From IMG/VR virus record IMGVR_UViG_3300017783_000059, positions 1-41,458 of that record: 41,458 bases of DNA, one strand, 5' to 3'. The notes under the pieces were generated by a model. It did no database searches and was not told the origin of the DNA. It was given only the letters and a program-made list of their open reading frames with translations. Positions 1 through 41,458 of the stretch are shown here, in pieces. The stretch's first letter is position 1; the number at the start of each line of letters is the position of its first letter. This DNA is from a virus. Position numbers and translations under genes: made by a program.

Positions 1-1
1 A

Positions 2-127
2 CAAGACATCGAAGTTGCAGGTGCTATGTTTCAAAAGCATACGTTTCCATGTGTTATCCATGGCAGACAGTTTGACACTGAAGAGCAATACTTTGCTGAG
101 TTACATGAGTATATGAATGGCATGTAA
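2..127 (+). CDS. C-terminal end of an unidentified protein (5' truncated)
   Basis: An open frame enters from the left edge and ends with TAA at 125-127, leaving 41 residues that finish in EYMNGM. The fragment is mixed in composition, with two His, one Cys and several aromatics, and looks like the end of a small soluble protein. I do not recognise the family. Because the start lies outside the window, neither length nor function can be judged. It reads in the same direction as everything downstream. Confidence 0.6.
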   Translation, partial: QDIEVAGAMFQKHTFPCVIHGRQFDTEEQYFAELHEYMNGM

Positions 128-182
128 ATGAAGCGTTTATAACACTCTAATCACTTCACATTCTTTACTAAATCTTTTCATC

Positions 183-314
183 ATGCGTATTGCTCTCTCT
201 GTTATTATCATTCTCTGTGGTGTTAACTTACTCATTGAGTTGTTAGATTCATCAATGATGGAAGTTATTCAAGAAAGAAACGAGACAATTCAAAGACAAA
301 TCGATGCAATGTAA
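183..314 (+). CDS. Small single-pass membrane protein, 43 aa, unknown function
   Basis: The frame runs from ATG 183 to TAA 312-314. Residues 2-21 form one hydrophobic segment (MRIALSVIII, then LCGVNLL) with a single Arg in front. It is followed by an acidic and amide-rich amphipathic tail with ERNETIQRQ, so the product looks like a membrane-anchored micro-protein with a short helical cytoplasmic tail. I see no clear Shine-Dalgarno sequence (the leader is TCTTTTCATC). No family is recognised. The clean hydrophobic/charged layout and its place in a gene-dense stretch are the only support for its being real. Confidence 0.5.
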   Translation: MRIALSVIIILCGVNLLIELLDSSMMEVIQERNETIQRQIDAM

Positions 315-322
315 AATAAATA
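315..322 (+). promoter_or_regulatory. Possible T4-type late promoter -10 element (AATAAATA)
   Basis: AATAAATA lies 25 bases before the ATG at 348. T4-like phages use TATAAATA, and cyanophages a looser NATAAATA, as the only essential late-promoter element, read with the phage late sigma factor. This copy lacks the CATAAATA form shared by the three sites at 6858, 30401 and 35807, and the region is AT-rich, so chance is possible. Confidence 0.35.
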
Positions 323-347
323 TAACACGTTACGGAGTTAACTTACT

Positions 348-575
348 ATGTCAATTATCAATTCATTCGATCGCGATGATTTAGAAGATGCTTATATTGA
401 TGCTATTTTAGAGGATGCAGGAATTGTTTGTTTAAATGAGGATAATCCACCTCAAAGATATCAACAAAAATATGCTTCATTAGAGGCAAAGTTTGATAAG
501 TATAGCGACAAAGAGTTGTATAATGAGATTGAAGCAACTAAACCAGAGTTATTAGAGAAAACTTATATTGAGTGA
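348..575 (+). CDS. Hypothetical acidic protein, 75 aa
   Basis: The ATG at 348 has a plausible ribosome site (CGGAG at 333-337, ten bases upstream). The product is strongly acidic and predicted mostly helical (DRDDLEDAYIDAILEDAG near residues 8-25; KFDKYSDKELYNEIEA near 49-64). It has no membrane segment and only one Cys. I do not recognise the family. Its stop codon at 573-575 is one base from the ATG of the oxygenase gene at 577, so the two are probably translated in a coupled fashion. Confidence 0.6.
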   Translation: MSIINSFDRDDLEDAYIDAILEDAGIVCLNEDNPPQRYQQKYASLEAKFDKYSDKELYNEIEATKPELLEKTYIE

Positions 576-576
576 T

Positions 577-1248
577 ATGTTAGATCTTCCTGTGAATTGC
601 AGTGCTCCATGTTATCAATTTCGCAAGAAACCCGATCCTATTGATTGGAGAATTGTTGTTGAAGATGATTACTTAGATGTGGAGTCATGTGAGTATCTAT
701 TCAATTATTTTACGAATGGATGGATCAACGAAGATGGAGAATCTGAGGCACATGAGTTTGATTGGTTGCCATGGACATTTTGCAATGTTGTATGTGATCA
801 TGAAGCAGATATCATGCCTACGTTAAAATCAAATTGGCAACTTTCACATATGTTTTATCGTGATGCGGATGAGAAAGATCCTGATCATGAGTCACACTAT
901 TCATATTTGATGCAAGATTTAGTTGATAAGATCTATCCCGATTACCTATACAAAATCAAAGCAAATCTTAATCCTTATCAAGGGGAAGAAATCATTACTC
1001 ATGGGTTTCATATTGATTTCGCAAAACCAGGATTTACTTCTATCATTTATCTTAATGATTGTAATGGTAAAACTATTCTTAAGACACCAGATAACATGGT
1101 CGAGATTGAATCAAAACGTGGTAGAATGATCACGTTTGATAATCGTATCCAACACACAGGTACAACATCAACAGACACAAGAGTTCGTGCTGTTATTAAT
1201 CTCAACTACTACATTCATGATGAAAGTAAAGTCTACGGTAGAGTTTAA
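577..1248 (+). CDS. 2-oxoglutarate/Fe(II)-dependent dioxygenase (prolyl-4-hydroxylase-like)
   Basis: A 223-residue protein with the complete signature of the 2OG-Fe(II) oxygenase superfamily. It has the iron-binding HxD pair at His145 and Asp147 (HGFHIDF), the distal iron ligand His193 (QHTG), and Arg202 nine residues later, where prolyl hydroxylases of the PHD type place the 2-oxoglutarate-binding Arg. The stretch between (FTSIIYLND, then GRMITFDN) fits the central jelly-roll strands. Such enzymes hydroxylate or oxidise a substrate while splitting 2-oxoglutarate to succinate and CO2; the substrate cannot be read here. They are common in T4-like cyanophages. I start at ATG 577, directly after the preceding stop; a TTG at 568 would add three residues. 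The 3' end overlaps the next gene. Confidence 0.88.
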   Translation: MLDLPVNCSAPCYQFRKKPDPIDWRIVVEDDYLDVESCEYLFNYFTNGWINEDGESEAHEFDWLPWTFCNVVCDHEADIMPTLKSNWQLSHMFYRDADEKDPDHESHYSYLMQDLVDKIYPDYLYKIKANLNPYQGEEIITHGFHIDFAKPGFTSIIYLNDCNGKTILKTPDNMVEIESKRGRMITFDNRIQHTGTTSTDTRVRAVINLNYYIHDESKVYGRV

Positions 1249-1519
1249 TCTACACTCCCCACCAAAAAACTATCATTACACAGTCACACCACACAATGCT
1301 AAGTTTGATGCAGTTTGGTTAATTCATCCCCCCGACAAGTTTACTTACACTCAAGAAATAGTATCTACAATATGGGGGTTTATTAACAAGAAAACAAATG
1401 CTATTCATTCTCCTATTAATAGCAAGAAACCAGGCACAATCATTGATCCTTCGTTAACAACCAAATGGACAGCAATGCACCCTCCCAAGGTAAACCCACT
1501 CCAACAACTTTTCAGGTAG
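1220..1519 (+). CDS. Hypothetical protein, 99 aa
   Basis: The frame overlaps the end of the oxygenase gene by 29 bases; ATG 1220 follows another ATG at 1217, and either could be used. The product begins MKVKSTVEFNLHSP and has the look of a small beta-rich protein, with a central AVWLIHPP strand and STIWGF. From memory it resembles a short conserved cyanophage protein of unknown function, but I cannot name a domain. No signal peptide or metal motif is evident. Its own 3' end overlaps the following gene by 55 bases, a compact arrangement typical of phage gene clusters. Confidence 0.55.
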   Translation: MKVKSTVEFNLHSPPKNYHYTVTPHNAKFDAVWLIHPPDKFTYTQEIVSTIWGFINKKTNAIHSPINSKKPGTIIDPSLTTKWTAMHPPKVNPLQQLFR

Positions 1520-1701
1520 GACAATTAGTTAAGTGGGGTAAGTATCAAGGTAACATTAGACACGTTGATATAGATTACATCACTATCTGTATTAAAACTT
1601 ACCCTAATGATGAATCCTATCGTAAACGTAACCAAAGAGAAGTATGTCTACTATGTTTCACTCACCAATGGAATGATGTCATCATACAAGACAACAACTA
1701 A
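1465..1701 (+). CDS. Hypothetical small beta-rich protein, 78 aa
   Basis: Starts at ATG 1465 inside the preceding gene, in another frame, and ends at 1701. After a Pro/Thr-rich lead of about 15 residues comes a pattern FQVGQLVKWGKYQGNIRHVD (residues 16-35) that reads like a small SH3- or KOW-type barrel: a G-x-LVKW strand, a turn, and a second strand. The C-terminal half has two Cys (CLLC). This fold suggestion rests on pattern only. A basic segment (KRNQRE) could contact nucleic acid. I do not recognise a named family. Confidence 0.55.
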   Translation: MDSNAPSQGKPTPTTFQVGQLVKWGKYQGNIRHVDIDYITICIKTYPNDESYRKRNQREVCLLCFTHQWNDVIIQDNN

Positions 1702-1750
1702 AGAGCAATTATCTTACATAGGTATTACTCTCAAAGAAACAATAAGTATA

Positions 1751-1796
1751 GTTTTCCACAACCTTTTCCACAGAAAGGTATCAAATTGTGGAAAAC
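1751..1796. repeat. Perfect 11-bp inverted repeat with 24-base spacer
   Basis: GTTTTCCACAA at 1751-1761 is repeated as its exact reverse complement at 1786-1796. There is no T-run after the right arm, so it is unlikely to be an intrinsic terminator. Both arms contain the 9-mer described in the DnaA-box entry, and a third direct copy sits in the spacer. Confidence 0.75.
1752..1795. promoter_or_regulatory. Cluster of three cyanobacterial-type DnaA boxes
   Basis: TTTTCCACA occurs exactly at 1752-1760 and 1764-1772 on the + strand and at 1787-1795 on the - strand, three copies in 44 bases. This 9-mer is the accepted DnaA-box consensus of cyanobacteria (compare TTATCCACA in E. coli). An AT-rich run (about 1801-1830) follows directly, as DNA-unwinding elements do at bacterial origins. 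The cluster lies in a gap without a convincing gene (1702-1989). It could be a replication start, a site that titrates or recruits host DnaA, or a regulatory site for the gene at 1990. Confidence 0.55.
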
Positions 1797-1936
1797 ACGG
1801 AGATTAATTAAATATGTAAATAAATCTTAGTTTGTGTTGTATTCCTCTTAAATGTTTCCGAGAGATGTAGTCTTAGCACGTTTCCTAACGATACACAACC
1901 CCCAACATATAAGGACTTCAAATGTGTAACAACCCC

Positions 1937-1965
1937 TTGACAATCCTCCGAGAATGCTGTATAAT
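1937..1965 (+). promoter_or_regulatory. Exact-consensus sigma70 promoter
   Basis: TTGACA (1937-1942) and TATAAT (1960-1965) are both perfect and are separated by exactly 17 bases. The expected start point near 1972 leaves a leader of under 20 bases, including an AAAGG ribosome site, before ATG 1990. This looks like an early phage promoter read by host RNA polymerase. Confidence 0.85.
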
Positions 1966-1989
1966 AACACTGTCAGGTTTGATAAAGGT

Positions 1990-2187
1990 ATGAGGTACAT
2001 CATCTTCAATGAAGAGAAACAAAAGGTCGGAGAGTTTACATCAATCTATGACCTCGAATTATACCTCGATGGTGTAAGAGAGGGAAGGGGAGAAAGTTAT
2101 CCTATTACAGAGAGAATGTCTCCCTTTGATTATCTCAAATCAATTCGTTGGTTTATGACAATAGACGATCAAATCTTAAGTGCTTAA
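1990..2187 (+). CDS. Hypothetical protein, 65 aa, from a strong host-type promoter
   Basis: The frame is open from 1954, but an ATG there would lie inside the promoter spacer. ATG 1990 is chosen because it follows the predicted transcription start and an AAAGG ribosome site. The product (MRYIIFNEEKQKVGEF at its start) alternates short strands and an acidic helix, with SPFDYLKSIRWF near its middle. It has no Cys, no membrane segment and no motif I recognise. A tiny protein behind an exact sigma70 promoter is what is expected of an early host-takeover protein, but that is inferred from context only. Confidence 0.6.
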   Translation: MRYIIFNEEKQKVGEFTSIYDLELYLDGVREGRGESYPITERMSPFDYLKSIRWFMTIDDQILSA

Positions 2188-2323
2188 ATGTTACTCAGGG
2201 CAGCTGACCCAATCAGTTGACTAAGTGGCACAAGGAGACGGCACAGGGCACTGAAATGGTGTATCTTATAGGAGTGGAGGGGAAGCAACCTCCACACACC
2301 TTAAAACCTCTTCTAGGACTCTC
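2188..2323 (+). other. Structured untranslated region (two hairpins) between genes
   Basis: This gap has no good gene but has fold potential. Stem 1 pairs CAGCTGA (2201-2207) with TCAGTTG (2213-2219), one G-U pair, loop CCCAA. Stem 2 pairs GTGGAGG (2274-2280) exactly with CCTCCAC (2289-2295), loop of 8, and can be extended by GGTGT (2258-2262) with ACACC (2296-2300). Neither is followed by a T-run. It may be a 5' leader structure of the gene at 2324, or a small RNA. Confidence 0.35.
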
Positions 2324-2665
2324 ATGCGTAAGATCGAATCTCAAATGTGTGCCGCTATTCAGGCAAACCAAGATTTCAAGTCTGGTAACACTCAAGTCAT
2401 CACGATTGAAGGTGTGAGTTTCATCTATCTCCATGGCAATCAGATTGCATCAGTCGATGAAGATAGCATGACAATCTATGATGGAGGTTGGCAGTCTAAT
2501 ACAACTAAATCACGATTGAATGCACTATGTGATGCCTTCTGCATTGCTGGTGAGGGTGTATTTCAAAAGAATTATAAGTGGTTTGTGCGTAAGTTTGTTG
2601 GACAAGTTGGCACTGAAAAAGTATTTAAGAATGAAGAGTTTGAGTCAGGTTATGTGTTTGCTTGA
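2324..2665 (+). CDS. Conserved cyanophage hypothetical protein (MRKIE family), 113 aa
   Basis: Begins MRKIESQMCAAIQANQDFKS and continues with a beta stretch (VITIEGVSFIYLHGNQIASV, residues 25-44), the segment MTIYDGGWQSNTTKSRLNA (50-68), and a C-terminal part GVFQKNYKWFV. I recognise this layout, especially the GG-x-QS-x-TTKSRLNA segment and GEGVFQK, from small proteins of marine T4-like cyanophages annotated only as hypothetical. No catalytic or binding residues are apparent, and the function is unknown. Its start is preceded by AGGA (2313-2316), a plausible ribosome site. It ends one base before a sigma70-type promoter. Confidence 0.75.
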   Translation: MRKIESQMCAAIQANQDFKSGNTQVITIEGVSFIYLHGNQIASVDEDSMTIYDGGWQSNTTKSRLNALCDAFCIAGEGVFQKNYKWFVRKFVGQVGTEKVFKNEEFESGYVFA

Positions 2666-2694
2666 TTGACAATTAGGCAGAGGTTTGTTATACT
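2666..2694 (+). promoter_or_regulatory. Sigma70-type promoter (TTGACA-17-TATACT)
   Basis: TTGACA at 2666-2671, a 17-base spacer, and TATACT at 2689-2694 (five of six consensus bases). It starts right after the stop codon of the preceding gene and would drive the genes from 2850 on. The stretch 2695-2849 holds a hairpin and then AT-rich leader sequence with no gene. Confidence 0.75.
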
Positions 2695-2715
2695 GGGGGC
2701 AGTTAAATGGCCCCC
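2695..2715 (+). repeat. GC hairpin at the start of the promoter's transcript
   Basis: GGGGGC (2695-2700) pairs with GCCCCC (2710-2715) across a 9-base loop. The stem straddles the predicted start point of the promoter just upstream. No T-run follows (CTTAAATATAAAG), so it is not a standard terminator. It might protect the 5' end of an RNA or affect promoter escape. Confidence 0.4.
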
Positions 2716-2849
2716 CTTAAATATAAAGAAAGCCACTACCCTAACCTACAAAGGTACCCATGAGCGTTTGATATATTAATAGGAAGTTTCTTTACAGCCT
2801 ATATAAAAAAATTCGCCCAGTAAAAATCATCCCCTTATAAGTTTTTAAT

Positions 2850-3068
2850 ATGGACTGGAAAATTCGCCAAGATCGTCAAGACGACCGTGTTTGGTGTATG
2901 GAAGTGATGCTGAGGCACGAAGGATTTTTAGATCCTCGGATATATGAGTGTGCTGACTACTGTGCCAGTGCTGGTTTGACAAAAGATGCTAATGATGTCA
3001 GAGCAGCATGGGAGGAGTGGAAAGTAGATAATCCGTCAGATAATCCACAAGTAATTAATAGGTTATAG
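2850..3068 (+). CDS. Hypothetical acidic protein, 72 aa
   Basis: First gene after the promoter at 2666, with a 155-base untranslated leader. The product (MDWKIRQDRQDDRVWCMEVM at its start) is charged, mainly helical and rich in Trp and Asp, with three Cys. The middle (YECADYCASAGLTKDANDVRAAW) reads like a pair of helices. No domain is recognised. The stop at 3066-3068 is only four bases from the ATG of the AbrB-like gene, so the two are probably co-transcribed and may act together, as small acidic partners do with DNA-binding swapped-hairpin proteins. That link is speculative. Confidence 0.55.
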   Translation: MDWKIRQDRQDDRVWCMEVMLRHEGFLDPRIYECADYCASAGLTKDANDVRAAWEEWKVDNPSDNPQVINRL

Positions 3069-3072
3069 AGTT

Positions 3073-3240
3073 ATGTCCAAGAGATTCACAATCACTATCG
3101 AAGAAAATGAGTTTGGGGAATTAATTTTACCAATACCTGATGAAGTCTGTGAGGATCTTGGATGGACAATTGGGGACGACCTAGAATTTGATGTTGATGA
3201 TGTCACTGGGAGTTTTACTCTTAGGAAAGTTGAAGAATAG
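3073..3240 (+). CDS. AbrB/SpoVT-type swapped-hairpin protein, 55 aa
   Basis: ATG 3073 to TAG 3238-3240. The protein starts MSKRFTITIEE and contains GELILPIPDEVCEDLGW followed by IGDDLEFD. This is the pattern of AbrB/SpoVT/MazE-type N-terminal domains: a strand, G-x-hydrophobic-x-hydrophobic-P, a helix with L-G, then the G-D-x-hydrophobic strand and a closing strand (GSFTLRKV). Such domains dimerise into a swapped-hairpin barrel and usually bind DNA as transcriptional regulators or antitoxins. This copy is unusually acidic overall, which argues against tight DNA binding. I see no toxin partner next to it, so a regulator role is more likely than an antitoxin one. Confidence 0.72.
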   Translation: MSKRFTITIEENEFGELILPIPDEVCEDLGWTIGDDLEFDVDDVTGSFTLRKVEE

Positions 3241-3288
3241 TCAGCAGCGCGACCACAGCGAAAACCACATTTCACCGCTTTTACTCTG

Positions 3289-3576
3289 ATGCAATTTGAA
3301 GAAACTGAAACTTACAAAGAGATTGATGCTAATTTTGTTGCCATCAAGAATAGTTTAGATGATAATGCAGATGCCCATGAGATATTAAATAACACGATTG
3401 TTGCTATCAAGGGTAATATTGATGAGATTGTGAATCATATTTCAACGTTACCTACACCTGATAAGATTTTATATAAACCTGCAGGTGCTGATTATATGAA
3501 TATCAAAGATAATTTTGATTATATTTACAAACGTTTAAATCGATTAGAAGAAACAGTATTCGGAGATAATAAGTAA
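3289..3576 (+). CDS. Hypothetical helical protein, 95 aa, next to tail gene
   Basis: Starts at ATG 3289 and ends at 3576, with the next gene's ATG following immediately. The sequence is acidic and heptad-like over residues 5-55 (YKEIDANFVAIKNSLDDNA; then NNTIVAIKGNIDEIVNHIS), suggesting a coiled coil. It closes with a second helix IYKRLNRLEETVFG. The opening TYKEIDANFVAIK resembles the first lines of phage tail-fibre or baseplate attachment segments (INxNFxxIxxxL), so it may be a small trimeric structural or connector protein of the tail. It is abutted to the 857-residue structural gene, which supports that reading. No family name can be given. Confidence 0.55.
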   Translation: MQFEETETYKEIDANFVAIKNSLDDNADAHEILNNTIVAIKGNIDEIVNHISTLPTPDKILYKPAGADYMNIKDNFDYIYKRLNRLEETVFGDNK

Positions 3577-6150
3577 ATGTCTTGTCACAACGATGGATCA
3601 CCATGTGGATCTATAGGATTTGGTTTTGGAACATCGGGAATACGAAATTCAAGTCATTGTGATGCTAGGCGTCCAGGATCAGTGAATGCATGTACACCTA
3701 TTGATGTACAGATATATCCACCATTAACAATTCCGAGTGGTATTGAGAGGATGCCAGCAGATGCTGTGATGTATGATTCTACGATACAATCACCATTTCC
3801 TCCTAGTTATGGTGGTGGAGTCGATTATTCATCACCTACAGCATCTGCTGATACTGCAGCTGCAAATTGTGGAAAACTTACTCAAGTTGTATCTTGTGGT
3901 TTAATTTCATTTGGAAATGTGCCTACAGGACTGTCTTATCAAGAAATGGATAGTGACACATGGTTTGGTTATTTGTATGATGTTGGTCCTCATGGGGGAG
4001 TAGTTGGCACACCATGTTATCGTCTGCAGAAAGAAACTCGCACAGGATCTTCTAGTAGCACTACAGGTGCAGGACCTGATGGCACTGGTGGCACGACAAC
4101 ACCAGGTCCTGGTGATCAATCATCAAAGACTTTATGTATTCCTTGTAGTCAGTTTTATTGCACACCACAAAGCACGTCTATTAGTTACACATATAATGGA
4201 CCTAATGAAACGGATGATCCAGATTGTCCATACCCAACTATATTTGCTGTCGGATCAACTGCTAATAAGATTGTATTTAGATATGAGTCTTTATCTACAG
4301 TGATTCCAGATACTGTAAATGATATTAACTTTGTATATTCACCTGATGGTATTGATGTTGATGTATGGAATAATAACAATTATAGTGGTGGAGACCCAGT
4401 AGTTACAACACAAAATCCTTGGAAACCTGGTGATGAATCATTTGAGGACTTTGTTATTGTTGAGGGAGAAGATCTTGAGGATGGAGATGCGCTAGGACTG
4501 AAGGTTAAATTCCGAATTGCTCCTATCGTTAGTGGTGCAGGAGAAGTAATTTCCTTTACAGGCACCCAATGGGAGTTTATCGAATTGATTAATGGTGGTC
4601 AAAACTATAGTGTTAATGATACTTTTACATTATCATACACTCGTAATCATACTGATGGCACATCTAGTGAGTTAACTATAGATTTAAAAGTAACTTCTAT
4701 TGGTCCTACGAATTCAGTATCTGCTATTGAAGATTTTTCCACTCTTTCTGAAGGAGATACTGTGAATGGACATACCGTTATTGCAACTAGGCACAGTGAT
4801 ATTGATAATTTTCCGTATCACATTGTGTATATTGATACAAATGGATCAGACTTTGTAAAAGACACGCAATATACATCTAGTAGAAATCATGTTATTACTG
4901 TAGTTGCGGGGTATGGTATTGTAGATCGCGCATATTTTGGTGGATATTATGAGTTTTATGAGAAATCCGTGCAGTATACAGTCCATAATTTAGATGAAGA
5001 ATCTCCAGATGTGTTTAATTCCATCAGACAACCTGATGTTACGGTAAATCTTAGTAATGGCACGGTATCTGGATTCACTATTAACAATGGTGGGGAGGGT
5101 TTAAACAAGTTACCAAAGAAACCTAACCTTGTAATTACCGATCCTAACGTCTCAACGGGGAAAAGTGCTAAGATCAAAGGTAATTTCAGTGGTGGTGTCT
5201 TAACTTCTATCAAGATTGTCAACCCTGGCAGTGGATATTCAAACGCAAATCCGCCTCAGGTGTGGGTTAAAAACGTTTATAGGGAAGATGAGACGGTTAC
5301 GTTTGAAGGAATCTCTCAAAAAGACGCAGTTGTAGACGATTTTATTGAAGAAGTCCGTAAAACGGGCAATTTCCCTGAATTTACCAACGTCAATTCTTCA
5401 GATGCTGGTGCAATTGCGGGAAATGCAGCTAGACAAGAGCAATATACTCAAAAAACACAAAATATTGTGAAAGCAAATCGTAAAGTCAAGCAAGATTTCG
5501 ATACAAATCGCAATATTGAGTTACCTCAAAGACTTTATCGTAGGGATGAAGTGGAAAAATTGCGTGGCACTTATAAAAGTGGTGAATTATTCAAGTATGA
5601 TAGTCCAAATATTAACAGCATTTCGCCAGAATACAGAAAGCAAAATAAATTATCTCAGGATGTTAATGCAAACACATTAAATACCTCAATGGATAACCTT
5701 ATTCAAGATCAAGTTCCTGATAGTGTCAATTATCCAGAGAATTATGTTGAGACAACTCAAAGAAGATTTGTGAATATGCCGCAAGCAACTCCTCTTACGA
5801 AATATACAATTAAACAATACAGAGCAGATCCGCGAGCAGATGCAGAGATAAATATTACTTTAGGATGCACGTTGCTTGAGAATGGGTGTACTCATATGAT
5901 ATCATTGTGTGCATCTCCTGCAGGTTTTCCTACACCCCCAAGCAGCACCACTACATCAGAAACGGATCCTGTAACTGGTGATACGACAGAAACCACTGAG
6001 GCTTTCTCTTATCTGCTTTCTCCACTTCTTGGCACAGGATGTCAAAATTGGACTGCAGTTGGCACGATGAAAATTAGACATAATATGACAAGATCTACAC
6101 TTACATATGCAGAGGCAACTGCAGCATATGGAAATCCATTTGACATTTAG
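3577..6150 (+). CDS. Cys-rich virion structural protein, 857 aa, possible baseplate hub
   Basis: A large protein directly upstream of the PAAR spike tip. The first 230 residues are Cys-rich (SCHNDGSPCGS at the start; LCIPCSQFYCTPQ near 186-198) with a Gly/Thr/Ser linker near residues 154-182. The centre is beta-rich. Residues 490-565 hold two copies of the NPGSGY-type repeat shared with the genes further right. Residues 590-690 are polar and helical (ANRKVKQDFDTNRN). The C-terminus again has Cys (LGCTLLENGCTHMISLCAS), a Ser/Thr/Pro linker and a final beta segment. I recognise no enzyme domain, in particular no T4 gp5-type lysozyme. Its place beside PAAR and upstream of gp25 and gp6 is where the hub gene (gp5) lies in T4-like phages, so a hub role is possible but unproven. 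Confidence 0.75.
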   Translation: MSCHNDGSPCGSIGFGFGTSGIRNSSHCDARRPGSVNACTPIDVQIYPPLTIPSGIERMPADAVMYDSTIQSPFPPSYGGGVDYSSPTASADTAAANCGKLTQVVSCGLISFGNVPTGLSYQEMDSDTWFGYLYDVGPHGGVVGTPCYRLQKETRTGSSSSTTGAGPDGTGGTTTPGPGDQSSKTLCIPCSQFYCTPQSTSISYTYNGPNETDDPDCPYPTIFAVGSTANKIVFRYESLSTVIPDTVNDINFVYSPDGIDVDVWNNNNYSGGDPVVTTQNPWKPGDESFEDFVIVEGEDLEDGDALGLKVKFRIAPIVSGAGEVISFTGTQWEFIELINGGQNYSVNDTFTLSYTRNHTDGTSSELTIDLKVTSIGPTNSVSAIEDFSTLSEGDTVNGHTVIATRHSDIDNFPYHIVYIDTNGSDFVKDTQYTSSRNHVITVVAGYGIVDRAYFGGYYEFYEKSVQYTVHNLDEESPDVFNSIRQPDVTVNLSNGTVSGFTINNGGEGLNKLPKKPNLVITDPNVSTGKSAKIKGNFSGGVLTSIKIVNPGSGYSNANPPQVWVKNVYREDETVTFEGISQKDAVVDDFIEEVRKTGNFPEFTNVNSSDAGAIAGNAARQEQYTQKTQNIVKANRKVKQDFDTNRNIELPQRLYRRDEVEKLRGTYKSGELFKYDSPNINSISPEYRKQNKLSQDVNANTLNTSMDNLIQDQVPDSVNYPENYVETTQRRFVNMPQATPLTKYTIKQYRADPRADAEINITLGCTLLENGCTHMISLCASPAGFPTPPSSTTTSETDPVTGDTTETTEAFSYLLSPLLGTGCQNWTAVGTMKIRHNMTRSTLTYAEATAAYGNPFDI

Positions 6151-6168
6151 TAAATAGGAGAGTATGAT

Positions 6169-6672
6169 ATGGCAGGGTTATCTGCAGCAATATACCAAGG
6201 AAACTGCACTGGTCATGGTAGATGTATGCCACAGGCTGTGCATAGCACTGTGCCTTGTGGTACACCTTGTGTAGGTGTCATTCCAAGACCCGTTGCTAGT
6301 TTAGACGGTCAATTACTTTGGCCTCCTTTCCCTCTGGTCCCTTTGAGTGTAATGAGCACCGTATTTAATGTAGTTATTAATGCTCAAATTCCAATTGTTG
6401 ACCAAGATCTATTGACAAACCATCCAGGTGCCTGCACTAACCTAATCAAATTTAGCGGTTGTGACCCCACTCCAGCAGCAATACCATGCCCTGCAGCAAC
6501 TCTTGCTACAGAGGACGTTGCAGGGGGAGGAGCACACGTTAGAAAGGCATTTGCAACTAGTAAGTCAGTCTTTTTTAATGGTCGTAGAGCATGTAGAACT
6601 GCAGATCCCCTAGGACCACCTTGCCTGTCTCTAATTGGAGCAGGATCACCAAACGTTTTTATTGGAGTTTAA
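6169..6672 (+). CDS. PAAR-type spike-tip protein, 167 aa
   Basis: ATG 6169 follows a strong ribosome site (AGGAG at 6156-6160). The protein shows PAAR-family traits: a Gly/Ala/Pro/Cys-rich composition, the segments PCGTPCVGVIPRP and GCDPTPAAIPC, then VFFNGRRACRTADPLGPPC near the end and the closing GSPNVFIGV, which is very typical of PAAR proteins. These fold into a small cone that caps the central spike and often hold a metal with His and Cys; here His77-type and Cys residues are plentiful but I cannot assign ligands. In T4 the equivalent is gp5.4. The position between a candidate hub gene and gp25/gp6 fits. It likely sharpens the tip that first meets the host envelope. Confidence 0.85.
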   Translation: MAGLSAAIYQGNCTGHGRCMPQAVHSTVPCGTPCVGVIPRPVASLDGQLLWPPFPLVPLSVMSTVFNVVINAQIPIVDQDLLTNHPGACTNLIKFSGCDPTPAAIPCPAATLATEDVAGGGAHVRKAFATSKSVFFNGRRACRTADPLGPPCLSLIGAGSPNVFIGV

Positions 6673-6674
6673 TT

Positions 6675-6821
6675 ATGGCAAAGAGTAGAGTTGGATTATC
6701 AGGTGCTGATACAATCGAGTCGCAACCAAAGCGCACTCGTCAAGGACGTGGTAAGCATACTAAGTATACTTCAACATCACGTAACAACGCAAAAAAGCGT
6801 TATCGTGGTCAAGGTAAGTAA
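6675..6821 (+). CDS. Small basic protein, 48 aa, conserved next to gp25 in cyanophages
   Basis: ATG 6675 lies two bases after the PAAR stop; longer upstream starts would run into the PAAR gene. The product MAKSRVGLSGADTIESQPKR, continuing with TRQGRGKHTKY and ending KKRYRGQGK, is extremely basic and appears largely unstructured. I recognise near-identical small proteins in the same place in T4-like cyanophage genomes; no function is known to me. The charge suggests binding to DNA, RNA or an acidic virion surface. It is the last gene of its transcription unit: a terminator begins five bases after the stop. Confidence 0.75.
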   Translation: MAKSRVGLSGADTIESQPKRTRQGRGKHTKYTSTSRNNAKKRYRGQGK

Positions 6822-6825
6822 TTTT

Positions 6826-6850
6826 AATCCCCTTAGGGGGATTTTTTTTA
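6826..6850 (+). terminator. Intrinsic (Rho-independent) terminator
   Basis: AATCCCC (6826-6832) pairs with GGGGATT (6837-6843) across the tetraloop TTAG, and is followed by an unbroken T-run to 6849. This is a classic terminator ending the transcription unit that includes the 857-residue, PAAR and 48-residue genes, just before a new late promoter. Confidence 0.88.
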
Positions 6851-6857
6851 TGAACCA

Positions 6858-6865
6858 CATAAATA
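6858..6865 (+). promoter_or_regulatory. Late promoter (CATAAATA) for the gp25-gp6-gp7 unit
   Basis: CATAAATA stands 26 bases before the gp25 start. It sits within a palindrome, CCACAT (6855-6860) and ATGTGG (6868-6873). The 12-mer CCACATAAATAA recurs exactly at 30398-30409. Together with the terminator just upstream this marks the start of a new late operon. Confidence 0.75.
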
Positions 6866-6890
6866 AAATGTGGGGAATTGAAACCTAGGA

Positions 6891-7307
6891 ATGGCGTTAA
6901 AAAAGATCACAAGTAATGATTTTAAAAAATCTAGGAATTTTAAAGATATTTCTCTTTCATTCCTGAAAAATCCTTTTACCAAGGATATTTCACCAGTGAC
7001 TAATGCAGAGGCTATTAAGCAGTCTGTAAAAAATATTGTTTTGACTGCTCCAGGGGAAAAGTTATTCCAACCAAGATTTGGATCTAAAGTATACACATTA
7101 CTTTTCGAACCTCTAGATCCCTTCATTATTGATACCATTCAGTCTGAAATACTAAATACAATCAATAACCATGAAAAGAGAGTAACTGTAACTAGTTTGA
7201 AGTGTATTCCAGATTATGATAATAACTCTCTTGATGTATCCTTAGAATATCAAATAATTGGTATACCGATTACAGAAAGCGTACAATTCGTATTGCAGAG
7301 ACCATAA
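6891..7307 (+). CDS. 25: Baseplate wedge subunit gp25
   Basis: A 138-residue protein of the GPW/gp25 family (T4 gp25 has 132). Diagnostic parts are the N-terminal FKKSRNFKDISLSFLKNPFT, the helix AIKQSVKNIVLTAPGEKLFQ with the conserved PGE-x-x-x-x-P-x-FGS (to about residue 65), and the second half IDTIQSEILNTINNHEKRV followed by strand pairs ending in a hydrophobic strand. In T4 it sits at the sheath-baseplate joint, bound to gp6, gp53 and the first sheath layer, and nucleates sheath assembly. ATG 6891 follows AGGA (6887-6890). Its stop overlaps the gp6 start by one base (TAATG), giving translational coupling. Confidence 0.93.
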   Translation: MALKKITSNDFKKSRNFKDISLSFLKNPFTKDISPVTNAEAIKQSVKNIVLTAPGEKLFQPRFGSKVYTLLFEPLDPFIIDTIQSEILNTINNHEKRVTVTSLKCIPDYDNNSLDVSLEYQIIGIPITESVQFVLQRP

Positions 7308-9322
7308 TGCAACCCAATAATTTAACAGCACTAGATTTTGAGGACATTAAATCGTCCATCAAATCATATCTAAAAACTAGAGACGAGTTTACGGATTATG
7401 AATTTGAGGGATCTGCATTATCATACCTAGTTGATACATTAGCATATAACACATATTATTCTTCATTCATGGCAAATATGTCAATGAATGAAGTATTTTT
7501 GTCTTCATCTACAGTTAGAGACAATATTGTCAATATTGCTAAAATTTTAAATTATACGCCAAGATCAATCAAAGCATCTACAGCGTATTTACATTTAGTT
7601 ATCCAGACCAGACAAACTTCTGGATCTTATCCAAATAATATTACTTTATTAAAAGGTCCTGTAGCAACTGGTGGAAACTATACTTGGAATCTTTTAGAGC
7701 CAAGAACTGCCGTGGTGGATCAAACCACAGGAATTGCAGAAATGCGATGTGTGAAGATTCAAGAAGGAAGTTTGATTAACTATTCTTATCTTGTCAACAC
7801 GTTTGCTAAGCAGAGATATTACATCCCTACTCCTAGTGCAGACACTTCAACATTGAGTATTACTGTAAGACCCAATGAGACTAGCACAGCATCTGATGTT
7901 TATAACCTAGTTGAAAATATCACTACGGTAACTTCTACTGATAGGATTTACTTCCTTTCAGAAAGTGAGGATAGTAGATATGAAATTTTCTTTGGTGATG
8001 GTGTTATTGGTAGAAGACTCGGTGATGGTGAAGTCATTGATATGGAATATCTTGTAACCTCAGGAGAGTCTGCAAATCAAATCTCTTCATTCTCCTTTAT
8101 TGGTAGATTTTTAGACAGCAATGGTGCTACTTACAATAGTAATGATGTTAGTTTTACTGTTGCAGAAACATCTAAGTTTGGAGATACTGCAGAGTCTGTA
8201 GAGTCCATTAAATTTAATGCACCAAGAGCATTTGCAACTCAAAATAGAGCAGTTACTGCTCAAGACTATGAAACCATTACCAAAAGGGTTTATGAAAATG
8301 CTGCTGCAGTGGTAGCATATGGAGGTGATGAAATTTTTCCTCCTGTGTATGGAAAGGTCTTTATTGCAATTAAAACAAAGACAGGAGCAAAACTTAACGA
8401 TACAACCAAAAAGCAAATTTCTGAAAATCTAAGACAATATGCAATGGCATCTATTGAGCCAGTTGTCAGAGATGTAGCATCAATTTACGTTTATCCAAAG
8501 ATTTTTGTTACTTATGATCCTGCCTGCTCAGGAAGAAGTGTTTCTAACATTGGCACAAATGTCCAGGCAGGAATTAATGATTGGGCATTACAAACAAATA
8601 TTAATAACTTTAATGGGTCATTTAGTACTTCTAAATTACAAAGATCCGTTGCATTGTCCGACAGATGTATTTCTGATGTATCTACACAACTCTCATTATT
8701 AAAATACATAGATCCGACTGTAGGGGAAACTAATACATATTGTATTAGTACTGGATCGGATATTTATGATAGTGCTCCAGGTCAAACCGATGATGGCACA
8801 TGTAAGAAAGAACCTGTAATCAAGTCTGGAAGATTTAGGACTGCCGATAGACCTACTGTAGATCAATACTTTGAAGATGATGGATTTGGTAATCTCCGAA
8901 GTTATTACAATAGTGGTAACAGAAAGATTATTACCAATGACAGTATTGGCACTGTAAATTATGCCACAGGGCAAATTTGCTTTGGTCCTGCAAATGTTAT
9001 TGGATCTGGAGGTAATAATCTTCCTGTAGATAATACTACTGGTGAAGTTGATACTTCAGATGATGCAAAAGCAGATTTGGGTGACATTTCAATTCCAGTT
9101 TCGGTCATTCCATCAAATAACTCCACAATCACAACTCCATCACCAGACACAATTATCGAAGTCATTATCCCTGAAATTTCAGTAGTTCCGATCGGCACAC
9201 CACTGCCTTCAAATATCCCACTAAATAGTCTTACGCCAGAGATTTTTGAAGTGGTACCAACGACTCTCGATCTTCCCGATATTAGCAACGCTGGCAATTT
9301 AGCAAACATCTCCTGTTTTTGA
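7307..9322 (+). CDS. 6: Baseplate wedge subunit gp6
   Basis: 671 residues, close to T4 gp6 (660). The N-terminus (TALDFEDIKSSIKSYLKTRD, then YEFEGSALSYLVDTLAYN) and the segment MSMNEVFLSSSTVRDNIVNI are typical of gp6 and J-like baseplate proteins. They are followed by the beta core (FFGDGVIGRRLGDGEVI, near residues 225-245) and the region after it with RAVTAQDYETI, which marks the J-like C-terminal dimer domain. In T4, two gp6 copies per wedge join head to head to form the inner iris of the baseplate that opens on contraction. The last 80 residues are an Ile/Pro/Ser/Thr-rich extension without a recognisable domain. The stop is three bases before the giant gene's ATG. Confidence 0.93.
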   Translation: MQPNNLTALDFEDIKSSIKSYLKTRDEFTDYEFEGSALSYLVDTLAYNTYYSSFMANMSMNEVFLSSSTVRDNIVNIAKILNYTPRSIKASTAYLHLVIQTRQTSGSYPNNITLLKGPVATGGNYTWNLLEPRTAVVDQTTGIAEMRCVKIQEGSLINYSYLVNTFAKQRYYIPTPSADTSTLSITVRPNETSTASDVYNLVENITTVTSTDRIYFLSESEDSRYEIFFGDGVIGRRLGDGEVIDMEYLVTSGESANQISSFSFIGRFLDSNGATYNSNDVSFTVAETSKFGDTAESVESIKFNAPRAFATQNRAVTAQDYETITKRVYENAAAVVAYGGDEIFPPVYGKVFIAIKTKTGAKLNDTTKKQISENLRQYAMASIEPVVRDVASIYVYPKIFVTYDPACSGRSVSNIGTNVQAGINDWALQTNINNFNGSFSTSKLQRSVALSDRCISDVSTQLSLLKYIDPTVGETNTYCISTGSDIYDSAPGQTDDGTCKKEPVIKSGRFRTADRPTVDQYFEDDGFGNLRSYYNSGNRKIITNDSIGTVNYATGQICFGPANVIGSGGNNLPVDNTTGEVDTSDDAKADLGDISIPVSVIPSNNSTITTPSPDTIIEVIIPEISVVPIGTPLPSNIPLNSLTPEIFEVVPTTLDLPDISNAGNLANISCF

Positions 9323-9325
9323 TAG

Positions 9326-12300
9326 ATGACAATCAATAAGGTTTCCCAAGTATCTAGAGAGCAACTACCTCAGTTTATCGATGATGGATTTCCACTATTT
9401 GGAAAATTCATTGAGTATTACTACAAATCGCAGGAGAAGACAGGTTTAGGACAAAATATCCTAAACAATTTTCTAAACTACATGGATATCGACAAATTAA
9501 ATGTCGATATTCTTGACGGTGCAACAACAATCGTAGAAGACATCACTACATCATCTTCTACGATTGTTGTTGAAAACATAGACTCTTTCTTAGAAAATAA
9601 CGGAAGTGTTTTAGTTGGTGATGAAGTCATTTTTTATGAAAGAGCAGTTGCTTCACCAAGTATTGCTTTAAGTCCTGGTATTTCTTTTGAGGAAGTACAA
9701 TTAAAGGAAATCACCCTTGCTCAAATTGCAGATCTTTTTGATGGATCAAGGCAAATCTTTCCTCTTACAACTCAAAATAATCCTGTCTCTGCCCCTTCGC
9801 CTCAACATTTACAAGTCACCTTATATGGTGAATTATTAGTACCTTTAGATGATTACAATGTAGACGGTACAAATATTACCTTTGTAAATCCACCTAGAGC
9901 AAGAACTGCATCTGACGATATTTCTACGATTCAAATTAAATATTTCAACGGATTTGTTGAAAGTGAAATTGTAAGGCTGGATAATATTTCTGGCGGTTTT
10001 AATGATGAGACCGTATCATTTCCTGTTACTAAAGATTCTATTGATTACAAACCAGAAATTGACGAGTATATTCTTGCGACTTATGATGGAAGTCGCTTAA
10101 TTGCTAAAAATGACTTTACATTTGATGGAAATTTAATTACATTTAATTTTACTCCACTTCCAGGAAGAAAGTTAACTTTATATTCTATTGAAGCTCCTAT
10201 TCCAAGTTTTGGTAGTGGTGCTATTGGATTTTCTAGGGTTAATAATAACGGTGAATTAGTATCAGTTGCAGTTGGTGAAAACGGGTCAAATTATAGATTT
10301 GAATATCCTCCTAAAGTTTCTATCAAAGATAATAACGGACAAGGGTCTGGCGGATCTGCTGTAGCACTAATTAATGGTGTTAAATCAGTTTCTCTTCTTG
10401 ATGGGGGATTTGGTTACAGTGATACCAATCCACCTACAGTTTTTGTTGAAGCACCAACAACAGTTGATTCAAAATTACCAAAAATTAAAGCATCAGTTAC
10501 AAATGGATCTATTTCTTCTTTAGAGATTGAAGAATCTGGAAGTGGATATACTTTCACACCAAGACTGTCGTTTGTCCAACCTGGAGGAGCAAAACTTGCT
10601 ACTCCGACGATTATATCTGGATCTATTAGTGGTGATATTGCTATAACTGATGGTGGATCAGGATATACAACTTCTCCGACTGTTTATGTTGATTTTCCTA
10701 CTGGCGAAGATTCAATTAGAGCAAGTTTGAGAGCAAACTTAGTGGATGGAAAAGTTTCCTCCATTACAGTTTTGAATCCAGGACAAGGATATGAAACTGC
10801 ACCAAGAGTTGCAATTGTTGATCCTGTAGGAGCACAAGTTTTAGAAACTAGAGTTGATGCAGATGGAAGAGTAATCTCCATTGAATTGTTGGATGGTGGA
10901 TCTGGTTATGAGGATGTGCCATCGGTATATATTGTTGATGATAGGCAAGATCCAGTTACAGGTAACTACTCTGGTGGCACAGGTGCAACTGCAGTATGTG
11001 CTATTTTCAATGGTCAAATCACCGATATCAATATTACCAATTTTGGCACTGGATACAGCGCCGATGCACCTCCATCTATTGTAATTCAAGCACCACCCAA
11101 AGCAGAAGCTTCTGTTGTTGTTGGTTTAAGTGAAATTACGGGTTTTGAGGTAATCAATTCTGGTAGCAATTATAGTAAGTGTAAATTAGAAGGATGTGCC
11201 AGAGCCGTAAGTGGCATGGTAAATTACAATCAAGTTGGTAATGCTGAATTTTCCAATGATACTACTGCAGTAGCACACCAATCAGGTGAAGTAGTTAAGT
11301 GTTTGGATGCTTTGTTTATTAAGAGACTTCTAGACAAGTATATTGAGCAGTATCTTCCTGATGTCCCAGAATTAGACTACAAAAATATTGATGTAAGATC
11401 TGCAATTAAAAATATCAAGACCTTTTATTCTACAAAAGGCACTTCATTTAGTATTGCATACTTATTCAAACTTCTTTATGGTGAAAATGTAAGTATTAGT
11501 TATCCAAAAGATCAATTAATCAAACCATCTGCATCTACTTGGGCAACAAATACAATCCTTAGAGCAAAACTTGTATCTGGCAACCCTCAAAACATTAAAG
11601 ATGCAACATTAATCCAAGAAGCAGATATTGCAGATCCAAATGTGCAAGATGCTTCTGCTCTTGTGGAAAACTTCATTTCTATCAAAACTTCCGAGTTTGA
11701 TATTTACGAATTGATTCTTTCCCAAGAAACAATTGAAGGAAATTTCACAGTTCCTTACAAATCCAGACTTGCAGAAGAATTGGTAGAAGGAGATCTAATC
11801 ATCACCGTTGACTCCACTATTGGATGGCCAGAAAGAAACGGCGAACTCATTATTAATGATACTGAAATTGTAAGATATAAGGAAAAATCTTTAAACCAGT
11901 TTATTGAATGCACTAGAGACACAAATAGCAGTGGTGAGACTACCTGGGACGCTGCTACAGAGATCAGATCTATCTTTAGAGTATATCTAAACAAAGGGAC
12001 CTTAACAGAGGTCGTAATGGATATTGTGGGCATTGTTGATGCTCAACAAACTACACTGTCTGACACAGGATCTTACTATCTTCCTGGAGACAAACTTACT
12101 GTATCTAAGTTAGGAGGATCTTCAGTAGATCCTCAACTAACAACTTGGTTATATAACGTTAAAAAACTAATTGAAGTTGAAACTATCACTTATGGTGGTA
12201 TTAATAACAGTTTTGCAACAGTTACCTGCTCTGCACCTCATGGTCTTCTGGTTGGTGATCAAGTAACTGTTTATGGTGCAAATCCAATCATCTATAACGG

Positions 12301-15300
12301 CACATTTTTAGTTACATCTAGAGATTCCACAACGATATTCCAATATAACTTGCCTCAACCTGCTGTGGTTGAGCCTCAAGGCAATATCTTGATTTCGGTC
12401 GATCTAAACAAAGGCAAATCTGAAAATGATGCAATTAGAAAGACAATTGCGCCATATACAACCAATATTCAGAATACCTTCTTCAATGCAGAGCATGTTT
12501 ATGTAGCATCTACAGGTATTCCAAACTATAATATTGGTCCTTTCCTGGGATCTGCACTTTTACCTGGCAACCAAAGAAAATTAAATCGTTTCCCATTAAA
12601 TGTCCAAACAATTTCAACTAAGAGTGAAATTACACCTGGATCTATTGGCACATGGGTTAACGGCGTTTCTGTATGGTCTTATAAATCACCACAAACAAAA
12701 ACCTTTGGTGCTGTAACGGGTGTTAGCATTTTAAATTCAGGATCTAATTATGATGCAGCAAATCCACCAACAATTACGATTGCTGGCGGTGGTGGTAGTG
12801 GAGCATCTTCAACTGTAGTTGTTGATGGATCAATTACAGCAATTGAGGTAGATCAAGGTGGATCTGGGTATACATCCTCTCCACTTGTTTCTATTGTTGG
12901 TGGTAATGGATCTGGTGCATCTGCTACTGCAATTATCACTAGAGGTGTTGTATCTAGAATTCTTGTCAATAATGGAGGGTCTGGATATACTTCTCAACCC
13001 GAAATTACTATTGTTGGTGGTGATGGATCTGGTGCTGCTGCTACAGCACAAGTAAGAGGTCCAGTCGAGTCTGTTAATATTATCGATGGTGGAGCATCTT
13101 ATACTTCTAATCCTACAGTAACACTAAGTTCTGGATTTGGTGCTGTAGCACAACCAATTGTTAATAATGGTAGAATTCTTTCTATTGCAATTATTTCAGG
13201 TGGTCAAGGTTATACAACAGCACCTGAAGTAGAAATTTTTGGTAGTGGTTTCGGTGCTGTAGCGAAAGCCATTATTGATACTGATGGCGATAACGCAGGA
13301 AAGGTCACTGGTGTTGAGATTTTAAATAGAGGTATTGGTTATGTAGACGGAACGACAACAATTTCACTAAGTTCTATTGGATCTGGTGGTGAATTTTCTG
13401 CAAATGTATTCCAATGGACATACAATTTACAAGAAACAACCACATTCGATTCTGCCAAAGGATCTGTGTTTGAGGGGTTGAATAATCAATATGGTGGTGA
13501 ATATTCTCACGTTGCTAATCCACAACGTCTTAGATATATTCTTGGCGATAATTTAATCTTAGATAGCAATAGTAATCTCACTGAGCAAAATGCGTCTTTG
13601 GATCATTCTCCTATTATTGGATGGGCATTTGATGGCAATCCAATTTATGGTCCATATGGATTTGATGATCCTACAGATCAAACTTCTAACATCGTTAGAA
13701 TGGGCACTTCATATAGATTGAAGATAAGACTAGTATATGATGATATTACTAATCCATATCCTTCAAGAGATGACGGTCCATCATTGATCGACGAGCCAGC
13801 TGGCACATTCATTGAAGATTATGAATATGATTTTGGCAGTGGCGACCTTGATCAGTATAATGGTAGATTCTGTAAAACTCCCGAGTTTCCAAACGGTAGA
13901 TACTGCTATTTTGTTACTATTGATAATAGTGAAGCTGGAAATTCAGTATTCCCCTATGTTTTGGGTCCTTCCTTTAACTCTATTGTAGATATTTGGAATC
14001 TAAACGACTATTCAATTCAGCAAAATATTCCAACTGGTGTTGTAAGGTATAGAGATCCTTATGAAAACGTTGATATTGATGTTGAGCGTATTCCTAATTC
14101 ATCTTCCAATGCTTTAACCACAGAAGCGGGTGATACCCTTCTATTTGAAATTGAAGACGAAAATAAAGATGGTGTAATCAGTCAAGATGAGACTGATGAT
14201 CCCGACCAAATTTTTGAAGAGTCTCCTTTACAACTTTATGATTACTTCCCTAAAGTTAGATTTGATTCCCGAGTTGACATTGAAGTTGACACTATTACTA
14301 GATTTGAAAATGCTTCCGTTACTGGATTTATTGTTGAAAATGCAGGTCAAAGTTATCAAGTAAATGATATCATTGTTTTTGACAATGCTACTAGTGGTGG
14401 TAGTGGTGCTTCTGCTAGAATCTCTAAAATTTCTGGAGAATCTATTACTTCTTATTCATATGAAAATGTTGCAAACATAAACTACGGCATTCTCACTACA
14501 GTAGTTCCACATAATCTGGTTGTTGGAGATAAAATTACTGTTAATTATACTCCTGTAATGGATACGACAAATAAGAGATTTGTTGTGCGCCAATATAAGG
14601 GTATTGAAGAAGTTGTTATCAATCAAACAGGTAGTGGGTATAGTGTAGACATTCCTCCAACCATCATTATTGATGGCGACGGTGTTTCTGCTGAAGTTGA
14701 GGCAATCGTAGAGACCAATGGATCTATCAATTCATTTAATATTATAAATTCGGGATCTCAATTCACAGAAAATCCTAGATTTATACTTTCACATCCACAA
14801 ATCTTCAAAAAAGCAAATTATGCTACAACATTACTTAATAGTAATGAAGATGTAAAAATTAATGATATTTACATTGCCGAAAATAAAAAATATTATGTCT
14901 GTGGAAGATCCGTAGATAGTGTAGGCAATTATATTGGATTTGTTGCCAAGATTTCTGAATCTGGACTATTAGAGTGGAGAAAAACAACAGAGGTTACGGC
15001 ACCATCTGGTGAGTTAACTTATTTGGAATTTACAAATATTTTAGTTGAAGGATCGGACATATATGCCGTAGGTATTAACAAACCAAATGTTTCAGTCTTG
15101 GATGCATACAATCCCGATATTGTATTTGTAAAATTCCAAGAAGATTCTACTGGACTAAACGCATCTGTATCTCAACAAAGAGCTTATGCAGGTATTTCTG
15201 GATCCACAAGATCGGATACTGTAACAGGCATTAAAAAGTTAACAGATAATAGATATGTTATTTGTGGACATACAAATACTAACTCCAGTAATCCTTTGGA

Positions 15301-18300
15301 TGCATTTGTCATTGTTATTGACAATACTGGCACTTTTGTAACTAAGAGAAAAATTGCTAGTGATTTAAAATCTGAGAAAATTGTTGATTTTATTATCAAA
15401 AATGAGCAAATTTATTTCCTCATGGAAACTGCAGCAACAAATGTTGCTACCGATATCAGTTTAACTTTAGGTAAGTGCCGTTTAGATGGAAATGTTATCT
15501 TAGTTGATTGGATGAAGGAATTTACCAATCCAACTTACTCTTTCCTGAATTCTACAATTGAGTTAGATGAATTTGAAGACTTCTATCTAACATCGACACT
15601 ATGTTTAAAAGCAACTCCCACTGTAAAGAATGCTTTCTGGGTCGCTAAAATAAATGATACCCCAAGTGTTATTTGGAGTTATAGTTATGCAGTTGCTGGT
15701 GGTAATATTGATACAGTCAACAGAGGAAGTGTTGATATATTTGGTGATATCAATATTGCATACACAAAAACTCATACAAATGATGAAATTTCTTTAGAAG
15801 CAGTACAAGTAAACTATAAAGGAGAAATTGTTGGTCATACTTCTAATAGACTAACTCCAAATGGAGATGTTTATAACAATATTGAAGGTATCAAATCATA
15901 TGCTACCGCTAACGATGTTTCTGGCGATTTGACTGTATATGGTCAATCTCAGTGGAATAGAAATGAATTTACATTCACCTTTGATCAGACAGACAGTGCT
16001 ACAGATACTTGTGGCAAATATACCCCAACTTTAATTGGTAATGATTCTACTGACGCTTTAACTCTTGTCGGTGATGGTGTAGCAAAACTATTTGGATATG
16101 ATGTTGCAACTCCAGCAAACTGGGAGAATGCGGCAATTCAATTTGCAGCAGCAAATCTAGATGAAAAATTAGGAGATAGTTGGACACTAGAGTTTACTTT
16201 ATATAAAGATTCGACTAACTCTCAGACTCATTCTCAAACTCAGCAAACTTTAGTTGCTATTGGTGATGCTACAGATACTACTGGTGGTCTTTGGTTATAT
16301 TATGATGTTTCAAGTGGTCAGTTAGAATTAGTGATAAGCAATAGCGTCACTGCTCTCAATGCTGCAGGATCTGGTTTGAATTCTGTTTCTAGTAACCTTT
16401 ATGCAGATGATACTTGGCAATGGGTTGCACTTCAAAAGAATGGTGATGCATTTAGTGCATATATTAATGGCACTCAAGTTTTTACGGGCACAGTTTTAAA
16501 TACTGCCTTTGAAAACAAAGATCTTTATATTGGCAATATTCCTGGTAAAAATGGCACAACTGGTCAGTTTGCTTCTGCATATCAGGGTCAATATTACATT
16601 GGTGATCTTCGTCTTAAGAATAGAGCACTTACACCAACTGTTCCTTCAGATATTACTACAGCACCAACTGATGATCAGTTTGAATTAGCATATAATTGGA
16701 GTGATGATGCTTGGTTTACTGCATTCCATGAAAAGTATGATTATATTGATTATAAGGGTATTAGTTTAAGACTTGATAAGACTCAAAGTCCAGATTATCT
16801 TGGTAGTCTTACTACTACAACTAATACAGAATTGAAATGGAATAGATCTTTAGTTGCTGCGGCAACTGGAGTTAATTTGCCTGTTGCTTTAGTAAATTAT
16901 GCAATTGGATCGGAAGGTCTTCAGGCACTTGATTTCAATAGCACAACTTTAGTTGCTCTATACGATAATGAAGCCTTTACTCATAATCAAGATATTTTAT
17001 TCTTCCGTACAGCAACAATTCCATCTCCAGGATCGCAGAAAGTTATCGCTAGTGCTGTAATTAAAGACAGATATTATTTTAAAGTAACTGACACCTTAAA
17101 AATTGATAATATTAAGAGATTAACAATTAATCAACCATTTAACCTCAGTGAAAATGCTAAGTTGGTATTGGATAATGGATCTGGAGGATTTGTAAACAGT
17201 GGTTATATTACTGCTGTTGATGTAGAGAATCGCTATGTCTATGTTGCAATCAATAATAATACTTGGGGTAATGATACCAATACTGGTTTCTTAACTACTT
17301 CTAGATTTGATGAGCAAGATACTTATGGCATTGTTGGTCCAAATGTCAATGATACCAATACGATTACTAACTATGAGTTTGTTGATGTTGTAAACACAAC
17401 ACCAGGCACATTTGATATTGATATGCAAGATTATGATATGCTTCCTACTGTTGGTGGGACAGATAATCTTGACGAATATGCAAGATTCTTTAGCACTTTC
17501 AGTCTGAATGATTATTCAGTCAAGATTATTGAAACTTCTGGCGCTACAACTTTCGTACCTGGATCTGTTGTTGGTATTGAAGAATCTGATGTTTCTTACA
17601 ATTCAGAGAGAAATACTATTCAAATTACTGGATTGACTGGTGTAACTAAAATTACTCTAGTTGCAGATCTTGAAAAGATTTTACAAGTAACTGCAGTTAC
17701 AAATAGTGATGAAGTTTATATTGTTACCGAAAGTAGTCATTACTTAAGTCCAGGTGAAAATATTTTCGTAGATGGCAACCCCGAGGCACAATATAATGGA
17801 TCTTTCACTGTAGATCGAGTTATTAGTGTTAAAGAATATACTTACAAGTTAAATGCAATTGCGACGGAAGAACCAGCATTAACTTCTGGTGATGTTGATG
17901 TATTCTCCAAGTCTCCAACTCTTAAGATGTATAATCAACATCAATACATCTTTGACATGAGTCATGTATCTCTTATTGGTGGAAATCTTTCTTTTGCAAA
18001 GGATAGTCTTTATAAGTTGGAATATTCTTTTAATATCATTGAAAGAATTGGTACTCCAGGAATTGTTGCTGGTGCTCAAGTGCCATCAATTAAGTTAAAA
18101 GTAGACGATTCTATCGTTACAAATATTTCCTATTACTTTGATCCTTCTCGTACGGGAGACAACAGTCCAATTGATAGTGATAGTTACCTTGATATTGGTC
18201 CATCTCCTTATATTGGAAACTTTACTATTACAGAAACAACAGGTGGCACTATCACTACTGGTGATAATACTATGAAATTTGTTTTGGTTTCTGAGCCAGA

Positions 18301-21300
18301 AGATGTTGCTACAATAGAAAAAGCAAAATACGCAACATCTTCTACAAAAGCAGTCGGATCTATTTCTGATATTAGAATTGTTAATGGTGGTGGTTTCTAT
18401 ACTAAAGTGCCGATTATTTCTAATATCGAATCAAGTAGAAAAATTGAAAGAGTTGAAATTGTAGAACCAGGCACAGAATATGCTGTTGGTCTCTATAATA
18501 GTGTGCCTATCAGTGGAGATGGTGAAGGTGGTCTTGTCTCTATTACAGTTGAAAATACTACCGATAGCGAAGGAGTATCTATTCCTGGTCAAATTACAAA
18601 AGTAACTGTTACTTCTCCTGGTAAAAATTATACTACCGCAACAATTGATGTTGATTCAATTTCAGGTATTCTTGGTGTTGTTCTTACTGGATCTGGTGCA
18701 GAATTAAATGTCATTATTCCTCCTGCTGGCACAGGAGCATCTATTTTTGCCACAGGTAGAAATATTGGTAAAATCAAACAACTTAAGAATAATAACTTTG
18801 GATATGATTACCCACATGACTACACTCTGAGACCAGAAATTTCTTTCCCACTTAATGCTCAGTTAATTAATACTAGTATTCTGGAAAGTATTCGCGTGTC
18901 AGATCCTGGTAGTGGATATTCTCAAGCACCAGCAGTTGTTATCACTGGTGGTGGTGGATCTGGTGCTATTGCAGAATCTACAATTCAAAATGGCAGATTA
19001 AGTCAAATTATTGTAAAAGATCCAGGTAGTGGTTATTCTTCCCCACCAACAGTTGAGTTGAAATCTTCTTTCAACTATGTTGTTAACCTAGATTTGGGAT
19101 TACTTCAGTTTGCATTCCCACATGGTATTATTAATGGTGCTCAAGTAACTTTAGAAGCAGTTGATATTGGTGATGGCGTAGAATTTCCTCTAGCCGCTGG
19201 TGCTATTGGTAGATTGAATTCTCAAACAACATATTATGCAATTTCTGGAGCAGAGCAATCTCTAGAAGCAGATCAGTTAAAACTTGCAATTACAGAATCA
19301 AATGCAGAACTTGGTGATGCTATTGGATATGTAAATGCTGGAATAGGTAGACAGCAAGTCTTAACTTCCTCGTTTGGTGGTGCTGCAGTAGCAAATGTTG
19401 TTACCTCTACTTTCCTTGAAGGTGAGCAAGTATATCAAGGCGATTCAATACAAAATGCTACTGCGACTGGTTTTGTTTCTGAGAATAATGGTTGGCAAAT
19501 TGGTCCTAGAATTTTAAAAATTGTAAATTATAACAACAACTTTAGCGTTGGTGAAAAAGTTACGGGAGTAATTTCCAAATCTGCTGGTGTAATTAGTGAT
19601 TTGAATATTGCTAGTGGCGTTCTTGAGATTGGTCCTATTACTAAAACTACAGGACAGTTTATTGATGATGTGGGTAAACCTTCTGAAATCATTCAAAAAA
19701 TCCAAGACTCTTATTATTATCAAGACTTCTCTTATGCAGTTAAGTCCTCGGTTTCTATTAATGATTGGAAAAACATTCTTATCAAGAATGTCCACCCAGC
19801 ATCCTTTAAAGTATTTGGTGAGTTGAATATCACCGAAAATGCAGTAATTCCAAACAAAGAAATTGATTTCCAATTAACTAAGTCTGTTGAATTGGCAAGA
19901 AACGCAATTGTCCCCAACATTCAAAACTTTGCACTAGCAGAACCAATTTATCAAGATTTCAATAATACTGAAGTCTTATTCAGACAGAAGAGACTAACTT
20001 CTTCGGAGAATATTCTTACTTCTGTTGTCCAAAGACTTGATGATATTTCAAATCTGTTTGATGGTATCCGTACACAATTCCCACTGACAATTGATCAGAA
20101 TAATATTGTTGCTGATGCAAAACAGTTGATGATCGTTTTGAATGGTGTTGTCCAAACACCAGAAACTGCGTTTAAAGTATTAAGTGACTCTATTGTATTC
20201 AGCGAGCCTCCTTCACCTCCAGCAAGTATCAAATATGCAAGTGTCACAATTGAGCAGATAAGTATTGTCCAATTTGAATTTTCTAATCAGAGTGGCACGC
20301 CTCCAGATGATAACCAAATTGGTGCGGTCATTGTTGGCACACAGTCTGGTGCTAGAGCCCAACTTACAAAAGTACTTGGCACTAATAATGTTGGTAACCT
20401 TGAGTTGGAAGGTTTCATTGCTGAGGGAGTCTTTATTGCAAATGAATTATGCACGATTAATGCTACTGGATATGCTGCAAACTTACAATCAACTTCAGTA
20501 CCAACTCAAGGATCTCTATTCTTCTATGGAGAAGAAATTAGAAATCTAGATGGAGATGAGGCAGTAATCGAGAGAGTAAACCTACAAACAGGTCAAGAAA
20601 CACCAATTGCAGAGTTAAGATATGCTATCGGTCTTTCTACAACTGTATTTGAAGTAATTCCTAGCACAGGAATTGCTGCACCAGTACTTGATGTGTTTGA
20701 ATTGAATGAAAATTATCAAATCGGATCTGAAATTGTCACAGTAACTGGTATTACTCAAAATGTTGATTCTACTACACTAGAAGTTAGTAGAGAGCAAAAT
20801 GGCACTGCTCTTTCTGCACAGCAAGCAGGAGTGCCGATATATGGGACTCAGATTGAAATTACAAATCAATTGGTTATTAGTAAGACAACTGGTACTTATC
20901 AATCAACTCCAGGTCTATTTGATATTCAACTAAACGATGTTATTATTGCATCACAATCTGGAGTTGTGGCAAGAGTTATTGGAACTAGTGCATATCAAGA
21001 TCCCTCAACACAACAATTTATTAGTCAGATTAATATTTCTGATGGATCTTCATTCTTTGGTCTTCTGTTTAATAGAATTACTTCTCCAGAATTCCCTAAT
21101 ATTGTTATTGATGATATTTCACAATCTCAGGTTAATGTAGTCGAATATGGTGATAATATATCTCTATTCAGCTCTAGTTTCCCAGCAAATGAATTTATCA
21201 ATAATTACAGCATCATCTATGATAATGCTGTAGGAACCTTCCAAGATAATGAGTTTATTAGAAATTGGAAGTTTGATTATGGAAATTCATCTGATGATTT

Positions 21301-24300
21301 TGCTGCAAATGAAGAAGTAAATGTAAGGAAACTTACATTCAAAGATGCAGTTGGTGATGGATTCTTCACAGCGGGTCAAATTTTAAGATCTCCAAATTCT
21401 AAGGCAGAAGTTATTGGATACAATCAAGCGAGAAGTATCATCTATCTTAGTAAGATGGCTAGGACTCAATCAACGGGTGAAGATTATCATAATATGACGT
21501 TTGTTGCAGGTGCAGAAATAAACACATATAATGAAAAGTTTGGTAATGCTTGCTTAGCACTTTCTAAGGGCACTTCTGCTCATACTTTCGTAAGTGCTAC
21601 AGAGAATGGAATCACCGCAGGTGGTGGCGCTACAGGCACCTTTACTGCTGCTACAGGCACCACATATGATGCTATCACTGGTGATATGATCATTGAGATT
21701 GGCACACATACCTTAACTACATCTAATACTGTTACTATTGTTGCTAGTGGTGTTACATTTACTTGTGCATCTGATAACAATACAGCAGAGTATAGTTATC
21801 CTAGAGCGACTGATCCTCAGTTTGGTCAAGCAATTGCAATCTCTGCTGTAACTTCCACAACTATCACAGTCAATGTGGGTGCTGTCCCTGTTGATGAATA
21901 TTTAACTATCCCAACCTCTACAGAGTTTGGATTCGGCACAGGAGATTTCACTCTTGAATTATGGATGAAGACTAACTCTATCGCTTCTGGTGGTAAAACC
22001 CTGTTAGACTTTAGATCCGCAACTGCTGAAGTTGCTCCTTATCTGTATCTTGACGGTGCAAATCTGAAGTATTATGTAAATGCTGCAGAAGTAATTACAG
22101 GCACAACTAACTTTGCAGTCAACAACTGGTATCACATTGCTATTTCTAGATCTTCTGGAACAACAAAACTATTCTTGAATGGTGTCCAAGAAGGTAGTGA
22201 TTATGCCGATACTAATGATTATGGCAGCACAAAACCAATTCGTATTGGTGCTGCTTGGAATGCTACTAATGTATTGCCTGGTTATATTGATGAATTGAGA
22301 GTATCTACAAATGCTCGTTATACTGCAGACTTTGGTAATCCTACGGGCATTTTCCAAGGTGACGCCAATACTGTGCTTCTAATTCACTTTGATGGTGCTC
22401 AGGGACAAACTTATACTGATGATTGGTCTGGTGAAGCAAATTGGACTAGAAGTGACTTCTTTAATAATGATGCAATTCTAGCAACTAAGAGATCCACGAA
22501 TGGATCTAATTCTCAGCATAGTAATAATACTCAGAGATATTATGATGCTGCAAGTCTAATTGAAAATAACAGGGACTTCATTGGTGCTGAAACTCAAGCA
22601 CTTATCCAAGTATCTCTGCCATATACACTTGATACATCAGCAGTTACTAATACTATTACAGCAAGTGACTATCTTTCAATGGGAAGTAACACATACTTTG
22701 GTAAGTCTGTTGGTATTACTCAAGATAAAATTGTTGTTGGATCTTATGAAGCAGATATCCAAGGTGTTGGTAATAATCGTGGTGCAGTTTACACTTATAA
22801 TCTAGATGGCACAGGTGAAGTTAAGATTGCTACTCCAACAGGTGGTGGTGGTGATGACTTTGGTTGGGATGTCGATGCATTCTATTCCACTGCCGATTCT
22901 ACATCCAAACTTGTAGTTGGTGCTCCATTCTATGAGCCATCTTCCTCCTACAGCAACAGTGGTATTGCATATATCTACAATGCTGATGGCACAAATCAAG
23001 TAATACTAAATGCTGATGTTATTACTAGCAATAACAGATTTGGTTATTCTTGTGCTGCAGGTGGTGGTAAGGTTGCTGTTGGTGCTTATGGCGATGATAC
23101 CTATCGTGGATCAGTCTTCATCTTTGATGAAGATGGTACAAATCGCATTAAGGTAACTGCGAGCGATAGTGCTACCTATGATTACTTTGGTTTCAGTATT
23201 GCTATTGCAAACAATAAACTAATTGTTGGCGCTTATGGTCATGAAGATACTGGTTCTGGTAGAGGATGTGTTTACGTTTATGATTTAGATGGCACAAATG
23301 AGGTCAAGATTCAAGCAAGCGATGCAGAAAATGGTGATGCATTTGGATTTAGTGTTGCTGGTGATGGAGATAAGATTTTGGTCGGTGCTTACAGTGAAGA
23401 CACTGGTGCAAGTGGCGCAGGATCTGCATACTTATACAATTATGATGGCACAGGAGAAATTAAATTCCAGTCAAATGATGTGCAGAGTGGAGACCAGTTT
23501 GGTCATGGAACGTTGCTGGTTGATGGTGAATTCATCATTGTTGGTAATGTATCTTATGATGGTATTAGTTCTAATGGTGGTGCTCTGGAGAAATTTATCT
23601 ATGACAGTGATGCTGGCACAGTAACATATGATTCTACCCTACCACTTCCTTCTCATACTAGCAGTTTCCATGGTGAGTTCCGAGGCGGTAATATAGCATA
23701 TGACACTACTGCTCGTAAGATGGTCTATGGTAATAGATATCAGACCGTTACAGGATTGACTCGTTCGGGTCAGGTCTTTGTCTTTGATTACAATCAATCA
23801 TCTACTGCATCAGGTTTTGACACTCCTATCAAGGAAACCTTAACTGCTCTTGTGGACGATCTTCGTGGTGGAAGTAATAGTCATATTTGGGATAATGCTG
23901 CTACTTATGTAAATAGATCTTCTTTACCGATTACATCCTTACTTAAGTTTATTGGTCAGGAAGCATCTCTGATTTCTGGATATACATCATTGAAGACAAT
24001 AATTCAAAATGTCATCAATAATTATCCTTTAACCGTTACTGGATCTCATGGAATTATTCAATTCACTGATGTTTCAATAACAGATTCTTCATATCCAACT
24101 CTAACAAAACTTACTCCAACAAACGTAGACTATAATGCTACAACTGGAGATATGGTTATTACCGTTGTTGGTCATACTTTAACAACAGCAGATGTAATTT
24201 CAATTGCTGAAGAGTCTTTGAAATTCACATGTAGTAGTGATGGAAATGTAAGAGTCCTATCGCATCCTCGTGTTAGTGACACTCGCGCTTTTAATGCAGC

Positions 24301-27300
24301 ATTGAGAATCACTGCGACAACAACTGATACATTTACAATAAATGTTGGTGCTTCTCCAGCAGATCAGCAATATACTCATCAATTCTCTTCTGCTGATGCT
24401 GATGCAATCACGGTTTTGGATTATACTACTGGTGATTGTGCTGATGTTACAACAACAAATGATAACCTAATTGATATTGTTATTGATACCTTAAATGAAG
24501 GTAGTGGCACAACTACAAACACGGCAGATGGTGATCATCTCGCCACAGTTACTAAACTATCTCCAGCTTATGAATTCCTTGGTGGTACTGTTGATGGATT
24601 CTATGAGATTCCTCTAACAGTAAGCAACTCACTTCCTAATGATCAAGTATTCTATACCAATAGAATTGGAAAAGAATCTAGAAACCGTTATATTGATGCT
24701 GCAAATCTAATTAGACTGAATAGTTCGGTCATCGTAGATAAAGCATCATTCGATCTTCTAGCAAGATATCCAGACTTGGCAAATGATATGCCAAGAAACG
24801 ATCCTAATAATACTGATGATCCTAATGCAGGCACTCGTCGTTGTCAGACTGATTTGGCTCTATTGTTGGCATCTCTTGCTGATGATATTGAAAATGGTGG
24901 AAGTAAAAATACGGTTACTGTTTCTAACTTCTATCTTGGTGTTAATGATGCGTTGAATCATATCAGACTTCAAGTCTGGCAGTCTCTATTCGCACATGAT
25001 CGTCTTGGATTCTATATGAAGCAGGCGATCAATGGTAATCTTGTATCCGATGTTGGCACTGATGATATCATTGTTGGTGATTGGGGTATTACTGATGATG
25101 CGATAGTCAATTTCACACCTACAGCAGCAACTTATGACGCTGCAACTGGTGTCATGGTTATTACTATTGGATCACATAGTCTTGCTTTAGGACGCCGCAT
25201 TACAATCGCAGATAACTCACTAACATTCACTTGCACTTCTGATGGTAATGTTTCTAATGAGACATATCCACGCACAACTGACCCTGCATCTGGAGTAAGT
25301 CTTGAGGTTACCGCTTCCACAGCAACAACGATTACAGTCAACGTTGGTGCATCTCCTGCAGGTCAGCAATATGCACATACATTTGTAAGTGCTGCTGCAA
25401 ATGCAGTAAGCACAGCTGGTGAGTGTGCAAATGTTGAGACGGCAATTGATACATTAATTGATACCTTGAATGATGCTATTGCACCTGTTAGTGCAAATAA
25501 CAACTATCGTATTGCAGCAGATAGACTTTACTTCAATAGACTGTTTATCCAGGAAGAGGTTCTAGGATCTATTATTGACGAATTTACTTATTCGGTTGGA
25601 GGCACTACCTACAATTCCTATGACTTCAGTGGAGATAATAATCAAGAGCAGTTGAAAGATGATATCAATCTCTTCATTCTTTCTGCAATTTCTGATTTAC
25701 AAACGGGTGGTAGCAATAGCAGTATTGATGCAATCTCTACATTCTTGGATTCTAGACTTGAAGTTACGAGAATCGAAGATATTCTCACAGTCTTTATTTC
25801 TATCCTGAAAGAAGTTAAAACCCTTGGTATTAAGGCATTAAGAAATCAACTTTACAGTTTAAATGAGGGGACACAAACATCTCCAAATTATCAAGGACAA
25901 TTTACATCTCAATCTACATATCGCGATAGCGAATCTATTAGTGCTACTGATTTGAATGACTTCTCTTTCAGATTCCGAGATCTGATAGAAATCGTCATTA
26001 AGACCATTGCTCCTTCTGATATTATCGGTATGGGCGATGCAGCAAAACAAATATTATTTAATGAGCACTACTATGAATCTGAAATTTCTTCTATTGTTAA
26101 TACTCAATTTGGATCAAATACTTGGCAGTATACAGATTTCCTAAATGGAATTTTGAAAGATGTGCTTCATGATGCTATTATTACCAATACCACATCTTCA
26201 AATAGTCAAACTGCTAGAAGAATTTCTCTCTTGAGAGAAGGTGTTGTCAGTGAGATTGTATTTACTGCTGGCACAGGATATAGATCTGCCCCAACTATTA
26301 CACTTGATCCTCCTGGCACTGGTATTACAGCAACTGCAGAAGTAGTATTGGATACTTCTGGTAGTCTTTCAAGTTTGTCTATCACTACTCCTGGATCTGG
26401 ATATACATTCTCCCCAGATCTGGTATTTACTGGATCTACGTTTGATGTAGGTGATTCTCATGGAGGTAGCTCAACTCTTACTAATGGTGCTGTAACTGCT
26501 GTTACATACGATGGTATCGTATATGATTTTAACAATTCAGTCACTAGTGCTTTAACATTAGGATCTGCAGTTTCTATGACTGCAGGCACAAGTGGAATGT
26601 TGACGGGTAGACAGTTACTATTGTTTGGCACTGGATCGGGCAGTCGCTTTGCATCTATCCAAACACCATTTGATACCACTTATGCAGAAACTATTAGAGT
26701 TTATGTTATTGCTGGTGGGAGTAGTAACGGTGGCAATGCTCCAGAAATTAATGAAGATTTGAAGTTATATTATTCTACTACTGGATCTAATTGGGTATTG
26801 ATTGATACACTTGTTGAGGGTGGATCAACTGGAACTTCTAAAGAATACACAAACTTTAATACTCTAAATTATGTTGATATAACCTTACCTACCCTTGCAA
26901 GAGCACAGACAATCTACTTCCGATTCCAGCAGGATCAGTATACCGATGGATCTTTTGATCAGTATGGTGTTACTAGAATTGGTTTGATCGATGGCGCTCA
27001 ACAGTTTAGTATCGATACAACGATTGCGGTAAACAATGCATCACTTGAAAGTGGCACACCATCTACCGCAGAGGTTGAACTTGTAACTGGTATTGGTATT
27101 GCTGCTATCAATATTACTAATCCTGGATCAGGATACGATCCTGCAAATCCACCTACGGCAACTCTTACTGGTGGTGGCACCACTAATCCTGGCACTATTA
27201 CAGATCTATCTGTTTCTCTCGATAACAGCAGATTTATTGTTAATGCAGAAATTACTAATGGTAGTGGCACAACTGGTAATGTGTTAGAAGATTCTGGTAA

Positions 27301-30300
27301 TAATCTTTATATTGGATCTATCACTGGATCTGGATTTGCAGATGGTGATACTCTGACACAAGGTTTGGTTACTGCAGAAATTCCTTCCAATGGTGTTGGA
27401 CCTGAAATTAATTATTATAATGATATCGCTAATGTTGAAACTATCAATACGGCAAGAAATATATCATCTTTAGTTGAAGGAGAAATTATCTCTGCAAACT
27501 TACTAACTAATCCAGAGTTTGCAACTACCAGCACTTGGAGACGATCGAGATCGAATCTTATTAATGCTGCTGCCCTTGCTCCAGATGCAACACAAACTGC
27601 AATTGCATGGAGATCAAATACTACATCGTCAACCTCCCATTATGTGTATCGGGATTATTATCTAACTGCATATGAAACATTAGATAATGGTAGTATCAGA
27701 TTTGATACTAGCAATACAACGTTTGATGAAGGTGCTCCTAGTGATGGATCGAAACGCCAGTTTACATATTCATTCTTCGCTAAGTCTGTTGATTATGATG
27801 AGCTTTACGTGCGAATCCAAGCTTATAATAGCTCAACTTCTCAGAGAATTAACTTCTCTAGAGTCAATATTGAGACTGGCGTTGTTAGCGGTATTAGTAG
27901 TCAGGGACAAGCATTTGATATTGAAGAATATGGTTCTGTCCCATATGGCAATGGGTGGTTTAGATTCTACTTCACATTCTCAGTTTCCTATGGATATTCA
28001 TTAGTCAGATTCTTCCAGTATCTCCGTGCTCCAGGAGGAGGTGGGACAGGATTCAGTGCAGACTTAAATGATGAAGCATATATGTGGGGTATGAAGTTAA
28101 ATGAGGGTGGACTTGATACTTACAGTTCTGAATCCAGTCAAATCTTCTATTCAAATACAGAATATAATGTTAAGAAATTTGCTATTGAAACTTTAGAAGA
28201 TCTTACTGTCAGTGCTTTAAATGGTGTCCTTGCTTCACCGTCAGGTAATTCTGGATTCACTTCATTCTATGACTCTGATTATGCTTCTTCTTATCAAACT
28301 GATACTATTGCCAGATTTATAAGACAAAATCTTAATATTATTTTAAATCAACTTCTTAATGGCAATTACTATGCAACGGTTACCACAAATAATGGAATCA
28401 CTATTCCCACATATACCTATGGCACAAGAGATCTTCTAGTACCACTTTCTGGTGCGATTGAAGATAGTGATTACATTTATGGCAAAACTAGCGATTCTTA
28501 CGCTGAAGTCTCAAATACTACTTTAAATGAAGCAAAAATTGTGAAGGTATTTAAGAGATTCCGTATTGAAGGTGATATTACAGATGGTCCATTTAATGTT
28601 AATGAGACTATTCAAAAGCAGGGAGATGCTACTGTAACTGGTATTGTTTATAGTATTCACTCGGATGCTAATTATGATTATCTTGATGTTGAAATAACTG
28701 GTCAACCATGGACTATTTTAGACACTATGGTTGGTGATGAAAATGGCACAACTGCACAAATTGGTAATATCCAAGATCGAATTCAAGTAATCGATCTCCA
28801 AGGTGATTTTGCTGAGGATATTCAGTTTGAAGGATACACATCCAATTCTGTTGCTACGCCAGATGAATTTGTCAAAATTGAAGCTGCTGTATTAACCAAT
28901 ACGGATGGCAAATTAGTTGTTGATACTGATTCATTAACTGGATTGTTTGAAGTTAATAGTGTAATTTATCCATCGACATCGAGATTGTATATTGATGTTA
29001 TCAAATATGGAGGATCTTTTGAGGTCAATGTTGGTGATCGAATTACATCTCTTGGTCATATTGTCCTTGGTATTACAATTCAAAATAATAGAAATATCTT
29101 TACTAAGGGTGGAATACTTTATAAGATTGTAAACGGTTTAAGAGACCCATCACAAAGAGCAATTATTACTGATGTTGATCTGGAAAATAATTTCCTTTAC
29201 GCAGTTGTGATTGAGGGCACATTTGGAAATGGTGTAACAGTCGCTCAATATACTGATATTAACCAACTTCCTATTGGTGAAGCATTAGTTTCAACTACTG
29301 TTGAAAATTCTGGGGCAGCTAGCGCAATCGTCCAGTCTATCCAAACGTTTGGTTTGAATCGTAGACTTTACCTAAGCGGAATTATCGGCACCTTCTCTTC
29401 TAGAGATTCCATCAAATCCGTTAATGGTTATAGATCTGCAATTACAAATCTTGTAGAATTGAAAGGTAGAGTCAAGAGAGCATTTAGAGGATTTGATGGA
29501 TCCCAGACTACATTTGATCTCACTATTAGTAATGGCATTCAATATTTACCTGATACTGAAGGTCATCTACTCACATTTATTAATGGCATCTTACAACCTC
29601 CTGGAGAAGGATTCACAACATTTGCGGATAAGATTCAGTTTACCGAGCCGCCTTCGCAGGGATCTGCATTTACAGGTTACTACGTTGGTAAACTAAGAAA
29701 ATTAGATGATATCTCTTTCGACTTCGATTCGCTAAGACAATCCTTCAACCTCAGAAGAAACGGAGTCTTCTACTCCTTGACCCTGACTGAAGGTGTCCAA
29801 TCCACCAACATCAGACCAGAAAATAACATTATCGTCTCGCTCAATGGTGTTATTCAAGAACCTGGAGTTGGTTTTGAAATCGTTGGTTCTAGAATCATCT
29901 TCTCTGAAATTCCTCGCGTGGGATCGACCTTCGTCGCATTCTCTTACGTTGGATCTGAGGCAGACGTTGATGCTGCTGAAGTTGTCCCACCAATCGAAGC
30001 AGGTGATTTCATTGACATCCAAGGCGAGACATCCGATCGTGAAGTTGCAGTTATCGAATCTTCCAACTCTCTGATTACCTTCGATTACCTTGGATCTATC
30101 TTTGGTAAGGATGCTCAGGGACAAGTGATACTAAATACTGGTTATATTTCCGACGTTAGAGTTACTTCTGCTGGATCTGGATATACTTCTAGACCTGTAA
30201 TTAGAGTTGATTCTATTAGTGGATTTGATGGAAATATTAAACCCCTGGTCGGTGTTGGTGGCGTAATTATTTCTAATAGCGGATCTAATTATGAGACTCC

Positions 30301-30394
30301 CGCGATCGAAGTTGAAACATCAGTACCTGATGATTGGGTAGCACCAGATCTATCTCAATACGGTGTTGAAGTTATCAATCCTGAGTTGGATTGA
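9326..30394 (+). CDS. 7: Giant baseplate wedge initiator gp7, 7,022 aa, with adhesion modules
   Basis: One uninterrupted frame of 21 kb. Two marks link it to T4 gp7 (1,032 aa): residues 686-716 contain FYSTKG (F700) and YLFKLLYGENV, matching gp7's FYSTKG and FLFKVLYNEEV; W3481 and VHP at 3489-3491 copy gp7's W-x7-VHP spacing exactly. The N-terminus (LPQFIDDGFPLFGKFIEYYY) also fits. Between and after lie added modules: GSGY repeats (about 305-620, 1130-1355, 3010-3245), a YHYH domain (1390-1560), a propeller-like region (1830-2210), LamG-like domains (2215-2440, 4190-4365), a seven-repeat FG-GAP propeller (4450-4830), three copies of a 95-residue module (near 4105, 4930, 5262), and jelly-roll-like domains (5710-5890, 6056-6270). 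In T4 gp7 nucleates each wedge. Adhesion by the insertions is inferred. The N- and C-terminal domains both look native to the gene. Confidence 0.85.
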   Translation: MTINKVSQVSREQLPQFIDDGFPLFGKFIEYYYKSQEKTGLGQNILNNFLNYMDIDKLNVDILDGATTIVEDITTSSSTIVVENIDSFLENNGSVLVGDEVIFYERAVASPSIALSPGISFEEVQLKEITLAQIADLFDGSRQIFPLTTQNNPVSAPSPQHLQVTLYGELLVPLDDYNVDGTNITFVNPPRARTASDDISTIQIKYFNGFVESEIVRLDNISGGFNDETVSFPVTKDSIDYKPEIDEYILATYDGSRLIAKNDFTFDGNLITFNFTPLPGRKLTLYSIEAPIPSFGSGAIGFSRVNNNGELVSVAVGENGSNYRFEYPPKVSIKDNNGQGSGGSAVALINGVKSVSLLDGGFGYSDTNPPTVFVEAPTTVDSKLPKIKASVTNGSISSLEIEESGSGYTFTPRLSFVQPGGAKLATPTIISGSISGDIAITDGGSGYTTSPTVYVDFPTGEDSIRASLRANLVDGKVSSITVLNPGQGYETAPRVAIVDPVGAQVLETRVDADGRVISIELLDGGSGYEDVPSVYIVDDRQDPVTGNYSGGTGATAVCAIFNGQITDINITNFGTGYSADAPPSIVIQAPPKAEASVVVGLSEITGFEVINSGSNYSKCKLEGCARAVSGMVNYNQVGNAEFSNDTTAVAHQSGEVVKCLDALFIKRLLDKYIEQYLPDVPELDYKNIDVRSAIKNIKTFYSTKGTSFSIAYLFKLLYGENVSISYPKDQLIKPSASTWATNTILRAKLVSGNPQNIKDATLIQEADIADPNVQDASALVENFISIKTSEFDIYELILSQETIEGNFTVPYKSRLAEELVEGDLIITVDSTIGWPERNGELIINDTEIVRYKEKSLNQFIECTRDTNSSGETTWDAATEIRSIFRVYLNKGTLTEVVMDIVGIVDAQQTTLSDTGSYYLPGDKLTVSKLGGSSVDPQLTTWLYNVKKLIEVETITYGGINNSFATVTCSAPHGLLVGDQVTVYGANPIIYNGTFLVTSRDSTTIFQYNLPQPAVVEPQGNILISVDLNKGKSENDAIRKTIAPYTTNIQNTFFNAEHVYVASTGIPNYNIGPFLGSALLPGNQRKLNRFPLNVQTISTKSEITPGSIGTWVNGVSVWSYKSPQTKTFGAVTGVSILNSGSNYDAANPPTITIAGGGGSGASSTVVVDGSITAIEVDQGGSGYTSSPLVSIVGGNGSGASATAIITRGVVSRILVNNGGSGYTSQPEITIVGGDGSGAAATAQVRGPVESVNIIDGGASYTSNPTVTLSSGFGAVAQPIVNNGRILSIAIISGGQGYTTAPEVEIFGSGFGAVAKAIIDTDGDNAGKVTGVEILNRGIGYVDGTTTISLSSIGSGGEFSANVFQWTYNLQETTTFDSAKGSVFEGLNNQYGGEYSHVANPQRLRYILGDNLILDSNSNLTEQNASLDHSPIIGWAFDGNPIYGPYGFDDPTDQTSNIVRMGTSYRLKIRLVYDDITNPYPSRDDGPSLIDEPAGTFIEDYEYDFGSGDLDQYNGRFCKTPEFPNGRYCYFVTIDNSEAGNSVFPYVLGPSFNSIVDIWNLNDYSIQQNIPTGVVRYRDPYENVDIDVERIPNSSSNALTTEAGDTLLFEIEDENKDGVISQDETDDPDQIFEESPLQLYDYFPKVRFDSRVDIEVDTITRFENASVTGFIVENAGQSYQVNDIIVFDNATSGGSGASARISKISGESITSYSYENVANINYGILTTVVPHNLVVGDKITVNYTPVMDTTNKRFVVRQYKGIEEVVINQTGSGYSVDIPPTIIIDGDGVSAEVEAIVETNGSINSFNIINSGSQFTENPRFILSHPQIFKKANYATTLLNSNEDVKINDIYIAENKKYYVCGRSVDSVGNYIGFVAKISESGLLEWRKTTEVTAPSGELTYLEFTNILVEGSDIYAVGINKPNVSVLDAYNPDIVFVKFQEDSTGLNASVSQQRAYAGISGSTRSDTVTGIKKLTDNRYVICGHTNTNSSNPLDAFVIVIDNTGTFVTKRKIASDLKSEKIVDFIIKNEQIYFLMETAATNVATDISLTLGKCRLDGNVILVDWMKEFTNPTYSFLNSTIELDEFEDFYLTSTLCLKATPTVKNAFWVAKINDTPSVIWSYSYAVAGGNIDTVNRGSVDIFGDINIAYTKTHTNDEISLEAVQVNYKGEIVGHTSNRLTPNGDVYNNIEGIKSYATANDVSGDLTVYGQSQWNRNEFTFTFDQTDSATDTCGKYTPTLIGNDSTDALTLVGDGVAKLFGYDVATPANWENAAIQFAAANLDEKLGDSWTLEFTLYKDSTNSQTHSQTQQTLVAIGDATDTTGGLWLYYDVSSGQLELVISNSVTALNAAGSGLNSVSSNLYADDTWQWVALQKNGDAFSAYINGTQVFTGTVLNTAFENKDLYIGNIPGKNGTTGQFASAYQGQYYIGDLRLKNRALTPTVPSDITTAPTDDQFELAYNWSDDAWFTAFHEKYDYIDYKGISLRLDKTQSPDYLGSLTTTTNTELKWNRSLVAAATGVNLPVALVNYAIGSEGLQALDFNSTTLVALYDNEAFTHNQDILFFRTATIPSPGSQKVIASAVIKDRYYFKVTDTLKIDNIKRLTINQPFNLSENAKLVLDNGSGGFVNSGYITAVDVENRYVYVAINNNTWGNDTNTGFLTTSRFDEQDTYGIVGPNVNDTNTITNYEFVDVVNTTPGTFDIDMQDYDMLPTVGGTDNLDEYARFFSTFSLNDYSVKIIETSGATTFVPGSVVGIEESDVSYNSERNTIQITGLTGVTKITLVADLEKILQVTAVTNSDEVYIVTESSHYLSPGENIFVDGNPEAQYNGSFTVDRVISVKEYTYKLNAIATEEPALTSGDVDVFSKSPTLKMYNQHQYIFDMSHVSLIGGNLSFAKDSLYKLEYSFNIIERIGTPGIVAGAQVPSIKLKVDDSIVTNISYYFDPSRTGDNSPIDSDSYLDIGPSPYIGNFTITETTGGTITTGDNTMKFVLVSEPEDVATIEKAKYATSSTKAVGSISDIRIVNGGGFYTKVPIISNIESSRKIERVEIVEPGTEYAVGLYNSVPISGDGEGGLVSITVENTTDSEGVSIPGQITKVTVTSPGKNYTTATIDVDSISGILGVVLTGSGAELNVIIPPAGTGASIFATGRNIGKIKQLKNNNFGYDYPHDYTLRPEISFPLNAQLINTSILESIRVSDPGSGYSQAPAVVITGGGGSGAIAESTIQNGRLSQIIVKDPGSGYSSPPTVELKSSFNYVVNLDLGLLQFAFPHGIINGAQVTLEAVDIGDGVEFPLAAGAIGRLNSQTTYYAISGAEQSLEADQLKLAITESNAELGDAIGYVNAGIGRQQVLTSSFGGAAVANVVTSTFLEGEQVYQGDSIQNATATGFVSENNGWQIGPRILKIVNYNNNFSVGEKVTGVISKSAGVISDLNIASGVLEIGPITKTTGQFIDDVGKPSEIIQKIQDSYYYQDFSYAVKSSVSINDWKNILIKNVHPASFKVFGELNITENAVIPNKEIDFQLTKSVELARNAIVPNIQNFALAEPIYQDFNNTEVLFRQKRLTSSENILTSVVQRLDDISNLFDGIRTQFPLTIDQNNIVADAKQLMIVLNGVVQTPETAFKVLSDSIVFSEPPSPPASIKYASVTIEQISIVQFEFSNQSGTPPDDNQIGAVIVGTQSGARAQLTKVLGTNNVGNLELEGFIAEGVFIANELCTINATGYAANLQSTSVPTQGSLFFYGEEIRNLDGDEAVIERVNLQTGQETPIAELRYAIGLSTTVFEVIPSTGIAAPVLDVFELNENYQIGSEIVTVTGITQNVDSTTLEVSREQNGTALSAQQAGVPIYGTQIEITNQLVISKTTGTYQSTPGLFDIQLNDVIIASQSGVVARVIGTSAYQDPSTQQFISQINISDGSSFFGLLFNRITSPEFPNIVIDDISQSQVNVVEYGDNISLFSSSFPANEFINNYSIIYDNAVGTFQDNEFIRNWKFDYGNSSDDFAANEEVNVRKLTFKDAVGDGFFTAGQILRSPNSKAEVIGYNQARSIIYLSKMARTQSTGEDYHNMTFVAGAEINTYNEKFGNACLALSKGTSAHTFVSATENGITAGGGATGTFTAATGTTYDAITGDMIIEIGTHTLTTSNTVTIVASGVTFTCASDNNTAEYSYPRATDPQFGQAIAISAVTSTTITVNVGAVPVDEYLTIPTSTEFGFGTGDFTLELWMKTNSIASGGKTLLDFRSATAEVAPYLYLDGANLKYYVNAAEVITGTTNFAVNNWYHIAISRSSGTTKLFLNGVQEGSDYADTNDYGSTKPIRIGAAWNATNVLPGYIDELRVSTNARYTADFGNPTGIFQGDANTVLLIHFDGAQGQTYTDDWSGEANWTRSDFFNNDAILATKRSTNGSNSQHSNNTQRYYDAASLIENNRDFIGAETQALIQVSLPYTLDTSAVTNTITASDYLSMGSNTYFGKSVGITQDKIVVGSYEADIQGVGNNRGAVYTYNLDGTGEVKIATPTGGGGDDFGWDVDAFYSTADSTSKLVVGAPFYEPSSSYSNSGIAYIYNADGTNQVILNADVITSNNRFGYSCAAGGGKVAVGAYGDDTYRGSVFIFDEDGTNRIKVTASDSATYDYFGFSIAIANNKLIVGAYGHEDTGSGRGCVYVYDLDGTNEVKIQASDAENGDAFGFSVAGDGDKILVGAYSEDTGASGAGSAYLYNYDGTGEIKFQSNDVQSGDQFGHGTLLVDGEFIIVGNVSYDGISSNGGALEKFIYDSDAGTVTYDSTLPLPSHTSSFHGEFRGGNIAYDTTARKMVYGNRYQTVTGLTRSGQVFVFDYNQSSTASGFDTPIKETLTALVDDLRGGSNSHIWDNAATYVNRSSLPITSLLKFIGQEASLISGYTSLKTIIQNVINNYPLTVTGSHGIIQFTDVSITDSSYPTLTKLTPTNVDYNATTGDMVITVVGHTLTTADVISIAEESLKFTCSSDGNVRVLSHPRVSDTRAFNAALRITATTTDTFTINVGASPADQQYTHQFSSADADAITVLDYTTGDCADVTTTNDNLIDIVIDTLNEGSGTTTNTADGDHLATVTKLSPAYEFLGGTVDGFYEIPLTVSNSLPNDQVFYTNRIGKESRNRYIDAANLIRLNSSVIVDKASFDLLARYPDLANDMPRNDPNNTDDPNAGTRRCQTDLALLLASLADDIENGGSKNTVTVSNFYLGVNDALNHIRLQVWQSLFAHDRLGFYMKQAINGNLVSDVGTDDIIVGDWGITDDAIVNFTPTAATYDAATGVMVITIGSHSLALGRRITIADNSLTFTCTSDGNVSNETYPRTTDPASGVSLEVTASTATTITVNVGASPAGQQYAHTFVSAAANAVSTAGECANVETAIDTLIDTLNDAIAPVSANNNYRIAADRLYFNRLFIQEEVLGSIIDEFTYSVGGTTYNSYDFSGDNNQEQLKDDINLFILSAISDLQTGGSNSSIDAISTFLDSRLEVTRIEDILTVFISILKEVKTLGIKALRNQLYSLNEGTQTSPNYQGQFTSQSTYRDSESISATDLNDFSFRFRDLIEIVIKTIAPSDIIGMGDAAKQILFNEHYYESEISSIVNTQFGSNTWQYTDFLNGILKDVLHDAIITNTTSSNSQTARRISLLREGVVSEIVFTAGTGYRSAPTITLDPPGTGITATAEVVLDTSGSLSSLSITTPGSGYTFSPDLVFTGSTFDVGDSHGGSSTLTNGAVTAVTYDGIVYDFNNSVTSALTLGSAVSMTAGTSGMLTGRQLLLFGTGSGSRFASIQTPFDTTYAETIRVYVIAGGSSNGGNAPEINEDLKLYYSTTGSNWVLIDTLVEGGSTGTSKEYTNFNTLNYVDITLPTLARAQTIYFRFQQDQYTDGSFDQYGVTRIGLIDGAQQFSIDTTIAVNNASLESGTPSTAEVELVTGIGIAAINITNPGSGYDPANPPTATLTGGGTTNPGTITDLSVSLDNSRFIVNAEITNGSGTTGNVLEDSGNNLYIGSITGSGFADGDTLTQGLVTAEIPSNGVGPEINYYNDIANVETINTARNISSLVEGEIISANLLTNPEFATTSTWRRSRSNLINAAALAPDATQTAIAWRSNTTSSTSHYVYRDYYLTAYETLDNGSIRFDTSNTTFDEGAPSDGSKRQFTYSFFAKSVDYDELYVRIQAYNSSTSQRINFSRVNIETGVVSGISSQGQAFDIEEYGSVPYGNGWFRFYFTFSVSYGYSLVRFFQYLRAPGGGGTGFSADLNDEAYMWGMKLNEGGLDTYSSESSQIFYSNTEYNVKKFAIETLEDLTVSALNGVLASPSGNSGFTSFYDSDYASSYQTDTIARFIRQNLNIILNQLLNGNYYATVTTNNGITIPTYTYGTRDLLVPLSGAIEDSDYIYGKTSDSYAEVSNTTLNEAKIVKVFKRFRIEGDITDGPFNVNETIQKQGDATVTGIVYSIHSDANYDYLDVEITGQPWTILDTMVGDENGTTAQIGNIQDRIQVIDLQGDFAEDIQFEGYTSNSVATPDEFVKIEAAVLTNTDGKLVVDTDSLTGLFEVNSVIYPSTSRLYIDVIKYGGSFEVNVGDRITSLGHIVLGITIQNNRNIFTKGGILYKIVNGLRDPSQRAIITDVDLENNFLYAVVIEGTFGNGVTVAQYTDINQLPIGEALVSTTVENSGAASAIVQSIQTFGLNRRLYLSGIIGTFSSRDSIKSVNGYRSAITNLVELKGRVKRAFRGFDGSQTTFDLTISNGIQYLPDTEGHLLTFINGILQPPGEGFTTFADKIQFTEPPSQGSAFTGYYVGKLRKLDDISFDFDSLRQSFNLRRNGVFYSLTLTEGVQSTNIRPENNIIVSLNGVIQEPGVGFEIVGSRIIFSEIPRVGSTFVAFSYVGSEADVDAAEVVPPIEAGDFIDIQGETSDREVAVIESSNSLITFDYLGSIFGKDAQGQVILNTGYISDVRVTSAGSGYTSRPVIRVDSISGFDGNIKPLVGVGGVIISNSGSNYETPAIEVETSVPDDWVAPDLSQYGVEVINPELD
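10240..11190 (+). repeat. Tandem GSGY-type protein repeats, first block in gp7
   Basis: Successive units of roughly 35-40 residues share the pattern (I/V)-x-(S/G)-(I/L)-x-(I/V)-x-x-x-G-S-G-Y-x-x-x-P-x-(V/I), for example LDGGFGYSDTNPPTVFV, ITDGGSGYTTSPTVYVD and LNPGQGYETAPRVAIVD. They look like beta-strand pairs of an elongated stalk. About eight units lie in this stretch, ahead of the FYSTKG core motif. Confidence 0.8.
12706..13395 (+). repeat. Tandem GSGY-type protein repeats, second block in gp7
   Basis: About six units, the most regular in the window, such as VDQGGSGYTSSPLVSIVGG, VNNGGSGYTSQPEITIVGG and IDGGASYTSNPTVTL, each followed by a GSGA-x-A spacer. At the DNA level GGATCTGG(A/G)TATAC-like strings recur with silent differences, so they have diverged for some time rather than being recent copies. 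Confidence 0.8.
22676..23815 (+). repeat. Seven FG-GAP repeats, predicted seven-bladed beta-propeller
   Basis: Seven units of about 50-60 residues begin with FG (or HG) near 22680, 22858, 23038, 23186, 23340, 23498 and 23668. The central ones share FGFSIAIANNKLIVGAYG, then GCVYVYDLDGTNEVKI. This is the FG-GAP/integrin-alpha pattern, in which seven repeats close a propeller. D-x-DGT turns in the repeats could bind Ca2+. Confidence 0.75.
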
Positions 30395-30400
30395 TAACCA

Positions 30401-30408
30401 CATAAATA
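30401..30408 (+). promoter_or_regulatory. Late promoter (CATAAATA) for the 409-residue tail gene
   Basis: CATAAATA lies seven bases after the gp7 stop and 20 bases before ATG 30429, within CCACATAAATAA, an exact 12-base match to the gp25 promoter region. It allows the 409- and 1,378-residue genes to be expressed independently of the 21-kb gp7 transcript. Confidence 0.75.
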
Positions 30409-30428
30409 ACTAAAAAGTTGCAGTAAAA

Positions 30429-31658
30429 ATGTCTAAACAGACCCTGAATGTAGGCACACTTGCCAATGATAATAGTGGAGACACTATTCGCAACGGCGGC
30501 ATTAAAATCAACTCGAATTTTGACGAGCTGTATGCCGCTGTTGGTAACGGTGTTATTGCACAGATCGATGTGGCAAATGCCGCGAGTGGTGAATTTTTAC
30601 GTTACAATGGCACGCAATTTGTGCCTACCGAGATTACTGAATTGACAAGTAATCTTAATACAAACGGACAAAGTATTGTTTCTTCTTCGGGTGTAAACAT
30701 TCCCATCACACCAGGATCTGGTGCCAATGTTACTATTGGATACAATACAAATACTGCAACTTTTGATTCTGCAAATAATTTAGTTGATTTCCCAACTAAA
30801 ATTAAATATGTAAATCAATATACAACTCTTGCCGCTGGACCTGCAGCTGGAGATAATTTGGGATATTACTACACCGTCAATGGTGATGATAATCCTTATG
30901 TAAACATTAATATCACTGCAGGTGGTGCTGGAAACGTAAAAGCAAAACTCGTAACAGAATATTCTAGTATTGATATTCTGTCGGATGTTGATACTACTAC
31001 AGTAGCACCTACTGAAGGACAAGTGCTTAAGTGGGATAATACTGCTGGTAAATGGGAACCTGCCGATGATCAAGCAGGTATTTCATCTTTAAATATATTT
31101 TCTACATTTGATTCTGACAGTGGGTCTACTACCGCAGATGCTCAAGCAGATACATTAGTTATTGCTGGTGGCACAGATATTGGCACAGCTGTTGTGGGCG
31201 ATACCCTAACAATTAATTATACTGGCACGCCAATTACATCTATGGCGGCACTAACTGACACAGATTTCACTGGTGGTATTATCCAAGGTGATTCTTTGTA
31301 TTGGAATGGCACTGATTGGGTCAAAACTCGTAGTCCTATTGTTTGGTGGGAATTGAATGCCAACGGAGCTTCAGATTATACATTTGCTGGTCCAGGATTC
31401 CCAACTACTCAAAATGATCCAACTCTTTATGTGTATCGTGGATTCACATATGCATTTGATAATTCGGTGCAGGGTGGGGGACATCCGTTTAGATTGCAAT
31501 CTACTCAGGGTTTAACTGGCACACCATATACTGATGGGCAATCTGGAAGTGGATCTAACGTCCTATATTGGACAGTCCCATTAAATGCACCCAATACTCT
31601 TTATTACCAATGCACAATTCATGCATTGATGAATGGTACTATCAACGTCGTCAGCTAA
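30429..31658 (+). CDS. Tail/baseplate protein with a C-terminal cupredoxin-like domain, 409 aa
   Basis: The N-terminus (MSKQTLNVGTLANDNSGDTI, then NSNFDELYAAVG) is a head segment common in cyanophage tail and baseplate proteins. The middle carries LSDVDTTTVAPTEGQVLKWD (from about residue 179), a motif of phage tail fibres. The last ~110 residues read as a cupredoxin: His352 (GGGHPFRLQ), Cys395, His398 and Met401 in YYQCTIHALMNGTI. C-x2-H-x2-M is the copper loop of amicyanin (CTPHPFM). No signal peptide is present, as expected for a virion protein. It is four bases upstream of the 1,378-residue gene, which carries the same domain. Structural role: probable from position; copper binding: inferred from ligands alone. 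Confidence 0.75.
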   Translation: MSKQTLNVGTLANDNSGDTIRNGGIKINSNFDELYAAVGNGVIAQIDVANAASGEFLRYNGTQFVPTEITELTSNLNTNGQSIVSSSGVNIPITPGSGANVTIGYNTNTATFDSANNLVDFPTKIKYVNQYTTLAAGPAAGDNLGYYYTVNGDDNPYVNINITAGGAGNVKAKLVTEYSSIDILSDVDTTTVAPTEGQVLKWDNTAGKWEPADDQAGISSLNIFSTFDSDSGSTTADAQADTLVIAGGTDIGTAVVGDTLTINYTGTPITSMAALTDTDFTGGIIQGDSLYWNGTDWVKTRSPIVWWELNANGASDYTFAGPGFPTTQNDPTLYVYRGFTYAFDNSVQGGGHPFRLQSTQGLTGTPYTDGQSGSGSNVLYWTVPLNAPNTLYYQCTIHALMNGTINVVS

Positions 31659-31662
31659 TTAA

Positions 31663-34600
31663 ATGGCAAGAGAAATTCCTGGATCTGGTGCAGTAATCGA
31701 GCCAGTATTTAATGAAGTATATGGCATCAAAGCAGTAACTGTTATTAATGGTGGTGATGGATATACTTCTTCCGATCCACCAAGATTAACTATTACTGGA
31801 TGTGGCACTCCTGTAGAGGCAGCAGTTCTCTATCCTATTATTGATGATGATGCGGGTAGAATTATACATGTTAGAGTTTTAGAATCTGGATCAGGATATG
31901 ATCCTATACGAGTTTCTATTTTACCTTCACAGGATACTCCTGATGTTGTAAATTCTTTCAATCCAAATAGAATTTGGCAAAGCACTCCAAATTCTCAGAC
32001 AGTAAGTAATTTTCAAATTGTAGAAAATGAAGTTGTTGATAGACTTCGTATAGAAAGTGATAATAATCCAAAACCAGCGTTGCTTGCTGGTATTAGAGAA
32101 TTTGGAAATACTCTCTTAACAGATAATACTTATGACCACACGATCATTTATCGTGCAGGTAAAGATGTACCAGATTCTGGTACTAGGGCATTTCAGAGTA
32201 ATAAAACTCTAGGAATTTTTGCAAATGGCACTCTTCTACACACTCCCGACTGGGGTGGTGTTGGGGGAGCACCAGTAAACTTTAATATTGATACAGTAAA
32301 ACACAAGCATATCAAATCACATAATGAATTTGATGGTGTTATAGATAATTCAAACTATTTTTATCATACTAATAAGTTAATCGGTCAGTTTGCTCAAAAA
32401 AATAGTGTTTTTGAAAATGGATTTATACGTCCATATACTTGGACAATAAAAGTTGAGTATGGTAACGTTGCTATTGATGTAACATCAATTGACGAATCTA
32501 TTGCTCCTTTTGAAGTTGGTAGACAAATTGATGTTATCACCAATGAGACTTATGCAAAAGTTGCTAAGATTGTCAGAGATGGTAGCAATAATATTACAAG
32601 ATTATATCTGAGAGAAGTCAATGGCACATTTGCAAATGGCGATCTTCTCTTAGGCAATACTGGATTTAAGTGTACTATCAGTGATGATCCAGTTACTCTT
32701 AATATATACTACATTGAATTTGGACCAAACGCTCAGGAATTTGGACCATTTACACCAGGAGAGTATTATCCAATACCTGACAATATTACAGTCAAGAGAA
32801 ATTCTCTGATTATTTGGAATCAGTCTGATTCTAGTAATGCTGAGGGTATAGGACATCCTATACAGTTTAGTACTACTGCAGATGGTGCATTGAATACTGG
32901 CACATTGTATTATGATAGCACTGGAGCAAGTGGTGCTCCTTCTGTAGATTATGAAAATGAATATCAAACTCTATTCTTAATGAATGAGGATGAGACTAAT
33001 AGAATATATTATTATTGCAAAAATCACAGATACATGTCTGGATATGAGGGTGATGAAGGATATATGATCCTCGATCCTGCAAATGACAGTGACCCACTAC
33101 CAAATAATTATTATATTGGATCTAATTTCTTATCGAATGGTCTACCAGACTATTCCAGACATGCTGATGGACACTCTAAAATTATTGGTGTTGCATATGA
33201 TGGTTATCCAATTTATGGTCCTTTTGGATATACTTCGGGAAGAACTGCTGGTTTAATGACATCATCTTACCGCTTGAAAGTTGGTAATGAAGTCACTGCT
33301 GGTAGACCACAACAAAACACTGAAGGTCAAGTAACTTATACAGTTACTGTGTCTAATAATAAGTTTCTTTTTAATGGGCAAGAGTTAGACCTTTTAAATT
33401 TAGAAAGAGGTAAGGAATATATTTTCAATCAAGACGATTCTTCAAATGATGGTGAGCATTTATTCTTCTCTACAACGGAAGATGGTTGGCACGTAGGATC
33501 TCCTCCTGTTATTGGAGATTTAGATTATCTCTTCTCTGCAGGAATGAGATATTTTATAGATGGCAGTGAAGTTACATATGCTGTCTACCTTAGTGCTTTT
33601 ACTGGTGCTACAACCAGAGAGTTGAGATATAGTGTATTAGTTGATGCTCCCAGACTATTATATGCTTTTGCATATTCAACATCTGGTCTTGGATTGAGAT
33701 CTGTCCAAGATGGATATATCATGGGTGATTTTGTGCAAGATTATATCTATGAAGAAGGTCTTGGAAACTTAGATGCACATAATGGCAAATTTGCTGTAAC
33801 GCCAGAATATCCAAACGGCACTTATGCATATTTTATGGCGGAGGATAATCAGCAAAATCCAGTTTATCCATATGTAGTTGGTCCGACTTTCTATGGGTCT
33901 CCATTATTTGTAGATGATGAAGTCCCAGAAGTTACCCAAGATTTCCCTAGTGGCGCTCTTGCAGAACCTGTTTTAAACGATAGTGGTGCAGTTGAATATG
34001 TGAAAATGATTCGTAGTGGTGATGGGTATTTTGGTCCAGCAAATGTAAGAATTCTTGGAGGATCTGGATCAGGTGCAACCGCAAGTCCTGTAGTACAATC
34101 TGTGACAGGACTCACTCTTTTAAATGAAGGCACTCAATATGCAACATCACCAAGTCTAATCTTTGAAGGTGGTGGTGGACAGGGTGCTAGAGGTGCTGCA
34201 GAAGTTAGCACAACAGGCAAAATTACTAGAATTGATGTTATTGATTCTGGAGAATTCTATCAAGAAGCACCATACATTTTAATTAATGGCGGTGGTGGTG
34301 GCGGTGCTAAAGCAGTTGCCAGAATAGATCAAGGATCAATTGTCGGTATTGATGTAGTTGATCCTGGATCTAAATTCACTTCGGTGCCTAGTGTCCTTTT
34401 CACAAAACTTGTAAATCTAAGGAGAAAAGTTAGTGCAAGGCAGTCTTTAAATTCTAGCAATCTTTATATTTCAGGACTTCTTAAAAAAGCAGAAGCATCT
34501 GATACTACAATTTACGTTAGTAATACAAGTGCTTTCCCTGGATCTGGTGATGCACTCCTTCAGAATGAGACTATTTCGTATACAGGAAAAACTACCAATT

Positions 34601-35799
34601 CATTTACAGGTGTAACTAGGGGAGTTACATTTAAATATGATCAAAGAGTTGTGCTTGACACAAATCTAGATAATGATGCTGGCACCTCTCAATATAAATT
34701 TAATGTTGGGGATAGAGTTATTCGTAGAGTAGAAAGCTCTACGAATAAAGTTGCTAAGGTATATGATTGGAATCCAAATCTCAAGGAATTATTAGTAACA
34801 TTTGAGGTTGATGAATTAGCATTTATTGACGGTGGTATTCCAACTACCGAAGATGCAATTGTGCAATTTGATGCTGGAATTCCTACTAGCAGTGCTTCTG
34901 GAGCAAATCCCCACACTTTGATTGCCTCGGATGGTAATACGATTACTTTGTTGACTGTACCAATTTCCACACTTACAGGATTGGACTTTGAAGATGATGA
35001 CGAATTGGAAGGTGTTGGAAATGGGATTCCTGATCTAGTAAATACTGGTAGTCAATACGAAAATCAAATTAATTTGGATGGTGGTATTGCAGTATCTCTG
35101 TATGGTATTGAAGAGACAGTCGGTGGACAGAATACAACTCTCTTCCAAGTTGGAGACAGTATTAAGGATGCAACATTGCCATTTAATTATGCAACTGTAG
35201 TCACTGCAGGTCAATTGAGTGAGGGTATTCCTCATGATGCATTGATCAATATGACTCTGGGTACAGGTAATGGACAAAACTTTAGCACGGGTGAAATTAT
35301 TACTGGATCTGAATCTGGAATTCAGGCAACTGTAGTTGCTTGGAATCCTACAGATAAAATCTTGCAGGTTAATAATGTGGTGCCATATAACACTGGAGAT
35401 GCAAATATCGGTGAAGGTGGATTGTTATATAAATTCTCTACAAACAGCACAATTGTAGACTTTATTGTCGCAGATCAAGGTATTAACTATTCATCTGTGC
35501 CATCGATTTCCGTTGAAAATATTGGTGATATTGGTGTAGTTGCAACACCAGTTATGACAGTTGCAGGAGACCAAATCGAATCAGTAACAATAACTACTGG
35601 TGGATATGGTTATGTGCAAACAGTTGAAGCTAATGTATTACATCCAACAACAACAGTTACTAATGCTGTTGGAGACACAACTGGAGAGGATGCTGTATTG
35701 CAAGCAGTTTTGGGTGCTGAAAAAATTACAGGACAAAATGGAGCATCATTTACAATTTCAAGAATTGACTATAATACCCAAGTCAGATCTTCTTCTTGA
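31663..35799 (+). CDS. Large tail protein with cupredoxin-like and YHYH domains, 1,378 aa
   Basis: Residues 20-95 hold GSGY repeats. Residues 349-464 form a cupredoxin-like domain with His398, Cys452, His455 and Met458 (YYYCKNHRYMSG), the amicyanin-type loop. Residues 500-545 begin a YHYH domain (IIGVAYDGYPIYGPFG, then SSYRLK) that resumes near 690 (GNLDAHNGKFAVTPEYPNGT). A second cupredoxin-like stretch (560-680) is inserted between these halves; it keeps a His (599) but lacks Cys and the loop. Residues 785-910 are more GSGY repeats. Near 940 is a T-x-IYVSNTSAFPGSGDALL module also seen in gp7. The rest is beta-rich, ending in another GYGY unit. It lies between gp7 and gp8, so it is almost surely a baseplate or fibre component. 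I do not know a T4 counterpart. Confidence 0.75.
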   Translation: MAREIPGSGAVIEPVFNEVYGIKAVTVINGGDGYTSSDPPRLTITGCGTPVEAAVLYPIIDDDAGRIIHVRVLESGSGYDPIRVSILPSQDTPDVVNSFNPNRIWQSTPNSQTVSNFQIVENEVVDRLRIESDNNPKPALLAGIREFGNTLLTDNTYDHTIIYRAGKDVPDSGTRAFQSNKTLGIFANGTLLHTPDWGGVGGAPVNFNIDTVKHKHIKSHNEFDGVIDNSNYFYHTNKLIGQFAQKNSVFENGFIRPYTWTIKVEYGNVAIDVTSIDESIAPFEVGRQIDVITNETYAKVAKIVRDGSNNITRLYLREVNGTFANGDLLLGNTGFKCTISDDPVTLNIYYIEFGPNAQEFGPFTPGEYYPIPDNITVKRNSLIIWNQSDSSNAEGIGHPIQFSTTADGALNTGTLYYDSTGASGAPSVDYENEYQTLFLMNEDETNRIYYYCKNHRYMSGYEGDEGYMILDPANDSDPLPNNYYIGSNFLSNGLPDYSRHADGHSKIIGVAYDGYPIYGPFGYTSGRTAGLMTSSYRLKVGNEVTAGRPQQNTEGQVTYTVTVSNNKFLFNGQELDLLNLERGKEYIFNQDDSSNDGEHLFFSTTEDGWHVGSPPVIGDLDYLFSAGMRYFIDGSEVTYAVYLSAFTGATTRELRYSVLVDAPRLLYAFAYSTSGLGLRSVQDGYIMGDFVQDYIYEEGLGNLDAHNGKFAVTPEYPNGTYAYFMAEDNQQNPVYPYVVGPTFYGSPLFVDDEVPEVTQDFPSGALAEPVLNDSGAVEYVKMIRSGDGYFGPANVRILGGSGSGATASPVVQSVTGLTLLNEGTQYATSPSLIFEGGGGQGARGAAEVSTTGKITRIDVIDSGEFYQEAPYILINGGGGGGAKAVARIDQGSIVGIDVVDPGSKFTSVPSVLFTKLVNLRRKVSARQSLNSSNLYISGLLKKAEASDTTIYVSNTSAFPGSGDALLQNETISYTGKTTNSFTGVTRGVTFKYDQRVVLDTNLDNDAGTSQYKFNVGDRVIRRVESSTNKVAKVYDWNPNLKELLVTFEVDELAFIDGGIPTTEDAIVQFDAGIPTSSASGANPHTLIASDGNTITLLTVPISTLTGLDFEDDDELEGVGNGIPDLVNTGSQYENQINLDGGIAVSLYGIEETVGGQNTTLFQVGDSIKDATLPFNYATVVTAGQLSEGIPHDALINMTLGTGNGQNFSTGEIITGSESGIQATVVAWNPTDKILQVNNVVPYNTGDANIGEGGLLYKFSTNSTIVDFIVADQGINYSSVPSISVENIGDIGVVATPVMTVAGDQIESVTITTGGYGYVQTVEANVLHPTTTVTNAVGDTTGEDAVLQAVLGAEKITGQNGASFTISRIDYNTQVRSSS

Positions 35800-35806
35800 T
35801 AAGAAC

Positions 35807-35814
35807 CATAAATA
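35807..35814 (+). promoter_or_regulatory. Late promoter (CATAAATA) for gp8
   Basis: CATAAATA is 27 bases before the gp8 start, in the context ACCATAAATAAAC. It shares the core, though not the full 12-mer, with the sites at 6858 and 30401. A purine-rich ribosome site (AAGAGGA, ending at 35823) and AGGA at 35837-35840 lie between it and the ATG. Confidence 0.72.
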
Positions 35815-35841
35815 AACAAGAGGACAATAATCCCTTAGGAA

Positions 35842-37374
35842 ATGGCAGCTTTACTTACTGATCAATTTAGAATTTTCTCTGCTAGTAAATTCATCAAATC
35901 ACTAGAAGGTCCTATTGCGATCCAAAGTGATGCTGATGCTGGTGGCACGAGAGATCGTTTGTATATCTTCATCGGGAGACCTCAAACGTGGGATAATGAA
36001 AATTCTCCACCCCAAGCAGTGGACTCTTTCCAAGAGTTTTCTGGATCTTATGATGACATGATTTCTTTGAAAAGAGTTTTGGCATCTGATACGATTCAGG
36101 TTGTCCGTAGAATTGACTGGGTATCTCCAGAGCAAACTACGGGTGGTCTAGGTTTTACCTATGACATGTATCGTCATGATTATTCTCCTAGTAAGACTGC
36201 TTCTTCTGGTGCAACTAAACTGTATGATTCCGACTTTTATGTTGTGAATTCTCAGTATCAAGTATATAAGTGCATCTACAATGGCACATCTCCTTCAGAC
36301 CCTAACGGAAAACCATCCACAGTTGAGCCGACTGGCACTTCTACTTCTATTATCACTACTTCTGATGGTTATCGCTGGAAATATCTTTACACCATCCCTG
36401 TTGCTTCTGTTTTGAAGTTTTTCTCTAATGACTACATGCCAGTCTTCTCTAATGATGCGGTGAAGACAAATGCAGTTGCTGGTGAAATTGATACTGTTGT
36501 CATTACTTCAGCAGGATCTGGTTATAATAATGGCACTTACGACAATGTAGGTATTAATGGTGATGGGACAGGTGGTCGTGTTTCTATTGTTGTTGATGGT
36601 GGTAAAATTATTTCCGCTACTGTAACTTCTGGAGGCACGGGTTATACTTTCGGTAAAGTTAGTGTTGATGCTATCACTGGTATCGGCACTGGCACAAGTG
36701 CTCAGGTTGATGTTATCATTCCTCCTCCAAATGGTCATGGTTTTGATCCTACGATTGAGATTGGATCTTATCGTGTCATGATCAATGCGAAACTTTCATA
36801 TGATGAAGGTGCTGGAGACTTCCCGATTGATAACGATTATCGTCGTATTGGTCTTGTAACAAATCCTCTTAAATTTGGAACGTCTGAATTAATTTCAGAT
36901 TTGACAGTATCTGCAACAAAAGCAGTTATTTTCTCTCCTACATTCCAAGGCAATTATGTGCCTGATGAAATTGTCACACAAACTAGAGTTATTGGCGGTA
37001 TTAATATTACTGCTAGAGCGAGGGTTGTTAGTTGGAATGCAACTACTAAAGTTTTGAAGTATTATCAAAATGAAGTCGATGGCATTTTCCCTGAAGTTAC
37101 AGGTACTTTGAATGAATTTGATGGATCTAATGTCATCAGTGGTGCAACTTCTGGTGCTGCTGGTCAACCTGACATCAACTTCCCTGCAGTTCCAAATACA
37201 GCGTCAAGGACAATTAACAATACTGAATATGATTTGGGTATGAAATTTAACAATGGTTATGCAAAACCAGAGATTAAATCTAATACTGGACAAGTCATCT
37301 ATATAGATAACAGACGTGCGATCAGTCGCGCCAATGACCAAGTAGAAGACATTAAAATCGTAATCGAGTTCTAA
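35842..37374 (+). CDS. 8: Baseplate wedge subunit gp8
   Basis: 510 residues against 334 in T4. The N-terminal 200 residues are characteristic of gp8: DRLYIFIGRPQTWDNE followed by SPP, a DDMISLKRV segment, IDWVSPE and YDMYRHDY, then DGYRWKYLYTIPV. In T4 gp8 is a dimer in each wedge, held between gp7, gp10 and gp6. Residues 215-296 are an insertion of two GSGY-type repeats (SAGSGYNNGTYDNVGINGDG; then VTSGGTGYTFGK) resembling a part of gp7 coded near 18430-18740. The core resumes with IEIGSYRVMINAKLSYDEG and ends in an acidic tail with VIYIDNRRAI. The extra length over T4 is largely this insertion plus an added GATSGAAGQ segment. The stop is three bases before the next gene. Confidence 0.9.
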   Translation: MAALLTDQFRIFSASKFIKSLEGPIAIQSDADAGGTRDRLYIFIGRPQTWDNENSPPQAVDSFQEFSGSYDDMISLKRVLASDTIQVVRRIDWVSPEQTTGGLGFTYDMYRHDYSPSKTASSGATKLYDSDFYVVNSQYQVYKCIYNGTSPSDPNGKPSTVEPTGTSTSIITTSDGYRWKYLYTIPVASVLKFFSNDYMPVFSNDAVKTNAVAGEIDTVVITSAGSGYNNGTYDNVGINGDGTGGRVSIVVDGGKIISATVTSGGTGYTFGKVSVDAITGIGTGTSAQVDVIIPPPNGHGFDPTIEIGSYRVMINAKLSYDEGAGDFPIDNDYRRIGLVTNPLKFGTSELISDLTVSATKAVIFSPTFQGNYVPDEIVTQTRVIGGINITARARVVSWNATTKVLKYYQNEVDGIFPEVTGTLNEFDGSNVISGATSGAAGQPDINFPAVPNTASRTINNTEYDLGMKFNNGYAKPEIKSNTGQVIYIDNRRAISRANDQVEDIKIVIEF

Positions 37375-37377
37375 GAC

Positions 37378-40300
37378 ATGCCCCAGAATACTAACCTTAA
37401 CGTTACTCCTTATTACGACGACTTTGATAAGGACAAGAACTTTTACAAGGTGCTTTTCCGTCCAGGATTTCCTATCCAAGCAAGGGAAATCACTACGATG
37501 CAATCGATTCTACAGAATCAGGTTGAAAACATTGGCACACACTTCTTTAAAGAAGGTGCTATGGTCATTCCAGGTCAAGTTGGTTACGATCTGAATGTAC
37601 AAGCAGTTCTTCTACAAGAGTCTTTCCTAGGTAGTGATATTGAAACCTACAGGACTCAACTCAATGGCACTATCATTGAAGGTTTAACAACTGGAGTTAA
37701 GGCAAAGGTTTTATATTCTATTTCAGCAGAAGAGTCTGAAAAGGGATATATTACACTTTATGTAAAGTATATTGATTCTGGAGATACAACTTCAGATACA
37801 AGCAGTAAAACTTTCCAAACTAACGAGCAACTTATTTCCAATAAGGAAATTACATTTGGCACAACTTTGATTGAGGTTGGCACACCATTTGCTCAACTTC
37901 TACCTATTAATGCTATAAATGTTGGATCTGCTGCATATATTGAAGAAGGTGTTTATTTCATCAGAGGATATTTTGTAGACGTACCATCTTCATATATTTT
38001 GCTAGAGCAGTATTCTAGCAATCCTTCTTATAGAGTTGGTCTGGAAATTTATGAATCTATTATCACTCCAGAAGATGATGTATCTTTGAATGATAATGCT
38101 GCAGGCACTTCAAACTATTCAGCACCTGGCGCACATAGATTTAAAATTTCTACGATCTTTGGAAAGAAAGAAATTACCGACGAAGCAGATAAGGACTTCG
38201 TTGAATTACTTAGAATCAAAGAAAGTAAAGTACAGAGTTTTGTAAACAGCACTGCATACAGTGAGTTGGAGAAGTCTTTAGCAAGACGCACCTTTGAGGA
38301 ATCTGGTGACTATGTAATTGATACATTTGATGTTAAAGCGAGAGAGCATCTTGACGATGGATTTAACAATGGTGTATATGCTAGAGGATCTGAATCTGAT
38401 CAAGGTGCAACTGCATCTGAGGAAAAACTAGCAATTGAAATTTCTCCAGGAAAAGCATATGTTAGAGGATATCGCACAGAATTTGTTTCACCACAATATG
38501 TTGATGTAGATAAACCTAGGGAATTTGAAGAAATTAATAATGGTATCATCAATTTTACTTTAGGCAACTTCTTTAAAGTTTATGATGTATATGGTTGGCC
38601 AGAAATTTCTGGAGATGGTGTAAGTAAGGCATATCAAGTTGCAGAATTATATGATGATTGGTCTGCGGATGCTACCTCAGATGTAAAATCTGGTGCTAAT
38701 CAGATTGGTAGATGTAGAGTTGTGCAGATGCAAGAATCTAATACTACATCTTCACAAGGCAATCCTTTCCTTGGTCAAGGATCTTCAAGTGGCATTTATG
38801 ATGTATGGTTCTTTGATGTCCAGATGTGGACAGTATTGAATATCAATAATGCTGTAACTCCATATGTTGCAGGCACTAGAATTAAAGGTAGGACCTCAGG
38901 TGCCACAGCATATATTGCAAGTACTGGTAACAATACACATTACATTTATGTTGAGCAAGTATCGGGACTCTTTAGTAATGGAGAAATTCTAGAGATAGAT
39001 GGTAAGAATGTCGGCACTCTTGAAGCTGCTCATACTTACAATCTAACGGATTCTAGATCCATGTTTGGTCGTAACAATACGAGTGCAATTCGTTTTGGTT
39101 GTAATATTATCCTGAATGATGCAAGACCTATTGAATTGTCTACTGTAAGCATCAGCTCTACTGCTGGTGGTGTCTTAGGTGTAGACAGTCTTTCTGGCGG
39201 CACTGGCGGTTATGCTGAGGAAACTAATGTTGGTACAACTTCTAGCGGCAGTGGCACTGGTCTCACGGTTGATCTTAGTGTTGATGATGATGGTGTTGTC
39301 ACTCTTGCAACTATCAATACTCCTGGTGAAGGATATGCTATCGATGAAGTCGTTACTATTGCTAATACCAATCTCACTGATGGTGTTGGCACAGTAGATA
39401 CAATCAGTGCTGCTGATGCGTCCAGAGCTTCTGGCACTTATAACATTGGAGCATCAGACTATACTACCTCTGGATCTGGCACAAACGCAACTTTCACTAT
39501 TACGGTTGATGGAAGTGGTGCTGCCAGTATCGTAGTTGAAGATAAAGGTGGTGGATATGTTGTAAATGAAACGTTTACAGTTTTGGATACTGTGCTTGGT
39601 AGTGGCGGTGCTGCATCATTAACGTTTGATGTTGCTGCTCTCACTGGTAACACAGCAACTGTTGATGTTAATAAAATTACCGAAGCAAATTCTCTGACTG
39701 GTTTCCGTACTAGATTTGAAAGAGATTTGAGACCTGGAGAAGTTATTACTCCAACAGTGTCTGATGTTGAGGGTAACAATACTATTCGTATTGAAAGAGT
39801 AAATCCAGCAGCAATTGCAACAACAGCAACTAATAAAAAGTCTACTGTAGCTGCTGGTGATGAAATCTTCAACTATGCTAATCAAACTACATCTATTGAT
39901 TTTGGTCTGAGAGTTGGTAGTGTTATCGAAGGAGAGTATGCAGAATTAGTTAGATTGCGTCCTTACATCTTCCAAAAAGACTATCAAAACGGAGAATTGT
40001 CTTTTGACTTGGCAGAAGATGCCATGAGATCTTTGTCTGATGAATCATTCTTTGTCTATAGAAACTTTGCAAACAAACCTGTAATTTCTGGATCGATTAC
40101 ATTTACACTTCCAGAAACCGAAGCATTTGGTGCCTTGGATGGCGAAAACTTTGTGCTTACTATTATTGATGGTGGTGGGACACCTCAAACATTTGCTGAC
40201 GGAGCAAACTTAGATATTGATGCACTTTCTGATGGTGGCACACTTAGTGTTACATATGGTGCCAATAATCAATCTATTGCTATTTCAGGTTTAACAGGTG

Positions 40301-41458
40301 TAGTCACAGTTACTTTAACAGCACTAGTTTCTAAAAATACGGTCTCTAAGAAAATTAAGACCGCTTCTAAGATGAAGGCATTGAAAGTTATTAAAACTAC
40401 TGAAAATGTAGATGTGCAGCAAACTGGTCTTACTTATAGTACTCTCTTTGGTACTAGAGTCCAAGACGAGCAAATTTCTTTCGGAATTAATGATGTTTAT
40501 AATATTCATGCAGTATATGAGTCTTTAGATGATAATGATGCATCTGCGCCATACATTGTCTTAACAGAGTCAACATTCTTTGCAACAGGATCTCTTATTG
40601 TTGGTAAGACTTCAGGTGCAAGAGGCAGAGTAATTTCATTCTCTAACACAAATCTTAGATTGTATTATGTTAATATCAACGAATCTACGTTTATCTCGGG
40701 TGAGACTGTAGAAGGATTTGATACAGATGATGTTGTAATTTCTGGCATTATTGATGATGTTGATGATGCAGTTTTTTCTGGAAGTAAAGTTATTACCAAC
40801 CAGTTTACCTTAGATCAATCCCAAAAGACTAACTTCTATGACTGCTCTAGATTTGTTAGAGATGCAGGCACAGTAGCACCTGCTAGAAGACTGCTGGTAA
40901 TTTTTGATTACTTTGTGCATGAGGCATCGGGTGATTATTTCTCTGCAGAATCTTATAGTGGTATTTTATACAAAGAAATTCCAAACATTAAATTGGATGG
41001 ATCTCTCAAGAAAATTCGTGACCAGGCAGACTTCCGTCCTGCAATTCAAGAATTGAGAAATGGATCTGGCACAGTCACTGCACCATTCTTTGTAAATTGC
41101 TCTACGTTTGACTTCGTTTCTAGAGTATTTGAAACTGGAAATGGATCGACAATTTTTGATATAATGAAGGTCAATACATCGTTTAGATCTGACTATTCAT
41201 GGTATCTTCCTAGAATTGATAATCTATATCTTTCTCACGATGGAGAATTGAGAATTACTTCTGGTGTGTCTGGTTACTATCTAATTCCACCACAACCTGT
41301 CCAGAATGCTATGCTTCTGGCAACCATTGAATACAAACCTTATGTATTCAATCCTGAAGATGATGTAATTATTACATCAGAAGTAATTCGTCGTTACACG
41401 ATGAAAGATATTGGAGCACTAGAAGATAGATTAACTAACGTAGAATACTATACATCCC
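37378..41458 (+). CDS. DUF4815-type tail/baseplate protein (3' truncated by window end)
   Basis: The frame opens at ATG 37378 and is still open at the right edge, giving at least 1,360 residues. The start (MPQNTNLNVTPYYDDFDKDK, then FRPGFPIQAREITTMQSILQ) is the recognisable DUF4815 signature of cyanophage structural proteins that follow gp8, and the sequence includes FFKEGAMVIPGQV. Residues about 600-740 carry Gly/Thr/Ser-rich repeats with PGEGYAIDEVVTI, again of the GSGY kind. Near the edge are conserved-looking segments (LKKIRDQADFRPAI; RRYTMKDIGALEDRL, then TNVEYY), the latter a coiled-coil start. In T4 the next genes after 8 are 9 and 10; correspondence to either is not shown by sequence. 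Role: outer wedge or fibre-attachment protein, inferred from position. Confidence 0.85.
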   Translation, partial: MPQNTNLNVTPYYDDFDKDKNFYKVLFRPGFPIQAREITTMQSILQNQVENIGTHFFKEGAMVIPGQVGYDLNVQAVLLQESFLGSDIETYRTQLNGTIIEGLTTGVKAKVLYSISAEESEKGYITLYVKYIDSGDTTSDTSSKTFQTNEQLISNKEITFGTTLIEVGTPFAQLLPINAINVGSAAYIEEGVYFIRGYFVDVPSSYILLEQYSSNPSYRVGLEIYESIITPEDDVSLNDNAAGTSNYSAPGAHRFKISTIFGKKEITDEADKDFVELLRIKESKVQSFVNSTAYSELEKSLARRTFEESGDYVIDTFDVKAREHLDDGFNNGVYARGSESDQGATASEEKLAIEISPGKAYVRGYRTEFVSPQYVDVDKPREFEEINNGIINFTLGNFFKVYDVYGWPEISGDGVSKAYQVAELYDDWSADATSDVKSGANQIGRCRVVQMQESNTTSSQGNPFLGQGSSSGIYDVWFFDVQMWTVLNINNAVTPYVAGTRIKGRTSGATAYIASTGNNTHYIYVEQVSGLFSNGEILEIDGKNVGTLEAAHTYNLTDSRSMFGRNNTSAIRFGCNIILNDARPIELSTVSISSTAGGVLGVDSLSGGTGGYAEETNVGTTSSGSGTGLTVDLSVDDDGVVTLATINTPGEGYAIDEVVTIANTNLTDGVGTVDTISAADASRASGTYNIGASDYTTSGSGTNATFTITVDGSGAASIVVEDKGGGYVVNETFTVLDTVLGSGGAASLTFDVAALTGNTATVDVNKITEANSLTGFRTRFERDLRPGEVITPTVSDVEGNNTIRIERVNPAAIATTATNKKSTVAAGDEIFNYANQTTSIDFGLRVGSVIEGEYAELVRLRPYIFQKDYQNGELSFDLAEDAMRSLSDESFFVYRNFANKPVISGSITFTLPETEAFGALDGENFVLTIIDGGGTPQTFADGANLDIDALSDGGTLSVTYGANNQSIAISGLTGVVTVTLTALVSKNTVSKKIKTASKMKALKVIKTTENVDVQQTGLTYSTLFGTRVQDEQISFGINDVYNIHAVYESLDDNDASAPYIVLTESTFFATGSLIVGKTSGARGRVISFSNTNLRLYYVNINESTFISGETVEGFDTDDVVISGIIDDVDDAVFSGSKVITNQFTLDQSQKTNFYDCSRFVRDAGTVAPARRLLVIFDYFVHEASGDYFSAESYSGILYKEIPNIKLDGSLKKIRDQADFRPAIQELRNGSGTVTAPFFVNCSTFDFVSRVFETGNGSTIFDIMKVNTSFRSDYSWYLPRIDNLYLSHDGELRITSGVSGYYLIPPQPVQNAMLLATIEYKPYVFNPEDDVIITSEVIRRYTMKDIGALEDRLTNVEYYTS

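Follow-up and report, generated by a model that had tools for sequence, protein, structure and literature searches.

A conserved intergenic element with host-type DnaA boxes is a candidate replication origin of T4-like cyanophages

The locus described here raises the question of what a tight cluster of host-type DnaA boxes is doing in the genome of a T4-like phage. In cyanobacteria, TTTTCCACA is the documented consensus DnaA box; it is bound by domain IV of the Cyanothece DnaA protein, two boxes being needed, and some cyanobacteria can dispense with DnaA (PMC4674748). Exact copies of this 9-mer are clustered in a viral DNA of 41,458 nucleotides (IMG/VR record IMGVR_UViG_3300017783_000059), which was analysed over its whole length and is referred to below as the window. 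The window and Synechococcus phage S-MbCM6 (NC_019444), a Namakavirus in the Kyanoviridae, share 99.8% identity.

An initial annotation of this DNA had reported three exact copies of TTTTCCACA in 44 bases, two of them as arms of a perfect inverted repeat. Both statements were confirmed: the copies start at 1752(+), 1764(+) and 1787(-), and boxes 1 and 3 lie in perfect 11-bp arms, GTTTTCCACAA at 1751-1761 and TTGTGGAAAAC at 1786-1796. Boxes 2 and 3 form a recurring plus/minus pair with a start spacing of 23. The chance of one exact 9-mer had been put at one per 130 kb; in dinucleotide-preserving shuffles of the window the sequence proved commoner (0.72 expected copies per 41 kb, or one per ~58 kb), and the view that three together are striking held, with a shuffle-based chance of ~2e-7 in the window. 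Elsewhere in the window only two lone exact copies occur, at 3868(-) and 11662(-). The looser pattern TTWTNCACA matched the same five sites and no others and was not enriched across the window, and the signal is therefore a local cluster. The lone copy at 3868-3876(-) is in the first coding part of a baseplate wedge gene and has a similar place in relatives, over Cys-Gly-Lys codons; its recurrence there is probably coding conservation.

Table 1. Coordinates of the element, its parts and related sites. Positions are those of the window unless another record is named.
Feature	Position	Strand	Remarks
DnaA box 1, TTTTCCACA	1752-1760	+	exact match; outer arm of 11-bp inverted repeat
DnaA box 2, TTTTCCACA	1764-1772	+	exact match; 12 bp from box 1
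DnaA box 3, TTTTCCACA	1787-1795	-	exact match; adjoins AT-rich stretch
AT-rich stretch, candidate unwinding element	1803-1842	.	85% A+T; same place AT-rich in relatives
Whole conserved element	1792-1935	+	nhmmer profile of 63 cyanophage copies, E 4.5e-19, sole match in window
Conserved 35-bp core, TGTAGTCTTAGCACGTTTCCTAACGATACACAACC	1866-1900	+	kept across cyanophage copies
Putative leftward -10-like TAAGAC, after TGC	1870-1875	-	17-bp, sometimes 18-bp, distance to TTGAC kept across genera
Putative leftward -35-like hexamer	1893-1898	-	TTGTGT here, degraded; TTGAC(A/T) in most relatives
Rightward sigma70 promoter, TTGACA-17-TATAAT	1937-1965	+	12/12 match
Small conserved downstream gene	1992-2187	+	T4-GC_640, phrog_718
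Element in other records	Syn9 ~52.55-52.75 kb; S-MbCM6 ~43.2-43.4 kb		
Loci without box cluster in P-RSM1, P-TIM40 and Bellamy	L288 ~3320-3470; L289 ~5040-5150; L293 ~4730-4840		
Host inverted pair, example	WH7803 1819368-1819420 (L262:1469-1521)		others in L264, L268-L287

The boxes stand at one end of an ordered element, in which they are followed by an AT-rich stretch, a 35-bp core and a perfect or near-perfect sigma70 promoter (Table 1). The AT-rich stretch that had been noted beside the boxes is indeed there, and 40-mers as rich in A+T make up 0.11% of those in the window. The core has the pattern TGTAGTCTTAGCACG-N13/14-GTCAA. An early gene had been placed at 1990; ATGs were found at 1954 and 1992, with the rightward promoter at 1937-1965. 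In S-MbCM6, where the boxes occupy 43206-43249, small genes lie upstream, and T4-GC_640/637 and baseplate wedge genes lie downstream. Rfam gave no match, and inspection of the window by eye, unscored, revealed no clear run of DnaA-trio repeats next to the boxes. A second near-perfect sigma70 promoter (TTGACA-17-TATACT, with TG before the -10) is found at 2666-2694, ahead of a gene at 2850. The identification of a nearby helicase as T4 Dda was rejected, the nearest solved chains being LlaGI/LlaBIII and UvsW-type helicases, matched weakly.

An alignment of S-RIM4, syn9, Syn10, S-H35, S-MS29 and ACG-2014d showed that much more than the boxes is conserved in the same intergenic region. When the core alone was used as the query and boxes were not required, it turned up in IMG/VR contigs and in as many as 193 phage records, which apart from one chance Enterococcus match were all from cyanophages. 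The 63-copy profile identified 130-136 distinct loci in cyanophage DNA, the total varying with the way duplicates were removed, and found a single copy in the whole Syn9 genome, as in the window. Exact TTTTCCACA was present within 250 bp at 73 of the 83 non-redundant loci that were located by the core alone and had enough flank, and 72 of these loci had two or more. The density of the 9-mer was 4.59/kb near the element versus 0.12/kb elsewhere, a 37-fold difference. At least two exact boxes within 60 bp were found at the element in 19 of 26 complete genomes; in S-SSM6b a single exact box is accompanied there by variants. Only two other tight clusters occur in the 26 genomes, in ACG-2014d and S-ShM2, both just downstream of the element. 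Conservation in relatives and confinement to one place, two of the points on which the initial annotation had let its proposal depend, were both observed.

Several further features of individual loci were recorded. The clusters downstream of the element in ACG-2014d (37690/37701; L127:3653-3672) and S-ShM2 (53068/53084; record 53068-53092) are second same-strand pairs at a distance of 0.2-0.9 kb. In the Syn10 core (L128 ~3220-3260), a 17-bp insertion creates a perfect 20-bp palindrome, TTAGCACGTTAACGTGCTAA, from core sequence. Two contigs filed as Gammaproteobacteria and Euryarchaeota MAGs (L198 and L253) contain cyanobacterial or cyanophage psbA at 89-91% identity, and are probably misbinned phage or host DNA.

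The 9-mer stays exact while its arrangement varies: + + - in the window, + - in S-RIM2 and Syn33, + - - in S-PM2 and - - in S-CAM1. ACG-2014d has four minus-strand sites 11 bp apart, two of them exact, and in some relatives the boxes lie between the AT-rich stretch and the core. Adjacent boxes are mostly spaced by 11-13 or 22-24 bp; the most frequent pairs are +-, 23 bp apart in 44 cases, and --, 12 bp apart in 34. At 103 of 113 loci the minus strand carries the box that lies closest to the core. Exact 9-mers at set spacings, in variable order and orientation, suit protein sites and not a fixed hairpin. The variant TTATCCACA of S-SSM6b is also a DnaA box, and its partner lacks a matching change. 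Among single-base variants enriched at the element, changes fell at box positions 1, 2, 3 and 5, with few at 6 and 7 and essentially none at 4, 8 and 9, a pattern of substitutions that broadly fits the DnaA box TTWTNCACA.

The boxes are a frequent, not a universal, part of the element. They were found in 20 of 21 Synechococcus phages versus none of five phages isolated on Prochlorococcus (P-RSM1, P-TIM40, P-SSM2, P-SSM4 and P-HM2), a comparison uncorrected for shared ancestry. P-RSM1 and P-TIM40, although box-less, still have the AT-rich stretch along with a version of the core. Bellamy also has no box cluster, and its profile match is weak (E 0.1). Similarly, metagenomic loci including L302, L336 and L370 have the core and the AT-rich stretch and no boxes; L302 and L370 are nearest to metaG-MbCM1, P-RSM1 and P-RSM4, and L336 is nearest to S-RSM4. 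Since box-less copies exist, DnaA is not essential to the element everywhere.

Read on the minus strand, the core has the form TTGAC(A/T)-17 or 18-TGCTAAGAC. The spacer search had permitted gaps of 10-16, and copies with an AT-rich context had 13 or 14, equivalent to spacers of 17 or 18 bp. The same distance from TTGAC to the -10 was found in 16 of the 17 box-only loci that have both motifs, for which the core was not required, and the cores of S-PM2, S-CAM1 and P-RSM1 keep the 17-bp distance with different intervening bases. The -10 hexamer, TAAGAC, fits sigma70 at three of six positions, and the -35 of the window is TTGTGT. Judged by these motifs, the core read leftward looks like a promoter from which transcription would cross the AT-rich stretch before reaching the boxes. 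No conserved gene is present on the minus strand to the left of the core, and nearly all local genes are on the plus strand. Of the 130 element loci, 88 have a rightward promoter matching at least 11 of 12 positions, compared with 17 of 400 segments drawn at random from Syn9.

On the host side, the DnaA of Synechococcus WH7803 contains the DNA-binding domain (PF08299, E 5.9e-27) and a GKDHTTV motif. A phage-encoded DnaA was rejected, no DnaA_C domain being found in 16 phage genomes. A host origin of the core was likewise rejected, as four Synechococcus/Cyanobium genomes gave no match at up to 3 mismatches. The literature places cyanobacterial oriC near dnaN; the WH7803 oriC at dnaN was discarded as a template for the phage element, as it has no exact boxes and only TTTTCCACG and TTTTCCCCA. 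In the corresponding records (L265/L266) no exact TTTTCCACA occurs within 3 kb of dnaN, and the two variants are at record positions 6-23.

An inverted pair of TTTTCCACA, searched for at allowed gaps of 10-40 bp, is present in 59 of 201 host-family genomes (marine Synechococcus and Prochlorococcus), nearly always with a gap of 35-36 bp. At the loci examined, it lies between orthologous DUF1818 and DUF2811 genes, far from dnaN, and the sequence filling the gap is non-conserved. The 9-mer is thus under selection in the hosts too, and the pair may be an overlooked origin or a site of DnaA regulation or titration.

Taken together, the boxes quite plausibly, though by no means surely, belong to a replication origin, apparently present once per T4-like cyanophage genome, that would combine a T4-type promoter and unwinding element with host DnaA boxes. 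We favour this hybrid origin because the layout, with its putative leftward promoter, is that of T4 oriF/oriG with DnaA boxes added. Early in infection, host DnaA would bind the paired boxes and help to open the adjoining AT-rich stretch. A leftward non-coding transcript from the core would cross this stretch and provide the primer as an R-loop, in the manner of T4 oriF/oriG, after which the phage replisome would load; the strong rightward promoter would drive the neighbouring small early genes. T4-type replication genes (gp41, gp61, gp59, UvsX, UvsY and UvsW) are annotated in Syn9. More tentatively, such a hybrid origin may operate in most T4-like phages of marine Synechococcus, with host DnaA and leftward RNA opening the same AT-rich stretch, the Prochlorococcus lineages having dropped the DnaA part or never had it. 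Neither the GC skew nor the third-codon-position skew of Syn9 has an extreme at the element, a weak test because skew follows gene content there. A single theta origin has been predicted in Syn9 according to a review citing Weigele et al. (PMC2984593).

The lack of universality of the boxes weakens a strictly DnaA-dependent model and leaves transcriptional control by DnaA as the main rival to an origin. Host DnaA at the boxes would then activate or repress the leftward core promoter or the rightward promoter and tie the early genes to the replication state of the host, with no origin involved. DnaA is a known transcription factor, the perfect sigma70 promoter lies 140 bp downstream of the boxes and is kept in most relatives, and T4-GC_640 is often the next gene after the element. 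However, at ~140 bp upstream of this promoter, and in variable position and orientation, the boxes do not resemble an operator; with nearly all local genes on the plus strand, leftward transcription would have no conserved gene to serve; and such control needs neither the AT-rich stretch nor the 35-bp core. We regard it as unlikely. It is improbable that the 9-mers serve a phage-encoded initiator or regulator that shares the DnaA consensus by chance. Such a protein would agree with the phage-specific nature of the element, whose core is unmatched in the four cyanobacterial genomes searched, but the DnaA DNA-binding domain is missing from the phage genomes searched, and the exact host 9-mer together with the TTATCCACA variant would have to be a coincidence.

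The initial annotation had proposed an origin, a trap for host DnaA or repression of the downstream gene. It had mentioned neither the 35-bp core nor the leftward promoter-like arrangement nor box-less relatives. The origin fits best, since the boxes are part of a conserved element that also has an AT-rich stretch and two sites resembling promoters. The boxes may instead repress the downstream gene. The trap, in which replicating phage copies would titrate host DnaA and halt initiation on the host chromosome, fits worse. Clustered consensus boxes identical to that of the host, on DNA that is amplified to many copies, speak for it; yet the strong boxes number just 2-4 per genome and are confined to one element that has further conserved parts, whereas the position of a sink in the genome would not matter and a large number of boxes would be favoured. 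We consider it highly improbable. Scarcely credible is an RNA hairpin formed by the inverted repeat and acting as a terminator or processing site. Boxes 1/3 or 2/3 could pair in a 9-11-bp stem, but folding was no better than for shuffles (z -0.75), no terminator was predicted, the same-strand boxes of many relatives cannot pair, and RNAalifold found no consensus structure on either strand among 63 aligned copies.

Full-text searches of the open-access literature returned no earlier report of DnaA boxes, host DnaA or this element in cyanophage or T4-like origins. If the hybrid origin is real, these cyanophages would, to our knowledge, be the first lytic phage lineage of T4 type for which use of the host's initiator has been shown. 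The element provides an exact, conserved target of ~200 bp for the replication start of the very abundant T4-like cyanophages, and it is testable in laboratory pairs of Syn9 or S-MbCM-type phages with Synechococcus WH7803/WH8102. The difference in boxes between phages of Synechococcus and Prochlorococcus offers a natural comparison. Should DnaA act at the element, the timing of phage replication would be tied to a light-dependent host initiator.

Plasmid origins such as P1 oriR recruit the DnaA of their host by means of boxes that adjoin an AT-rich region. Origins of that type also have a dedicated Rep protein and iterons, whereas neither was recognised at the cyanophage element. Among phage origins, T4 oriF (uvsY) and oriG (34) each pair a promoter with an A+T-rich unwinding element that lies downstream of it, within ~100 bp, and use an R-loop primer (PMC3016281). 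The cyanophage element resembles them in having, in a T4-like phage, a putative promoter with an A+T-rich stretch just past the start; it differs in that the T4 promoter is a MotA-dependent middle promoter, while cyanophages are without motA and asi (PMC2984593). T4 oriE likewise contains short repeats together with a promoter of the early type (PMC3016281), but these repeats are 12-nt iterons of unknown role and not DnaA boxes. T4 itself has several origins, among which no motif recurs, and DnaA goes unmentioned in the origin review (PMC3016281), in contrast to the one conserved motif set plus DnaA boxes of the cyanophages. Cyanobacterial oriC (Synechococcus elongatus PCC 7942, Cyanothece and Anabaena) likewise has clustered TTTTCCACA beside an AT-rich stretch (PMC4674748); compared with it, the phage element has no dnaN neighbour, has fewer boxes, carries a phage-specific 35-bp core and is box-less in some relatives. 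What is new here is thus best called the combination of a T4-type origin layout with host DnaA boxes, both kinds being already known.
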